Shown in pieces: positions 1 to 64,000 of a stretch of DNA of 64,000 nt. The stretch lies in contig NZ_CP101827.1 in assembly GCF_024498295.1 (NCBI RefSeq), positions 124,001 to 188,000 on the forward strand. The letters run 5' to 3'. The notes beneath the pieces are model-generated. The model had not been told where the DNA came from, did not search any database, and worked only from the letters and a program-made list of their open reading frames with translations. Position numbers and translations under genes: made by a program. Each line of letters opens with the position of its first letter. The stretch's first letter is position 1. The stretch is from Thermocaproicibacter melissae (GTDB lineage Bacteria; Bacillota; Clostridia; Oscillospirales; Acutalibacteraceae).

Positions 1-163
1 CAGGCGACACAAAAGCCTCCTGCGTGATGCTCTCATTTACCTCACCGATACGGCCAAGCTCACTGCACGCAATGATAACGCATGTTTCATCCACAACTCC
101 GATGGTGCGGTCAATGGCATCGCGCATCTGATGAATCACGCCCTGAAATAACCTGTTTGACAT
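1..163 (-). CDS. PucR/CdaR-type helix-turn-helix regulator, N-terminal fragment
   Basis: Only the first 54 codons lie in the window; the rest is beyond the left edge. The ATG follows GGAGGGATTGCC-like purine-rich sequence (GTGAGGGATTGCC). The N-terminus begins MSNRLFQGVIHQMRDAID and continues with a stretch containing VVDET and ACSELGRIGEV, which resembles the N-terminal segment of clostridial PucR-family regulators (sugar-diacid or purine type activators with a C-terminal helix-turn-helix). The DNA-binding part is not visible, so the family call is from recall of similar proteins and is tentative. Confidence 0.5.
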   Translation of the reverse strand, partial: MSNRLFQGVIHQMRDAIDRTIGVVDETCVIIACSELGRIGEVNESITQEAFVSP

Positions 164-260
164 GGCAATCCCTCACTTTTTACGAATCTATAGAAAAAAT
201 ATATATCATACGCCAATATACATTTTACATAAATCCGAAACAAAATTCAACCTAATTCCC

Positions 261-835
261 TCAATTTTCTACTATCGGTTCTTTCGGCCCTGCCTGTGCC
301 GGCATCAGGAAGGCCATGGAAGTTCCTTCGCCGAGTGCGCTTTTTACCACAATCGTGCCGCCGTTGTTCTCAACAATCCATTTCACAATGGCAAGGCCGA
401 GGCCCGAGGAGCTGGTCTTTCCGCGCGTGCGCGCGACGTCTGCCTTGTAAAAGCGGTCAAATATATGCGGGAGGTCCTGTTTCGAAATTCCGATGCCGGT
501 ATCCTCCACCGCGAGAACGACATGATCTTTTTCGCGCCTGCACAAGAAGGTGATGCTCCCGCCTTCCGGCGTATATTTTCGGCTGTTTTCGGCAATAGCG
601 CGCACTGCCTGCTTCATCATCGCGGGGTCAGCCGTCAGCATGACGTTCGGTTCAATGGACTCCGTTATTCTATGGTATTGTCGATGAGCCTTGTTTCCTC
701 GGCAAGGTCCTTCATCATATCCGACGCGCTGAAAAGCTCAGGGTGCACCTGTTGGCTGTGGCCGTCGGCACGGGCCAGAAACAAAAGGTTCTCCACCAAG
801 TGCTGCATGTCGCTGGCCTCTTCGATAATTTCTTT
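261..835 (-). pseudogene. Histidine kinase remnant, frameshifted, N-terminus deleted
   Basis: The 3' part codes 126 residues of a HATPase_c domain: N box AIAENSRKYTPEGG, G1 box VEDTGIGI, F box IFDRFYK and G2 box GLGLAIVKWIVE. Upstream, in another frame, lies the end of the dimerisation domain (EEASDMQHLVENLLFLARAD), which runs into a stop near 665. Restoring a single base near 676 joins the two frames (EETRLIDNT then HRITESIEPNV). The sensor region, membrane helices, HAMP and the phospho-accepting His are missing because the sequence runs directly into the response regulator. The kinase cannot be functional as read. Confidence 0.85.
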
Positions 836-1304
836 TTGTCAGCTGAATCGGAACACTGCCGTATGTAACGCTGCGTGCGCTGCAGTTTACGGTCAAATCT
901 CCCCAGTGAAGCTCCTGCAATTCACGGTTTCTGTCGTTTCCATGCTTTTTCAGCAGGACGCGTATGCGCGCCAAAAGTTCCTCAATGGCAAACGGTTTTG
1001 TCAGGTAATCGTCCGCACCGTTGTCTAATCCATTGACCTTATCCGCCACAGAATCCTTGGCCGTCAGCATGATGACCGGCGTTGTATTGGTGAGGCGAAG
1101 CCTCCTGAGGACTTCCATTCCGTCCATTCCGGGCATCATGATGTCGAGAATGATAAGATCAAACAGATTCTGCTGCGCAAGCTTCAGGCCGCTCACGCCG
1201 TCATAGGCCTTTTCCACCGAATACCCTTCGTGACAAAGCTCCAGCTCCAAAAAGCGCACGCTGTTGCGGTCGTCATCAATAACCAGGATCCTACCGTTTG
1301 CCAA
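738..1304 (-). pseudogene. OmpR-family response regulator, DNA-binding domain lost by deletion
   Basis: The receiver domain is intact: acidic pair in VIDDD near residue 10, phospho-acceptor Asp in LIILDIMMPGMDG near residue 54, Thr/Ser in MLTAKDS and Lys in LTKPFAIEE. The start codon is TTG. A linker and the first strands of an OmpR winged helix follow (WGDLTVNCSARSVTY, then PIQLTK). At the point where the winged helix should continue, around 831-840, the sequence jumps out of frame into histidine kinase dimerisation-domain sequence, so the last 30 or so residues are nonsense. The output domain is gone. This is probably one deletion that fused regulator and kinase; the receiver could still be made and act as a phosphate sink. 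Confidence 0.85.
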
Positions 1305-1335
1305 TCAGTCCATCGCCTTTCCATGCGGAGAACTA

Positions 1336-2058
1336 TCACTTCGTTGATTGCATTGATTGCGCTGATATATTTTCCTTGGAATGTTCTGTCAACTCTTCAA
1401 GAGTATCCTGCTCCAAACGCTGCACATACATCTTCGCGAATGTGTGGAAGAACTCCGCACTCAGCATATCCATTGAAAGAGTGGTGTCCTCTTCCGCTTT
1501 CGAGCTCAGCACGGTGGAAGAAGAATTCTGCGTGCCGGAAGTATACGCCGTTTCCGGCACGGAAAGATCCATGCCTGCGTAACGGAGCACCTTTTTCACA
1601 TAGTTCTGCGTCTCGGCATACGGAGGAACGCCGCCGTATTTGCGCACGGCACCGCTGCCTGCGTTATAGGCTGCTACCGCAAGCTTGGCATCCCCATGAA
1701 AGGAGGAAAGCAGCTGTCCGAGATATTTTGCGCCGCCCATGATGTTTTGTTCCGGGTCGAAGGAATCCTTTACGCCGAGTGCCGCGGCTGTGGACGGCAT
1801 GAGCTGCATGATGCCCTGCGCTCCGCAGCGGGATACCGCGTCGGCGCGAAAACCTGACTCTGCCTTGGCAACTGCTTTGAGCAGATTCACGGGAACATTG
1901 TAACGTGCCGCCGCTCTTTCAAAGATATCGTTCAAATCTGTGCTGTTTGGAACGCAGGCTTTTTTCAATGCTTCCGAAAAAGCCGCCGTCCGTTCTGGGG
2001 AAGCTTGTCCCTGAACCGGCTTCTGTACCGCTGTTGCGGAAGTGACACCCGTTACCAT
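1336..2058 (-). CDS. Lytic transglycosylase, SLT domain, without signal peptide
   Basis: A 240-residue protein predicted to cleave the MurNAc-GlcNAc bond of peptidoglycan. The SLT fold spans about residues 45-155, with catalytic Glu67 in AKAESGF, followed by GAQGIMQLMPSTA and AVAAYNAGSGAV, the usual SLT motifs. The start was chosen at MVTGVTS because GGAGGGACGGAGTT precedes it; a longer reading frame upstream has no ribosome binding site. There is no Sec signal, only a disordered 40-residue N-terminus, as in muramidases exported by the flagellar type III apparatus. That export route is inference. The C-terminal 60 residues are Ser/Thr-rich and of unknown role. Confidence 0.88.
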   Translation of the reverse strand: MVTGVTSATAVQKPVQGQASPERTAAFSEALKKACVPNSTDLNDIFERAAARYNVPVNLLKAVAKAESGFRADAVSRCGAQGIMQLMPSTAAALGVKDSFDPEQNIMGGAKYLGQLLSSFHGDAKLAVAAYNAGSGAVRKYGGVPPYAETQNYVKKVLRYAGMDLSVPETAYTSGTQNSSSTVLSSKAEEDTTLSMDMLSAEFFHTFAKMYVQRLEQDTLEELTEHSKENISAQSMQSTK

Positions 2059-2274
2059 AACTCCGTCCCTCCGTATCTTTTTCAGATGCAAATATACAGA
2101 TTTATTATAACGCTTCTTTGATGGAAAAATCAACCGACGCAACAGTTTGAAACACAAAAATGCCTTTTTTCTGTCAAATTAGCGAAGTAACACGCGGGAA
2201 CAGGCGAAATTACAGAAAAATGCGCGGGAAAGAGCCGTCTGCTCTTTCCCGCGCAATGCACAGTGGTAAAAAAA

Positions 2275-3765
2275 TTATTTAACGAAAGGGTTCTCCGTTT
2301 TGTAGAGCATACCTTTCGGCTGGTTGAACGCAATGTCAGTAACGCCCAGATAACGGAACAGGGTGAACAACGCTGCACCGACATGGCCGAACGCAACCGC
2401 GCCGTGGTGCGGATAGTTCTTTTCAATCAGGACATGACGGTAGAAGCGGCCCATTTCCGGAATGGCGAAGATACCAATGCCGCCGAAGGAACGTGTTGCA
2501 ACCGGGAGAACTTCACCCTGTGCAACATATGCCTTGAGGTGAGCATCGGAGCTGCTCTGGAGGCGGAAGAAAGTAATCTTGCCCGGAGCGATGTCGCCTT
2601 CGAGGGTTCCGCGTGTAAAGTCAGGCTCGCCGCCGTTTTCAAGCAGACGGTTCTGGATGAGCTGATACTTGATAGCGCCGTCGGAAAGCTTGCAGAACGG
2701 AGTGTTGCCGCAGTGGAAGCCCATGAAGGTCTCGTTGAGCTGATAGTTGTATTTGCCCTTGATGTCCTCTTCCCAGAGGTCCTTCGGAACGCTGTTGTTG
2801 ATATCGAGCAGCGTGACAGCGTCGCCGGTGATGCAGGCGCCGATATACTCGCTCAGTGCGCCGTAGATGTCAACTTCGCAGGCAACCGGAATTCCGCGGC
2901 TGGCGAGGCGGCTGTTTACATAGCAAGGCTCAAAACCGAATTCCTTCGGGAATGCCGGCCAGCACTTGTTCGCAAACACCACATATTTACGGGAGCCTTT
3001 GTTGGCTTCCGCCCAGTCAAGCAGAGTGAGCTCGAACTGAGCCATGCGCGGCAGAAGGTCCGGATAAGTGTTGCCCTTCACGCCGAGCTCTTTTGCCATG
3101 TCGGCAGCGACATCGGCAATGCGCTTGTCGTTCGCATGCTGCTTGTAGGCAACCAGCAGATCAAGTTCGGAGTTCTCCTGAATCTCCACGCCGAGGTCAT
3201 AAAGCGGCTGAATCGGAGCGTTGCAAGCAAAGAAATCCTGCGGACGCGGGCCGAAAGTGATAATCTTGAGGTTCTTGATGCCGATGATTGCGCGGGCGAC
3301 CGGAATGAAGTCCTGAATCATGTCCGCAATGTCATCGGCAGTTCCAACCGGGTATTCCGGAATGACTGCGGGGATGTGGCGCATGTTGAGGTTGTAAGAG
3401 CAGTTCAGCATGCCGCAGTAAGCGTCGCCGCGGCCGTTGATGAGGTCGTTGCCATGTTCTTCGGCAGCAGCAGCGAACATGCACGGGCCGTCAAAGTACT
3501 GAGCGATTTGCGTTTCCGGAGTCTCCGGTCCGAAGTTGCCGAGGAATACGCACAGGGCGTTGCAGCCGGCAGCTTTGACTTCGTCGACAGCTTTGAGCAT
3601 ATCGACTTCGTTCTCAACGGTGGTTTTTGCCTCGTAGACCGAAATGCCTTTCTTCTTGCAGCTTGCTACGATGTCTCCTCTGCGTCTTTCGGACAGGGAG
3701 ATTACGAAGCAGTCGCGGCTGACAGCGATGATGCCAAGCTTGACTTCAGGAATATTGTTCATCAT
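2275..3765 (-). CDS. L-fucose/L-arabinose isomerase family sugar isomerase
   Basis: A 496-residue aldose-ketose isomerase of the fucose isomerase superfamily. Likely metal ligands and catalytic residues are Glu297 (ACEVDIYGA), Asp321 (TLLDINN) and His351 (GFHCGNTP), in the order seen in FucI/AraA; the C-terminal beta-barrel follows with RSFGGIGIFA. It is shorter than E. coli FucI (about 590) and near AraA length, so the substrate (L-fucose, D- or L-arabinose, or another pentose) cannot be fixed from sequence. AGGAGG stands upstream of tandem ATG codons. It is the last gene of the lacI-DUF4867-kinase operon and presumably makes the ketose that the kinase phosphorylates. Confidence 0.85.
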   Translation of the reverse strand: MMNNIPEVKLGIIAVSRDCFVISLSERRRGDIVASCKKKGISVYEAKTTVENEVDMLKAVDEVKAAGCNALCVFLGNFGPETPETQIAQYFDGPCMFAAAAEEHGNDLINGRGDAYCGMLNCSYNLNMRHIPAVIPEYPVGTADDIADMIQDFIPVARAIIGIKNLKIITFGPRPQDFFACNAPIQPLYDLGVEIQENSELDLLVAYKQHANDKRIADVAADMAKELGVKGNTYPDLLPRMAQFELTLLDWAEANKGSRKYVVFANKCWPAFPKEFGFEPCYVNSRLASRGIPVACEVDIYGALSEYIGACITGDAVTLLDINNSVPKDLWEEDIKGKYNYQLNETFMGFHCGNTPFCKLSDGAIKYQLIQNRLLENGGEPDFTRGTLEGDIAPGKITFFRLQSSSDAHLKAYVAQGEVLPVATRSFGGIGIFAIPEMGRFYRHVLIEKNYPHHGAVAFGHVGAALFTLFRYLGVTDIAFNQPKGMLYKTENPFVK

Positions 3766-3821
3766 ATGTATTCTCCTCCTCAGGCATAGCCTGAAAATTA
3801 ATTAGGTTCGATGGAAGTTTC

Positions 3822-5336
3822 TCAATAGCTCCATTTCAGCGCATCATAGAACTTTACATATTTCTGATACTGCGCTTCATAGAGCGGAACATTGGCGGCT
3901 TCCGGTTCTGTTTTGCTTTCGGGGCGAATCAGCGGAACGGTGGCTTCGAGGTTCGGCCAGATTCCCGCCGTGACGCCTGCGGCAAGTGCCGCGCCGAACG
4001 AGCCGCCCTCGGCGCTTCCGTAAACGGTGCGCACCGGAAGATTGAACGTATCGGCAAAAATTCTTCTCCAGATGGGGCTGTTTGCGCCGCCGCCGGCAAG
4101 AACAATCTCGTCGGAAGACACATTTTGGTCGACGCTCAGGATGAGGTCATAGACCTGACGAAGCGAGAATGCAACGCCTTCCATGACGGCACGTGCGAAA
4201 TGTCCCTTTGTGTGGCGTGAAGTGATGCCGAGGAATGCGCCCTTTGCATTCGGGTCGTTGATGGGAGCGCGCTCGCCGGTGAGGTAAGGCAGGAAGATCA
4301 GTCCGTCGGCGCAAGGCGGTGTTGCTGCCGCTTCTTCGTCGAGGATGTGGAACGCACTCTTGCCCTCTGCTTTGCCGCGCTCGACTTCATAGTCACCCAG
4401 CGCATTGCGGAACCACTGGTAAGAACCTGCGGCTGCAAGTGTTACGCCCATGGCATTGAAGGTTCCCGGCGCATTGCCGCAGAATACCTGCAGCATGCCG
4501 TTCGGGTTCGGCAGGAAGGACGCAAGGCCCATTGCCACAACGCCCGAAGTGCCGAGCGTAATTCCCACGCGGCCCGGTTTGATGAGGCCGAGGCCTGTGG
4601 TGGAGATAACGGCGTCGCCGCCGCCGCCCGCGACAATCGTTCCCTCGGGGATGCCGGTTTCCTCGGCAGCTTCCTTGGTAACACGGCCCACAGCGTCGGT
4701 GGACTCCACGGCCTTCGGGAAGAACTCCGGCTTTAGGCCGCATTTCTGAATCAGATCGACTGCCCAGCAGCGGTTCTTTACGTCAAACAGGCCGGTGCCG
4801 GAAGCGTCGGAAACATCGGTTGCGATTTCGCCGGAAAGGCGGTAACGGATGTAGTCCTTCGGATTCAGAATCACCTTCGTGCGAGCGTAGTTCTCCGGCT
4901 CATTTTCTTTCATCCAGAGAATCTTGCCGCCCGTGTAGCCGGTCAGCATGCGGTTGTTTGTAATGGCGAGCAGAGCGTCCAGCCCGCCGGCAGCTTCGGT
5001 GATTTCATCGCACTGTTTTCCCGTGCGCTGGTCGTTCCATAGAATTGCGCGGCGGATGACCTTCATGTTTTCATCCAGCGCGACCATTCCGTGCATCTGG
5101 CCGGAAAAGCCTACCGCGCCGATTTCCGCGCCGTTCAGCTTTGCGGTGATTTTGCGCAGGCCGCGCACAACACCGTTCCACCAGTCCTCCGGGTCCTGTT
5201 CCGACCAGCCTTCCTTGGGTGCGTAGCACGGATATTCCTCTACGACAGAGCCCAGGATCTTACCATTTTCGTCGACTGCGAGAATTTTGCATCCCGATGT
5301 GCCGACGTCAATTCCTAATGCACAGCGATATGCCAT
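3822..5336 (-). CDS. xylB: Xylulokinase-like FGGY carbohydrate kinase
   Basis: A 504-residue FGGY-family kinase predicted to phosphorylate a ketopentose (D-xylulose or ribulose) with ATP in the cytoplasm. It shows the N-terminal phosphate loop GIDVGTSGCK, the substrate-binding segment FSGQMHGMVALDE, WNDQRTGKQC, a catalytic Asp region (GGGGDAVISTTGLG), the adenosine motif LAGGGANSPIWRRI and GSAEGGSFGAALAAG. The family name fits XylB best, but with a fucose/arabinose-type isomerase as partner, the true substrate may be another ketose. The start has GAGGGAACGAC in front. It lies 14 nt after the DUF4867 gene and 56 nt before the isomerase gene. Confidence 0.88.
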   Translation of the reverse strand: MAYRCALGIDVGTSGCKILAVDENGKILGSVVEEYPCYAPKEGWSEQDPEDWWNGVVRGLRKITAKLNGAEIGAVGFSGQMHGMVALDENMKVIRRAILWNDQRTGKQCDEITEAAGGLDALLAITNNRMLTGYTGGKILWMKENEPENYARTKVILNPKDYIRYRLSGEIATDVSDASGTGLFDVKNRCWAVDLIQKCGLKPEFFPKAVESTDAVGRVTKEAAEETGIPEGTIVAGGGGDAVISTTGLGLIKPGRVGITLGTSGVVAMGLASFLPNPNGMLQVFCGNAPGTFNAMGVTLAAAGSYQWFRNALGDYEVERGKAEGKSAFHILDEEAAATPPCADGLIFLPYLTGERAPINDPNAKGAFLGITSRHTKGHFARAVMEGVAFSLRQVYDLILSVDQNVSSDEIVLAGGGANSPIWRRIFADTFNLPVRTVYGSAEGGSFGAALAAGVTAGIWPNLEATVPLIRPESKTEPEAANVPLYEAQYQKYVKFYDALKWSY

Positions 5337-5350
5337 GTCGTTCCCTCATT

Positions 5351-5989
5351 TCATTTCAATGTGATGTTTTCGCCTTTCAAACCGACGTATGCGCCGTCTT
5401 TCTGCAGGCCGGAATCTTCATGTGCAATCAGCCACTTGTTTGCGGCGAACAGCAGCTTCTCTTCGCCCTCTTTGCGGGGAGCGGCTTTCAGTGCTTCGTT
5501 GGTTCCGCGCGGCAGGATTACCGCATTGCGGAAGCCCTTTTCGTCTACGCTGCACGGTGCAAAATGGAGCGTTGTGGCGTACATTTCCACCATGGTTCTC
5601 GCAGGAACAAGGAAAGCCTCTACGCGGGAAGTGTCGTAGCTGAAGTCCTTCGGGTCAACGTCCTGTAGAGCGCCGAGCAGAAGAATCATGTCGTCCAAAG
5701 CCACGTTGAACTCTGAGCTGCGGTGATATTCCAGCGCATTCAGAACATGGTTTACGCCGTTGCAGTAGCCGATTTCAATCGGCAAGCCGCCGAATCCGGC
5801 GTCGCGCAGCTGCGCGAAAGCAGGCGTAGCCTCCAAGTTCTTGTCAGAGGGGACGTAGACCGTTCCGTCGGTCGGAAGCGGGGTGCTGCGGAGCGCTTCC
5901 AGCATCTCAGACAGGTCGTAACCCTCCACGACTCTGCCGTAACGGCGGAATTCCGGGTCCGTCACACGATGGATTTTGATGTTTGACAT
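5351..5989 (-). CDS. DUF4867 family protein, sugar operon
   Basis: A 212-residue soluble protein resembling DUF4867 proteins, which occur beside sugar isomerase/kinase genes in clostridia. No catalytic motif is established. The sequence is cupin-like in feel, with conserved segments PTDGTVYVPSD, EIGYCNGVN and a late HFAPCS motif, but this structural idea is inference. The start ATG has AGGGGGAACTTCA upstream. It sits 24 nt after lacI and 14 nt before xylB, so it is co-transcribed with the sugar genes and may be a mutarotase, epimerase or accessory enzyme. Confidence 0.75.
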   Translation of the reverse strand: MSNIKIHRVTDPEFRRYGRVVEGYDLSEMLEALRSTPLPTDGTVYVPSDKNLEATPAFAQLRDAGFGGLPIEIGYCNGVNHVLNALEYHRSSEFNVALDDMILLLGALQDVDPKDFSYDTSRVEAFLVPARTMVEMYATTLHFAPCSVDEKGFRNAVILPRGTNEALKAAPRKEGEEKLLFAANKWLIAHEDSGLQKDGAYVGLKGENITLK

Positions 5990-6013
5990 TGAAGTTCCCC
6001 CTTGTTATTTGAT

Positions 6014-7039
6014 TTACAAATTTTCTCTGATTTTGATTACGGTGTCCGTAAAATTGAGGTCATTTTTCGGTGCTGTGCCGCTCATGAGGTAATCGGCCAG
6101 CATTTTCACGGAGCGGTATCCCTGCTGGAACGGTTCTTGGCAGATGGTTGCGGTAATGACTCCCGAACGCAGGTACCGGCGTGTTGTGGGGATGTCGTCG
6201 AACGAAACGACGGGGATTTTCCCGGAAAGGCCAGCTTCACAGATGGCTCTGCACACGCCTTCGGTGCCGCCGCTGGTGATGTAAACGCCGTTGATGCCGG
6301 AGTTGTTTTTCAGTGCCTCCGCCGTTTTGCGGTAGGCGACCTCCGCGTCGTCGCCGGCTTCGATAATCTGCACAATGCTGAAATCGTGTCCAAGAGTTTT
6401 CAGCTCGTCTTTCAGCGCGTCAATGCGCTGAATGTGGCCCTGCATCTTGAGTGAACCGGTAATCACAAGAAGCTTTAAAGGCCCGTGACGCACAATCGAA
6501 AAGATGCCCGCCGCAGTCCGGCCGCTCTCTGGGTAATTGCACCCTACATAAAAGAGTCTGCCCGTGCCGCTGAGGTCGGAGTTTACCGCCGCAACCGGCG
6601 TACCGGAAGCAATGATTTCATTCACCGTTTGACGGACCTCGGGCACATCTACCGTTGCCACACAAAGAGCCGAAAGGTCTTTCTGCGCAAGGCTTTTCAT
6701 CTCGCGGATATGTACCTCCGGGTCAAATCCCTTTACAAGGGAAATCTCCAGCGAAACGCCGAAATCGGCAAGTTCCTGCTCCGCCTGACGGAATCCCCGA
6801 ATGATGGAATCAAAGAACGGGTTGCCAACGCCGGGCAAGAAGCAGCCAATTTTCATCGGCTTTTTCAGCGCGGCCAAAGCTTTTCCCGCTCGGTTCGGCT
6901 TATAGTCCAAGTCAATAACCAGCTTGCGGATTTTTCGTTCCACTTCGGGCGATACCCCGCCCCGGTTGTTAAGCACCCGGTCAACGGTTCCGCGTGAAAC
7001 TCCTGCCGCACTGGCAATATCCTTGATGGTAACCGGCAA
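6014..7039 (-). CDS. LacI-family transcriptional regulator of the sugar operon
   Basis: A 341-residue regulator. The LacI helix-turn-helix is at residues 1-50 (TIKDIASAAGVSRGTVDRVLN, with hinge helix KPNRAGKALA), followed by a periplasmic-binding-protein-like sensor domain (SDLSGTGRLFYVGCNYPESGRTAAG; VSFDDIPTTRRYL). The TTG start at LPVTIKDIA is preceded by GGAGGTGGGAAA; an upstream in-frame ATG has no such site and would place the operators inside the coding region. First gene of the sugar operon, so likely autoregulated through the two palindromes just upstream. The ligand is probably a pentose or deoxyhexose. Confidence 0.92.
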   Translation of the reverse strand: MPVTIKDIASAAGVSRGTVDRVLNNRGGVSPEVERKIRKLVIDLDYKPNRAGKALAALKKPMKIGCFLPGVGNPFFDSIIRGFRQAEQELADFGVSLEISLVKGFDPEVHIREMKSLAQKDLSALCVATVDVPEVRQTVNEIIASGTPVAAVNSDLSGTGRLFYVGCNYPESGRTAAGIFSIVRHGPLKLLVITGSLKMQGHIQRIDALKDELKTLGHDFSIVQIIEAGDDAEVAYRKTAEALKNNSGINGVYITSGGTEGVCRAICEAGLSGKIPVVSFDDIPTTRRYLRSGVITATICQEPFQQGYRSVKMLADYLMSGTAPKNDLNFTDTVIKIRENL

Positions 7040-7060
7040 TTTCCCACCTCCGGGTTTCTC

Positions 7061-7095
7061 GTGCACGAGCACATCTTGAAAGTGCACGGGCACAT
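7061..7095 (-). promoter_or_regulatory. Tandem LacI-type operators
   Basis: Two copies of GTGCACGRGCACAT occur 21 bp apart, each with the dyad GTGC-N4-GCAC. They lie between the predicted transcription start and the TTG start of the LacI-family gene, where a bound repressor would block transcription. The 21-bp period is two helical turns, placing both sites on the same DNA face. Confidence 0.75.
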
Positions 7096-7111
7096 TGCTT
7101 TCTCAGTTAAA

Positions 7112-7139
7112 ATTATACTGTTTTGAGTTGGAAAGTCAA
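7112..7139 (-). promoter_or_regulatory. Sigma-A promoter of the lacI-type sugar operon
   Basis: On the minus strand, TTGACT is followed after 16 bp by TATAAT. The predicted start of transcription falls about 10 bp upstream of the first of the two GTGCACGRGCACAT palindromes. Confidence 0.75.
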
Positions 7140-7261
7140 TGAACAAAATCATAATATTTCTTCAATTTTTTATGAATAATGCAACATTTTCTTATTTGCA
7201 TTTTCGTGTTTTTCCAGAAAAAGGTAGTAACCATGCAACAAGAGATTATTCTTCACACAAA

Positions 7262-7294
7262 AGCGGCGGCCTGCAAAAAGCAGGTCGCCGCTTA
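7262..7294 (-). terminator. Hairpin in the prfC-lacI intergenic region
   Basis: A 14-bp stem (one G-T pair) with a five-base loop; on the minus strand it ends in CTTTTG. It may be a second terminator for prfC read-through, or a backup between the divergent transcription units. The 320 bp between prfC and the lacI promoter hold this hairpin and the stronger one next to prfC, and no gene that I can support. Confidence 0.5.
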
Positions 7295-7401
7295 CCGCAT
7301 GAATCAGGGGGTTTTCTTCGCCCCGCAATTCTATGTGAGAATTTTCCTCACTTGCGTTCTTGTGTCAAATGTTCTGGGAACATGTGGTTTTGCTATGCAA
7401 A

Positions 7402-7431
7402 AAGACCGGAAAACATACGTTTTCCGGTCTT
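7402..7431 (-). terminator. Rho-independent terminator of prfC
   Basis: A perfect 13-bp stem with loop GTAT, followed by TTTTTGC on the minus strand. It lies 28 nt beyond the prfC stop. Confidence 0.8.
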
Positions 7432-7459
7432 TCTTGTATTTCGATTTGAGCCATATATC

Positions 7460-9058
7460 TTACTCTTGCGAGAATTCTTCCAGCACCAAACCCTCGTTGT
7501 GTTCGAGCGCCCAGTTGATGCTCCAGTTACTGCAGAACAGAAGGAGATAATGGCCGCGTACATCCTGAACGAGCTTCGTGTCTGATGTAAGGTCCAGCTT
7601 TTTGAGGTCGAGGCCGGTGTCCTTCACCCAGCGAATCTCCTCAAACGGCAGCGGGCTCCTGCGGATTTCTACATTATATTCGTTGCGCAGGCGGTACTCC
7701 AGAACATCGAACTGCAGCACACCGACCACGCCGACAATGACTTCTTCCATGCCGGAATCCGGCTCATGGAAAATCTGAATGGCGCCTTCCTGCGCAATCT
7801 GCGTCATACCCTTGACGAACTGCTTGCGCTTCATGGTGTCAACCTGTTCCACGCGGCAGAAATGCTCCGGCGCGAAGGTGGGGATACCCCCGAACTTAAA
7901 CGGCTTTGACGCTCCGCAGAGCGTGTCGCCGATGGAGTAGATGCCCGGGTCGAACAAACCGATGATGTCGCCAGCGTAGGCTTCATCAATAATTTCGCGG
8001 TCCTGCGCCATGAGGTGCTGCGGCTGGGCCAGTTTCACTTTTCTGCCGCCCTGCACATGGTAGACCTCCATGCCCTTCTCGAATTTACCCGAGCAGATGC
8101 GGATAAACGCGATTCGGTCGCGGTGCGCCTTATTCATGTTCGCCTGAATCTTGAACACGAACGCCGAAAAATCGGGGCTGAACGGGTCAATGATGCCTGC
8201 GTCGGATTCGCGGGGGAGCGGCGGCGTCGTCATGCGCAGAAATTCCTTCAGGAACGGTTCCACGCCGAAGTTTGTCAGCGCCGAGCCGAAGAACACAGGC
8301 GATAGCTTTCCTGCGCGGACAGCTTCCATATCGAGTGCATCGCCCGCGCCGTCGAGCAGTTCCACGTCGTCGCGGAGGTGCTCGGCGAAATCTTTGCCGA
8401 TAAGCTCCTCGGTTGCGGGGTCGTCCAGCGAAACGACGGTCGCCTTGACTTCCTTCTGTTCAAAGACCGTGTCGCTGTTCGCGTGGAACACGAGAATCTT
8501 TTTGCTTGCACGGTCATAGACGCCCTTGAATTCCTTGCCCGAACCAATCGGCCAGTTCATGGGGCAGGTGCGTATGCCGAGCAGATTCTCAATCTCCTCC
8601 ATCAGGTCAAACGGGTCGCGCGCGTCGCGGTCCATCTTATTAATAAAAGTAAAAATGGGAATATGGCGCAGCGTGCAGACCTTGAACAGCTTGCGCGTCT
8701 GCCGCTCGACGCCCTTCGAGGCGTCCAGTACCATCACGGCGGAGTCCGCCGCCATAAGCGTGCGGTAGGTGTCCTCCGAAAAGTCCTCGTGGCCCGGTGT
8801 GTCGAGAATATTGATGCAGTAGCCGTCGTAGTTGAACTGCATGACCGACGAGGTAACGGAAATTCCTCTCTGCTTCTCAATCTCCATCCAGTCCGAAACA
8901 GCATGGCGCTGTGCTTTTTTGCCTTTTACGGAGCCTGCCAGCGCAATGGCCCCGCCGTAAAGAAGCAGTTTCTCCGTCAATGTCGTCTTACCGGCGTCCG
9001 GGTGCGAAATAATCGCGAAAGTTCGCCGTTTTTCAATCTCAGTGCGCGTGTCTGCCAT
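7460..9058 (-). CDS. prfC: Peptide chain release factor 3
   Basis: A 532-residue translational GTPase that recycles RF1/RF2 from the ribosome after peptide release. G1 is SHPDAGKTTLTEKLL near residue 18, switch II is DTPGHEDFSEDTYR near residue 85, and G4 is NKMDRDARDP near residue 140. RF3-specific C-terminal sequence follows (VVGVLQFDVLEYRL, EYNVEIRRSP). Full length for the family. It is transcribed alone: a terminator hairpin lies downstream and another separates it from the arabinofuranosidase gene. It interrupts what would otherwise be a continuous arabinose/pentose region. Confidence 0.96.
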   Translation of the reverse strand: MADTRTEIEKRRTFAIISHPDAGKTTLTEKLLLYGGAIALAGSVKGKKAQRHAVSDWMEIEKQRGISVTSSVMQFNYDGYCINILDTPGHEDFSEDTYRTLMAADSAVMVLDASKGVERQTRKLFKVCTLRHIPIFTFINKMDRDARDPFDLMEEIENLLGIRTCPMNWPIGSGKEFKGVYDRASKKILVFHANSDTVFEQKEVKATVVSLDDPATEELIGKDFAEHLRDDVELLDGAGDALDMEAVRAGKLSPVFFGSALTNFGVEPFLKEFLRMTTPPLPRESDAGIIDPFSPDFSAFVFKIQANMNKAHRDRIAFIRICSGKFEKGMEVYHVQGGRKVKLAQPQHLMAQDREIIDEAYAGDIIGLFDPGIYSIGDTLCGASKPFKFGGIPTFAPEHFCRVEQVDTMKRKQFVKGMTQIAQEGAIQIFHEPDSGMEEVIVGVVGVLQFDVLEYRLRNEYNVEIRRSPLPFEEIRWVKDTGLDLKKLDLTSDTKLVQDVRGHYLLLFCSNWSINWALEHNEGLVLEEFSQE

Positions 9059-9211
9059 AGTTCCTCCAACTTATATTACCAATTAAAATATTGTTTCCGT
9101 GAAAAAGGCCGCAATATGATTATTGTAAGTCTTTCAGCAGAAATAATCAATAAGATTTCATGTCTCCGCCCGAAGGATGGAATCGGCAAAATACTTCTGT
9201 TTTGAACCATA

Positions 9212-9246
9212 AAAAACGGAATGTCGAAAACCGACATTCCGTTTTT
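9212..9246 (-). terminator. Terminator of the arabinofuranosidase gene
   Basis: A perfect 15-bp stem (AAAAACGGAATGTCG and its complement) with a 5-base loop. A and T runs at both ends make it potentially bidirectional. It sits immediately after the arabinofuranosidase stop. Confidence 0.85.
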
Positions 9247-9254
9247 GAAAAGAA

Positions 9255-10742
9255 TTATTTCTCAACCTTGAAGCGGAGCATATTCCAAGACTGCTTCGGC
9301 AGGAGGACGCTGCAGGTTTTGAAAGTTCCGGCAACCGGTGCGATTTCACGCGGGACAACACGGTTGGGGTTGTCGAACGTATTCTTCGCGTTCAAGTCGT
9401 CACCGTCCATGCAGAGATGCTCTGTCATGGTCAGGCTGCCGAACGAAGCAAGGTCGATGTCCACTTTCATCTCTTCGTCGCCGATGTTTAGGCAGAACAG
9501 CGTAACCGTGTCATCGTCACCGTGTACCGCCGTGGTGTAAAGCAGCGGGGTTTCGCCGTGCTTTGTTTCGATCTTCGGCGTTTTCACGACCGGCTGCAGC
9601 ACTGTGCCGCGCCCGTACTGAGAGAGATAACGGAACGGGTAGAAGATGGTCTGACGGATTGCGATTCCGCCCTTCTGCGTGCTGATTGGGGCAATGACGT
9701 TGACAAGCTGAGCGAGGCAGGCAATCTTTATGCGGTCGGCGTGGTTCAGAAGCGTCATTCCGAGGCCGGAGAACACGAGGGCATCCAGAAGCGAATAGTT
9801 ATCTTCTAGAATGGACGGAGCCTCCATCCAGTCATGGGGCTCGTCCTTGCTCTGATACCAAATATTCCACTCATCGAACGAGAACTTGAAGTCTTTCTTA
9901 CCGCGCTTTTCCGCCTTGACGTAATCTGCCGTTGCCGCGAGCGTGCGGATGAACGAATCCATATCGACGAAGGAAGCGAGGAAATCTAGGTCGTTGCCCT
10001 GATTTTCATAATAGCGGTGCATCGAGAGGTAGTCCGCGTGCTCATAGGTGTATTCCATAACCTTGCGGTCCCACTCCGGGAACGTAGGCATTTCACGGCT
10101 TGAGCTGCCGCAGACGACAACCTCAATGCTCGGGTCGACCCATTTCATGATTTTTGCCGCTTCGCGCGCTTTCTTGCCGTAGTCGTCAGCGTCGAGGTGG
10201 CAAATCTGCCAGGGGCCGTCCATCTCGTTTCCAATGCACCACAGGTGGATGTTCATCGGGTCTTTGTGGCCGTTCTTTGCGCGCAGGTCGCTCCAGTATG
10301 TGCCGCCGGGGAAATTGCAGTACTCCACCATTTCGCCTGCATCCTTCGGCGTTCCGGTACCCATATTGACGCTCGCCATAATCTTGGTACCCGCCTTGCG
10401 GCTCCAGTCATAGAACTCATCAATGCCGAACTGGTTGCTTTCAATCGTTTTCCATGCAAGGTCGAGTCTGCGCGGGCGGTCTTTCTTCGGGCCGATTCCG
10501 TCTTTCCAGTCGTAGCCGGAAAGAAAGTTGCCGCCCGGGTAACGCACATGGTCCACATGCAGCTCACGGACGAGCTTCAGAACATCCGTGCGAAAACCGT
10601 CCTCATCCGCTTCGGGATGGCCGGGTTCATAAATGCCGGTGTAAATGGCGCGGCCCAAGTGCTCGAGAAAGGAGCTGAACAACCTATCATCGGTGTGGGA
10701 AATTTCAAAATCCTTTTCAATGTGAAGCTTTGCTTCTTTCAT
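9255..10742 (-). CDS. abfA: Alpha-L-arabinofuranosidase, GH51
   Basis: A 495-residue retaining glycoside hydrolase that releases terminal L-arabinofuranose from arabinan or arabinoxylan oligosaccharides. The acid/base Glu is in WCIGNEMDGPWQ and the nucleophile Glu in SFDEWNIWY, the two hallmark GH51 motifs. HVRYPGGNFLSGYDWKDGIGP lies in the TIM barrel and the C-terminal beta-sandwich is present. There is no signal peptide, so the enzyme acts in the cytoplasm on imported oligosaccharides. GGGAGGATTTATC precedes the ATG. It could supply L-arabinose to the nearby isomerase/kinase operon, although the two are separated by prfC. Confidence 0.95.
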   Translation of the reverse strand: MKEAKLHIEKDFEISHTDDRLFSSFLEHLGRAIYTGIYEPGHPEADEDGFRTDVLKLVRELHVDHVRYPGGNFLSGYDWKDGIGPKKDRPRRLDLAWKTIESNQFGIDEFYDWSRKAGTKIMASVNMGTGTPKDAGEMVEYCNFPGGTYWSDLRAKNGHKDPMNIHLWCIGNEMDGPWQICHLDADDYGKKAREAAKIMKWVDPSIEVVVCGSSSREMPTFPEWDRKVMEYTYEHADYLSMHRYYENQGNDLDFLASFVDMDSFIRTLAATADYVKAEKRGKKDFKFSFDEWNIWYQSKDEPHDWMEAPSILEDNYSLLDALVFSGLGMTLLNHADRIKIACLAQLVNVIAPISTQKGGIAIRQTIFYPFRYLSQYGRGTVLQPVVKTPKIETKHGETPLLYTTAVHGDDDTVTLFCLNIGDEEMKVDIDLASFGSLTMTEHLCMDGDDLNAKNTFDNPNRVVPREIAPVAGTFKTCSVLLPKQSWNMLRFKVEK

Positions 10743-10902
10743 GATAAATCCTCCCTTTAATAGAATGTGCGGCTTGCTTCAGCAAAAATGGATATGCGTC
10801 CATTATAATCAAAAAAGCACCTCTTCACAAGCACGAAATCTTTGTCTTCGGAAAAGAAAAAGGCCGCCCGCCGCAAAACCACGGCAAGACGGCACGAGGG
10901 AA

Positions 10903-11436
10903 TCATCCCTCCGGCGTATCCTTTTCAAAAAGAAACCCTTTTTCTTTCAGTTGGTCGAGCACACGTTGGTAAGCATCTTCATCCGGGCAGACGATGGTAT
11001 GCAGGTGAACTCCGCCAGTGAGGTTGCACAGCGGCAGCGCCTCGCTTCCTTCGAGCTTCTTTAGAAAACAGTCGACATCATAGCGGGAAAAGGCATGAAG
11101 CTGACCGGAAATCTGCCCATAAACAGCATGCTCCACAATTACATCGAGGATACCGCAGCCGTTGTCAACAATGGTATACATCTCCTGCGCAATATTCTCT
11201 TTGTCATGGCAGCAGGCAATGGTGCGGACTAAGCCGCGCCTCTCGGTGTCTTTCTGCATCACATAGCCCCGCGGGGTAGCGGAAATCGGCACATTGGCCG
11301 CGCGCAGAAGTGCTACATCACCCACAATCACCTGGCGGCTGACGCCGAACTTCTTTGCCAACGCACTTGCGCTGATCGGTGCACTGCTCGCATGCAAGGT
11401 ACACCGAATTCCTTCTCTTCTCTGTGCTGCATCCAT
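10903..11436 (-). CDS. niaR: Niacin-responsive transcriptional repressor NiaR (YrxA)
   Basis: A 177-residue regulator with an N-terminal HTH_11 winged helix (SASALAKKFGVSRQVIVGDVALLR, about residues 22-45) and a C-terminal 3H domain holding the metal/nicotinate histidines (CCHDKEN, VEHAVYG, LHAFSRYD, GGVHLHTIV). The family represses NAD synthesis and niacin uptake genes when niacin is plentiful. It is 48 nt downstream of proC in the same direction and is probably co-transcribed with it. A niacin ECF transporter gene lies 7.5 kb away and is the likely target; no nadABC genes are in the window. Confidence 0.9.
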   Translation of the reverse strand: MDAAQRREGIRCTLHASSAPISASALAKKFGVSRQVIVGDVALLRAANVPISATPRGYVMQKDTERRGLVRTIACCHDKENIAQEMYTIVDNGCGILDVIVEHAVYGQISGQLHAFSRYDVDCFLKKLEGSEALPLCNLTGGVHLHTIVCPDEDAYQRVLDQLKEKGFLFEKDTPEG

Positions 11437-11484
11437 TCGATTTCCTCCCCAGTCGATTCCGTTCAGATCTTGACCGTAGCAAAA

Positions 11485-12285
11485 TTACATGGAAGCCGAT
11501 TTTTTCATGCAGGCGCGCATGGCTTCCATGACGGCACCGCGGAACCCCGAGCGTTCCAGTGAAGCTACCGCCTCAATCGTCGTTCCGGCCGGCGAGCAGA
11601 CCATGTCTTTGAGCTCACCGGGGTGCTTGCCGGTTTCCAGCATCATCTTGGCGCTGCCGAGAACCGACTGTGCCGCAAACGTATAGGCCTGTGCGCGCGG
11701 CAGTCCGCCCATGACGGCCGCGTCTGCCATCGCCTCGATGAACAGGAATACATAGGCCGGGGAGCTTCCGCTGACCGCGACTACGGCGTCCATCATGGAT
11801 TCGCTGACAACCTCTGTCTTTCCGAACGAATCAAACAAACGGCGGACTTCCTTGAGTTCCTCCGGCGTTACGAGTTGGTTGGGGCAGAGGGCGGTCATTC
11901 CCTCCCCCACAAGTGCCGGCGTATTCGGCATGGTGCGGATGAGTTTGAGATCGCGCCCGAACATATCGCTTATTTTTTCAAGGGATTTTCCCGGTGCAAG
12001 GCTGACAACAACAGTGGAATCCGGCACATCGTCCGAGATTTCCTCAATCACCTCGCTGAAATACTGAGGTTTCACCGCCAGCACGAGGATTTCGCACTGA
12101 GCAGCCGCTTCTTTGTTGCTGAGCGTTGTGGCGATGCCGTATTTTGCCTTGGCCTGCTCCAGCTTCGGGGATGTGTGGTTTGAAACGATTATATCTTCCG
12201 GCTTCAACGCTCCGGCGGAGAGAATTCCGCCGATGATGGCGTTCGCCATATTTCCGCATCCAATAAATCCAATCTTCTTTGTCAT
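11485..12285 (-). CDS. proC: Pyrroline-5-carboxylate reductase
   Basis: A 266-residue NAD(P)H-dependent enzyme for the last step of proline synthesis. The Rossmann motif GFIGCGNMANAIIGG is at residues 5-19; the family signature DMVCSPAGTTIEAVASLERSGFRGAVMEAM lies near the C-terminus; the active-site region SGSSPAYVFLFIEAMADAA is present. The start was set at MTKKIGFIG, preceded by GGGAGGATTCGCA; the longer frame upstream lacks a ribosome binding site. It ends MKKSASM. Upstream gene of a probable proC-niaR operon. Confidence 0.95.
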   Translation of the reverse strand: MTKKIGFIGCGNMANAIIGGILSAGALKPEDIIVSNHTSPKLEQAKAKYGIATTLSNKEAAAQCEILVLAVKPQYFSEVIEEISDDVPDSTVVVSLAPGKSLEKISDMFGRDLKLIRTMPNTPALVGEGMTALCPNQLVTPEELKEVRRLFDSFGKTEVVSESMMDAVVAVSGSSPAYVFLFIEAMADAAVMGGLPRAQAYTFAAQSVLGSAKMMLETGKHPGELKDMVCSPAGTTIEAVASLERSGFRGAVMEAMRACMKKSASM

Positions 12286-12477
12286 TGCGAATCCTCCCTG
12301 CACCCGACTGCGGTGCTTCGTTTTTTTCAATTATAAACGTATTTGCCGCACTCGTCAAAGGGCGCTGCCAACCCGACAAAAGTACATATTTGTAAGAAAC
12401 ACAATTTTCAATTTGCCTAGAATTGCCTTCCAATATTTGTGAATTATTATACTAATCAACAAATCGTCACGAAAATA

Positions 12478-12506
12478 TTGACTAATAGTCATTTTTGAAG
12501 TATACT
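12478..12506 (+). promoter_or_regulatory. Sigma-A promoter of the tetR-mmpL operon
   Basis: TTGACT and TATACT are separated by 17 bp. The -35 element lies inside the first TGACTAATAGTCA palindrome, so a repressor bound there would exclude RNA polymerase. Confidence 0.8.
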
Positions 12507-12533
12507 GCTTGCTGCAAGAATGACTAATAGTCA
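12479..12533. promoter_or_regulatory. Two TGACTAATAGTCA operators of the TetR regulator
   Basis: Two identical 13-bp perfect palindromes stand 42 bp apart (about four helical turns). One overlaps the -35 box; the other lies just after the predicted transcription start and ends 7 nt before the ribosome binding site region of tetR. This arrangement is typical of autorepression by a TetR-family dimer. Confidence 0.82.
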
Positions 12534-12559
12534 TTTTTTTAGGAAAGGAGGGTCGTTCC

Positions 12560-13150
12560 GTGGGCGAAAAGCTGCTTGGAAACAAGGCTTTAAAAATGAA
12601 AAAGCTCTACGATGCAGCTTACGAACTCTTTACATCGAAAGGCGTGCATAACACTGTCATCGACGATATCGTCAAGCACGCAGGCGTGGCAAAGGGTACG
12701 TTTTACCTCTACTGCAAGGATAAATATGATCTAGTTGACCGCGTAATTATCCGCAAGTTGTCGTTTGTGATCAACAATGCGATGAAAGCTCTTTCCGAAA
12801 AGAAAAAGGCTGAAGAGTTGGACTTTCAGGAAAGCGTGATTTTCTTTGCCGACTATCTAATAAATTATTTTCGCGGCGACACCCGATTCCTCGAGCTAAT
12901 CGTAAAAAACTTCTCCGAGAGCTTGTACCAAAAGCTGTTCCGGTGCGAAGAGCTTGAGCCGACGCGAAAGATCTTCGTGGAAAACTTCATGCTGAACGGA
13001 GGAAGCAGTGAGAATGCCGGCAAACGCCTTTACCTCATCGTCTGCTTGGTGAGCATCGTTTGCTACAATTCCATTGTTCAGAAAATGCCTTATACGTTCG
13101 AGCAGATAAAGCCGGAGCTGTACCGTTCCGTCAGGCAGATTCTCACCTGA
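12560..13150 (+). CDS. TetR-family transcriptional regulator
   Basis: A 196-residue repressor. The TetR DNA-binding domain covers residues 10-58, with the characteristic helix-turn-helix IDDIVKHAGVAKGTFYLYCKDKYDL. The C-terminal ligand domain is all-helical and not assigned to a subfamily. The start codon is GTG, 9 nt after GGAAAGGAGGG. It is the first gene of a three-gene unit with an MMPL exporter and a large secreted protein, and probably senses a substrate of that exporter. Two exact palindromes upstream indicate autoregulation. Confidence 0.92.
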   Translation: MGEKLLGNKALKMKKLYDAAYELFTSKGVHNTVIDDIVKHAGVAKGTFYLYCKDKYDLVDRVIIRKLSFVINNAMKALSEKKKAEELDFQESVIFFADYLINYFRGDTRFLELIVKNFSESLYQKLFRCEELEPTRKIFVENFMLNGGSSENAGKRLYLIVCLVSIVCYNSIVQKMPYTFEQIKPELYRSVRQILT

Positions 13151-13256
13151 CCTGAAAGGCGGCCAGAATCTCTCATACAGCCTTTTTCGGAAGAACGTGG
13201 ATGAGAGAGGCTTTCTTTTTTGTACCCTTTTTACTAATTCAAAGGAGGAAACGAGT

Positions 13257-15338
13257 TTGCCTTCCAAAATAACAAGGTTTTTGACTCACCACCCCGTCCT
13301 CATTATTACACTCGCCGTGCTGCTGCTGATTCCGAGCCTCATCGGCTACGCACATACCCGCGTCAATTACGACATTCTTTCCTACCTGCCTGAGACGCTC
13401 GACTCCACCAAGGGCGAGGCCGAACTAGAGAATACCTTCCACGACGCGGCCACATCGATTATTGTCATTGACAATATGCCGGCAAAAGACGTCGTGGCCC
13501 TGAAGGACAAAATTAAGGAAGTGCCCGGTGTCAATTCGGCTTTGTGGGTTGACGACATCGCCGATATCACCATCCCGAAGGATATGCTTCCCGACCTTCT
13601 GCGTGACACGGTATACAGCGGAGATTCCACGCTGATGCTTGTCACCTACAACGGAGCGGCATCTTCCGACGAGACGCTCACAGCACTCACCAATGTACGG
13701 AAGCTTCTGAACAAACAGTGCTTTTTGAGCGGATTATCCGCCGTCACAAAGGACACCTGCGACCTCGTCACCACTCAGGTTCCTTATTATGTTTTGTTCG
13801 CCTTCCTGTTCTCCATCATCGCAATGACGCTGTGCATGCGCTCATGGCTGCTGCCGCTTGTCTTTATGCTGGGCTTTCTGTTCCCGGTGGCTTACAACTT
13901 CGGTTCCAACGTTTTTCTCGGCGAGATTTCCTACATTACGCAGGCAATCGCGGCGGTGCTGCAGCTCGGCGTTACCATGGACTTTTCCATCTTCCTGCTG
14001 AACCGCTACGACGAAGAACGGCAGAAATATGACGACCCGCGTGACGCGATGGCCATAGCCATTCAAAAAGCGTTCGTCGCCATCATCAGCAGCTCAACCG
14101 CTGTGGTAGCAGGCTTCGCCGCCCTCTGCTTCATGGAACTCACCCTCGGACGCGACATCGGCATTGTCATGATGAAGGGCGTCATTCTCGGCGTTCTCTC
14201 CACCCTGACGATTCTGCCCTCGCTCGTGTTGGTATTTGACAAACCGATTTACCGCTTCACCCACAGAACGCTCATTCCGCCGTTTGACCGCGGCACAAAC
14301 TTCATCATGAGGCACCGCAAGGGATTTGCCATTGCGTTCATTCTCATCATCATCCCGGCGGCGCTCATCCGCAACCAAACTCAGCTTTACTATGACCTTC
14401 AGAAGTCGCTGCCGTCAAGCCTTCCCTCTATTACGGCTTCCAATAAGCTGAAAAGCACATTTAACATGACCTCAACAAACTTCGTCATTATCGACGACAA
14501 CCTGCCCGTCAGCAAGGTGCAGGCCATCACATCTGACATCCGCGACTTAGACGGCATTGATTCGGTCGTATGCTACAGCGATATCCTCGGCCCAGCCATC
14601 CCAGACGATATCGTTCCCTCCGATGTTCGTGAAATTTTCAAAAAGGACGGCCGGCAGATCATTCTCGTCACCACGAAATACAACACGGCAACCGATGCGG
14701 CAAACAAGCAAATCAGCGAGATAGCGTCAATTGCCAAAAAGTATGACCCCACTTCCAAGGTGACTGGCGAAAGCGCACTGACCAAAGACCTCATTGATGT
14801 GGCCAGCCACGACTTCAAGGTATCGGACATGATTTCGATTGCCTTTATCTTCCTAATTGTGGCATTCACCTTCCGTTCGCTGGCGCTGCCTGTTCTCCTC
14901 ATCTGCATCATTGAGTGTTCCATTTTCATCAATATCGGCGTCGCACCGATCATGGGAACGGTGATTCCGTTTATTTCGCCGACCGTCGTCAGCTGTATTC
15001 AGCTCGGTGCCACGGTGGACTACTCCATCCTCATCACCTCACGGTTCCTAGAAGAGATGCAAAACGGCCGCGAACGCGGCGAGGCAATACGCATCGCTAT
15101 GACGACTTCCTTCCCGGCCATCGTGACAAGTGCACTGGTACTGTTCAGCGCGACCTCAGGTGTATCCGTTGTCTCCAACATTGAAATCATCAAGAGTATC
15201 TGCACCATGCTGGCGCGCGGCGCGCTCGTGAGCGTTGTCGTCATCGTGCTCTTCCTGCCGCCGCTGCTTTACATCCTGCAGCCGGTAATTGAAAAACTGA
15301 GCTTCAAGCGGAAGAAAAGCGGTGCCACCGCAGGCTGA
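13257..15338 (+). CDS. MMPL/RND-type membrane exporter
   Basis: A 693-residue transporter built as two homologous halves, each with one N-terminal membrane helix, an extracytoplasmic loop of about 130 residues, and five helices. The two proton-relay type helices carry GVTMDFSIFLLNRYDEE in the first half and GATVDYSILITSRFLEEM in the second. The family exports lipids, siderophores or hydrophobic drugs. The start is a TTG at LPSKITRFL preceded by AAAGGAGGAAACGAG; an upstream ATG sits inside a hairpin and lacks a binding site. It lies 106 nt after the TetR gene and 53 nt before the secreted protein gene. Confidence 0.9.
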   Translation: MPSKITRFLTHHPVLIITLAVLLLIPSLIGYAHTRVNYDILSYLPETLDSTKGEAELENTFHDAATSIIVIDNMPAKDVVALKDKIKEVPGVNSALWVDDIADITIPKDMLPDLLRDTVYSGDSTLMLVTYNGAASSDETLTALTNVRKLLNKQCFLSGLSAVTKDTCDLVTTQVPYYVLFAFLFSIIAMTLCMRSWLLPLVFMLGFLFPVAYNFGSNVFLGEISYITQAIAAVLQLGVTMDFSIFLLNRYDEERQKYDDPRDAMAIAIQKAFVAIISSSTAVVAGFAALCFMELTLGRDIGIVMMKGVILGVLSTLTILPSLVLVFDKPIYRFTHRTLIPPFDRGTNFIMRHRKGFAIAFILIIIPAALIRNQTQLYYDLQKSLPSSLPSITASNKLKSTFNMTSTNFVIIDDNLPVSKVQAITSDIRDLDGIDSVVCYSDILGPAIPDDIVPSDVREIFKKDGRQIILVTTKYNTATDAANKQISEIASIAKKYDPTSKVTGESALTKDLIDVASHDFKVSDMISIAFIFLIVAFTFRSLALPVLLICIIECSIFINIGVAPIMGTVIPFISPTVVSCIQLGATVDYSILITSRFLEEMQNGRERGEAIRIAMTTSFPAIVTSALVLFSATSGVSVVSNIEIIKSICTMLARGALVSVVVIVLFLPPLLYILQPVIEKLSFKRKKSGATAG

Positions 15339-15391
15339 TTTCTCGCGAACATAAATTTGATACTACCCAATGGAAACGGAGGAATTTCACC

Positions 15392-18034
15392 ATGAAAAAG
15401 AAAACACTTCGCAGATGCGGCCGCGTAGGGTGCCTCTGCCTAGCGGCAGCCGTTGCACTGACGGCGCCCTCTTCGGTTTACGCCAGTGCCGCAGGAACAA
15501 ATAAAGACGAAACCGTCTATGTCAACCTTGACTCCGCCGGAAATGTGCAGGAAACCATTGTTTCGGATTGGCTCCATTCCGACGATGCCACACAGCGCAT
15601 TACGGATAAATCCGACCTGAAAGACATTCAGAACGTCAAATCGGACGAAAAATCCATCCAGCAGGGCGACACCCTGACTTGGGTCCTTGATACCGACAAC
15701 ACCGGCAAAAACATTTACTATCAAGGAAAAACCGATAAGAAAACGCCGCTTGAAATTTCTATGTCTTATACACTGGACGGCAAAACCGTAACAGCTTCCG
15801 AAATTGCCGGAAAAAGCGGCAAGGTCACCATCAACCTCACTCTGAAGAACACTTCGGCTCAGACCGTGAATGTGAACGGCAAAGACGTTACCATGTACAC
15901 TCCCATGACCGCAATTGCCGTTGCCATTCTCCCTTCCTCCACATTCAAGAATGTCACCGTCAACTCCGGCAAGATTCTGTCGGACGGAAACAACCAGTTC
16001 GTTACGTTCCTCTCTATGCCGGGCCTCTCGGAAAGCCTCGGTCTGAAAGACTCCGCTTTCACGGAGCTGAGCAGCCTTGACCTGCCCGAAACGCTTACCA
16101 TCACCGCGGATGCGAAGGACTTCTCCCTGCCTTCCATTATGATTGGAGCAACGCCGAAGCTCGTGGACTCCGACAAGCTTTCGACCTCGGATGACATCGA
16201 CAAACTGGTCGACAGCCTGAAAAGCCTGAAAGACCTGCAGAACGACCTGAACAAGGTGGACCCGGATAAGGACATTAGCTCGCTGATTACGAATCCGGAC
16301 CACACAGCCGCTGTAAAGCTACTGATTGACGATGTCTTCGATTTCTACAATCTTGACACCAGCGACGTCACTCTTCTTACCAAATATATCAACGACAATA
16401 CTTTCTCCCTTGCCGACAAGGTTACATCTGACCTGACCAAGTCTGACCTGAAATATCTCTTTGACAGCAACGTGATCGGCAAGACTTCCACTTCTCTTTC
16501 CAAGATCGACATGAAAAAGGCAAACGCGCTGATGAACGACTATGCAACCCTCAGCACGTTTGATGCTTCCAAGCTCAACGGCGCCGCAAAGCTTCTTTCC
16601 GACAGCTCCGCGGCTTCCGGCAGCCTTTCCAAGCTCCTCTCCGATACTTCGGACCTTGTGACGCATGTGGACGCAAATTCCCTGAAAGTTCTCGGTGCTC
16701 TTTCAGACCCCCACATTCAGAATGACCTTATTTGCACGCTCACCGGCCTCAACACGCTGAAAGGAACCGTTGCAAGTTTGACGGGCGGTTCCGCAAACAT
16801 TTCGCTTGACCAGCAGGATGTTAAAGCATTCCTCGAATCCTATCTCTCACGGAATCTCGGAAACCTTGCTGTGCAGGCAATTGATTCTCATGCCGTAAAT
16901 GGTATGATTACCGTTGGCGGCCTTAGCAGCATTATGACAGGTCTCGGAGTGAGCGCAGATCAGCAGCAGAATTTGGTTACTGCTATGTGCACAATCAAAC
17001 CGACAACACTCGGAGCTGCGTTCGCTCAAAACGACCCTAATGCAATTGTTTCCGCAGCAGACGTTGAAACAGCTCTCGGCACGGTTCTTGCCGGTATGTC
17101 CGAAAGTCAACTCAAAGCGTTGGTCTCCCCGCTTGCCGCAAGCTTGGCGAATAATCTCACTGCCTCGGTAAATAACCTCCTGACAAACAGCAATAAGCTT
17201 CAGAATGACCTCACAAACGCCCTCGGCAGCAATTATGTTGACGTACTGAAAAGCGCGATGTCATCCGCCGCTTCTCTGAAAACCCTTGCCTATGACTTTG
17301 CAACGCTTCCCGCGCAGGATCAAGGCAAGGTTGTTGCCACGATGAAGGACGCACAGGCACTTCTCGCCGACAAGCAGACGCTCGCTTATCTCGGAACATG
17401 GGCACAGAAGCTTCCGGCCATGCAGAACGACCTGAAAGCAAACAGCGGCAACATTGCCGCCCTGAAACAGCTCATGCAGGTAACACAGGACACCAGACTC
17501 AAGAAGTCGCTGGCTTCCCTGCCTTCCCTCAGCAGTGACCTGAACAGCGTTTCCTCTCTTGTGTCGTCGATGAAGAAGGACTTCTCCAGAATTGACCGCC
17601 GCAAATTACCCGGCACAATGTCAACACTTTTGAAGATGCGCACGGATATCCTCAACAGCAAGGATGTTATGAACATCTGCCGCAAGGCGACCTCCGACGA
17701 CACGGTTTCCGTGTTCCGTGATGCTCTGAATCAGGCAGACAGCCTTATGAGCGACGCCGAAACCAACGGCTATCTCGATAAGATCGACAGCGCCGAAGAA
17801 CTTCTTGCCCGCAAGGACGAATACCTGAAGCTCGCCGATCAGTATCAGATTTTCACGGAAGCTGCCGACGGAGCTACCACTTCGGTGAAATTCGTCTACA
17901 AGACCGCGGAAATCAAGAAGCCGACCACTGAGAAAGCAACCCAGGCAGAAGTCTCCAATGAGACCCAGTCCGGCGGAATTGGCGCTTGGTTCCAGAACCT
18001 CTTCAAAAATATCCGCAACCTGTTCCACTTCTAA
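15392..18034 (+). CDS. Large secreted helical protein coupled to the MMPL exporter
   Basis: An 880-residue protein with a clear signal peptide (basic MKKKTLRRCGR, then a hydrophobic CLAAAVALTAP core, with predicted cleavage after VYA near residue 31). The N-terminal 250 residues look beta-rich (SYTLDGKTVTASEIAGKSGKVTINLTL; an Ala/Ile-rich stretch near residue 170). The rest, to about 830, is alanine/leucine/serine-rich and helical with many LKSLKDLQNDL-type repeats. It ends in an amphipathic tail, GAWFQNLFKNIRNLFHF, that could touch the membrane; no transmembrane helix follows the signal. Its function is unknown. Its place after mmpL suggests an extracytoplasmic partner of the exporter. Confidence 0.85.
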   Translation: MKKKTLRRCGRVGCLCLAAAVALTAPSSVYASAAGTNKDETVYVNLDSAGNVQETIVSDWLHSDDATQRITDKSDLKDIQNVKSDEKSIQQGDTLTWVLDTDNTGKNIYYQGKTDKKTPLEISMSYTLDGKTVTASEIAGKSGKVTINLTLKNTSAQTVNVNGKDVTMYTPMTAIAVAILPSSTFKNVTVNSGKILSDGNNQFVTFLSMPGLSESLGLKDSAFTELSSLDLPETLTITADAKDFSLPSIMIGATPKLVDSDKLSTSDDIDKLVDSLKSLKDLQNDLNKVDPDKDISSLITNPDHTAAVKLLIDDVFDFYNLDTSDVTLLTKYINDNTFSLADKVTSDLTKSDLKYLFDSNVIGKTSTSLSKIDMKKANALMNDYATLSTFDASKLNGAAKLLSDSSAASGSLSKLLSDTSDLVTHVDANSLKVLGALSDPHIQNDLICTLTGLNTLKGTVASLTGGSANISLDQQDVKAFLESYLSRNLGNLAVQAIDSHAVNGMITVGGLSSIMTGLGVSADQQQNLVTAMCTIKPTTLGAAFAQNDPNAIVSAADVETALGTVLAGMSESQLKALVSPLAASLANNLTASVNNLLTNSNKLQNDLTNALGSNYVDVLKSAMSSAASLKTLAYDFATLPAQDQGKVVATMKDAQALLADKQTLAYLGTWAQKLPAMQNDLKANSGNIAALKQLMQVTQDTRLKKSLASLPSLSSDLNSVSSLVSSMKKDFSRIDRRKLPGTMSTLLKMRTDILNSKDVMNICRKATSDDTVSVFRDALNQADSLMSDAETNGYLDKIDSAEELLARKDEYLKLADQYQIFTEAADGATTSVKFVYKTAEIKKPTTEKATQAEVSNETQSGGIGAWFQNLFKNIRNLFHF

Positions 18035-18046
18035 TTCTTCAAGATA

Positions 18047-18085
18047 GAAAACGCCCGACGACCTTACAGGCCGCCGGGCGTTTTC
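18047..18085 (+). terminator. Terminator of the tetR-mmpL-secreted protein operon
   Basis: An 11-bp stem (GAAAACGCCCG and its complement) followed by CTTTTT, 13 nt after the stop codon. Confidence 0.85.
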
Positions 18086-18102
18086 CTTTTTGACGCAACC
18101 GT

Positions 18103-18345
18103 TTACTTTTTCACTTCGCAGTTTTCCGTCTCTTCCGGTGTAGATGTGCCGGTAGCAGAGGCGTCCACAAGGCCCTCGCCGACAATATACGCAATCACGG
18201 AACCAAGCGCCATGATGACGCCGCTTATCTGTTGCGTTGTGTTTGAATTCACACCAAACAGGGCCAACACGCCAATGACAAGACCCGACAGGGCTACCCA
18301 GAATTTTCTGGAAGACAGTTTCTGCGACCAGTTAATTTTACCCAT
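18103..18345 (-). CDS. Phage holin, phi LC3/holin_1-like
   Basis: An 80-residue protein with charged N-terminus MGKINWSQKLSSRKFW, two hydrophobic helices (about residues 15-32 and 40-58) and a hydrophilic acidic tail. This is the layout of small phage holins that open the membrane for an endolysin. It lies 6 nt after a second phage-like gene. No endolysin, tail or packaging gene is nearby, so this is a phage remnant or a domesticated pair. Confidence 0.8.
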   Translation of the reverse strand: MGKINWSQKLSSRKFWVALSGLVIGVLALFGVNSNTTQQISGVIMALGSVIAYIVGEGLVDASATGTSTPEETENCEVKK

Positions 18346-18351
18346 GATAAA

Positions 18352-18705
18352 TCACCTTTCTGCCGGATTGACCGGCTGAGAGTTTTCCTGGCGCGGTGCA
18401 GTCGGAAGTTCACGCAATTTGTTGTAAAGATCCGTGCCCGTGCCGTTCCCGCCAAGTGCATGATATGGCTCATAGAGAAGCTGCATATTCTCGCGGTCAC
18501 ACACATCGGCATAGCCTTTTGCTTCACATTGAAGGTAGCGCTCTTGTATCCGATCGTACAGCAGACCTCGCAGGCCTTCCTCAATTGCATCTTGGCGGGC
18601 ATTTTGTCGCTTCATTCTTGTATACAAATATTTGACCGCCGCCGTCAGACCCGCCACAAAAGCACCGGCAAATGCGGTGACAACGGCTCTGAGCCATTCC
18701 TGCAA
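18352..18705 (-). CDS. Phage-type membrane-anchored protein preceding holin
   Basis: A 117-residue protein with one N-terminal membrane helix (WLRAVVTAFAGAFVAGLTAAV, residues 4-24), a basic stretch YTRMKRQNARQDA and a hydrophilic cytoplasmic domain (GLRGLLYDRIQERYLQCEAKGY; LLYEPYHALGGNGTG). Proteins of this shape are common just upstream of holins in phages of Firmicutes, where their role is uncertain. Probably translated together with the holin. Confidence 0.7.
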   Translation of the reverse strand: MQEWLRAVVTAFAGAFVAGLTAAVKYLYTRMKRQNARQDAIEEGLRGLLYDRIQERYLQCEAKGYADVCDRENMQLLYEPYHALGGNGTGTDLYNKLRELPTAPRQENSQPVNPAER

Positions 18706-18872
18706 ATTGCACGCCCCCTTCCATTCATTTTATGTCCCCGTGTGGCAAGCGGTCCGCTTTGCTTCTTCGCGCGCTTCAATCTTTTTCCGACCTTCATCTA
18801 CCCGCTTTTCAGGCCCATTTGTTGCTCTTTTTAAGGCAATTTTCCAAAAATATTTTTATGACTGGCATTGTG

Positions 18873-18901
18873 TTGACAGACCCAACTTCCCTCGCTATAA
18901 T
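18873..18901 (+). promoter_or_regulatory. Consensus sigma-A promoter of niaX
   Basis: Perfect TTGACA and TATAAT hexamers separated by 17 bp. Confidence 0.85.
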
Positions 18902-18911
18902 TAGTCTTGAT

Positions 18912-18927
18912 ATATGTCTTTACATAT
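18912..18927. promoter_or_regulatory. Candidate NiaR operator
   Basis: The palindrome ATATGT-CTTT-ACATAT starts 10 bp after the -10 box, at the transcription start. A third ACATAT half-site follows 7 bp later. The assignment to NiaR is inferred from position only; I have not matched it to a known NiaR motif. Confidence 0.4.
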
Positions 18928-18965
18928 GTTATTACATATTGTTGATAGAAAGGAAGAAGCAACCG

Positions 18966-19553
18966 ATGATGAAAAAGGAAGCCAAACTTCAGGTTCTGAT
19001 TGCCGAAGCGCTGCTTTGTGCCATTGGCATTGCAATTCCGATGTTCTGCCCGAAGATCGTGATTGGGCCTGCCTCGTTTACGCTGGCGAGCCATGTGCCG
19101 GTGTTCCTGGCCATGTTCATTTCGCCTGCCGCGGCTGTAACCGTTTCCCTCGGGACGACCCTCGGATTCTTCGTTGCCGGATTCCACCCCGTTGTTGTGC
19201 TGCGCGCGCTCAGCCATGTTGTGTTTGCGCTGGTGGGAGCGCTGTGGCTTCGCAAGTCTCCGGAGACTCTCGCTTCTGTTAAAGGAACAACACTGTTCGC
19301 CGTTGCTGTTTCCGCTCTTCACGCAGCCTGCGAACTGGTTATTGTAACTTTCTTCTTCTTTGGCAATCAGCTCTCGCCGGAAACATACCAAAGCGGATAT
19401 TTTATCAGCGTGTTCTTGCTTGTTGGCCTCGGCGGAATGATTCACAGCCTTGTGGACTTCAGCATTTCGCTTGCCGTTTGGAAGCCCGTCGTTCACACGG
19501 TGCGCTTCCCCGTCAGTGTGAAACGCATTTTCCAAAAAACCGAGCAGGCATAG
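18966..19553 (+). CDS. niaX: Niacin ECF transporter substrate-binding subunit NiaX
   Basis: A 195-residue membrane protein with about six hydrophobic helices. The stretch near residues 28-75 (IGPASFTLASHVPVF, LAMFISPAAA, SLGTTLGFFVAGF, ALSHVVFA) matches NiaX-type S components, which bind nicotinate or nicotinamide and work with the shared EcfA/A'/T module, encoded elsewhere. The second part has a GMIHSLVDFSIS motif. Tandem ATG codons follow GAAAGGAAGAAGCAACCG; the first was taken. A consensus promoter stands upstream and a terminator downstream, so it is a single-gene unit. niaR lies 7.5 kb away. Confidence 0.85.
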   Translation: MMKKEAKLQVLIAEALLCAIGIAIPMFCPKIVIGPASFTLASHVPVFLAMFISPAAAVTVSLGTTLGFFVAGFHPVVVLRALSHVVFALVGALWLRKSPETLASVKGTTLFAVAVSALHAACELVIVTFFFFGNQLSPETYQSGYFISVFLLVGLGGMIHSLVDFSISLAVWKPVVHTVRFPVSVKRIFQKTEQA

Positions 19554-19577
19554 CCGTCTGTTTCTTTGTCTAAAATC

Positions 19578-19614
19578 AAAATCCCCGCGGAGCGTTCTCT
19601 TCCGCGGGGATTTT
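19578..19614 (+). terminator. Terminator of niaX
   Basis: A perfect 14-bp stem AAAATCCCCGCGGA with its complement ending in TTTT, 24 nt after the stop. Confidence 0.85.
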
Positions 19615-19684
19615 GCGCGCAGTTTAATTTTTTGGTATGCCGCTGCCCGTCTGTGCGTACGATATTTCAGTGAGGTGATTTGGT

Positions 19685-19869
19685 ATGCCGTGCTGCCCGG
19701 GAGATGATCTCGTTCTGCTAGCAGCACTGATTGCCAATCTCGCGCGACGTGGACACGGATACCCTCAATCTGCTTGGTTCCTTTTACAGTTCACTCGGCC
19801 AGAATCTCTCCACCATTGCGGCAAAGCGTCAGCAGTGCGACGACAGTTCAAAAGATGGCACAAAAAAAT
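19685..19869 (+). pseudogene. Small DUF6774-like protein gene, frameshifted
   Basis: An ATG with GAGGTGATTTGGT in front opens a reading frame MPCCPGDDLVLLAALIANLA. The homologous continuation is in the +1 frame: DVDTDTLNLLGSFYSS, then LGQNLSTIAAKRQQCDD, ending at a TGA near 19869. Together they read as one protein of about 60 residues with the pattern of small clostridial proteins I recall as DUF6774 (Cys-rich start, two helices). Removing one base near 19744 restores it. This is either a true decay event or a sequencing error. Confidence 0.55.
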
Positions 19870-20096
19870 GAAAACCCGCCTCACCGGGAAGGCTTTCTGG
19901 AATCCATGAATTCGACAAAATTCGGCTATCTAGGTAATATATAGGTGCTTCTGCTTTGCAGAACACAATATGTTGAAAACCCAGTTGAATATGTGCAAAA
20001 CCGGTTGAGGACAAAATCTTGCAAAAAGTTGACATAAACCCGCTTGCATTTCTGCACAGACCAGAGTACCATATTTATAGGAAAGGAGTGATGCCT

Positions 20097-20234
20097 ATGG
20101 GTATGATTTACGAATTACTGAAAATGCCGAAAACGGAACGGAAGAAATTCCTAGACGATGTAAAGCGGCAGGAATCTGCCGAAAAAATGAAAGTACAAGG
20201 AAAAAATGCGCTGCAGAACAAAGCAGAAAAGTAG
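20097..20234 (+). CDS. Small charged protein of 45 residues, unknown function
   Basis: Reads MGMIYELLKMPKTERKKFL and then a Lys/Glu/Gln-rich amphipathic helix ending QNKAEK. A strong GAAAGGAG lies 8 nt before the chosen ATG; two other in-frame ATGs (six bases either side) have worse spacing. No membrane helix or known domain. It is flanked by non-coding sequence on both sides. The good ribosome binding site and protein-like composition support it being real; the function is not recognised. Confidence 0.5.
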   Translation: MGMIYELLKMPKTERKKFLDDVKRQESAEKMKVQGKNALQNKAEK

Positions 20235-20477
20235 AGGAAGAACCGTGGCAAACAGCTGCGGGTATTTTTTTGCCCAAATCTAAGACTAGCTGTAAAGTTG
20301 AAACGCAAAGGCAATTTTACAATTATGAGAGTATCAGCATGAAAAACGGCCTCACTCCGTTTGGAATCCGAAGCAAGGCCTAAATCTTAGTTCTTCTGCG
20401 ACAGGGCTTTTATTTCTTTGTCGGTTCATTGGGGAACAGTCCACTTTGGGTACGGCTTTTCTGCGGGATAGTTAGGT

Positions 20478-21242
20478 TCAGCGGGCGCTTGGACCTTCCT
20501 TGCGCCGTTGAATTCGGTAAGCTGCTCGGACGATGAGCTTTTCGGGAAGAAAACGTTCAAAGAACAGAGCCGTTTTCATCAGAGCACCGGGAACGATGAC
20601 GGTTTTTCCGGCAAACATTCCCTTGAGGGCATAGGCTGCGGCCTGCTCCGCAGAAAGGCCCTTCATGCTGAATTTCACGCCTGCCACATCATTGAATTCC
20701 GTGTCCACCGGGCCGGGGCAGAATGCGCTTACCGTTACAGGGCTTCCGCTGCGCCGGAGTTCCTCGGCAAGGGCTTCGGTGAGGCGTAGAACGTATGCCT
20801 TGGAAGCATAGTAAGAGGAAAGAAGAGGCCCGGGCTGAAAAGCCGCGGACGAGGAAACGTTCAGAATCCGTCCGGAACCGCGCGCAACGAAATCGCGGCA
20901 GAACAGCTTCGTGAGAATATGAAGCGCACGGATATTGACATCGTTCATTTCAAGCTCGCGGTGCAGGTCGGTTTCAAGAAACGGACCGAAAACACCGAAG
21001 CCCGCGCAGTTGATGAGAATGTCTACTCCGCTGTCTTTTGTCTGCTCGTATAATTGAAAGCAATCGCTTTTTTTCGAGAGGTCGGCAGGAATCACTACGC
21101 AAGGCGTTTTCAGTTCTTTTTTCAGCTGTTCCAGCCGGTCGACTCGCCTAGCCGTCAGAATCAATTCATATCCCTGTTCGCTAAGCTGACGGGCAAACTC
21201 TCGGCCGATACCCGAGCTTGCACCTGTTACAAGAGCTTTCAT
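20478..21242 (-). CDS. Short-chain dehydrogenase/reductase
   Basis: A 254-residue classical SDR oxidoreductase. Cofactor loop TGASSGIGREFA at residues 7-18, NCAGFG near residue 88, catalytic Ser in NVSSSAAFQPG near residue 138 and YxxxK in SSYYASKAY near residue 152; PGPVDTEF follows. An Arg at the end of beta-2 (TARRVDRL) suggests NADP(H). The substrate is unknown; proteins of this shape are often DltE-like. Its start overlaps the thpR stop by 4 nt (ATGA), so the two are translationally coupled. Confidence 0.9.
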   Translation of the reverse strand: MKALVTGASSGIGREFARQLSEQGYELILTARRVDRLEQLKKELKTPCVVIPADLSKKSDCFQLYEQTKDSGVDILINCAGFGVFGPFLETDLHRELEMNDVNIRALHILTKLFCRDFVARGSGRILNVSSSAAFQPGPLLSSYYASKAYVLRLTEALAEELRRSGSPVTVSAFCPGPVDTEFNDVAGVKFSMKGLSAEQAAAYALKGMFAGKTVIVPGALMKTALFFERFLPEKLIVRAAYRIQRRKEGPSAR

Positions 21243-21781
21243 TGTAGAAGGCCTTTCAATGCTTTGGTCGCGAGTGCAGTGTAGACACGGCGTCCGTTCT
21301 GCAGTTCTGACAACATGAGACTGAAACAGTCTGCCTGCGTGCAGAAAACAGGAACGGAAAGCACGCTGCGGTCGCAGTCCGGTTTCAAAACAGCCCTGCG
21401 CGCCAGTGTAATGTGCGGGCGATAGTCCCGCTTCTCTATGGCAAAGCCGCGCTTGATGAGAGCCTCGCAGAGCGATTCATACAGGGAACAGAGAGGGTCG
21501 GAAGCTTCCACTCCAGCCCAGTAAAGAGAACCGGAACGCTGATGAAAACAGCCGATTCCGCCGATTTGCAGGGGAAAGCTCGCAATGTTGACTTCTTCCA
21601 TAGCTTCTTTTAGGGTAGGCAGAGCCGAAGAGGATACTTCTCCGAGAAACACAAGGGTAAGGTGGAGGTTGTCACGTGTGGTGAAAGATCCCTGCTCACA
21701 GCATGTTCGGATCCGCTCGATTGCCTCGCAGAGTGTGTCTTTAACCGATTCACGAAATGTGACGGAAAAAAATAGCCTCAA
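21239..21781 (-). CDS. thpR: RNA 2',3'-cyclic phosphodiesterase (2H family, ThpR)
   Basis: A 180-residue 2H phosphoesterase that opens 2',3'-cyclic phosphates at RNA ends. The two catalytic motifs are HLTLVFLGE near residue 41 and HITLARRAV near residue 124. The start MRLFFSVTF and the length match the LigT/ThpR family. It is the first gene of a two-gene unit with the SDR; the coupling by a 4-nt overlap is seen, but no functional link is known. Confidence 0.9.
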   Translation of the reverse strand: MRLFFSVTFRESVKDTLCEAIERIRTCCEQGSFTTRDNLHLTLVFLGEVSSSALPTLKEAMEEVNIASFPLQIGGIGCFHQRSGSLYWAGVEASDPLCSLYESLCEALIKRGFAIEKRDYRPHITLARRAVLKPDCDRSVLSVPVFCTQADCFSLMLSELQNGRRVYTALATKALKGLLQ

Positions 21782-21863
21782 TTTCAGCAGCCCCCTTCTG
21801 TACGTTCAATCATAGTCATTATAACATTCACAGAAGAAAAAGAAAACTGCGGAAAAGGAAAGA

Positions 21864-21883
21864 GGCCCGTCCGAAAACGGGCC
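21864..21883 (-). terminator. Terminator of the chemoreceptor gene
   Basis: A GGCCCGT/ACGGGCC stem with a 6-base loop, followed on the minus strand by TCTTTCCTTTT, 25 nt past the stop. Confidence 0.7.
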
Positions 21884-21907
21884 TGAAGAAAAGAGGAAGG
21901 CGTTTTC

Positions 21908-23668
21908 TTATTTACTGTCACCGCGCAGAGAAATCCAGTTGATTTCTTCTCTGAGTCGGGCTGCCTGCGAAGAAAGCTCCTCGCTCGAAGCGGCGCTTTC
22001 CTCCGCCGTTGCCGAGTTGGACTGAACGACACCCGAAACTTGGTTCACGCCGGAAGTGATCTGCGTGACGGCGGTTGCCTGCGCCTCAGATGCTTCGCGA
22101 ATCTGCTGGATGGATGCATCCATGCGCTTGATTCTCTCTTCGATGTTGTCGAAAGATTTTGCCGTGTTTTCCGCCAGCGTAAAGCCAGCCTTAACCTTGT
22201 CGATAGAATTCTGGATGAGCTGGGAAGTCTGTTTTGCCGCCTCCGACGACTTTCCTGCGAGATTCCGTACTTCGTCTGCAACAACGGCAAAGCCTTTTCC
22301 GGCAGCGCCGGCACGGGCGGCTTCAACAGCCGCATTCAGCGCAAGAATGTTTGTCTGGAAAGCAATATTGTCGATCACACGGATAATCTTACTGATTTCC
22401 TCAGAAGATTTGGAGATGGCTTCCATGGCGCTCAGCATATTCTTCATCTGCTCGTTGCCGTTGGCAGCGGCTGCCGAAGCGTCAGCCATGGCCTGAGAAA
22501 CCTTGGCGATATTCTGGGAGTTTTGTTTGACTTTTTCGGAGACGTCCAAAATGGAAGCCGAAAGCTCTTCCACTGCCGAAGCCTGTTCCGATGAGCCGGC
22601 CGCCAGCGCTTGGGCACCGGAAGAAACCTGCTCGGAGTTAGAGGCCACAAGGTCGGCGGAATCGCGGACAACTTTGAACACTCGGTTCATTTGGTCGAGA
22701 ACCTGGTTTGTTGCATCCGAAATCGGGCGGAAATCTCCTGCCAGTTCCGGAACGGGTTCGGTATTGTAATTTCCGGCTGCCATGTCGGTGAGAACCTTTG
22801 AGATGGTAGTAACCATATTTTGCAGCCTTGCAAAGAATTCATTCAGAGCTGTGGCAAGAATACCAATCTCATCACCGGATTCGTAGGTCGAACGCACCTG
22901 CAGGTTGCCCTTTGCCATTTCATCGGAGCAAGCAACAAGCTCGGAAAGCGGCTTGCTGATAGACACGGAAATGCGCAGGCCAATAAAAATAGATATCACA
23001 ATACCGGCTACGGCCAAAACAATCATTACAATAAAGAATATGGTTTCCTGTTTCTCTTCTGCCTCATACGCCGCCTTTGAAAGATTGATGCGGTAAGTCA
23101 TATACTCCGTGAAGGTTAAAGTGAGGAAAGAGTTCTTGGAATTGGCCGAGCGAAGCAGCGATCTGGCCAAACCTTCGTCGCCGTCGATTCCGGCGTTTAA
23201 AACTTCGTCTATTGCATCTAGATAAGTATCGTTATAGGCGGTTATTGCGTCATCGATTTTTTTGGACCATGTTTTGTCGGTTACCTCATTTTTAATTTTC
23301 TTCATGTAGTTCTGCAAAGAGGAATCGTAGGTCTTAACCGTTGCCTTCGTCTGCTCGTAGTAAGAGGAATTGGAGTTATTTAGCACGGCCTGTGCGACCA
23401 GCGACTGCATTGTTGAGAGCGTCGAGATTGCATTGGAAATAGTAGGCATTGATTCCAATCTGTCTTCGATTTCCCTAGAAGTCTGAACGGCATTCTGGAG
23501 CGAATATAGCCCGAATCCCGCGACGACCAGACAAATGAACGAGCTCAGAAGGAATCCGGCCAAGAGCCGTTGGCGAATCGTGCGACCGCCCCGTTTTTTG
23601 CGAGATAATTTCACGCTGGAAAACCGGTTTGCAAACCGGTTGAGCCAGTTTGGTTTTGCTTTTCTCAT
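21908..23668 (-). CDS. Methyl-accepting chemotaxis protein
   Basis: A 586-residue transmembrane chemoreceptor. The cytoplasmic N-terminus is basic, TM1 is about 34-56, the extracellular four-helix sensor is about 57-208, TM2 is about 209-231, HAMP runs to about 285, and the signalling hairpin has its tip at 430-470 ([20 protein letters not shown], then [15 protein letters not shown]). There is no C-terminal CheR-binding pentapeptide. The ligand is unknown. RBS GAGGAGGATGTTTT precedes the ATG. It fits with the flagellar genes of this window but is a separate unit; no SigD promoter was found upstream. Confidence 0.95.
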
Positions 23669-23854
23669 AAAACATCCTCCTCTGTAATGTCGTTAAATTT
23701 GAACGAAGATAGCGTCCTAAACTGGCAAAATTAGTGCAACTATAAGGAAAAGCACTAAATTTTACTAAAATCTATTATAACTTTGTAGAAATACATGTCA
23801 ATAAAGGAAGCAATAAAGATTTTTTAGTTAAATTTTATAAATTTCTTATAAAAA

Positions 23855-27083
<3,229 letters not shown>

Positions 27084-27215
27084 TCATACGCTATCACAAA
27101 ATCACCGCGAAAGCAAGAAAAGGAATGCGCGCAAAAGCGCGAAGAATGACAAAACAAAACTTTCTTGTAAAACACGGCGTTTTCTGTTCACCTGTACTAA
27201 TTATCCGGTACTTCG

Positions 27216-27224
27216 CATACGTAT
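27216..27224 (+). promoter_or_regulatory. Possible SigE-type -10 element of spoIIID
   Basis: CATACGTAT resembles the mother-cell SigE -10 consensus (CATACAAT) and lies about 40 bp before the spoIIID GTG. A matching -35 could not be set with confidence. Confidence 0.35.
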
Positions 27225-27255
27225 TTAGCAATCGGATCGTTTGGAGGGTGGGGCA

Positions 27256-27534
27256 GTGAAAGGCATCGTTGAGGAGCGCGCGGTGGAACTCGGAGAATAC
27301 ATCGTTGAGCACAAGACGACTGTGCGCGCAGCCGCCGGAAAATTCGGAGTCAGCAAAAGCACGGTACATAAAGACGTGGCACAGAGGCTGAAATACATTG
27401 ACCCTCAGCTTTACCGAAAAGTGAAGGTCGTTTTGGATTACAACAAAGCACAGCGGCACATCCGCGGGGGAATTGCAACGCGGATGAAGTATAAAAAATG
27501 CGCAGAAAGCCGTTCAGAAGGCCGCGCAAATTGA
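27256..27534 (+). CDS. spoIIID: Sporulation transcriptional regulator SpoIIID
   Basis: A 92-residue mother-cell regulator of endospore formation. The helix-turn-helix is at residues 19-41 (TTVRAAAGKFGVSKSTVHKDV), followed by the basic C-terminal helix YNKAQRHIRGGIATRMKYK that contributes to DNA binding. Family-typical start VKGIVEERAVELGEYI. The GTG codon is preceded by GGAGGGTGGGGCA. The gene stands alone. Together with spoIIE it shows that the organism carries the sporulation programme. Confidence 0.95.
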   Translation: MKGIVEERAVELGEYIVEHKTTVRAAAGKFGVSKSTVHKDVAQRLKYIDPQLYRKVKVVLDYNKAQRHIRGGIATRMKYKKCAESRSEGRAN

Positions 27535-27758
27535 AAATCTTTCGGGTACCGCACCGGAAACGCTTAACCGGGTTACCCCGGAAGCATACGCAGGCAGACG
27601 TTTCTGCCAATCGGACGGATCTTCGCAGAAAGCGTAGGTCCGTTTGTTTCTGCCAAAATTTTTGTTGTTTTGGATGCAAACTGTTCCCGAATTGTTGATT
27701 TTTCCGCTTTTGCTGGATAGAATAAGGGCGGAAATCAAAATATTGGGAGGCATGCAGG

Positions 27759-28094
27759 ATGATGAGCGAAGAATTAAAGAAAATTTTTCTTGCCGGTCTG
27801 GGAGCAGTTGCCATTACCGCCGAGAAATCCAAACAGATTGTGGATGAGCTCGTCAAGAAGGGCGAACTGACTCTGGAACAGGGCAAACAGCTAAACGAAG
27901 AATTAAAGCACGATGCTTGCGATAAAATCAAAAAGCATGTCACCGTAAATGTAACACACGAGTGGGATGGCGCGGGCATCTCGGAAGCAATCAGCAAAAT
28001 GACCAGCGAGGAGCTGGCAAACCTTAAGGCCGATATTGCACGCCGGGAAAAGGCACTGCAGGAACCTGAGGTTGAATCCGATGGAGAAGATTAA
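27759..28094 (+). CDS. Phasin-like small helical protein upstream of ubiB
   Basis: A 111-residue protein. The N-terminal segment LKKIFLAGLGAVAITAEK is an amphipathic or weakly hydrophobic helix; the rest is charged helix (VDELVKKGELTLEQGKQLNEEL; MTSEELANLKADIARREKAL) with an acidic end. It resembles the phasin-type proteins annotated beside UbiB-like kinases in clostridia. GGGAGGCATGCAGG precedes tandem ATGs. Its last 14 nt overlap the ubiB start, implying translational coupling and a shared role. Confidence 0.75.
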   Translation: MMSEELKKIFLAGLGAVAITAEKSKQIVDELVKKGELTLEQGKQLNEELKHDACDKIKKHVTVNVTHEWDGAGISEAISKMTSEELANLKADIARREKALQEPEVESDGED

Positions 28095-29670
28095 ACCCTC
28101 AGGCAGCCATGAGCGCCTGAGGGAAATCCTCGCGGTACTGCGTAAGTACCGGGCTACGAGGGGCATGACGCCCGAAAAGCTGAGGATGATTCTGGAAGAC
28201 CTCGGCCCCACGTTTGTCAAATTTGGTCAGATTATGTCCATGCGCACCGATATGCTGCCCCGCAGCTACTGCGAGGAGTTAAGCCGTCTGCGCATGGATG
28301 TGCGCCCGATGGAATACGAAGAGGCCGCGGGCGAAGTGGAACGTGCGCTTGGACGCCCGATTCACGAGATGTTTCGGAAGTTCGAGAGGAAGCCGATCGG
28401 TTCGGCATCCATCGCGCAGGTCCATTATGCCGAACTGAAAAACGGAGAACGCGTTGTCGTGAAGGTACGACGGCCCGGCATCCGAGAGGTGATGGAGCGT
28501 GACACCGCTCTTCTGCACCGCGTCTCGGGCCTGCTGCCAATCGTAGGCGGGACGGGAGACGCCGTCGACTTCGACCAAGTCATCGACGAGATTTGGGCCG
28601 CAGCGCTGGCCGAGATGGATTTTAGCAACGAGGCCGCCCAAGCGGAGGAGTTTGCCCGCCTCAACGCGGATATTGCCTGCGTGAGCTGCCCGCGTATTCT
28701 GAGGGAGTACTCCACGGAATCCGTGCTGACCATGGAGTATGTGGAAGGGATTCCGATTGATGAAAAGAACAGACTGGAAGCGGAGGGCTACGACCTTACG
28801 GAAATCGGCGAGAAGCTGGCGGAGAATTACGTCAAACAGATTGTAGACGACGGCTTTTTCCACGCCGACCCGCACCCGGGCAATCTGCGGATTCGGGACG
28901 GAAAGATTGTCTGGCTCGACATGGGGCTCATGGGCCACCTTACAAAGCGGGACAGGGAATTGTTCCGAAGTGCCATCAGTGCGGCTGTCCGCGGCGACGT
29001 GAATGAGCTTTGCAACCTTCTGCTCGTCTTCTGCGAGCCGAAGAGAACGCTTGACCGTTCTCGCCTGTTTACCGATATAGACGCGCTGATGAATCGCTAT
29101 GAATCCCTTGACATAGGAAGCATGAACCTGCTGGAGATTCGGGATGATGTGGTGGCGGCAGCGGAGCGAAATGGACTGGCCTTTCCGAAGGGATTTTCGG
29201 TTCTCGGCCGCGGCCTTGTCACCATAGAAGGCGTTCTTAGCTCGCTCGACCCCGAAATCAACATGATGCAGGTCATGGTGAACCACCTTTCCAACCGTGT
29301 GTTGGACTACATGGACCCCCGCAAGGAATTAAGAAAGGCGCTTGCCGCGCTGTACCAGTCCGGCAGGCGCATGCCGCACATTCCCTCGCAGCTTTCCGAG
29401 CTTCTGAAAATGGGAATACGCGGTCAGGTCAAAACAAATGTGGAGCTTCAGGTTTCGCCGCGCGGCGAGCATGTGATAAGCCACACGGCGGGCCTTATTG
29501 TCGCAGGGCTTGCCGAGTGCGGCCTGCTCATCGCATCGGCTGTTCTCTGCACGGTTCCAGCCGCGCCGCAGTGCCTCCCCGGTGTTACGGTTCCGGGTGC
29601 GGTTGGCTTCTGCATGGCGGCTCTGCTTGGAGGTTACCTTGCGTGGGACGTCCTGCGCCGAAAGAAGTGA
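28081..29670 (+). CDS. ubiB: UbiB/ABC1-family atypical kinase
   Basis: A 529-residue protein-kinase-like ATPase. The family KxGQ segment is GPTFVKFGQIMSMRTDMLP (about 42-60), the Ala-rich nucleotide loop is PIGSASIAQVHYAEL, Lys is in VVVKVRRPGI, and the catalytic segment is FFHADPHPGNLRI followed by WLDMGLMG. Two C-terminal membrane helices occupy about 465-527. UbiB proteins act in quinone or isoprenoid lipid metabolism; in an anaerobic clostridium without ubiquinone the substrate is unclear. The start was chosen at MEKIKPSG, overlapping the phasin-like gene. Confidence 0.92.
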   Translation: MEKIKPSGSHERLREILAVLRKYRATRGMTPEKLRMILEDLGPTFVKFGQIMSMRTDMLPRSYCEELSRLRMDVRPMEYEEAAGEVERALGRPIHEMFRKFERKPIGSASIAQVHYAELKNGERVVVKVRRPGIREVMERDTALLHRVSGLLPIVGGTGDAVDFDQVIDEIWAAALAEMDFSNEAAQAEEFARLNADIACVSCPRILREYSTESVLTMEYVEGIPIDEKNRLEAEGYDLTEIGEKLAENYVKQIVDDGFFHADPHPGNLRIRDGKIVWLDMGLMGHLTKRDRELFRSAISAAVRGDVNELCNLLLVFCEPKRTLDRSRLFTDIDALMNRYESLDIGSMNLLEIRDDVVAAAERNGLAFPKGFSVLGRGLVTIEGVLSSLDPEINMMQVMVNHLSNRVLDYMDPRKELRKALAALYQSGRRMPHIPSQLSELLKMGIRGQVKTNVELQVSPRGEHVISHTAGLIVAGLAECGLLIASAVLCTVPAAPQCLPGVTVPGAVGFCMAALLGGYLAWDVLRRKK

Positions 29671-29732
29671 AAAAAAGTCGCTTTCATTCGCGCTCCGACC
29701 GCATAAAACCTGCATGGCCCTTAAATTCAAGA

Positions 29733-29751
29733 CTCCGCCTGTGAGGCGGAG
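29733..29751 (+). terminator. Probable terminator of the ubiB unit
   Basis: A CTCCGCCT-GTG-AGGCGGAG hairpin followed by CCTTTGC, 62 nt after the ubiB stop. The stem is strong and the T run weak. Confidence 0.55.
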
Positions 29752-29841
29752 CCTTTGCTAAAGCGATATCTTGCAAATTACCGTAGAAATGGGTATGATA
29801 GAAAGGCAAATCCGAGAATCGAAAAACAATCAGGTGATTAT

Positions 29842-30531
29842 TTGTACCTAGCGTGTATTTTTGACCTGGATGGCACTTTGGCAGATACGTTGGAATCCAT
29901 CGCATATTTTTCCAATCGTGCTCTGGAACAGTGCGGATACCCTGTAATCCCCACAGCGGATTACAAGAAAATCGTAGGCGACGGAGCCGATATGCAGGTA
30001 AGACGTATGCTGGACCGTGTTGCCGGAAAGGGCAAATGGGCTGAGAAAGATTTCCGTAGAGTTCGCACCGTTTACGGCGGCCTTTACGGTGCAGAACCAA
30101 CCCGCTTGCTGAAAAACTATGCCGGTATGCCGGAAACCATTCGCCGGCTCAAGGGCGCGGGAATTCGTACAGCGGTACTTTCCAACAAGCCGCATGAGTG
30201 GGTTACGGCTATTATCGAGACCCTTTTTCCGCAGGGCAGCTTTGACGTTTGCTTCGGGCAAAAACCGGATATTCCCCGCAAACCGGCACCCGATGGTGCG
30301 CTTCTCATTGCAGAAAAACTCGGTGTATCCCCAAAAGAATGTCTTTACATTGGGGATACCAATACGGATATGAAAACAGGTTCCGCTGCCGGAATGGACA
30401 CTGTCGGTGCGCTTTGGGGTTTCCGTACGCGCGCCGAGCTGGAACAGAACGGTGCGCATTACCTTGCCGAACGGCCGGAACAGGTGGCTCAAATTGCTTT
30501 AAGCGGAAAGCAGTGGGGTGAAAATGAATAG
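29842..30531 (+). CDS. HAD-family hydrolase, phosphoglycolate phosphatase-like
   Basis: A 229-residue haloacid dehalogenase-type phosphatase. Motif I FDLDGTLADT (nucleophile Asp near residue 8), helical cap domain, motif II VLSNKPHEW, motif III Lys in RKPAPDG, and motif IV YIGDTNTDMKTG. The pattern fits Gph/PpaX-like enzymes. A TTG start at LYLACIF is preceded by CAGGTGAT; an ATG-initiated extension upstream overlaps the terminator hairpin and has no family similarity. The last 8 nt overlap the next gene. Confidence 0.88.
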   Translation: MYLACIFDLDGTLADTLESIAYFSNRALEQCGYPVIPTADYKKIVGDGADMQVRRMLDRVAGKGKWAEKDFRRVRTVYGGLYGAEPTRLLKNYAGMPETIRRLKGAGIRTAVLSNKPHEWVTAIIETLFPQGSFDVCFGQKPDIPRKPAPDGALLIAEKLGVSPKECLYIGDTNTDMKTGSAAGMDTVGALWGFRTRAELEQNGAHYLAERPEQVAQIALSGKQWGENE

Positions 30532-31381
30532 AATCATTCATAAGCTTCGCAGAGAGCAGAGGCTCGGTCTGCGCATTATCAAAACGGGTATCGCCGTTAC
30601 GGTGTGCGTTGCGGCTTCCGCTTTTCTGAAGCTCGACCAGCCCTACCTCGCTGTTATTGCCACCGTGCTTTCCATGGAAAAATCGGTGGATACCTCGGTG
30701 CGTGCCGGCAAGAACAAGATGATCGGTGTGCTGATTGGATCTGCGCTCGGCTGCGGACTTGCCATGATTTCCCGTGGAAATGCGGGGCTTTGCGGCGTTG
30801 GGGTTATCCTCCTGCTTTACCTCTGCCAGCTGCTGCACCTCACAGAGGCCGCGACACTCACCTGCTTTGCGTTTGCCGCTGTCATGTTTTCCGCCGGCGG
30901 AAAGAACCCGTGGAACCCCGCAATCATGTGCGCGGAAAATGCCCTCCTCGGCATTGCCGTGGCGGTTGTCGTCAATCTCCTAGTCATTCCGCCGAATTAT
31001 ACCGAAGAAATCGAGCTTGCCTATACAAGCCTGAAAGAAAACATCGAGACTGCACTTCTCTGTGCAGCGGGGCGTAAAGAAATCGAAGTCAAGAAAATCG
31101 AGGGTATCCTCGAACGCCTTTGCACAAACATCCGGCTTTATGTGTCGGAAGCGAAGCTCCTGCGCAACGCCGACGACGAAGTGTTCGCCATTTCCTGCAA
31201 GGTCGCCGGCTATCGCGAGCTTTTGGACGAGCTGAAAGCCATTGAACTTATGCACCTCAGCGAGAAGGAAACCGTTCCGAAAGGGATGCTGCCGATTTAT
31301 GAGTATCATCTGGAGCGCGCCCGCAATCTTCAGGAAAGCCTGATGGGCAATGAAACAAACGAAAAGACATCAAACCCATAA
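30524..31381 (+). CDS. Aromatic acid exporter-type (FUSC/ArAE) membrane protein
   Basis: A 285-residue protein. The N-terminal half has about four to five membrane helices (VTVCVAASAFLKL, YLAVIATVLSM, MIGVLIGSALGCGL, CGVGVILLLYLCQ, LLGIAVAVVVNLLVIPP) and the C-terminal half is a soluble helical domain (residues 150-275). This is the layout of ArAE_1/DUF939 proteins thought to export aromatic acids. The start overlaps the HAD gene; a GTG six bases earlier is possible. Substrate unknown. Confidence 0.82.
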   Translation: MNRIIHKLRREQRLGLRIIKTGIAVTVCVAASAFLKLDQPYLAVIATVLSMEKSVDTSVRAGKNKMIGVLIGSALGCGLAMISRGNAGLCGVGVILLLYLCQLLHLTEAATLTCFAFAAVMFSAGGKNPWNPAIMCAENALLGIAVAVVVNLLVIPPNYTEEIELAYTSLKENIETALLCAAGRKEIEVKKIEGILERLCTNIRLYVSEAKLLRNADDEVFAISCKVAGYRELLDELKAIELMHLSEKETVPKGMLPIYEYHLERARNLQESLMGNETNEKTSNP

Positions 31382-31397
31382 CGAATCGAACAAGAAA

Positions 31398-31423
31398 CGG
31401 CACACGCCATTTGGCATGTGCCG
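31398..31423 (+). terminator. Terminator of the HAD-exporter unit
   Basis: A CGGCACA-C-GCC stem with one mismatch, a four-base loop, and CTTTTTT after it. Confidence 0.8.
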
Positions 31424-31453
31424 CTTTTTTGTGCTCCAGCCGGTAAAAAAATA

Positions 31454-31475
31454 CGCACTCCGTTTCCGGAGTGCG
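31454..31475 (-). terminator. Terminator of the alcohol dehydrogenase gene
   Basis: A perfect CGCACTCCG stem with a 4-base loop followed by TATTTTTTT on the minus strand, about 35 nt after the stop. Confidence 0.85.
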
Positions 31476-31508
31476 CAGCAGGAGAATTTTCAAACAAAAT
31501 TCGCTTGA

Positions 31509-32678
31509 TTAGAATGCCACGTCTTCGCCGTAGTAAGCGCAGTTGATGATCTTTTCCATCATTTCTGCGTCAGTCGGGCGCGGGTTGGAAGCGGTGCAGG
31601 GGTCGAGAACCGCATTGGCGGCAATGGTCTTTACATTTGCCTTGAACATTTCTTCGCTGACGCCGTTGTCCTTGTAGGTTTGAGCGATGCCGAGCTTCTT
31701 GTTCAGGCTGCGGACTGCTTCGACGAGAGAATCGGTGAGCTGCTTGTCGGTGTTGCCGGGCAGGCCGAGGATGCGGGCGATGTTTGCGTAGCGATCCATG
31801 CAGACGCGGGAGTTATATTGAATGACATACGGCAGGAGGATGGCGTTGCAGCAGCCGTGCGGAAGGTGGAACACAGCGCCGGTCTTGTGAGCAATGCTGT
31901 GCGCAATGCCGAGCAGTGCGTTGGAGAAGGACATGCCGGCGAGGCACTGGGCGATGTGCATTTTTTCACGTGCTTTCGCGTCGCCGTTGTAGGAATCTAC
32001 GAGGCTGTCGAAAATATCGGAAATTGCCTGCAGAGCAAGCGGATCGGAGAAACCGGAGCGGTTGCTTGCAACATAAGCTTCAATAGCGTGGGTCAGAGCA
32101 TCCATGCCGGTGTGTGCGGTCAGTTTTTTCGGCATTGTCATGGCAATGTCGGAGTCGAGAACCGCAATGTCCGGAGTAATTTCAAAGTCAGCAAGCGGGT
32201 ACTTGATGTTGGTGGAGTAGTCGGTGATAACGGAGAAAGCCGTTACTTCGGAAGCCGTGCCGCTTGTGGAAGGAATGGCGACGAAAATAGCCTTTTTGCG
32301 GAGCTTCGGCATTGTGAACGGATCTTTAATGTCCTCGAAGGTCTTCTCCGGATACTCATAGAACACCCACATAGCCTTTGCAGCGTCCATCGGGGAACCG
32401 CCGCCGATGGCGACAATTACGTCAGGCTCGAACTCGCGCATAGCCTTTGCACCGTCGAAAACACGCTCAATGGACGGATCCGGCTCAACACCTTCATAAA
32501 TTCTAGTCTCCATGCCGGCAGCCTTCAGGACATCCTCTGTTTTCTGCAGGAAACCGGTCTTGCGCATGGACTGACCGCCGGTGACGATGAAAGCCTTTTT
32601 GTGGCCCTTCAGGTTTTTGAGTTCATTGATTGCGCCGGAACCGAAATAAATGTCGCGCGGTAAAGTGAAACGTGCCAT
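31509..32678 (-). CDS. Iron-containing alcohol dehydrogenase
   Basis: A 389-residue group III alcohol dehydrogenase reducing aldehydes (acetaldehyde, butyraldehyde or similar) with NAD(P)H in fermentation. The coenzyme loop is AIGGGSPMDAAKAMW near residue 95. Iron ligands lie in VLDSDIA, MDALTHAIEAY, GIAHSIAHKTGAVFHLPHG (two His). Length and start are typical of NADPH-dependent butanol/1,3-propanediol type enzymes, but substrate and cofactor cannot be told. AAGGAGGATTTTT precedes the ATG. Single gene with its own terminator; two Rex-like boxes lie upstream. Confidence 0.94.
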   Translation of the reverse strand: MARFTLPRDIYFGSGAINELKNLKGHKKAFIVTGGQSMRKTGFLQKTEDVLKAAGMETRIYEGVEPDPSIERVFDGAKAMREFEPDVIVAIGGGSPMDAAKAMWVFYEYPEKTFEDIKDPFTMPKLRKKAIFVAIPSTSGTASEVTAFSVITDYSTNIKYPLADFEITPDIAVLDSDIAMTMPKKLTAHTGMDALTHAIEAYVASNRSGFSDPLALQAISDIFDSLVDSYNGDAKAREKMHIAQCLAGMSFSNALLGIAHSIAHKTGAVFHLPHGCCNAILLPYVIQYNSRVCMDRYANIARILGLPGNTDKQLTDSLVEAVRSLNKKLGIAQTYKDNGVSEEMFKANVKTIAANAVLDPCTASNPRPTDAEMMEKIINCAYYGEDVAF

Positions 32679-32694
32679 AAAAATCCTCCTTAGA

Positions 32695-32733
32695 TTGTTA
32701 AAAAATATTCAAACTTTGATAATATTTTATCAT
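32695..32733. promoter_or_regulatory. Two Rex-like redox operator boxes
   Basis: TTGTTAA-N4-TATTCAA and TTGATAA-TATT-TTATCAT are spaced 21 bp apart, against the known Rex consensus TTGTTAA-N4-TTAACAA. Each has one good half-site. Rex commonly controls alcohol dehydrogenases in clostridia. The match is partial and this is a candidate only. Confidence 0.4.
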
Positions 32734-32906
32734 GCTGTCTCTTGTTATAATTTCTATAGAGAAATATAATAAGTAAATTTTAGGAAACCTTTACGATTCA
32801 TATTCCCCGTTTTTAACCAAAATACACCAAGCGAAGAGCGTCCCGTGCAATCTCTACCCCCCCCAAAAAAATCTCCGCGCCCTTTTCAGCGGCGGGAGCG
32901 GGTGAT

Positions 32907-33089
32907 ATGCTTCTGATTCTCTGCGCGGCGCCGTTGATTATTACGGGAATCCTGAATACGCCTGACTACGTTGATATTTTCCTTGTGGTTCTTTTGCTGG
33001 CGTTTATGATCACTTGGGTGATCTGGCTGGTTGCCGCCTTAACTGCCAAAGGGGTGTCCGCCATCTGGAAAGAACCGAAAAACGACTGA
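32907..33089 (+). CDS. Small two-helix membrane protein, unknown
   Basis: A 60-residue ORF: a hydrophobic segment LLILCAAPLIITGIL, a short polar turn NTPDYVD, a second segment IFLVVLLLAFMITWVIWLVAAL and a polar tail ending WKEPKND. Upstream GGGAGCGGGTGAT is a fair ribosome binding site. It lies 117 nt before clcA on the same strand and could be co-transcribed. No family recognised; composition argues for a real membrane peptide. Confidence 0.5.
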   Translation: MLLILCAAPLIITGILNTPDYVDIFLVVLLLAFMITWVIWLVAALTAKGVSAIWKEPKND

Positions 33090-33206
33090 CGCGGTTGATT
33101 ATTGAGCGCAGCGGAATCGGGAGAAAGAAGTGGGGTTGCGAAGAAATTTGAAAAGCGGCGAAAGAGCGCATATAATGGAAGTACCGATTTCCGGAGGTTT
33201 TGTCTC

Positions 33207-34754
33207 GTGTCCCGAATGTATCGCTTTCTTTCCAAACTGGAACGCTTTCAATGGAATATTGCCCTGAAGTCTTTGCTGACCGGCACGCTGGCGGGCATGC
33301 TTGCCGTTCTTTACCGCCTTGCCACCGAAAGAGGAACTGAAGCTGCCACGCAGCTTTATCAGTACCTCAAAATCCACCCGGTGATGATTTGCGTGTGGGC
33401 TGCGGCAGCCGTAGGTGCCGGACTCCTGATTGCCTGGTTAATCCGCATTGAGCCGATGGCGTCGGGCGGAGGAGTTCCTCAAGTGGAGGGAGTTATCCTC
33501 TACGGCCTAAAAATGCGGTGGTATGTTGTCATCGCGGTGCGCTATATTGCGGGAATTCTCGGCTCGCTGTTCGGACTTTCGTTCGGCCCAGAGGGGCCGT
33601 CGATTCAGTTGGGCGCTGCCGTGAGCGAAGGCGTATCCAATAAGATTGCCGAAACGAAAATCGAAAAGAATCATCTGCTCACTTCGGGCGCTGCCGCCGG
33701 TCTTTCTGCGGCGTTCAGTGCCCCGCTGACGGGTATGATTTTTGCGCTTGAGGAGATTCAGCGGAGCTTTTCGCCCACGGTCCTTGTCTCGGCGACAACC
33801 GCCTCACTTATGGCGGACTTTATTTCCAAATACTTTTTCGGTCTGAAGCCTGTGCTGTATTTTCAAAACATTCCGCAGCTTCCGCTCACGCAGTACCTCT
33901 GGCTGTTTCCGCTCGGAGCGTTTGTGGGTCTCTGCGGTGTCGCCATGAACCGCGCGCTTCTGCTGTTCCAGACAGCATACGGAAAAATACCCCGCAAACT
34001 GCGCCCGATTGTGGCGCTGCTTCTGGCCCTTCCGTGCGGATTTCTGCTGCCGCAGGTTCTCGGCGGTGGGCGGAATCTCATAGCGCTGACGGAAAGTGCC
34101 AATGTCACCTTCTCGCTGATTGCTGTTTTGCTTGTGGTCAAAATCGTGTATTCCGGCACCAGCTTCGGAAGCGGCACTCCGGGCGGCATCTTCATGCCGA
34201 TTATCTCCGTCGGCGCGCTTTCCGGCTGCTTCTTCGGTCTCGCAGCGCAGAAGCTCGGCATGCCGTTGGCCTATCTTCCGGTTTGCGTGGTCTGCGGAAT
34301 CGCGGGCGGACTTTCTTCCTGCGTGAAGGCGCCGGTTACGAGTATTCTTCTGACGGCGGAACTTACCGGTTCGTTCCTGCACATTCTTCCGGTTGCCATC
34401 TGTTCATTTGTCGCGCTGTTCGTTTCCGATCTGCTGAAAACAAAGCCGATTTATGAAGCCCTTCTTCACCGCTACATTGAGAAGAACGGCTATGCCATTC
34501 CCGCAGCGGACAAACGCGGCGAACTCATTGAATTCCCCGTTGAAGCGGGAAGCGGACTTTCCAGAAAGCTTCTGCGGGAAATCGACTGGCCGGAGGGTTC
34601 GTTGGTCGTCGGTTTGCGCCGCGGTTCCGACGAGCTTGTTCCGAAGGGAGATACGCAGATTCTTCCGGGAGATTACCTGCTGGTGCTTGCGCCGCAGAGT
34701 AAGAGCCGCGAGGTTCGGAAAGAGATTTGGAAGCTGTGTCATTTCAATATCTGA
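33207..34754 (+). CDS. clcA: CLC-family chloride/proton antiporter with TrkA-C domain
   Basis: A 515-residue CLC transporter. Signature loops are ASGGGVPQVEG (the GSGIP region), FGPEGPSIQLG with the gating Glu that marks exchangers, and GSGTPGGIFMP. The membrane part covers about residues 20-410; a TrkA_C/RCK_C regulatory domain (GSGLSRKLLREIDWPEGSLVVGLRR) covers about 435-512. The usual GxEGP Arg/Lys is Pro here (GPEGP). The GTG start is preceded by GGAGGTTTTGTCTC; a longer frame upstream lacks a site. Probably used for acid resistance or anion balance. Confidence 0.93.
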   Translation: MSRMYRFLSKLERFQWNIALKSLLTGTLAGMLAVLYRLATERGTEAATQLYQYLKIHPVMICVWAAAAVGAGLLIAWLIRIEPMASGGGVPQVEGVILYGLKMRWYVVIAVRYIAGILGSLFGLSFGPEGPSIQLGAAVSEGVSNKIAETKIEKNHLLTSGAAAGLSAAFSAPLTGMIFALEEIQRSFSPTVLVSATTASLMADFISKYFFGLKPVLYFQNIPQLPLTQYLWLFPLGAFVGLCGVAMNRALLLFQTAYGKIPRKLRPIVALLLALPCGFLLPQVLGGGRNLIALTESANVTFSLIAVLLVVKIVYSGTSFGSGTPGGIFMPIISVGALSGCFFGLAAQKLGMPLAYLPVCVVCGIAGGLSSCVKAPVTSILLTAELTGSFLHILPVAICSFVALFVSDLLKTKPIYEALLHRYIEKNGYAIPAADKRGELIEFPVEAGSGLSRKLLREIDWPEGSLVVGLRRGSDELVPKGDTQILPGDYLLVLAPQSKSREVRKEIWKLCHFNI

Positions 34755-34762
34755 AGGCAAAA

Positions 34763-34794
34763 AAAAGCCGCTGCCAAAAAAGGCAGCGGCTTTT
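34763..34794. terminator. Bidirectional terminator between clcA and the beta-helix gene
   Basis: A perfect 13-bp stem AAAAGCCGCTGCC with its complement, with A and T runs on the two sides, placed between two convergent genes 50 bp apart. Confidence 0.9.
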
Positions 34795-34803
34795 CTATTT
34801 CTT

Positions 34804-35472
34804 TCAGCGCTTCTGTGCGATTTCGCCGAGGCGTTTATAAATGCTGTTGGCAGGTATGTATCCGCGCACCATGGAAAGCGGATAGATATTTGTTCCGCGC
34901 CCGACTATCGTGCCGGGGTTCAGCACGGAGTTGCAGCCGACCTCAACGTGGTCGCCGAGCATGGCTCCGATTTTCTTCAAACCGGTCTCAATGTCCTCGG
35001 TTCCGGTGTGGATTTTTACGAGCGTTCTGTCCGACTTGATGTTCGATGTAATGGAGCCGGCCCCCATGTGCGACTTGTAGCCGAGGATGGAGTCACCAAC
35101 GTAATTGTAGTGCGGAACCTCAACATTGTCGAAGATAATGACGTTTTTCAGTTCCGTGGAGTTTCCGATAACGCATCCGGCGCCGACGAGAGCGCTTCCG
35201 CGGACAAAAGCGCATTGGCGTACTTCCGTTCCCGGGCCGATGATGCACGGCCCGTTCAGGTAGGCGGAATCAAACACTTTTGCCGATTTTGCGACCCAGA
35301 CGTTCTCACCGCGCAGTTCATATTCATCGGGGGAAAGCGTTTCGCCGAGTTGAAGAATAAACTCAGAAATTTTCGGAAGAGCCTCCCACGGATAATCGAC
35401 GGATTCCAAAAGCGGCTTTGCGGCCGTGTGGCTGAGGTCATAGAGATTTTTCACAAGAGCAGGTTCAAACAT
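34804..35472 (-). CDS. Left-handed beta-helix (hexapeptide) acyltransferase-like protein
   Basis: A 222-residue protein. After an N-terminal helical region (1-50), residues 55-205 are hexapeptide repeats of the [LIV]GxxxV type (GPCIIGPGTEV, GSALVGAGCVIG, GAMLGDHVEVGCNSVL, GTIVGRGTNIYP). This is the fold of GlmU C-terminal and other acyl- or nucleotidyl-transferases, here without an attached nucleotidyltransferase domain. The active-site candidate is a His in VKIHTGTED. Substrate unknown. It follows the dockerin protein gene by 27 nt and may be co-transcribed with it. Confidence 0.85.
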   Translation of the reverse strand: MFEPALVKNLYDLSHTAAKPLLESVDYPWEALPKISEFILQLGETLSPDEYELRGENVWVAKSAKVFDSAYLNGPCIIGPGTEVRQCAFVRGSALVGAGCVIGNSTELKNVIIFDNVEVPHYNYVGDSILGYKSHMGAGSITSNIKSDRTLVKIHTGTEDIETGLKKIGAMLGDHVEVGCNSVLNPGTIVGRGTNIYPLSMVRGYIPANSIYKRLGEIAQKR

Positions 35473-35499
35473 GGTAAAGCAGACTCCTTTTGCACGAAG

Positions 35500-36360
35500 T
35501 TATTCCCCCGAGGAGGAATTCTCCAGTATCTTTTGTTTTAGTCTTAGCAGGTCGGCAGTGTCAATGCGCTGGTCGCGGTTGACATCGGCAGCAGCCGAAA
35601 GATCTGCCGGAAGGGATGTGTTGCCGATCAGATAATCGTAAAGGATAGAGCAGGCGCTTTCGGTTGGCCTGCCGCATCGCGTGAGGTCGCCGAGAACCGT
35701 CACGTTTATGGTGCGGAATACGTTTCCGTTTTCATCCTGAAGCACAAGCTGATCTCCGGTGCAGATGAGGCCGTCTTTCCGCGCCGAACCGTCGGGTGCA
35801 ATCACCGTGACTCGGCTTGCTATGCCCGAAAGGAGCTGCACAGCGGAAGATACCGGAATGGAATTTTCCAGAACAAACTCCTGCTGTATCTCTGGTTGCG
35901 GCGCCGAGGAGGTCGTTTCAGAAGATTCCGGCTGCGAGGATGGTGCTTCCGGCTCGGAACTTTCACTTGCCGGTGCTGAAGAAACCTCAGACGATACTTC
36001 GGACGACACAGCGGACGAACCTGCAGACGATGGTGATGACTGGCCTTCCACGGTAATCAGGATGCAGCCGATTACATCTCCGCTGGGATTTTGGATGACG
36101 GCACGGTCGCCGGTAGCCAAAGGACCAGAGGGGCGGATGCTCCCGTCAGCTTTATAAACGGTAAGTTTTAAGGACTTGGATATATTCAGCATCTTGCCGA
36201 GCTTTGCTACGGTAGTGTCGGCAGAGACCACGAAGGTATCGGTTACCTCCGGCAGTGAGCCGGACTGTACTGCACGTGACACAGCCGGAAGGCAGCAAAG
36301 AAAAATCAGTAGAAAAAACAAAACGGAGAAAAATAGTTTTTTTGCCGAATTTTGTCTCAT
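35500..36360 (-). CDS. Secreted protein with Ser-rich linker and dockerin-like C-terminus
   Basis: A 286-residue protein. The signal peptide is MRQNSAKKL plus a hydrophobic FFSVLFFLLIFLCCLPA core. Two similar beta-rich modules (about 38-105 and 160-220, each with a TGDR/TGDQ motif: LATGDRAVIQN, ICTGDQLVLQD) flank a Ser/Glu/Pro linker (107-155). The C-terminus (about 222-283) has a dockerin I pattern: the second calcium loop ADVNRDQRIDTADLLRLKQKIL is canonical, the first (GDLTRCGRPTESACSIL) lacks the Asp/Asn ligands. It could dock to a cohesin scaffold, or the modules may be non-cellulosomal. No enzyme domain seen. Confidence 0.75.
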   Translation of the reverse strand: MRQNSAKKLFFSVLFFLLIFLCCLPAVSRAVQSGSLPEVTDTFVVSADTTVAKLGKMLNISKSLKLTVYKADGSIRPSGPLATGDRAVIQNPSGDVIGCILITVEGQSSPSSAGSSAVSSEVSSEVSSAPASESSEPEAPSSQPESSETTSSAPQPEIQQEFVLENSIPVSSAVQLLSGIASRVTVIAPDGSARKDGLICTGDQLVLQDENGNVFRTINVTVLGDLTRCGRPTESACSILYDYLIGNTSLPADLSAAADVNRDQRIDTADLLRLKQKILENSSSGE

Positions 36361-36450
36361 GGAGTATCACCGCAATTCAGCGTAGCAACGGAAAATTGCA
36401 AAACTGTAAATTGTGGCGATAATTCACAAGAAAAATTTTACACTGGAATA

Positions 36451-37473
36451 TTAACGCTTCATCGGAAGAAAACCGATTTTCTTCATAGCCTTTCGCAGAG
36501 TGCGAATAGAAATAGAGTATGCCTTTTCGGCACCTTCCGTCCAGCACTGTTCGAGGTAATCGCGGTTCTTCATGTAGTCGTCAAAGCGTTCGCGGATGGG
36601 GCGCAGATGCTCGACGACGGCTTCGCCGACGGCGGCCTTAAATTCTCCGTATCCCTTGCCCGCAAATTCGTTCTCGATTTGCTCATACGTTTTGCCCGTC
36701 ACGCAGGAGTAGATGCTCATTAGATTGTTCACGCCGTCTTTTCCCTCGGCATAGCGCACGCAGGCTTCGCTGTCGGTAACAGCGCGCTTGAATTTGCGCA
36801 TGATATCCTCCGGCTTGTCGAGCATGGCGATGTAGGCATTTGTGTTTTCGTCCGATTTGCTCATCTTCTTTGTCGGGTCCTGCAGGGACATGATTTTTGC
36901 GCCCTGTTTCGGAATATATGCGTCCGGCACGGTGAAGGTCTGGCCGTAGATGCCGTTGAAGCGTTCGGCAATCGTGCGGGTCAACTCCAAGTGCTGCTTC
37001 TGGTCGATGCCCACCGGTACGAGGTCAGCCTGATAGAGCAAAATGTCTGCGGCCATGAGAGGAGGATACGTGAACAGGCCGGCGTTGACGTTTTCGGGGT
37101 GCTTGGCGGATTTATCCTTGAACTGCGTCATGCGCTGCAGCTCGCCGAACTGAGTGTAGCAGTCGAGGATCCAAGCCATCTGAGCGTGCGTGGGCACATG
37201 ACTCTGGACGAAGAAGATGCTCTTTTTGGGGTCGATGCCGCAGGCCAGCAGAAGCGCATAGGCTTCCAGCGTGTTGCGGCGAAAAGACGCCGGGTCCTGC
37301 CGCACGGTGATGGTATGCAGGTCTGCGAGCGCATAGATGCAGTCAAATTCATCCTGAAGGTTAATCCAGTTTTTCAGGGCGCCGAGGTAGTTGCCGAGCG
37401 TAATGGTGCCGCTCGGCTGAATGGCGCTGAATATTACTTTTTTACGGTCTTCCATATTTGCCGGTTCTGTCAT
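36451..37473 (-). CDS. trpS: Tryptophanyl-tRNA synthetase
   Basis: A 340-residue class I synthetase charging tRNA-Trp. The HIGH-like motif is SAIQPSGTITLGNYLGA near residues 16-32 and KMSKS is in PTKKMSKSDENTNAY near residue 200. Family-typical length. The first ATG was taken, with AAAGGAG 12 nt upstream; MEDRKKV, six codons later, is the alternative. The aminotransferase gene ends 30 nt upstream of it on the same strand, so the two may form one unit. Confidence 0.95.
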   Translation of the reverse strand: MTEPANMEDRKKVIFSAIQPSGTITLGNYLGALKNWINLQDEFDCIYALADLHTITVRQDPASFRRNTLEAYALLLACGIDPKKSIFFVQSHVPTHAQMAWILDCYTQFGELQRMTQFKDKSAKHPENVNAGLFTYPPLMAADILLYQADLVPVGIDQKQHLELTRTIAERFNGIYGQTFTVPDAYIPKQGAKIMSLQDPTKKMSKSDENTNAYIAMLDKPEDIMRKFKRAVTDSEACVRYAEGKDGVNNLMSIYSCVTGKTYEQIENEFAGKGYGEFKAAVGEAVVEHLRPIRERFDDYMKNRDYLEQCWTEGAEKAYSISIRTLRKAMKKIGFLPMKR

Positions 37474-37503
37474 GTTTGTCGTTTTCTCCTTTTATTTGGG
37501 TAA

Positions 37504-38691
37504 TCAGAGGATTTCATCTGCAACCTTGCCGAGAATCTGGATGCCCTTTACAAGGTTTTCATCCGTCGGCGTGGTGTAGTTGATGCGGAACGAAGAGCAT
37601 TTCTCGTTTTCGTCCGTGAGGAACGCGTTTCCAGGAACGACGCATACCTTGCGCAGAACAGCCTGCTTACTGAACTCTGCCGCGTCGGTGCCCTCCGGCA
37701 GCGTGCACCAGAAGAACAAGCCGCCCTCAATAGGCAGGTAGCTGATTTTCGGGGAGAGGTATTGGTCCATGGCGTCGGTTGCGAGCTTTGCCTTCTTGCG
37801 GTAAATGCTGCGCAGACGCTCCAAGTGGGCTTCGTAGTTGTATTTTGTCATGAATTCATAGCAGATCATCTGGCTCCAGATTGTCGTGTGAACATCCTCC
37901 CCCTGCTTGCAGACGACCATTTTCTGAATAATCGGCTGCGGAGCAATGCAGTAGCCGACGCGGATGCCCGGGGAGATGACCTTGGAGAACGTGCCCGCGT
38001 AGACAACAATGCCGTCCTCGTCCAAAGATTTGATGGCTTCGATGTGTTCGCCGGCGAAGCGGATGTCGCCGTACGGATTGTCTTCCAAAATCAGGACGCC
38101 GTACTTTTTCGCAAGCTCATACATACGGCGGCGCTTTTCGGCGCTCATGGTAACGCCCGTTGGGTTCTGGAAGTTCGGAATGGTGTAAATGAACTTGACG
38201 TTTTTTTCCTCTTTCAGCGCGGTTTCAAGTGCGTCCATGTTCATTCCGTCCGGTTCCACCGGCACGCCGCGCAAATGCGCACGGTAGGAGCGGAACGTGT
38301 TCAGCGAACCGATGAAGCTCGGCGCTTCGCAGAGAACGGTGTCGCCTTCGTTCAGAACGGATTTGGAAAGGAGGTCCATGACCTGTTGGGCGCCGCTCAT
38401 GATAATCAGATTATCAAAGCTGCGGCCGATATTGTGCTTCTCCTTCATGTACGACGTGAGGTAGTCACGCAGGGGCGTGTAGCCTTCCGTCAGGCCGTAC
38501 TGGAGCGCGTCAATGGGGTGGCTGCGGAAGATTTCTGCGGAGATTTCGGCAATCTCTTTTGCCGGAAAAGCCTCCGGCGCCGGGTTGCCGGCAGAAAGTG
38601 AAACAACAGCCGGGTCCGCCGCGTACTTGAAGATCTCTCGAATCGCCGACGGTTTCAGCGTCTGCACGCGGTCAGAAAACACATAGTTCAT
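37504..38691 (-). CDS. PLP-dependent aminotransferase (class I/II, LysN/2-aminoadipate type)
   Basis: A 395-residue fold-type I aminotransferase. Key segments: AGNPAPEAFP near the N-terminus, QYGLTEGYTPLRDYL, IMSGAQQVMDLL, the Asn in IPNFQNPTGVTM, the Asp/Tyr in LEDNPYGDIRF, the PLP Lys in YAGTFSKVISPGIRVGY and the carboxylate-binding Arg in SFRINYTTP. It belongs to the free-standing MocR-like group that includes 2-aminoadipate and aromatic or branched-chain aminotransferases, so the amino acid substrate is open. The start MNYVFSDR follows GGAAGGAAGAACCCG. Confidence 0.9.
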   Translation of the reverse strand: MNYVFSDRVQTLKPSAIREIFKYAADPAVVSLSAGNPAPEAFPAKEIAEISAEIFRSHPIDALQYGLTEGYTPLRDYLTSYMKEKHNIGRSFDNLIIMSGAQQVMDLLSKSVLNEGDTVLCEAPSFIGSLNTFRSYRAHLRGVPVEPDGMNMDALETALKEEKNVKFIYTIPNFQNPTGVTMSAEKRRRMYELAKKYGVLILEDNPYGDIRFAGEHIEAIKSLDEDGIVVYAGTFSKVISPGIRVGYCIAPQPIIQKMVVCKQGEDVHTTIWSQMICYEFMTKYNYEAHLERLRSIYRKKAKLATDAMDQYLSPKISYLPIEGGLFFWCTLPEGTDAAEFSKQAVLRKVCVVPGNAFLTDENEKCSSFRINYTTPTDENLVKGIQILGKVADEIL

Positions 38692-38853
38692 CGGGTTCTT
38701 CCTTCCTTCCATAAAATGCCGCTTTCCGCAAGGCAATATTCCAAGTGATTGCTAATTATTGTAACACACAATTGCCCACTTGAACAGAATGACCCGAATT
38801 CTTTTCAATCCATCCGCTTTCGAGCTAATCCGTCGATTTTTTTACTCCAAGTT

Positions 38854-38886
38854 ATGACAATCTGTTCAATATCCAGAATGTATAAT
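38854..38886 (+). promoter_or_regulatory. Candidate Spo0A-activated promoter of spoIIE
   Basis: ATGACA and a perfect TATAAT are separated by 21 bp, longer than normal sigma-A spacing and equal to the spacing known for the B. subtilis spoIIE promoter, which needs Spo0A~P. A CGTCGAT sequence about 20 bp upstream is a 5/7 match to the 0A box TGTCGAA. Confidence 0.45.
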
Positions 38887-38968
38887 AAATTCAGAAAGAT
38901 TTCGCACCAGACTGGCGGCTTGAAAACCGCCGCGCGGACGGAAAAATTACGGATGTGATAAAAGAACT

Positions 38969-41293
38969 ATGATAGCGGAGAAAACAAAGCGAATCCGTTT
39001 CTCGCAGGCAGCAGCCGTTCCCGCAAAGCTGGCGGCAAGGCAACTTGCCGCCTTTACAATTGGTCTGCTCTGTTCGAGAGGGGTTGTGTTCGGGCAGTAT
39101 GCCCCGTTTGGAGTTGCCGTGGTCGCTGCAGGGCCGTATTCGGTTCTGTTCAGCCTGACCCTCGGCAGCGCGATTGGATATATGCTGCCGTCCGGCATGG
39201 TTGTGCCGGTGCATTACCTTGCGGCAGTCATTGCCGCAGCGGCAATCCGCTGGGCGCTCAACGACCTAGTAAAACTGCGGATGCACCCGATTTTTGCGCC
39301 GTCGGCTGCATTTCTTCCGCTTTTAACGACATCAATTGCGGTCGCGGCGGTCAGCAGTGCGACCTTTTCCGAAACGGTGATGTATGTTTCCGAATCTCTG
39401 CTCGCGGGCGTCTCGGCGTATTTCTTCCGGAGAAGCATTACGGCGGCTGAGTCGGAGCGCAGCGCCGCAGAGTGGACTCCGCAGGAGATAGCCTGCGCGG
39501 CGTTCACCATCAGCGTGCTTCTGCTATCCTTTTCCGAGCTTACGCTCTGGGGCGTTTCGGTGGGCAGAGTCCTTGCCATTCTTGCGGTGCTGTTCGCGGC
39601 GCGCTACGGCGGCGTTGCAGGCGGAAGCATTGCGGGCGTAACGGCGGGGCTTACGTTCAGCCTTGCGACATCGGGCCTTAACTATGTTTCGGGAGCCTAT
39701 GCGCTCGGCGGCCTCGTTGCCGGACTGTTTTCACCGCTCGGGCGGCTTGCTTCCGCTGCGGCTTTCGTGCTGGCAAACGGAATCGCCTCCCTTCAGGTAG
39801 GAAATCAAAAAGCGGTTATCGTTGGGCTTTATGAGGTCGCGGCTGCGACGGTGATTTATCTTTTACTGCCCGCGAAAACCGGCAGTTTTCTCGTAGGCGT
39901 GTTTTCCCGCCGGGATGACAGTGAGAGTGCAGAGGGGCTTCGCAAATCCATCGTGATGAAGCTCGATTTTGCCGCCAAAGCGCTCGAAGGGGTAGCCACC
40001 TCCGTGGAGGAGGTCTCCCGCCGTTTGGAGCAAACAGCCGCGCCGGATATTGACGACGTTTACAACAAGACAATCGAGCATGTCTGCCGCACCTGCGGTC
40101 TGAAAGGCTATTGCTGGGAGAAAAGCTACAACAAGACGATGGATGCATTCAACAACCTGACCCCTACCTTGCGCGAAAAGAGGAAGGTGGAACACGACGA
40201 TTTCCGTGAGGAATTCCGCACGCACTGCAGCAGAGTGGACAGGCTTGCGGAATCCATCAATAAGTACTATGCCGATTTCTGCGCTATGGAGGCGGCGGAA
40301 AAGCGCGCAAAGCAGATTCGCAGCATGGTGGCCGAGCAGTTCACCATCACCGGAAGTATGCTCGAAGACATGGCTTCCGACATGGAGATGTGTGAAAAAT
40401 ACGACCCGGCCGCAACCCAGAAGACTGCGGAAGTCCTGCGTCTGGCAGGAATCCAGCCCATGAGCGTGAGCTGCCGCATCGACCGGTTCGGGCACATGTC
40501 TGCCGAAGCAGTCGCGGCGCTGCCGCAGTCCGGCAGAATCAACCGCTCGAAGCTCAGAGAGGAACTCTCCCGCGCATGCGGGCGTGAGTTCGACGTCCCC
40601 GCCATCACAACGGAAGCGGGAAAATGCCGAATTCAAATCAATGAGCGGGCTGCCTACAAGGTAAAAACAGGCTGTGCGCAGCACATCTGCGGCAACGGCA
40701 AACTTTGCGGAGACTGCTGGACGAGCTTTCCCGACGGCAGCGGACGCGTGGTTTCCATTCTGTGCGACGGAATGGGTACGGGCGGCCGTGCGGCGGTGGA
40801 CGGCGCAATGGCGAGCGGAATTATGGAACGCCTCGTCAAAGCGGGCATCGGGTTCGATACCGGCCTGCGCATTGTGAATTCGGCGCTCGTCGCGAAATCG
40901 GGCGATGAGTCGCTTTCCACCATGGACGTCTCCGTAATTGACCTCTACACCGGTGAGGTAACCCTGCTCAAGGCCGGTGCGCCGGGGGCAATTCTGCGCA
41001 AAAAAGGGCATGCCGTTGTTCGCGACACGCCCGGTCTGCCGATTGGAATTTTGAATGAAGCCAGTTTCAACCGCTCCGCCGACTCGCTCTCAGACGGAGA
41101 TTTGCTCGTGATGCTTTCCGACGGTGCTCTCAGCTCCGGCAGCGACTGGATTTGCGAGGAAGTCGAAAAATGGGACGGCACGCTTCCGCAGGAGCTTGCG
41201 GAGACCATTGTCTCCAAGGCGATTGCCCGCCGTTCCGACGGACATGACGACGACATCACCGCGCTTGTGCTGATGCTGTGCAAAGCGGAGTGA
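38969..41293 (+). CDS. spoIIE: Stage II sporulation protein E, PP2C phosphatase
   Basis: A 774-residue membrane-bound serine phosphatase that dephosphorylates SpoIIAA and so activates sigma-F in the forespore, and helps polar septation. The N-terminal region to about residue 320 contains roughly ten membrane helices. A central domain carries a cysteine cluster VCRTCGLKGYCWEKS (about 370-385). The C-terminal PP2C domain (about 555-772) has the metal motifs LCDGMGTGGRAAVDG and MLSDGALSSGSDW, then RSDGHDDDITALVL. The ATG has only weak SD similarity upstream. Convergent with tatD. Confidence 0.95.
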   Translation: MIAEKTKRIRFSQAAAVPAKLAARQLAAFTIGLLCSRGVVFGQYAPFGVAVVAAGPYSVLFSLTLGSAIGYMLPSGMVVPVHYLAAVIAAAAIRWALNDLVKLRMHPIFAPSAAFLPLLTTSIAVAAVSSATFSETVMYVSESLLAGVSAYFFRRSITAAESERSAAEWTPQEIACAAFTISVLLLSFSELTLWGVSVGRVLAILAVLFAARYGGVAGGSIAGVTAGLTFSLATSGLNYVSGAYALGGLVAGLFSPLGRLASAAAFVLANGIASLQVGNQKAVIVGLYEVAAATVIYLLLPAKTGSFLVGVFSRRDDSESAEGLRKSIVMKLDFAAKALEGVATSVEEVSRRLEQTAAPDIDDVYNKTIEHVCRTCGLKGYCWEKSYNKTMDAFNNLTPTLREKRKVEHDDFREEFRTHCSRVDRLAESINKYYADFCAMEAAEKRAKQIRSMVAEQFTITGSMLEDMASDMEMCEKYDPAATQKTAEVLRLAGIQPMSVSCRIDRFGHMSAEAVAALPQSGRINRSKLREELSRACGREFDVPAITTEAGKCRIQINERAAYKVKTGCAQHICGNGKLCGDCWTSFPDGSGRVVSILCDGMGTGGRAAVDGAMASGIMERLVKAGIGFDTGLRIVNSALVAKSGDESLSTMDVSVIDLYTGEVTLLKAGAPGAILRKKGHAVVRDTPGLPIGILNEASFNRSADSLSDGDLLVMLSDGALSSGSDWICEEVEKWDGTLPQELAETIVSKAIARRSDGHDDDITALVLMLCKAE

Positions 41294-41297
41294 ACGC

Positions 41298-42083
41298 TTA
41301 CTCGGCTTCTTCGGAGCCGAGGAACAGCCGGCAGGCGTTGCGATGCGCCTTGAAAATGAGTTCCTGCGTATCTTCTTCACGAATTTCCGCAATGCGCTCC
41401 GCCGTGTAGGCAATCAGTGACGAATCGTTGCGCTTCCCGCGGAATGGAACCGGCGCCATATAGGGGCAGTCCGTCTCGAGAAGAAGACGGTCGGCGGGCA
41501 CCATTTTTGCGACCTCAACAGGCACGCGCGCGTTCTTGAAGGTAACTGCACCGCCAAGGCCGATATACATGCCGAGCCGCAGCACCTCTTTTGCCATTTC
41601 CACACTGCCCGAGAAGCAGTGCACCACGCCGCGCGGCCGATGCTTTTTGAGCAGTTCCATCGTGTCGCCGTGCGCGTCGCGGTCGTGGACAATAATCGGC
41701 AGGTTCATTTCGTTCGCAAGCAGAATCTGCTTTTCAAAAACATCCCGCTGCACTTCGTGCGGCGGATTTTCTTCAAAGTGGTAATCAAGGCCAATTTCGC
41801 CGACAGCCACCATCTTCGGCTGAGCGAGCAGCGCTTTGAGCTGTTCCTCCCAGTCTGCGGGAAGGTCGTGTGCTTCTTCGGGGTGGATTCCCGCAGCGGC
41901 GTAAAAATATGGGTATTTTTTCGCGAGGGCTGCCGCTTTGCAGGAAGACGCAAGGTCAGCCCCGCAGTTGAGCACGCGGGAGACGCCGAGATTGGGAAGT
42001 TCGACGAGAAGCTGTTCACGGTCCTCGTCAAAGGACTTGTCGTCGTAATGTGCGTGGCTGTCGAAGATATTGCTATATTTCAT
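41298..42083 (-). CDS. tatD: TatD-family metal-dependent deoxyribonuclease
   Basis: A 261-residue TIM-barrel nuclease. Metal ligands: FDSHAHYDD (two His) at the start, Glu in VAVGEIGLDYHF, His in PIIVHDRDAHGD and VVHCFSGS, Asp in LLETDCPYMAP. Length is typical. It follows metG by 114 nt, the order seen in many Firmicutes (metG-tatD), but a strong hairpin between them may end most metG transcripts. Confidence 0.95.
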   Translation of the reverse strand: MKYSNIFDSHAHYDDKSFDEDREQLLVELPNLGVSRVLNCGADLASSCKAAALAKKYPYFYAAAGIHPEEAHDLPADWEEQLKALLAQPKMVAVGEIGLDYHFEENPPHEVQRDVFEKQILLANEMNLPIIVHDRDAHGDTMELLKKHRPRGVVHCFSGSVEMAKEVLRLGMYIGLGGAVTFKNARVPVEVAKMVPADRLLLETDCPYMAPVPFRGKRNDSSLIAYTAERIAEIREEDTQELIFKAHRNACRLFLGSEEAE

Positions 42084-42100
42084 GTTTTTCCTCCCTATGC

Positions 42101-42133
42101 AAAACGCGGTCCCCTATAAAGGGACCGCGTTTT
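42101..42133 (-). terminator. Hairpin between metG and tatD
   Basis: A perfect 13-bp stem AAAACGCGGTCCC with its complement and a 7-base loop. On the minus strand it ends in GTTTTGC, so it can terminate metG transcription, with some read-through to tatD. Confidence 0.75.
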
Positions 42134-42197
42134 GAAATCATCCGGCAGTGCCGGAGCGATCGATTTCTGTTCTGCGGTCTGCAACCGCACGAATGTG

Positions 42198-44168
<1,971 letters not shown>

Positions 44169-44193
44169 CTACGCTAATTTGTTAGTATATCAT

Positions 44194-44223
44194 TTCTCCG
44201 CGGAAAATGAAATCCGCGGAGAA
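44194..44223 (-). terminator. Hairpin downstream of the LCP gene
   Basis: A perfect 10-bp stem TTCTCCGCGG with its complement and a 10-base A-rich loop, between the LCP gene and metG. There is no clear T run, so terminator function is likely but not certain. Confidence 0.5.
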
Positions 44224-44262
44224 GAATTCGCATAAAATGATTTTCTCTAGGCAAAAATCCGT

Positions 44263-45339
44263 TTAATCGGAAGATTCTGAGGGGATTGTTTCCCCATAGA
44301 GGAATTGGCGGAGCAGCGCGCAGTTTTTCTCCAAGTCAAGCACCAGCACGTCGCCAGCGCCGGGAACGTCTGATTTGTCCGTGAACGTATCGGGCGCAGG
44401 TATCTGCATGGATTCTATTTTGTAGGAGGAAAGATCCACGCCTATCGAAGCAAGATAGAGAATTTCACTGTCGTTGAGGTTTGTTTTAACATACGGAAGA
44501 TAATCATAAAGAATTTGGCTGGACTGGAGCAGATTCATGCCTTTAATTTTTTGAATCATAAGCTGAATAATTTGACGTTGCCGGCTTGTCCGTCCATAAT
44601 CGTCGTGGCCGAATTCATCGGTGGCATGACGGATACGCGCGTAGTAGAGGCACTGCGCTCCGTTCAAATGATTAATGCCTTCTTTAAAGTGGGTGCCGAT
44701 ATTTTTGTTCATTTCCCTGCAGGTCGCCTTAGACATCGGCACGTCCAGCCCGCCCATCTTGTCAATGACTGCCGCGAAGTTTTCAAAATTGATAGAAACG
44801 TAGTGGTCAACATCTATGCGGAAATTGTTTTCGAGCGTCTGCATGGTCAACGCGACACCGCCGTTTGAATAGGCGGCATTCAGCTTTTTCTTGCCGATGG
44901 TGGGGATTTCGAGGTAAGAGTCGCGCAGGAAGGAAACGAGCCGAATCGCTTTTGAATCACTGTCAATGGAGATCAACATCATGCTGTCGGACCGGCCGTC
45001 GGAACCGTCGTCGTTCTCGTCCACACCCAGCAGGAGGATGTTCATAACGCCCTGCTGCGTTTTTACGGCCCACTGCGGCGCTTCTGAAGGCTGTTCCTCA
45101 TATTGCTGAAGAGCCTCGCTGTTCACAGGATCCGATCGGTTGAGACGCGACATCATCATACTCACATAGATAAATCCGATGCCGCATAAGAGAAGAATCA
45201 GAAAGACAATCGTAAGGATCACTGTTTTTACAGCCTTGCTGTGAGATTTCACACTGTCTGAATTTTTTCGTTCGGAACTGTCAAAAGTATATCCGTCATT
45301 AAGGGAGTTACCGGAATTTAGTTTGCTACGCTTTTTCAT
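44263..45339 (-). CDS. LytR-CpsA-Psr (LCP) family cell-wall ligase
   Basis: A 358-residue membrane-anchored enzyme predicted to attach wall teichoic acid or capsule-type glycopolymers to peptidoglycan. A basic cytoplasmic N-terminus is followed by a single membrane helix (VILTIVFLILLLCGIGFIYVS, about 38-58) and an extracellular LCP domain from about 95 to 270: DENDDGSDGRSDSMMLISID, SFLRDSYLEIP, and the Arg-rich motif RIRHATDEFGHDDYGRTSRQRQ. The start MKKRSKL has AGAGGTAAAAAAT before it; an upstream ATG has no site. Confidence 0.92.
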   Translation of the reverse strand: MKKRSKLNSGNSLNDGYTFDSSERKNSDSVKSHSKAVKTVILTIVFLILLLCGIGFIYVSMMMSRLNRSDPVNSEALQQYEEQPSEAPQWAVKTQQGVMNILLLGVDENDDGSDGRSDSMMLISIDSDSKAIRLVSFLRDSYLEIPTIGKKKLNAAYSNGGVALTMQTLENNFRIDVDHYVSINFENFAAVIDKMGGLDVPMSKATCREMNKNIGTHFKEGINHLNGAQCLYYARIRHATDEFGHDDYGRTSRQRQIIQLMIQKIKGMNLLQSSQILYDYLPYVKTNLNDSEILYLASIGVDLSSYKIESMQIPAPDTFTDKSDVPGAGDVLVLDLEKNCALLRQFLYGETIPSESSD

Positions 45340-45416
45340 ATTTTTTACCTCTGATAAATGAATCCCCATTGAATCCCCATCGTGGAGAAAGGGCGTCTAA
45401 ATCAAGACTCCCGCGG

Positions 45417-45444
45417 TTGTATTTCTACCGCAGTTTGTTATAAT
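45417..45444 (+). promoter_or_regulatory. Promoter of the small membrane ORF and flavoprotein genes
   Basis: TTGTAT and TATAAT with a 16-bp spacer, about 50 bp upstream of the 40-residue ORF. Confidence 0.55.
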
Positions 45445-45493
45445 GTTTATAACGTATATTGTAAGTTAATTTGTAGAGGGCAAATTTCTAATT

Positions 45494-45616
45494 ATGAAAA
45501 ATAAACAAAAATTCAAACAAGGGAATAACAGAACATATACGCTGGCTGCACGCATTGTGGCACTCGTATGTGCTTTGCTGATTGCCGCTTCGGCATTTGT
45601 GTTCTTGTTTTTTTGA
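45494..45616 (+). CDS. Small single-pass membrane protein, 40 residues
   Basis: Reads MKNKQKFKQGNNRTYT, then a hydrophobic helix ALVCALLIAASAFVFLFF to the stop. A positively charged N-terminus with a C-terminal membrane helix is typical of clostridial membrane micropeptides. AGAGGG lies 13 nt before the ATG, a weak site. It starts the transcript that continues into the two flavoprotein genes 38 nt downstream. Function unknown. Confidence 0.5.
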   Translation: MKNKQKFKQGNNRTYTLAARIVALVCALLIAASAFVFLFF

Positions 45617-45654
45617 ATTTGAGCGTAGATTCACTGGGTTGAAAGGAGAAAAGA

Positions 45655-46884
45655 ATGTACGACATCGCGGTCGTCGGAGGAGGAGCCTCCGGCCTTGCCG
45701 CAGCGTTAGCCGCTGCAGAAACGGCTGAAAAAGCGGGCAGGACGCTCAAAATCGCTGTTTTGGAAAAAAATCCTCGGGTGGGAAAAAAGCTGCTGCTTAC
45801 GGGCAACGGACGCTGCAACCTCACGAACCGCAACGCTGGGCCGGGACGGTATTACGGCGACACAGACGCAGCCGCGGGAATTTTGCACCGTTTCCCGCCG
45901 GAGAAGATTATCCGCCTGTTCCAAAGCCACGGGCTTCTCTGCCGGACTTTGGACGAAGGCCGCGTTTATCCATATAGCCTTCAGGCTTCCTCTGTGCTGA
46001 ATGTTCTTCGCCTGAGCCTTGAAGCCGCAGGGGTAGAAACACTCTGCGATTTTGCCGTAAGAAGCATTGAGGCTACCCACGGCGGATTTGCACTGATTTC
46101 CGAAAAAAAGAGCGTGAAGGCCAAACGAGTCATTGTTGCCTGCGGCGGAAAGGCCTGCCCGCAGTCCGGTTCAGACGGAGACGGGTATGCGCTGCTCAGA
46201 CCGTATGGCCACACAGTGAGTCGGCTCAGCCCTGCGCTGACGCAGGTTCGTACTGACCCAAAACTCGTAAGACCTCTCAAGGGCGTGCGCTGCATGGCAG
46301 AGGCTGCTTTGATGCAGGGCGGCCGCAAAATCAAAACGACGCGGGGAGAAGTTCAGTTTACGGAAAACTCTCTCTCCGGAATCTGTATTTTTGAGTTTGC
46401 CCGCTTTCTGGGCAGTTATGAACCAAAGACACTTGAAATCACGCTTGACCTCGCTCCCGAATATCGAGCGGAGGAGCTGGAAAGGCTGATTCGTACGCGG
46501 GCGGATGCCTGCGGTGATATGCCGGCGTTTGCTGCGTTGGAAGGAATTCTCTGTAAACCGCTCGCCATCGAAGTGATGAGAAGAGCACTTCAAGGAGCAT
46601 CCGTTTCGGCAAGCTCGCTGACCGCACAGAATGTAAAAAACGCAGCGGCGACGTTGAAACAGTACCGTTTTCCCGTTTTGGGAACAGCTCCGTGGCAGAA
46701 CGCGCAGGTAACAGCGGGCGGCGTACCGCTTTCCGAAGTGGATGAGAACCTGCAGTCGCGTTTCTGCAAGGGACTGTACCTCTGCGGGGAATTGTTGAAT
46801 CTTGACGGAGAATGCGGCGGCTTCAACCTTCACTGGGCATGGGCCAGCGGCATTACGGCGGGAAACGCCGCAGCAGGAATTTGA
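45655..46884 (+). CDS. HI0933-like NAD(P)/FAD-dependent oxidoreductase (BaiN/RdsA type)
   Basis: A 409-residue flavoprotein. The FAD-binding motif VVGGGASGLAAALAAAE is at residues 5-21; the family segment NPRVGKKLLLTGNGRCNLTNRN is near 40-60; a second dinucleotide region is VIVACGGKACPQSGSDGDGY near 165; the C-terminal signature GLYLCGELLNLDGECGGFNLHWAWASG. Members include BaiN, implicated in bile acid dehydroxylation, and many of unknown substrate. GGTTGAAAGGAGAAAAGA precedes the ATG. It is followed 10 nt later by another flavoprotein. Confidence 0.92.
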   Translation: MYDIAVVGGGASGLAAALAAAETAEKAGRTLKIAVLEKNPRVGKKLLLTGNGRCNLTNRNAGPGRYYGDTDAAAGILHRFPPEKIIRLFQSHGLLCRTLDEGRVYPYSLQASSVLNVLRLSLEAAGVETLCDFAVRSIEATHGGFALISEKKSVKAKRVIVACGGKACPQSGSDGDGYALLRPYGHTVSRLSPALTQVRTDPKLVRPLKGVRCMAEAALMQGGRKIKTTRGEVQFTENSLSGICIFEFARFLGSYEPKTLEITLDLAPEYRAEELERLIRTRADACGDMPAFAALEGILCKPLAIEVMRRALQGASVSASSLTAQNVKNAAATLKQYRFPVLGTAPWQNAQVTAGGVPLSEVDENLQSRFCKGLYLCGELLNLDGECGGFNLHWAWASGITAGNAAAGI

Positions 46885-46894
46885 CGGAGGAAAG

Positions 46895-48478
46895 ATGTAT
46901 CGAATTACCGATATCCGAATGGAATTAAATGGAACGGAAAGCGACCTGAAACGCGAAGCCGCAAGGCGTCTGCGTGTCAGGCCGGAGGAAATCCGTTCTT
47001 TGAAACTTTACCGCCGCTCGGTGGATGCAAGAAGAAAAGACGACGTTCATTTCATCTGCACGGTGGATGTAGAATGTCCTCGCTGCAAAGCTCCGCGCGA
47101 CCGAAAAATCACAAAAGCGGAACCCTACCGATATCGTTTGCCGGAAATCCGCCCGCTTTCTTCGAGGCCCGTGGTCGTGGGGTTCGGCCCAGCGGGAATG
47201 TTTGCGGCATTGATTCTGGCACAGGCCGGTCAGCGGCCCATCGTCTTGGAGCGCGGCTCCTGCGTGGAGGAGCGCCAGAAGAAAACACAGCAGTTCTGGA
47301 AAATCGGTGTGCTGGACCCGGAGTGCAACGTGCAGTTCGGCGAGGGCGGCGCCGGAACTTTTTCGGACGGAAAGCTCAACACCGGAACAAAGGATCCCCG
47401 CATCCGCAAGGTGCTGGAGGAGTTTGTCTTGGCGGGAGCACCGGAGGAAATCCTGTACCTAGCAAAGCCGCATATCGGCACCGACCGCCTGCCCGGTGCG
47501 GTGAGGAACATCCGCAAAACGATTCTTTCCCTCGGCGGAGAGATTTACTTTGACACGAAGATGACGGCGCTGCTGACGCGCGACGGAAAAATCACCGGGG
47601 TGGAATTCCGGACGCAAGGCGGAACACCCGAGCGTTTGGAAACCGAGAACGTCATCCTTGCCATCGGCCACAGTGCGCGGGATACATTCGCCATGCTGGA
47701 GGCAATGAAGCTGCCCATGGAGGCAAAACCGTTTGCCGTCGGAGCGCGCATTGAGCACTTGCAGAGCATGATTGATAAGGCTCAGTACGGAAAATTTGCA
47801 GGACATCCGGCGCTCGGTGCAGCGGATTACAAGCTAGCTGTACACCTTCCCACTGGACGCGGCGTTTATACATTCTGTATGTGCCCGGGTGGCACGGTGG
47901 TGGCTGCGGCAAGCGAACCGGGCCGCCTCGTTACGAACGGCATGAGCGAGTTTGCCCGTGACGGCGTAAATGCAAATTCCGCTTTGCTTGTGAACGTCGG
48001 CCCGGGAGATTTCGGCGGGGAAGGCCCGCTTGCCGGCATGGAGTTTCAGCGCCGGCTGGAAGAAAAGGCATTTGAACTCGGAGGGGGAAATTACCGCGCC
48101 CCCGCCCAGCGCGTGGAGGATTTCCTTGCGCGGCGTGCGTCTACCGGATTCGGCAGCGTTGTGCCGACTTATCCCATCGGCGTAACACCGTGCTCCTTGG
48201 ATGACTGCCTGCCCGAGGTTATCGCGGATTCGATGCGTGAGGGCCTGCGTCAGATGGATACCCGCCTGAAGGGATTCGCCAGTCCGGATGCGGTTCTCAC
48301 AGCAGTGGAGACCCGTTCTTCCTCGCCTGTGCGTCTGCTGCGGGGTGAGGGCTTGCAGTCTGTTGGGCTTCGCGGACTCTATCCCTGCGGAGAGGGTGCA
48401 GGTTACGCCGGCGGAATCGTTTCCGCCGCCGTCGACGGAATTCGCTGCGCGGAGCGGGTACTCATGGCGGTATATTAA
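46895..48478 (+). CDS. FAD-dependent oxidoreductase (YhiN-distant, uncharacterised dehydrogenase family)
   Basis: A 527-residue flavoprotein. An N-terminal domain of about 85 residues (YRITDIRMELNGTESDLKREAARRL) precedes the FAD motif VVVGFGPAGMFAALILAQAG near residue 90, then ERGSCVEERQKKTQQFW, GEGGAGTFSDGKLNTG and the C-terminal LYPCGEGAGYAGGIVSAAVDG. This is the family annotated as NAD(P)/FAD-dependent oxidoreductase in Firmicutes; its reaction is not known. The start MYRITD has ACGGAGGAAAG before it. Co-transcribed with the HI0933-like gene. Confidence 0.9.
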   Translation: MYRITDIRMELNGTESDLKREAARRLRVRPEEIRSLKLYRRSVDARRKDDVHFICTVDVECPRCKAPRDRKITKAEPYRYRLPEIRPLSSRPVVVGFGPAGMFAALILAQAGQRPIVLERGSCVEERQKKTQQFWKIGVLDPECNVQFGEGGAGTFSDGKLNTGTKDPRIRKVLEEFVLAGAPEEILYLAKPHIGTDRLPGAVRNIRKTILSLGGEIYFDTKMTALLTRDGKITGVEFRTQGGTPERLETENVILAIGHSARDTFAMLEAMKLPMEAKPFAVGARIEHLQSMIDKAQYGKFAGHPALGAADYKLAVHLPTGRGVYTFCMCPGGTVVAAASEPGRLVTNGMSEFARDGVNANSALLVNVGPGDFGGEGPLAGMEFQRRLEEKAFELGGGNYRAPAQRVEDFLARRASTGFGSVVPTYPIGVTPCSLDDCLPEVIADSMREGLRQMDTRLKGFASPDAVLTAVETRSSSPVRLLRGEGLQSVGLRGLYPCGEGAGYAGGIVSAAVDGIRCAERVLMAVY

Positions 48479-48495
48479 AGGGTTAACTGCACAGA

Positions 48496-49110
48496 TTAAT
48501 CTTGCACAATCAGGCCAAGGTAGCGTGCAAGGTCGCTGGCCTGCAGCATGGTGACCTTTGCGCCGCGCAGCTCGGGGCCGGAAACCACTAGCCCTGCAAT
48601 TTCGTCGGTCGTCAGGTCGATTCCCTTGAGCGGCGTGTGCAGAAAGTCAGCCTTACGCAGGCAACAGTCTCGAAATTCGGTGCCGTTCAGCGAACATTCT
48701 TGCAAAACGGCTTCCGAAAGGTCGCTGCCGGAAAAAACAACGCGGCGGAGCTTCCCGTTTGAAACAGCGAAAAACCGGCAGGAACAATCCGCAACTTCAA
48801 GCGTATCGAGAATCGGTTCGGAAAAACTGGTTCCCATCAGCTTGCAGTTGAGAAATTTTACTCGGCGCAGGCAGCAGCCTGCCAGAGATGCGTTCGAAAA
48901 ATTGCACGCTTCAAAAACCGTATCTTCAAAATATAGATTTTCCGCGCGGCAGTTTTCAAACCGACAGCCGGAAAATCGGCACCCGTGGAACCCGATTCCC
49001 GAAAATTCCAGACCTTCCGCGCTTTCGCCGTCATATTCCGCTTTGGTAATATCTTCTTCCTGAAGACAGGCCTCGGCAATGGCTTCTCTCATCGTTTTGC
49101 GCTGCGGCAT
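48496..49110 (-). CDS. Pentapeptide repeat protein
   Basis: A 204-residue protein with pentapeptide repeats of the A(D/N)LXX form from about residue 35 to 165 (FSGIGFHGCRFSGCRFENCRAENL; FSNASLAGCCLRRV; FSGSDLSEAVLQECSLNG), unusually rich in cysteine at the fourth or fifth position. These fold into a right-handed quadrilateral helix. Some relatives protect DNA gyrase from quinolones, but this cannot be inferred here. The start MPQRKTM has AGGAGTGGTGAAGC upstream. Confidence 0.85.
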   Translation of the reverse strand: MPQRKTMREAIAEACLQEEDITKAEYDGESAEGLEFSGIGFHGCRFSGCRFENCRAENLYFEDTVFEACNFSNASLAGCCLRRVKFLNCKLMGTSFSEPILDTLEVADCSCRFFAVSNGKLRRVVFSGSDLSEAVLQECSLNGTEFRDCCLRKADFLHTPLKGIDLTTDEIAGLVVSGPELRGAKVTMLQASDLARYLGLIVQD

Positions 49111-49209
49111 GCTTCACCACTCCTTTTCTCGTCTGGGGTCAGTATAGCATAGACAGCAAAGTTTGAAAATGAAAGCTGTTGCTTTTCCCCGAAAAAACCA
49201 GAAAAGGGA

Positions 49210-49237
49210 TTGACAAATTCAATTGGTTTGGTATAAT
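49210..49237 (+). promoter_or_regulatory. Sigma-A promoter of the tRNA pair
   Basis: Perfect TTGACA and TATAAT with a 16-bp spacer, ending 36 bp before tRNA-Gln. Confidence 0.85.
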
Positions 49238-49273
49238 AAATCTTGCTGTTGCGAACTGATGCAGGTGATACAT

Positions 49274-49347
49274 TGCGGAATTGTGTAATGGTAGCACAAC
49301 AGACTCTGACTCTGTACGTGAGGGTTCGAATCCTTCTTCCGCAACCA
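49274..49347 (+). tRNA. tRNA-Gln (anticodon CTG)
   Basis: Acceptor stem TGCGGAA pairs with TTCCGCA; D arm TGTAATGGTAGCACA; anticodon stem ACAGA/TCTGT closes the loop CTCTGAC with anticodon CTG; T arm contains GGTTCGAATCC; discriminator A and encoded CCA are present. Confidence 0.95.
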
Positions 49348-49375
49348 TAGCCCCAGACAACGGGGCTTAATTTTT

Positions 49376-49452
<77 letters not shown>

Positions 49453-49460
49453 TGAAATGA

Positions 49461-49486
49461 AAATCCGATGCATTTGCATCGGATTT
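49461..49486 (+). terminator. Terminator of the tRNA operon
   Basis: A perfect 11-bp stem AAATCCGATGC with its complement ending in TTT plus more T, 8 nt after tRNA-Pro. Confidence 0.9.
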
Positions 49487-49612
49487 TTTGTTTGTAGTTG
49501 TATTGTGGTGGGTTAGCCTCTTCTGCTGCTTTTCGCAAAAACACGTCCGGAAAAAGCGCATCATATCTCTTCGCTAGCAAATCTACTTTTGAATATTTTT
49601 TACATAAATTTA

Positions 49613-49646
49613 CCTCCTGTTGTAGTTTTTATCCTACAACAGGAGG
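49613..49646. repeat. Perfect 13-bp inverted repeat between tRNA-Pro and enolase
   Basis: CCTCCTGTTGTAG and its exact complement are separated by 8 bases; CTTTTT follows on the plus strand. Read rightwards it is a good terminator, but no gene for it to serve is seen. Read leftwards, its outer arm supplies AGGAGG in front of a short protein-like frame (about 49500-49605, with LLAKRYDALFPDVFLRKAAEE) that has no proper start codon, so it may be the remains of a gene and its operator. Confidence 0.6.
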
Positions 49647-49709
49647 CTTTTTATTGTTCGTCTTTTCGGGTATCGTCCAAAACAGAGGTGCGGCTTAATT
49701 GTGGAAAGA

Positions 49710-51047
<1,338 letters not shown>

Positions 51048-51103
51048 CTATCCCATTCTATTGTGCCAACCAGCCAGTGAAATATGAATCTGCCCCAAAG
51101 GTT

Positions 51104-52111
51104 TTAGGTACACTGTTCCGCCCGGGCCAAGCATTCCCGCGCCTCGTCCGTCATTCCGAGCTTCAGGTAACATTCCGCAAGGCGCAGGAGCGGAATACTG
51201 CCGGAAGTGCGCAGATCCAGTTCACTCTGTACCCCGTTGGCTGCCGTGTAATACCACGTTGCGGCTTCTTCCCAGTCACCCGCCGCAAAGTACCACGCTC
51301 CGAGTTCACAGCACACTTCCGCACACGGCTCGCCAATCACATTTTTGAGCGCGGCCTTGAAGAAGGTATCCGGGTCGTTTTTTATGCGCGCCGCGCGCGA
51401 AACCACACACTGTGCCACACGCACCTCGTCAAGGCTTTTGTTCTCGTCATGGAGAATCGCTTCAAAGTAGGGGTACGCCGCAAGGAAATCGGCGTCGGTG
51501 CCGCTGATGAACAGCTCCTTGGCGTACATGCGCGCCAAGCGTTCACTCATTTTCCCGGACTTCGCTGCCCTTTCGAGGATAGAAAGGTCGCGCGGGGAGT
51601 GCAGGTTCTGCGGCTTATGTAATATCGTAATGTCGCTGTCCAGAACACGCGGCGTCAGCTCAACCGTCTCGTGCACCGGGTCTACCCAGCGGAAGGTACG
51701 AAGGCGGCGAAACAGTTTCGGCCTCAGTTCGGTGTCAAAATTATAGGTTGTGTTGTACTGCAGTTGATTGGCATAGCGCATCTGAACGATTTCAATATCC
51801 GGTGAAAGGGTCTGCTTCATTTCGAGAAACTTTCTCCGGTTTTCATCGTCCAGTACTTCATCTGCATCTGCTGAATAAATATATTCCATTTCGGCCTTGG
51901 AAAGCACAAAATTTCTGGCGGCCGCAAAATCCTCATTCCACGGAAAATCGTACACCTTGTCCGTATACCGGGCAGCTATCTCTTTGGTTCTGTCTGTGGA
52001 GCCGGTATCGGCAATTACGATTTCATCCCCGATGCCCTTCAAGCTGTCCAAACACCGTGCCAAAACCGCCTCTTCATTTTTCACAATCATACAAACGCTG
52101 ACCGTAATCAT
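51104..52111 (-). CDS. Family 2 glycosyltransferase with TPR-like tail
   Basis: A 335-residue GT-A glycosyltransferase. ISVCMIVKNEEAVLARCL-type start (here TVSVCMIVKNEE), nucleotide-sugar binding IVIADTGSTDRTKEIA near residue 40, and metal-binding DAD in YIYSADADEVLDD near residue 90. The last third is helical TPR-like sequence. The start is at MITVSVC after GGGGAGGAACAGA; a 49-residue upstream extension has no site. It is divergent from a larger, related GT and close to flagellin, so a role in glycosylating flagellin is plausible but unproven. Confidence 0.88.
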   Translation of the reverse strand: MITVSVCMIVKNEEAVLARCLDSLKGIGDEIVIADTGSTDRTKEIAARYTDKVYDFPWNEDFAAARNFVLSKAEMEYIYSADADEVLDDENRRKFLEMKQTLSPDIEIVQMRYANQLQYNTTYNFDTELRPKLFRRLRTFRWVDPVHETVELTPRVLDSDITILHKPQNLHSPRDLSILERAAKSGKMSERLARMYAKELFISGTDADFLAAYPYFEAILHDENKSLDEVRVAQCVVSRAARIKNDPDTFFKAALKNVIGEPCAEVCCELGAWYFAAGDWEEAATWYYTAANGVQSELDLRTSGSIPLLRLAECYLKLGMTDEARECLARAEQCT

Positions 52112-52141
52112 TCTGTTCCTCCCCAGATATTTCCTATCGAC

Positions 52142-52170
52142 AGTATACCACGTTTTTTCACCTCTGATAA
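52142..52170 (-). promoter_or_regulatory. Candidate promoter of the 335-residue glycosyltransferase
   Basis: On the minus strand TTATCA, a 17-bp spacer and TATACT. Confidence 0.45.
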
Positions 52171-52272
52171 GCACCGCCGCCTGTGAATTTTTATCGGTTC
52201 CTGTCGATATGTTATATAATAAGATATTGTAAAAACCGGTTCTACCGAATTTCGCCAAAGGGGTTCTAATTT

Positions 52273-54495
52273 ATGAAAGCACATTTGCAGCAAACAAAAA
52301 AAGCCACGCCGCGGCAGGGTGACGGCCCGTTCCACGGGCACAAGCTGCGCCTTACGGTAGGCATGATTGTAAAAAACGAAGAAAAACATTTGGAAAAATG
52401 TTTGAAATCCCTCCAACCGCTGCTGGACGCAGTCCCGAGCGAGTTGATTATCACCGACACTGGTTCTACGGACAAGACGGTGGAAATTGCGAAAAAGTTC
52501 ACCGACCACGTTCTTCACTTCGACTGGTGCAATGATTTTTCCGCCGCCCGAAACACTGGCCTTTTTGCCGCACAGGGCGAATGGTTCTTTTACCTTGACG
52601 CGGACGAGTACCTCGACGACGCGACGCCGCTCATTGAATTCTTCCAAAGCGGTGAGTGTGACAAATACTGGTCTGCCGGCATTTCAAGGCGGGACTACAC
52701 CAGTTTGGACGGCACCGATTACCATGATATTCACATTATCAGGCTTCACCGTATGCACCCCAAAATCCACTTTGAACACAAGATTCACGAAGATATTGTC
52801 CCTGTACTGCCTACAAAAATGATTCCTGTGCTTGCGCACCATTACGGCTACGCATACAAAAATCCGGAAGAAAGGGATTGGAAATACAAAAGAAACCTTT
52901 CGCTGCTTCGTGCCGAGCTTCAAGAGGATCCGGACGACATGAAGGCGCTCATCCAAATCAGCGGCCAGCTGATTGATATTGACAACGAACAAGCCATTCA
53001 TTATTCGAAGCACGCCATGGAGGTAGCCCGCAGAATCGACCCGGAAAACAATAATCATCTCTACGGTAGATGCGGCTGCTACCTTCTTCAAGCCTACTTT
53101 CAAAGCAGCCTTTATGCAAAACTGCTTGAAGAACTGCCCGATGTGCTGTCTATGGAAAAAGCACCCGGTTATTTTCATCTGGAGTGTTATATGCTGGCGC
53201 AGATGGCCGCTTGGCGTTTAAAGCGGTATGAAGAAACCATAAAATACGGCCGTTTATTCCTTAAACTTTATGAGGATCACCTCGCGGAAAAACTTGACCC
53301 ATACCTTCTGTTCCTCGGCAGTTACCATTGTCTTTCCGAAAAGGTACGGGAAACCGTAACCGTCTTGAACGGTCAAGCCTTAGCTGAGCTCGGGAAGACA
53401 CAAGAAGCGCTTGATTGCTTAGAAGAGCTTGGCTCAGGCATCGAAAACTACGATCAAAACGGTTCGCTTACGCTGTGCTTCAGCATCTGCGAAAAACGGA
53501 ATGATTGGTCTGCCGCCATTGACTGCTACCAGAAGCTGCTGGCTTCGGACGACCGAGCAAAGATTGATGGATTTACAGCCGCAGTAAACAATTACTGCTT
53601 TCTTCATCCGTCCCAGCGGGACGCACTCCTGCGCACCGCTGCCGCTGCAAAAGGCGAAAGTGCATGGCTTCTTGCCTGCCGCTTGAAGCTCGCGCAGCAA
53701 AACGGAGACCGTTCCGCCGCCGAGAATTGCCTTGCTTCTCTTCGCCGTCTGGATGAGAAGTGGGATTTTCGCACCGCGGATATTCTATGGTACCTTCTGA
53801 GCGAAAAAATCAATATTGTGCCATATCTTTCGCATATCGACACGGATGCCATGGCGCACATGGCGGCGGAGCTGAAAAAGGAGCATGAAGACTATGCCGA
53901 CATTCTGAAAAGCTATGTGGAGGCGTTTTCGTTTGAAAACCCAAAAGCGCTTTTCCTGCTCGCCTGCCTACTGGAATATGCGGTGCGTTTCACAAAGGCG
54001 GAAAGCAATGCCGAACAATACGATGCGCTGTTGGAAGCGTACATAGAATGTGCCTCGAAATATGTGCGCACCGTGTACCGCCCGGAAGCTCTCTCCGCGG
54101 CACTTTCCGCATTGCCCGGCAGTATTCGCTTTGCATATTACGCCGGCGCTGCGCTGGATGCAAGACGGCTGGGTAAAAACACAGAATATATCTCTTTGCT
54201 TCGTAAAGCGCTGAAAGAATCTCCGGCCATGAAAGACGCCATTCATTTTCTGCTCACACGTTTTGAAGAAGAACAGAAGATGCGTGACTTAAAGGCACAA
54301 GAGTTTGCCGCTCTTGCGAAGCAGGTTAAGAGAAATATTGAACAGCTTATTGAGCAAGGCGATCTGGAGCAAGCCGGAACCTATACGCTTCAGCTTGCGA
54401 AGCTCATTCCCGAGGATGACGACATACGCCGCTACCGCAAACTGACGCATACAGAGCCCACCATGAACGAACTTGCGGCCAATCTGCCGCAATAA
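52273..54495 (+). CDS. Family 2 glycosyltransferase with long TPR region
   Basis: A 740-residue protein. GT2 domain at residues 25-230: LTVGMIVKNEEKHLEKCL, LIITDTGSTDKTVEIAKKF, WFFYLDADEYLDDA, and HKIHEDIVPVL as a possible acceptor-binding segment. Residues 240-735 are helical repeats of TPR type (EQAIHYSKHAMEVARRID; TQEALDCLEELGSGIENYDQ-like units). Related TPR-GT2 fusions modify flagellin or surface proteins, the TPR part recognising protein acceptors. It ends 125 bp from the flagellin gene, convergent with it. Confidence 0.88.
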   Translation: MKAHLQQTKKATPRQGDGPFHGHKLRLTVGMIVKNEEKHLEKCLKSLQPLLDAVPSELIITDTGSTDKTVEIAKKFTDHVLHFDWCNDFSAARNTGLFAAQGEWFFYLDADEYLDDATPLIEFFQSGECDKYWSAGISRRDYTSLDGTDYHDIHIIRLHRMHPKIHFEHKIHEDIVPVLPTKMIPVLAHHYGYAYKNPEERDWKYKRNLSLLRAELQEDPDDMKALIQISGQLIDIDNEQAIHYSKHAMEVARRIDPENNNHLYGRCGCYLLQAYFQSSLYAKLLEELPDVLSMEKAPGYFHLECYMLAQMAAWRLKRYEETIKYGRLFLKLYEDHLAEKLDPYLLFLGSYHCLSEKVRETVTVLNGQALAELGKTQEALDCLEELGSGIENYDQNGSLTLCFSICEKRNDWSAAIDCYQKLLASDDRAKIDGFTAAVNNYCFLHPSQRDALLRTAAAAKGESAWLLACRLKLAQQNGDRSAAENCLASLRRLDEKWDFRTADILWYLLSEKINIVPYLSHIDTDAMAHMAAELKKEHEDYADILKSYVEAFSFENPKALFLLACLLEYAVRFTKAESNAEQYDALLEAYIECASKYVRTVYRPEALSAALSALPGSIRFAYYAGAALDARRLGKNTEYISLLRKALKESPAMKDAIHFLLTRFEEEQKMRDLKAQEFAALAKQVKRNIEQLIEQGDLEQAGTYTLQLAKLIPEDDDIRRYRKLTHTEPTMNELAANLPQ

Positions 54496-54518
54496 TTTGC
54501 TCCCCTGCACATAGGCAG

Positions 54519-54540
54519 GCCCCCGACAACTGTCGGGGGC
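54519..54540 (+). terminator. Terminator of the large glycosyltransferase gene
   Basis: A perfect 10-bp stem GCCCCCGACA with its complement, followed by CTTTTC. Confidence 0.85.
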
Positions 54541-54566
54541 CTTTTCATAGATAGAGCAAAAAGAAC

Positions 54567-54588
54567 GCCCCCGGCCGTTGCCGAGGGC
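54567..54588 (-). terminator. Terminator of the flagellin gene
   Basis: A 9-bp GC-rich stem with one mismatch, followed by TTCTTTTTGC on the minus strand, 33 nt after the stop. Confidence 0.8.
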
Positions 54589-54620
54589 TGAACTTTTGCA
54601 AAGGATTATCCGTGAACGAA

Positions 54621-55799
54621 TCAGCCTTTGAGGAGCGTGAGAACGTTCTGCGGCTGAGTATTCGCCTGAGCCAGCATTGCGTTTGCAGCCTGAGCAAGGA
54701 TCTGGTTCTTGGAGTACTGAACATATTCGTCAGTCATATCCACGTCGCGGATCGTGCTCTCAGCAGAGGTCAGGTTCTCGTTCATGGTGCTGAGGTTGTT
54801 AGCGGTGTGCTCGAGTTCGTTCTGAAGAGCACCGAGGTCAGCACGGGTTCTGTTGACAATCGCAACAGCGTCAGCGATGGTGGAAATTGCAGCCTCTGCA
54901 TGCTTCTGCGTATCAATCAACAGATTGTTGCCGTCAATTCCAAGGCCCTTGGAATCCATAGCATTGATGGAAAGCGTTGCGCGCTGGTCATCAACATTCT
55001 CTGCGCCAACCTGGAAGGTGAGAGGATCATGGCGGGTAGCGGTAATCGTTACATCCTGCGGATTGTCAGTAGTAGGAATGTCTGAACCCCTTGTAACAGT
55101 AATTGTAAAGTCCTTAAATTTCGCTGCATCTTCGGCAGAAGCCGTGTCGGCAATGACAGCTGTGAAGGTGTAAGCCGTACCGGTTTCGAATGTAGTAGCT
55201 GTTGTTGTAAAGCTAATGCCGGTGGGAGCAGTTCCGCTGAATTCAACTGTTACAGCACCATCGCTCTTAGTAGTCACTGTCAGAGTGAGCGTCTCTGAGG
55301 CTGTGAAATTGCCGCCGCTGACAACAGCCTTGGTAATGCCATCATCCGCTGCAGTAACGTCAGCTTTGTATACTGTTCCGAGGGAGCCGTCGAGAAGTTT
55401 GATCTCGTTGAAGTTCGTGGAATTGGCGATACGGTCAATTTCCGTCTTCAGGTGGTCAACTTCCTTCTGCAGGTTCGCACGGTCGGTATCCTTGTAGGTG
55501 CCGTTTGCGGACTCGACAGCCAGAGTGTTCATTCTCTGCAGGATAGCGGAGGTCTCGTTCAGGCCGCCTTCTGCTGTCTGTACAAGGCTGATGCCGTTCT
55601 TGGTGTTGTCTTCTGCCTGGGAGAGACCGTTGATCTCTTTGCGCATTTTTTCAGAAACTGCAAGGCCTGCAGCGTCATCTGCTGCGCTGTTGATACGGTA
55701 GCCGGAAGACAGCTTCTGGATGTTCTTGCTGACAGCGCTTTCATTGGTCTTTAATCTGTTGGCCGCATTGAGAGCGGTAATATTGTGCTGGATACGCAT
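54621..55799 (-). CDS. hag: Flagellin
   Basis: A 392-residue filament subunit exported by the flagellar type III system. The conserved D0/D1 N-terminus is MRIQHNITALNAANRL through LSSGYRINSAADDAAGLAVSEKM; the D1/D0 C-terminus includes NELEHTANNLSTMNENLTSAESTIRDVDM and ends AMLAQANTQPQNVLTLLKG. A Thr/Ser-rich variable domain occupies about 150-265 (TASETLTLTVTTKSD; GTAPTGISFTTTATTF), a plausible target for O-glycosylation by the adjacent GTs. AAGGAGGAAAGATTTT precedes the ATG. It has its own sigma-28 promoter and a leader of about 170 nt with CsrA-type sites. Confidence 0.97.
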   Translation of the reverse strand: MRIQHNITALNAANRLKTNESAVSKNIQKLSSGYRINSAADDAAGLAVSEKMRKEINGLSQAEDNTKNGISLVQTAEGGLNETSAILQRMNTLAVESANGTYKDTDRANLQKEVDHLKTEIDRIANSTNFNEIKLLDGSLGTVYKADVTAADDGITKAVVSGGNFTASETLTLTVTTKSDGAVTVEFSGTAPTGISFTTTATTFETGTAYTFTAVIADTASAEDAAKFKDFTITVTRGSDIPTTDNPQDVTITATRHDPLTFQVGAENVDDQRATLSINAMDSKGLGIDGNNLLIDTQKHAEAAISTIADAVAIVNRTRADLGALQNELEHTANNLSTMNENLTSAESTIRDVDMTDEYVQYSKNQILAQAANAMLAQANTQPQNVLTLLKG

Positions 55800-55800
55800 A

Positions 55801-55867
55801 AAATCTTTCCTCCTTGATTTTTCCCGCAGACTTTTGCCCTGCGGGTGGAAGAGATTCCATTCTCTTC
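55801..55867 (-). promoter_or_regulatory. Flagellin leader with two hairpins and probable CsrA sites
   Basis: On the minus strand a GAAGAGA/TCTCTTC stem displays the loop ATGGAA, a GGA-in-loop structure as in CsrA binding site 1. A second hairpin CCCGCAG/CTGCGGG stands between it and the ribosome binding site CAAGGAGGAAAG, which carries the other GGA motif. csrA and fliW are the next genes upstream. Confidence 0.65.
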
Positions 55868-55976
55868 TCGTTTGTTTTTATGATCCGACCGGGAAAGCCG
55901 CTTTCTACATCCGAACTCGCGGGCCCAGCGACTTCGGACTGGAGAAAACTGCCGCCCGTTTTGGAAACCACCTATA

Positions 55977-56003
55977 ATATCGGCTCGGCTGCTGAAAACT
56001 TTA
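55977..56003 (-). promoter_or_regulatory. Sigma-28 (SigD) promoter of flagellin
   Basis: On the minus strand TAAA, exactly 15 bp, then GCCGATAT; one base from the full consensus TAAA-N15-GCCGATAA. Confidence 0.9.
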
Positions 56004-56039
56004 GGGTGTTTTGAATATTTCCCAGAAAGATTTCTATTT

Positions 56040-56270
56040 TTATCGTTTTTTAAGTGCATTTTTTAACTCATCCATCGCTTCTCTGCCGGAAACGGTGCTC
56101 GCCTCACGGTTAAGCTCCCGTGCATCCGCCAGCTCCTTGCGCAGAATTGGCACGCCCTTCGGCGCTTTAATGCCAATTTTTACACGGTCTGCGCCCACTT
56201 CGGTTACAATGACTTCAATGTCGTCGCCGATGAGGATGGACTCCGACTTTTTTCGCGAGACGATTAGCAT
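56040..56270 (-). CDS. csrA: Carbon storage regulator CsrA
   Basis: A 76-residue RNA-binding translational regulator. MLIVSRKKSESILIGDDIEVIV, GADRVKIGIKAPKGVPILRKELAD: the beta-strand dimer fold with the RNA-contacting Arg in the ILRKEL segment, and a longer C-terminal helical tail as in Firmicutes. In B. subtilis it blocks flagellin translation by binding the hag leader. It starts 2 nt after fliW stops, so the two are co-translated. Confidence 0.97.
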   Translation of the reverse strand: MLIVSRKKSESILIGDDIEVIVTEVGADRVKIGIKAPKGVPILRKELADARELNREASTVSGREAMDELKNALKKR

Positions 56271-56272
56271 TT

Positions 56273-56707
56273 CTACTGCCCTCCCGTCTCAGCGAACAAC
56301 CGGTAACGAAGCGGGTAATCTCCATCTTCCAAAATAACCTGCATTCCCACGCGGTTTTTCACGTTAATCACAATGGGGCTTTTCAAGCTGACAACGGAAT
56401 CCTCCAGTTTTTTGCGGATAACCGCTACCGCCAGCCAGCAAAGGTCTTCCTCTGCAGGGTCTCCGAGCAGATGCAGCTCGCGTTCCTGAAGCTTCGGTGC
56501 GTAGTCGGGCATAATGAGAAACGGGTCCACCACAATGAGGGTGGGATACGGAGAATATGCCGCCTGAAGTGACCAAAGAAACTGTGCGTCGTCTTCCTGA
56601 AGCAAAATGAAGTCTTTTACATCTTCAAAACCGTAAATCCCTTCGGGAAAATGAATGATAATCTTTTCTTGCTTCTCTTGGGGCTTGTCTTCCATTTTGT
56701 TGTCCAT
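56273..56707 (-). CDS. fliW: Flagellar assembly factor FliW
   Basis: A 144-residue antagonist of CsrA that also binds flagellin: free flagellin titrates FliW, releasing CsrA to stop flagellin synthesis. Family segments: HFPEGIYGFEDVKDFIL near residues 20-36, SPYPTLIVVDPFLIMPDY, VAVIRKKLEDSVVSLKSPIVINVKNRVGMQVILED near the C-terminus. ATG at MDNKMED was chosen because GGGGGAG abuts an earlier in-frame ATG too closely. Directly upstream of csrA. Confidence 0.94.
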   Translation of the reverse strand: MDNKMEDKPQEKQEKIIIHFPEGIYGFEDVKDFILLQEDDAQFLWSLQAAYSPYPTLIVVDPFLIMPDYAPKLQERELHLLGDPAEEDLCWLAVAVIRKKLEDSVVSLKSPIVINVKNRVGMQVILEDGDYPLRYRLFAETGGQ

Positions 56708-56731
56708 AAAATGTACCATCTCCCCCGGGGG

Positions 56732-57064
56732 TCAGCCCCGGGCACATAATTTACGGCCTTCTTCCTGAGGCGGGCAGAAATTTTCGGAAGGCGTAATATA
56801 CTCGGGCGGAAGCCCCGTTCGACTGACAGCCTTCAAAAAAAGAGGAATCAGTTTGCCGCACTGCCCCGGTGAAGAGGACTGATTTTCCTTGTTTTGCCGG
56901 AAATCATACAGGATCCGGTCCAATTCACATTCCGCCTGCAGAGTCTTTTTGTCTTTTTTTACCGGAACGAAGATTGTGGGAATATAAACAAGTTCGGAGC
57001 CACCGTCCGTTTCTTCGGCAAGGGGCTCCGTAGGGTTATTTTTGTCCTCAATAATCAGAAGCAC
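56732..57064 (-). CDS. Unknown protein between flgL and fliW
   Basis: A 110-residue soluble protein with a GTG start (GGCGGAATCA in front). It has a short hydrophobic start LLIIED, a proline-rich middle (VYIPTIFVPVKKDK), charged helix ECELDRILYDFRQNKEN and a C-terminal region with prolines and three cysteines (GQCGKLIPLF; NFCPPQEEGRKLCARG). No family recognised. Position inside the flagellar operon, with 44 nt before it and about 24 after, suggests a flagellar assembly or regulatory role. Confidence 0.6.
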   Translation of the reverse strand: MLLIIEDKNNPTEPLAEETDGGSELVYIPTIFVPVKKDKKTLQAECELDRILYDFRQNKENQSSSPGQCGKLIPLFLKAVSRTGLPPEYITPSENFCPPQEEGRKLCARG

Positions 57065-57108
57065 TGATTCCGCCGACCTTTCCTAAAAAATTTCGGTGCG
57101 GCGTCTGC

Positions 57109-58164
57109 TTATCTCAGGTAATCAATCAAGCTCTGCTGTAGAATCTGCGCGCCGACTTTCAGCGCGGCATTGTAGCAGTAAAGCTGGCTATAATACGTCT
57201 CAATGGCATCGGTAGGCTCTACAAATTCCACTTCGTTGTCCTTCTCGGCCAAGTTGGTTTTCAATTCTGTAATGTATTCTGAAGTGTTGTTGAGGAACTG
57301 CATTCGGTTGCCCAACTGTGCCTGCCCTGCCTCAAAATTATCCTGGGAGGCGTCGAATGCGGAAGTGAGCTTTTCGATTTCTTCCAGCTCAGCCGTGCTC
57401 AACTGCTGCTCGTTTGCACTGTTCTTGAGTATACCGGCAATTCGGGAAAGAATGCTGCACACGTTATTCGGCACGCCGTCGCTGTTTGTACCGTAACCGA
57501 GGAAGCTGATGCCCGGCATTGCCTTATTGTAAGCGCTTTGGTCCTCTATAACTCCGTTTTTATCCATTGTCATGCCGAGGCCGATGTCGACATACACCTT
57601 TTCATTCGCAAGATCCTCAAGGCTCACCGACGGGGTAGAACCATCTTTCATTTTTCCCGTGTCAACATCCACACCGCGGTAATACAGCTTGTCCTTGGAA
57701 GGGTCGCTCGCATCTTTTACAAGCTCAAACGGAGCTTTCCCTGCGCCGGAACCGCTGAAAAGGTAACTGTCGGCATATTTTGTGTTCATCTGCGAAACGA
57801 TGCTGTCGCGTATGCTGAGAAGCTGATCTGCCAGCGCAAGGCGGTTTTCCGCGGCCATAGTGCCGTTGATTGCTTTCAGCACCGTGGTTCCGCTTGCCTG
57901 CGTGAGCATCGCATCAATGTTCTGCAGAATCTTTTCGCCAGTAGTAAGCGCACTGTTAATATTGGTAATATTGGAAGAATAATTGTCGTTAAGGCTCATC
58001 TGCCAGTGAATGTCAGCGGTTTGGGAAGCCGCAAGGGGATCCTCCGACGGGCGGTCAAACCTGCGGTAGTCATAGGCATGGCGCATAGCTTTGTTTAGGG
58101 TAGCGTATGCGTCGCTGACATCGCTCTTATAGCGTGAAAGCATCATCTGCGAAGTGATTCTCAT
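57109..58164 (-). CDS. flgL: Flagellar hook-filament junction protein FlgL
   Basis: A 351-residue flagellin-like junction protein (HAP3). N-terminus MRITSQMMLSRYKSDVSDAY and FDRPSEDPLAASQTADI; a central part with NTKYADSYLFSGSG, which is diagnostic of FlgL; C-terminus AALKVGAQILQQSLIDYLR. It lies 6 nt after flgK, as usual, and joins the hook to the filament together with FlgK. Confidence 0.95.
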   Translation of the reverse strand: MRITSQMMLSRYKSDVSDAYATLNKAMRHAYDYRRFDRPSEDPLAASQTADIHWQMSLNDNYSSNITNINSALTTGEKILQNIDAMLTQASGTTVLKAINGTMAAENRLALADQLLSIRDSIVSQMNTKYADSYLFSGSGAGKAPFELVKDASDPSKDKLYYRGVDVDTGKMKDGSTPSVSLEDLANEKVYVDIGLGMTMDKNGVIEDQSAYNKAMPGISFLGYGTNSDGVPNNVCSILSRIAGILKNSANEQQLSTAELEEIEKLTSAFDASQDNFEAGQAQLGNRMQFLNNTSEYITELKTNLAEKDNEVEFVEPTDAIETYYSQLYCYNAALKVGAQILQQSLIDYLR

Positions 58165-58170
58165 TTTCGA

Positions 58171-59862
58171 TTATCCCCTTCCCACAAGGCCCATGTTGTT
58201 GATGATTGTCTGCAGACATTCGTCCACAGCGGTCATAAAGCGTGAAGATGCATTCAGCGACTGGGTATACTGAACAATGCTGATGGCTTCGTCATCTAAG
58301 CTGACGGAGGAAAGTTCCTGCCGGCTGTTGTCGATATTGTTCAACAACTGGGAATTCGTGTTGTCAATGGTCTGCATGCTGTTTGTGTTCAGTGCAAGCA
58401 TTGCGCTTACACTTGCGAATGCTTTCTGGAGTGTTCCGTTGAAAACAATCGCTCCGGTATCCGTGGTAAGAGTAATTTTGTCATCTTTCAGTTTTGCAAT
58501 CATGGTCAGGATATTGGGGCATGCACCGCTGTTGTCGTCACCGGAATTGGAAACATCTTTGTTAGTTGTCAGCACGCCGTCTTTCCATGTGGATGCTACA
58601 TGGATATTCGCTGCTGTAATTCCCTTTGTAATGTCATCCAAGGTACCTGTTTCGACAGAACCGCTGAAGAGAATCTGCTGTTCCGCAGGGATTGTATTTC
58701 CCGAAGAATCCTTCTTGTTTGGGTTATAATTCAGATTGTTCAGCGTAGATGCGAGTTCTCTCGCAATCGTGTCAAGGTACTGCGAATAAAATCCGATTCC
58801 GCGCGGCGAAGTCGAATCTCCGTCATAATCTCCGCTGTCGTTCAGAAGGGCAAGGCTGGCGGCAAATGCACCCGTAGCAATGTCGTCATTCGTCATTCCC
58901 TGAAGCTCCGGATTGCCGTCGGCATCGGTCGGGATAGTTCCATTGACCGAAAGCTTTGTCAGGTGCAGCTGGGTAATACCGAAGGACTTGCCCTCTTCGG
59001 GCGCATCCTGCGTAATGGTAAACTGTGCATAATCACTGCCGTCCGCACCGCCGATAAGCTCGTAATTTCCGGCGAGTTTGTTTCCGTTGGCATCCGCAAG
59101 ATATACCTTTGTCGTATCAACGCTTTTTCCGTTATCCAACTTCTCGGATTCTTGAACCACTTTAATGGGAACGTATTTGGAGAGCTTGTCCAAAAGCAGG
59201 TTCTGCTGATCCTTCAGCTCCAGAACGGGGGAACCGGAAAGCTCGGCGTCCTTAATGCGTTTGTCCAGCGAAGCAATACTCTTGAGAAGGTCGTTGACCG
59301 TGTTCACATTATACTCCTCAAGATGATTGTATTGCTGCTCGCGTATGGTGTTCAGCGCTCTGGCTGCCGTGTTGAGCTGGGTTGCGAGCGATTTGGCGGC
59401 TTCACGCACATTGCCTTCGGAAACGCTGCTGTACGAAGAAGTAATATTCTGTAGCTGCGTTAGGAAATTGCTGAACTGATTGCTCAGCACATCAATGACA
59501 GAAACGTTTGAGGACGAAGAAGCGGTGGTCGTGGTGGTAAAAATGTCCTCCATGTCATACAACGTGTCCACCCACTGTGCGCTTTCACCGCTCTTTGCGT
59601 TCTGTGTGCGGTATTCACTGTCGAGAAATGCGTCGCGCAGCTGGCTGATGGAATCCACGCTGACACCGGTTCCAACCGAGGTTCCCAAAGAAGCCCACTG
59701 GCCGCCGGAATCCGAAGGCGGAAGGGAGTTTTGGTCAACCCTTTGGCGGGTATATCCCTCGGTGTTGGCATTGGTGATATTCTGGCCGGTGATATTCAGG
59801 GCCGCCTTAGAAGCCTGAACACCGCTTCTCGCGATATACAGGCCTTCAAACATCGAACTCAA
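58171..59862 (-). CDS. flgK: Flagellar hook-associated protein FlgK
   Basis: A 563-residue HAP1. N-terminus SMFEGLYIARSGVQASKAAL then NITGQNITNANTEGYTRQRV, the rod/hook-family motif; a long coiled and variable centre; C-terminus with SVSLDDEAISIVQYTQSLNASSRFMTAVDECLQTIINN. Length is typical of Firmicutes. AACGGAGGAATTAACTTG precedes the start. Member of the flgM-flgN-flgK-flgL operon. Confidence 0.95.
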   Translation of the reverse strand: MSSMFEGLYIARSGVQASKAALNITGQNITNANTEGYTRQRVDQNSLPPSDSGGQWASLGTSVGTGVSVDSISQLRDAFLDSEYRTQNAKSGESAQWVDTLYDMEDIFTTTTTASSSSNVSVIDVLSNQFSNFLTQLQNITSSYSSVSEGNVREAAKSLATQLNTAARALNTIREQQYNHLEEYNVNTVNDLLKSIASLDKRIKDAELSGSPVLELKDQQNLLLDKLSKYVPIKVVQESEKLDNGKSVDTTKVYLADANGNKLAGNYELIGGADGSDYAQFTITQDAPEEGKSFGITQLHLTKLSVNGTIPTDADGNPELQGMTNDDIATGAFAASLALLNDSGDYDGDSTSPRGIGFYSQYLDTIARELASTLNNLNYNPNKKDSSGNTIPAEQQILFSGSVETGTLDDITKGITAANIHVASTWKDGVLTTNKDVSNSGDDNSGACPNILTMIAKLKDDKITLTTDTGAIVFNGTLQKAFASVSAMLALNTNSMQTIDNTNSQLLNNIDNSRQELSSVSLDDEAISIVQYTQSLNASSRFMTAVDECLQTIINNMGLVGRG

Positions 59863-59904
59863 GTTAATTCCTCCGTTCAGCTTTCAAGTATGGCTGTAAA
59901 CGAT

Positions 59905-60387
59905 TCAAACCTTTTTGGAAAAAGTGGTCTCGTGTCCTAATCTCTCTCCAAGATGATTTCCATATATTTTTTTTAACTCCGGCTGATTTTCCATTCTAGA
60001 AAGAATCTTTGACACACGGTTCATCTTTGCCCGCAGCATGCCGGCAGAACGCTCATTCACTGCTTTTACATCCGAAACAGTGGCGGAAAGGTCTTCATAA
60101 AGCTTCTGCATGGCTTCCTTTCGCGTAGGGTCAACCTCCTCAATCAGCTGCCGGAAGGTTGCCTGCGTACAGCCCAATTTCTCCAAAAGTTTTACACGGT
60201 CTTTTTCAAAGCCGCGGGCTTTCAAGGTAAAAGCCTGTTCCCGTTTTAGGGAAGCATCTAGCTTCTGAAAATTACCAGAAACGATAATTTCATATTTTTC
60301 ACGCTCAAACGCAAGAAACTCACGGTAAAAAGCAAGCATCCGCTTAAAAAAACGAATCAGTTCGTCTGCCTGTTCCGCTGCGATCAT
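59905..60387 (-). CDS. flgN: FlgN-family flagellar chaperone
   Basis: A 160-residue all-helical protein (FFKRMLAFYREFLAFEREKYEIIVSG; KREQAFTLKARGFEKDRVKLLEKLG) with the FlgN coiled-coil pattern. FlgN keeps FlgK and FlgL soluble until export. Sequence similarity is weak in this family, but position between flgM and flgK and the length support the call. The start follows GGGGAGGAGTTTTCGGA. Confidence 0.85.
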   Translation of the reverse strand: MIAAEQADELIRFFKRMLAFYREFLAFEREKYEIIVSGNFQKLDASLKREQAFTLKARGFEKDRVKLLEKLGCTQATFRQLIEEVDPTRKEAMQKLYEDLSATVSDVKAVNERSAGMLRAKMNRVSKILSRMENQPELKKIYGNHLGERLGHETTFSKKV

Positions 60388-60410
60388 TCCGAAAACTCCT
60401 CCCCGCGTGA

Positions 60411-60713
60411 TTATCTGCCGAGAATATCAGCAATCTCCTCTTCATTGACGGAATACATACCGGAAGCGATGCGGTTCTTCAGTTCATTCAGCGTAGCGCT
60501 GTCCACCGGCCGCCTCAGCTCACGCAGGATGTTGTTCCGGGTCTCCTTCAAAACAGAGCGCTGCGTTTTGTGCGCGGAAATCTCAATTGTATCCATCTTC
60601 CCGCGAAGCACTTTTCCGAAAGACTCAGCACGCTCGTTTTGGATGGATTCCTCCTTGCAGGCAGAGGTCTGCTGTATATCTGAAAAAAAGCTGTTAATGC
60701 CTTTTATCTCCAT
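60411..60713 (-). CDS. flgM: Anti-sigma-28 factor FlgM
   Basis: A 100-residue protein. The N-terminal half is polar and probably unfolded; the C-terminal half, DTIEISAHKTQ then LRRPVDSATLNELKNRIASGMYSVNEEEIADIL, matches the sigma-binding helices of FlgM. It holds SigD inactive until the hook is complete and FlgM is secreted. First gene of its operon, with a perfect SigD promoter, which gives negative feedback. Confidence 0.93.
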   Translation of the reverse strand: MEIKGINSFFSDIQQTSACKEESIQNERAESFGKVLRGKMDTIEISAHKTQRSVLKETRNNILRELRRPVDSATLNELKNRIASGMYSVNEEEIADILGR

Positions 60714-60735
60714 TCTCCTATCACCTCTGTTTTGA

Positions 60736-60762
60736 TTATCGGCACAAGTGCTGAGAAGTTTA
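60736..60762 (-). promoter_or_regulatory. Sigma-28 promoter of the flgM operon
   Basis: On the minus strand TAAA, 15 bp, GCCGATAA: a full match to the sigma-28 consensus. The 400-bp region between flgM and flgB holds this, the rightward flgB promoter and an AT-rich stretch; no further gene was seen in it. Confidence 0.93.
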
Positions 60763-60923
60763 GCCTGAAAGCGTATCCTTCTTTTCCAAAATATTCATTC
60801 TAATATTTATCCGAATGCGTTGGAAAATAGGATGTTTTTTTGTATGATGTGTAAATAATTGTATATTAGTTAATAAAAATATATGTTTTTTCGCATTTTT
60901 TTGTGTTTATTTTACAAGAATTC

Positions 60924-60952
60924 TTGACTTTTGCGCATGAACGTCACATAAT
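60924..60952 (+). promoter_or_regulatory. Probable sigma-A promoter of the flgB operon
   Basis: TTGACT, a 17-bp spacer, CATAAT, about 160 bp before flgB. The AT-rich leader that follows contains further -10-like sequences. Confidence 0.6.
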
Positions 60953-61113
60953 GATGATTGTAAATTCGAATATTATGAGAAGTTTTTATATAATTTGTAT
61001 ATAAAATAAATTTCTTTAATCGAATAAATAGCGGGGTTTTTATGCAACTTGTGCGTATATTTCCTCGCTTTTCTTTTTTGGGGCTATTTTATTAATGAAA
61101 GGAGCGCCTGTCC

Positions 61114-61500
61114 ATGAATTGGATTGATACGATTTCTTCAACTTTGCTAGAAAAAGACCTAGACGGGCTTTGGGTCCGCCAGCAGGCAATTTCCGACAAT
61201 ATGGCAAACGTTGAAACTCCCGGCTATAAAGCAAAGCGAGTATCCTTTGAGGATCAGCTTCTTAAAGAACTCGCCTCCCCCGGCAGCAATCCGCAGGCCG
61301 TTTCCGAAGCGATTTCTTCCGTCACCCCCGAAGTTACGGAAGACGAAGGAGAAACATTCCGCGAAGACGGAAACGGTGTTGACCTGGAGCAGCAGATGAT
61401 TGACATGGTCCGCACAACAACGAATTACTCCTATTCGCTGCGGCAAATGTCGGATTATTTTGCTCGGTTGCAGACAGCGATTTCTGGAAACGTAAAATAA
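61114..61500 (+). CDS. flgB: Flagellar basal-body rod protein FlgB
   Basis: A 128-residue proximal rod protein. The rod motif is AISDNMANVETPGYKAKRVSFEDQL at residues 25-49, and the C-terminal DLEQQMIDMVRTTTNYSYSLRQMSDYFARLQTAI shows the heptad pattern that packs in the rod. GAAAGGAGCGCCTGTCC precedes the ATG. First gene of a flgB-flgC-fliE-fliF operon, the usual order at the start of the large clostridial fla/che operon. Confidence 0.95.
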   Translation: MNWIDTISSTLLEKDLDGLWVRQQAISDNMANVETPGYKAKRVSFEDQLLKELASPGSNPQAVSEAISSVTPEVTEDEGETFREDGNGVDLEQQMIDMVRTTTNYSYSLRQMSDYFARLQTAISGNVK

Positions 61501-61525
61501 TAACAAATGAAAGGAGTTTTTCTCC

Positions 61526-61979
61526 ATGGCCTTTTTGAGTTCCCTCGACATCAGCGGTTCTGGGCTGACTGCAAGCCGGCTCCGCATGGATGTTATCGCT
61601 GAAAATCTTTCCAACGCCGAGACCACCAGGACAAGTGAGGGGGGGCCCTTACCGCCGCAAAATGGTGGTATATGAGTGTGCAGATACTGCACAGACCTTC
61701 CGCAACATGCTGGAAGCCCAGGTGAACGGAAACGGAGATGCCGCTGTTCCGCAGGGTGTAAAGGTAACCGGTATCGTGGAAGACCAGACTCCGTTTAATG
61801 TTGAATATGACCCTACTAATCCGGACGCCAATGCTCAGGGATATGTGGAAAAACCGAATGTTGATTTAATACAGGAAACAACCGATATGATGGCCGCTTC
61901 GCGCGCATACAACGCAAACCTCACGGCTTTCGACGCTGTAAAAAATATGGCCACTAAGGCCCTTGAACTTGGGAAGTGA
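61526..61979 (+). pseudogene. flgC: Flagellar basal-body rod protein FlgC, frameshifted at a run of seven G
   Basis: The gene opens normally with AAAGGAGTTTTTCTCC before ATG and reads MAFLSSLDISGSGLTASRL, then MDVIAENLSNAETTRTSEGG. At GGGGGGG (61639-61645) the frame is lost and a TGA is met after 49 codons. With six Gs the frame continues PYRRKMVVYECADTAQTFRN to VDLIQETTDMMAASRAYNAN and LTAFDAVKNMATKALELGK, giving a normal 150-residue FlgC. FlgC is essential for the rod, so as written the cell would be non-flagellated. Causes could be a sequencing error, a slipped-strand phase variant, or ribosomal slippage. Confidence 0.93.
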
Positions 61980-61984
61980 ATGAG

Positions 61985-62302
61985 ATGAACACAATTCAGC
62001 CAATTGTTCCAATTGAGTCAATTGAATCTCTGCATCAGGCTGAAAAGACCTCCGCGGCAACGGAAAATACGGGTTCTGTTGCGATTCCGTTTCAGTCGTT
62101 GTTTGAAGATGCCATTGAAAATGTGAAAGAAACGAGTGCTGTTCTCGACAGCGAAATTACGAAGCTGGCAACCGGCCAGACGGATGATCTTCACGCTGCG
62201 CTCATTGCATCTCAAAAAGCTACTCTCTCCGTTAACATGGTTGTTCAGCTGCGAAATAAACTTCTCGACGCATACAAGGAAATCTCGAATATCAGTGTCT
62301 GA
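61985..62302 (+). CDS. fliE: Flagellar hook-basal body protein FliE
   Basis: A 105-residue protein at the MS ring-rod junction. The C-terminal two-thirds has the family pattern: IPFQSLFEDAIENVKETSAVLDSE, ITKLATGQTDDLHAALIASQKATLSVNMVVQLRNKLLDAYKEI. The ATG was chosen 6 nt after the flgC stop; a GTG at 61976 overlapping flgC is the alternative. Confidence 0.94.
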   Translation: MNTIQPIVPIESIESLHQAEKTSAATENTGSVAIPFQSLFEDAIENVKETSAVLDSEITKLATGQTDDLHAALIASQKATLSVNMVVQLRNKLLDAYKEISNISV

Positions 62303-62336
62303 ATAATCTATGGAGAAGGGCGGTCCGTTCTCACCA

Positions 62337-64000
62337 ATGAACGAGCAAATAAAGAAAGCAATCGAAGCCATCAAGGCTTTTTGGGGCAACCTCACGAAAA
62401 AAGCGAAAATAATCTTATTTTCCTGCCTTGGTGCTGCATTGTTAATCGCCATAATCACCGCTGTACTCATGAACAGAACTCAGTACACCGTTCTCTATTC
62501 GGGCATTGATAACAGTGAAGCACAGGAAATTACAAATGAGCTGCGCTCCATGAATATAGGCTATCAATACAAAGACGGTACCATATATGTAGAGAAATCC
62601 AGCGAAAACTCGGCGCGTATGCAGCTTGCAAACGAAGGCTATCCAAAATCTGCCCCTAACTACGATTTCTTCACGCAAAATGTGGGTGTCATGACGACCG
62701 ATGAGGAACGCAAGATTATCGAGAGGTATCAGCTCGAAACGCGTCTCGGCTCCGTCATTGAAACGCTCGACTCGGTCAATAAGGCGTATGTAACGATTAG
62801 TCTTCCGAACAGCACCGACTACGCATGGGAAGATAATAAGAGCGGAGCTTCTGCGTCGGTTGCCATTAGCCTTGCAAAAGGAAAAACGCTTGACGCGAAG
62901 CAAGTCAACGGCATTAAACAGCTCGTTGCCAAAAGCGTACCGAACCTTTCGGTCGATGATGTTACCGTCATGGACACCTCCACCGGCGAAGAACTGACAT
63001 CTTCGGAAAGTTCTTCGGAAGCCTCGCATTCCATGCAGATTACGCTTTCCGAGTTCAAGCTGAAAATTGAAAAGCAGTATGAAGAAAGCTTGGAAAACAA
63101 AATTATGAACCTTCTCGCTCAGGCGTACGGAAGGAACAACCTCAGCGTAAGCGTAAAAAGCAAAATGGACCTTGACAAGAAAATTGAGGATATTATTACA
63201 TACACTCCTTCCACCAGTGACGGCAAAGGCGTTGTCAGCCACTCGGAAGAGACAATTGAAACGACATCACCCAGTTCCGCTGTCGGCGGTGTTGCGGGAA
63301 CCACAAGCAATGTGGACCACACAACGACAACCTATCCCGGCGTGACCGTAAGCAACGGCGTCATCACGACAAAGGACAGCAAAACTTACGATTATCTCGT
63401 CAGCAAAGTGCAGCAGCAGGTTCAGAGCGACGCTGCCGCTCTTGATGACCTCACGGTTGCTGTTGTCATCAACACCGACAACATGACCGATGACAAAAAG
63501 CAGGAAGTCACGGAACTGGTTGCAAACGCAGCTGCCGTAGACATCAGTAAAGTAGCAATCATGGCGGCACCGATTAACTCTACTGTTTCACAAGCTGAAA
63601 CACAGGCCGTTTCCCTTACAGACCTTCTCGGTTCCATGGCAAACAACCAGCTTGTTCTGATTATTCTGGGTGTACTTCTCTTACTGGTCATTCTCCTCAT
63701 TGTTCTTTTGGTGAGTGAGCGCAGAAAGGCAAGACGTGAGAAGATGCTTGCAAACCTGCAGCCTTATGCTCCTGAGGAACTGCCAGAGGAAGAAGTGGAA
63801 GAAGGCACCGAAGAAGAGGAAGAAGCAGAAAACGGCAACGAAGAGGAGGAATCCGAAGAGGAAGCGGAAGAATCCGAAGAAGCTCCGGCAGAGGAATCTC
63901 AGCCGGCAGAGGAACAAGAAGATGAGGATGACATGCAAATCGAATCCATTGAAGCCATCCGCAATGCCGCAAACGGCAAGGAACAGCGCGTCAAGACCGA
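62337..64000 (+). CDS. fliF: Flagellar MS-ring protein FliF, 3' end beyond window
   Basis: About 554 residues are visible and the frame is open at the right edge. TM1 is at about 23-44 (KIILFSCLGAALLIAIITAVL); ring-building YscJ/FliF domains follow (YTVLYSGIDNSEAQEI; APNYDFFTQNVGVMTTDEERK; VNKAYVTISLPN); then the FliF C domain and TM2 at about 438-459 (LVLIILGVLLLLVILLIVLLV). After TM2 comes an unusually acidic Glu-rich stretch, about 480-530, before the start of the FliG-binding tail. MNEQIKK was chosen as start, with GGAGAAGGGCGG upstream; an in-frame ATG at 62310 is possible. The basal body is built on this ring. Confidence 0.94.
   Translation, partial: MNEQIKKAIEAIKAFWGNLTKKAKIILFSCLGAALLIAIITAVLMNRTQYTVLYSGIDNSEAQEITNELRSMNIGYQYKDGTIYVEKSSENSARMQLANEGYPKSAPNYDFFTQNVGVMTTDEERKIIERYQLETRLGSVIETLDSVNKAYVTISLPNSTDYAWEDNKSGASASVAISLAKGKTLDAKQVNGIKQLVAKSVPNLSVDDVTVMDTSTGEELTSSESSSEASHSMQITLSEFKLKIEKQYEESLENKIMNLLAQAYGRNNLSVSVKSKMDLDKKIEDIITYTPSTSDGKGVVSHSEETIETTSPSSAVGGVAGTTSNVDHTTTTYPGVTVSNGVITTKDSKTYDYLVSKVQQQVQSDAAALDDLTVAVVINTDNMTDDKKQEVTELVANAAAVDISKVAIMAAPINSTVSQAETQAVSLTDLLGSMANNQLVLIILGVLLLLVILLIVLLVSERRKARREKMLANLQPYAPEELPEEEVEEGTEEEEEAENGNEEEESEEEAEESEEAPAEESQPAEEQEDEDDMQIESIEAIRNAANGKEQRVKT

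Follow-up and report, generated by a model that had tools for sequence, protein, structure and literature searches.

Short homopolymers in which a change of one base truncates a flagellar protein are known from several bacteria. Passages of PMC3930126 and PMC7677240 describe such tracts in fliP of Helicobacter pylori, in flhA of Campylobacter coli, and in flgR and flgS of C. jejuni, and a passage of PMC3930126 describes reversion of the homopolymer change in flgR. The G tracts described as hypervariable in C. jejuni are at least 8 long in the corresponding part of PMC7677240, where indels were also found in runs shorter than 8. The same source, in its part on passaged Campylobacter, reports that motility was lost in culture through small indels of flagellar genes, and among its C. 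jejuni passage mutants are indels of one base in homopolymers of short or medium length, such as a five-G run in motA. A comparable case outside the flagellum is the A6/A7 tract of Listeria inlA, a short poly(A) near the 5' end of the gene; a change of one base there cuts the protein short, and excerpts of PMC2831843 describe the tract as polymorphic among isolates, with reversion measured. A broken frame can also be bridged during translation. In the relevant part of PMC4519876, CC[C/U]-[C/U] is given as prone to +1 shifting, with CCC-C at codon 2 in E. coli shifting by up to 1%, and a rare codon directly after the slippery site can raise the propensity to shift.

We analyzed a run of seven G in the rod gene flgC of Thermocaproicibacter melissae. 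The genome has 1,960,795 bases in two contigs, C1 and C2, and is 99.97% complete; by the window we mean the whole 64-kb stretch C1:124001-188000. The features around the run, in window coordinates, are as follows.

61526 to 61675, plus strand: 5' piece of flgC from ATG to an early TGA, 49 residues by translation, matching TIGR01395 positions 1-42 with 48.4 bits
61639 to 61645, plus strand: the G7 run, taking in the third base of codon 38 and all of codons 39 and 40 in the upstream frame
61646 to 61651, plus strand: CCC TTA immediately 3' of G7, a slippery Pro codon of the CC[C/U]-U type (as classed in part of PMC4519876) and then a Leu codon that codon usage marks as rare
61647 to 61979, plus strand: the rest of flgC (3' piece), read in the +1 frame as 110 residues up to the normal stop, matching TIGR01395 positions 38-137 with 105.8 bits
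61114 to 61500, plus strand: flgB, open frame, TIGR01396 above cut-off
61985 to 62302, plus strand: fliE, open frame, TIGR00205 above cut-off
62310 to 64000, plus strand: presumably fliF, which we name from cluster order; an open frame that leaves the window and stays open to C1:188085
54621 to 60713, minus strand: divergent arm with flagellin, FliW, FlgL, FlgK and a weak FlgM match by NCBIfam scans, frames open; by position we take csrA and flgN to lie here as well

Translation from the ATG at 61526 gave 49 residues ending EGGPLPPQNGGI, followed by TGA at 61673-61675, and the +1 frame from 61647 read PYRRKMVVYE...LELGK up to a stop at 61977-61979. The FlgC model TIGR01395 (137 positions) was covered from end to end only by the two pieces together and by no continuous reading frame, and the 3' piece alone exceeded the cut-off (105.8 vs 102.1 bits). 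The sequence-only reading had proposed that a G7 run at 61639-61645 puts flgC out of frame after codon 40 and leaves the rest of the gene intact in the +1 frame, and all of this was borne out: codon 38 is GAG, codons 39 and 40 are GGG GGG, codon 41 is CCC, and the +1 frame is open to 61979. The limits of both translations place the switch of frame between 61639 and about 61650. The same reading had attributed the break to a single extra G in the run. One extra base is indeed present; that it is a G within the run does not follow, since an adjoining position is equally good. Judged by the sequence and the peptide E-G-G-P-Y, the surplus base is not pinned to G7. The in-frame site of the nearest relative, Ruminococcaceae bacterium HV4-5-B5C, reads CAG GGG GGA CCC TAC (genome G001 is identical there), and by a by-eye count a surplus base immediately 3' of G7 requires fewer substitutions against it. 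A slip inside the run would still be more probable: runs slip, and among the Gly codons of our sample GGC is the most frequent (44.9%, with GGG at 11.7%). The tract lies within the first third of the flgC coding region, and a one-base change of its length cuts short or restores a gene that is otherwise intact.

The run belongs to a flagellar and chemotaxis cluster of 42.8 kb (about C1:178,621-221,379), of which it is the longest G/C run. NCBIfam scans covered 28 cluster proteins besides the two flgC pieces, with part of the matches under the curated cut-offs; fliF and the remaining ORFs were read as open frames only. The names obtained were flagellin, FliW, FlgL, FlgK, FlgM (weak), FlgB, FliE, FliG, FliH, FliI, FliJ, FlgD, a hook/rod protein, FliM, FliY, FliP, FliQ, FliR, FlhB, FlhA, FliA, two FlgF/FlgG-type rod proteins, FliD, FliS, CheA and CheB, and a 160-aa cluster ORF had no NCBIfam match. 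The cluster had led us to suspect that stator genes were missing, an idea rejected when motA and motB domains were found outside it, at C1:1,506,416 and 1,506,911; their frames, of 304 and 298 aa, are open. Nor was there any sign that the flagellar system as a whole is decaying, the other flagellar genes read being open frames. The claim of the sequence-only reading that the rest of the flagellar locus is undamaged thus holds for the cluster as read and for motA/motB, but one of the four chemoreceptor genes, identified by their signalling domains, is frameshifted; it lies on contig C2. No second flgC was found in the genome: the 3' piece has one match there, and the FlgC model has three, with the two flgC pieces among the matches listed. 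flgC appears to be single-copy. The start of fliE lies 5 bases past the flgC stop, so translation of fliE, possibly coupled to that of flgC, may drop as well. The idea that the region came from a phage found no support, a megablast search of 61100-62300 against a phage collection giving no match, and Rfam found two tRNAs only in the window.

Comparison with relatives suggests that a broken flgC is uncommon in the order. A FlgC profile search of 394 genomes drawn from the order gave a match in 73, of which 69 were over the cut-off and 4 weak only. In 67 of the 69 the match spans position 1-3 to 135-137, and it is from these full-length matches that we judge such breaks to be uncommon; in a further one (G103) the match is partial and covers positions 2-108, and only the present genome has FlgC as two pieces in different frames. 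When 59 relatives were searched, 13 had a match and the flgC frame was unbroken in each of them. A comparison of the run in close relatives, which the sequence-only reading had proposed, was made with a motif script at 48 relative loci; 32 of them had the motif (three genomes twice) and 16 did not. No G/C run longer than 6 occurred among the 32 loci, the longest (6) being in two entries of one genome, that of HV4-5-B5C, and 26 of the 32 had a run of 2 or 3. HV4-5-B5C is the nearest named relative by FlgC (81% identity across the 3' piece). Against it, the 38 codons of the 5' piece have a pN/pS of 0.143 and the 109 codons of the 3' piece one of 0.145, with synonymous sites near saturation, and flgB, fliE and part of fliF gave 0.20-0.27, above both flgC pieces. 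By this measure there is no sign of drift in the 3' piece. Both halves being equally and strongly constrained, the break is either very recent or unreal.

We also counted G/C tracts. The window is neither enriched nor poor in G7, containing 3 overlapping hits where shuffled sequence gave a mean of 4.76 and at least 3 in 80 of 100 shuffles, and the whole genome contains 10 overlapping G7/C7 hits in 8 tracts of at least 7, the flgC run being one of the eight. In 302 long ORFs (from the window and stretches L021-L040), 13 G/C runs of at least 6 were found vs 50.0 +/- 7.0 in synonymous shuffles (n=40, lowest 37), so that such homopolymers are about fourfold rarer than in the shuffles; for runs of at least 7 the result was weaker (2 vs 9.9 +/- 2.7, lowest 1). 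A G8 run at window 32857-32864, minus strand, is one of two in the genome and lies outside clearly coding ORFs; we take the gene downstream of it to be alcohol-dehydrogenase-like. The MutS_I domain lies in a long open frame of 877 aa and the MutL_C domain in one of 641 aa. An explanation by a mutator background was dropped on account of these two frames, and slippage is expected to be rare because of them.

Six of the eight tracts of at least 7 lie in coding-like ORFs, and five of these six ORFs are open across the run (one tract being near the ORF 5' end), suggesting that the assembly is not generally wrong at such runs. Five small frameshifts, the one in flgC included, were noted in a sample of 483,378 bases (the window, 20 stretches and C2; about a quarter of the genome). 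Three are at homopolymers (G7, C6 and A7) and two away from long runs. The four outside flgC are the following.

L041 (C2), about 17740-17760, minus strand: chemoreceptor split at A7, its dCache domain in two frames (profile positions 9-106 and 113-238)
L040, about 12031-12041, minus strand: apparent frame change at C6 in a small ORF of unknown family, from a frame scan
L039, about 10066-10090 (C1 about 1,730,070): ABC transporter ATPase with a shift just 5' of Walker A, at T3; the match of the 3' piece begins at profile position 12, and none was found in Pfam for the 5' piece
L032, 16584-16625 (C1 about 1,036,600): TspO/MBR-like gene with a shift away from long runs, its pieces matching positions 2-57 and 50-143

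The shift in the TspO-like gene amounts to two extra bases or one missing base, and this gene and the ABC ATPase may be real pseudogenes. Ab initio codon and dicodon scans for frameshifts were insensitive, leaving the flgC break unflagged and returning mostly hits that looked like gene overlaps or frame shadows, and a scan of ORF pairs, filtered by ribosome-binding site, found the TspO break and missed flgC. Since the scans missed flgC, the frameshifts above are examples and do not give a rate. Two further observations were made in this survey. Near window 667-1372, minus strand, a regulator/kinase pair shows a larger disruption: by eye, a response-regulator frame is followed by sequence resembling a histidine kinase in other frames, as though the segment that links the two genes had dropped out. 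On contig C2, L041 9615-10100 holds a CRISPR-like repeat array (LQFTPVRGRK is repeated in the translation), beside genes that we take to be type III CRISPR genes from their look.

Our preferred reading, to which we give a probability of roughly 0.5, is that flgC of the real chromosome suffered a recent spontaneous one-base insertion and is an ordinary loss-of-function allele. By the most likely route, a replication slip would have lengthened G6 to G7; the insertion would cut the proximal rod protein FlgC to 49 residues, and the complete rod would not be built. Such an allele would arise where motility is unselected, for example in culture, and reversion by a further slip would be possible and should be rare. 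FlgC is required for the rod and for all structures outside the rod. Because flgC is apparently single-copy and its product is needed for the rod, no working flagellum is expected in cells that carry this allele. The truncation, the failure to find a second flgC, the open frames of the other flagellar genes read and the equal constraint on both halves are observed; the reality of the surplus base, its identity as a G and the loss of motility we infer. Our search of the literature found nothing on the motility of the organism, the main text of PMC9600882 containing neither 'flagell' nor 'motil', and the HV4-5-B5C genome paper (PMC5887030) is silent on motility. Two points speak against a recent mutation: three of the five sampled small frameshifts are at homopolymers, a pattern that sequencing errors also give, and with MutS and MutL domains in long open frames slippage should be rare.

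The main rival, likely enough to be taken seriously though less probable in our view than a recent mutation, is that the chromosomal flgC is intact and that the extra base came from base calling or consensus at the G run. A one-base change at one of the genome's eight G/C runs of at least 7, in a gene that is otherwise intact and constrained, among flagellar genes that read open and in an order where full-length FlgC is usual (67 of 69 genomes over the cut-off), would fit an error; the sampled quarter holds further small frame changes at C6 and A7 runs, and two contigs for 1.96 Mb suggest long reads. An error explains less well why five of six coding-like ORFs with a tract of at least 7 stay open and why two of the five small frameshifts lie away from long runs. 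That the G run varies in length at a high rate and toggles flagellum assembly within the population seems unlikely to us. The position of the tract, in the first third of a gene that a length change truncates or restores, suits such a switch, and the H. pylori fliP, C. coli flhA and C. jejuni flgR/flgS tracts (in the passages of PMC3930126 and PMC7677240) are precedents for it; but G/C runs of at least 6 are depleted in the long ORFs (13 vs 50.0 +/- 7.0), no relative locus has a run over 6 and 26 of 32 have 2 or 3, mismatch-repair domains are in long open frames, and the hypervariable tracts of C. jejuni are described, in that part of PMC7677240, as at least 8 against the present G7, though indels occur there in shorter runs too. 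Nothing indicates that the run was selected as a switch, and the idea of a conserved, selected switch is not supported. The sequence-only reading had offered a switch, slippage and error side by side. One-off slippage and error are retained, and a biologically important reversible switch finds no support, because the run is unshared, G/C tracts are scarce, and MutS and MutL lie in open frames.

The allele might also be fixed, with some FlgC still made by +1 frameshifting at GGG-GGG-CCC-UUA, which would restore exactly EGGPYRRK; we consider this very improbable. FlgC is needed in few copies per basal body, a need that could fit a low efficiency of shifting. The junction does carry the slippery class CC[C/U]-[C/U] as CCC-U (as defined in part of PMC4519876), the rare TTA follows it (4.9% of Leu codons in the sample), and a slip on GGG-G or CCC-U would yield the normal peptide. 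However, codon 2 is called the most shift-prone position in that part of PMC4519876 and the flgC site is codon 41; the figure of 1% being for codon 2, any low-level FlgC would be small in amount. In addition, flgC is in frame in the relatives, which have no conserved recoding site, so that recoding here would be an accident and not a conserved device, and the peptide EGGPYRR by itself explains most of the features. We give scarcely any credence to the further idea that a slip at GGGGGGG-CCC-UUA makes FlgC the limiting, translation-tuned step for the number of flagella, with the run length setting the dose instead of simply turning assembly on or off.

If the base is real, as in the preferred reading of a recent insertion, one would expect the sequenced strain to be non-motile although its set of flagellar genes looks complete, and annotation alone should not be taken as evidence of 'motile'. 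If it is an error, the other frameshifts of the same assembly call for caution. If it were a true switch, a rod gene would join the known phase-variable flagellar genes, against which the scarcity of G/C tracts argues.

Compared with the described systems, the flgC run resembles those of fliP, flhA and flgR/flgS in being a short homopolymer where a one-base change truncates a flagellar protein (as passages of PMC3930126 and PMC7677240 have it). Unlike those tracts, which were seen to vary, it is known from one assembly; moreover, it is not common to the relatives, it sits in a genome with few G/C tracts, and the gene affected, flgC, codes for a rod protein. It resembles the Listeria inlA tract of PMC2831843, as described in part of that source, in being short, near the 5' end and able to truncate the protein by one base; inlA, however, has a poly(A) tract with polymorphism among isolates and measured reversion, whereas flgC has a G run in one assembly. 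Set beside the C. jejuni passage mutants of PMC7677240, the present case comes from another phylum and another gene, and from one assembly rather than an evolved population; what it shares with them, on the description in that part of the source, is a single-base indel in a short or medium homopolymer, as in the five-G run of motA.
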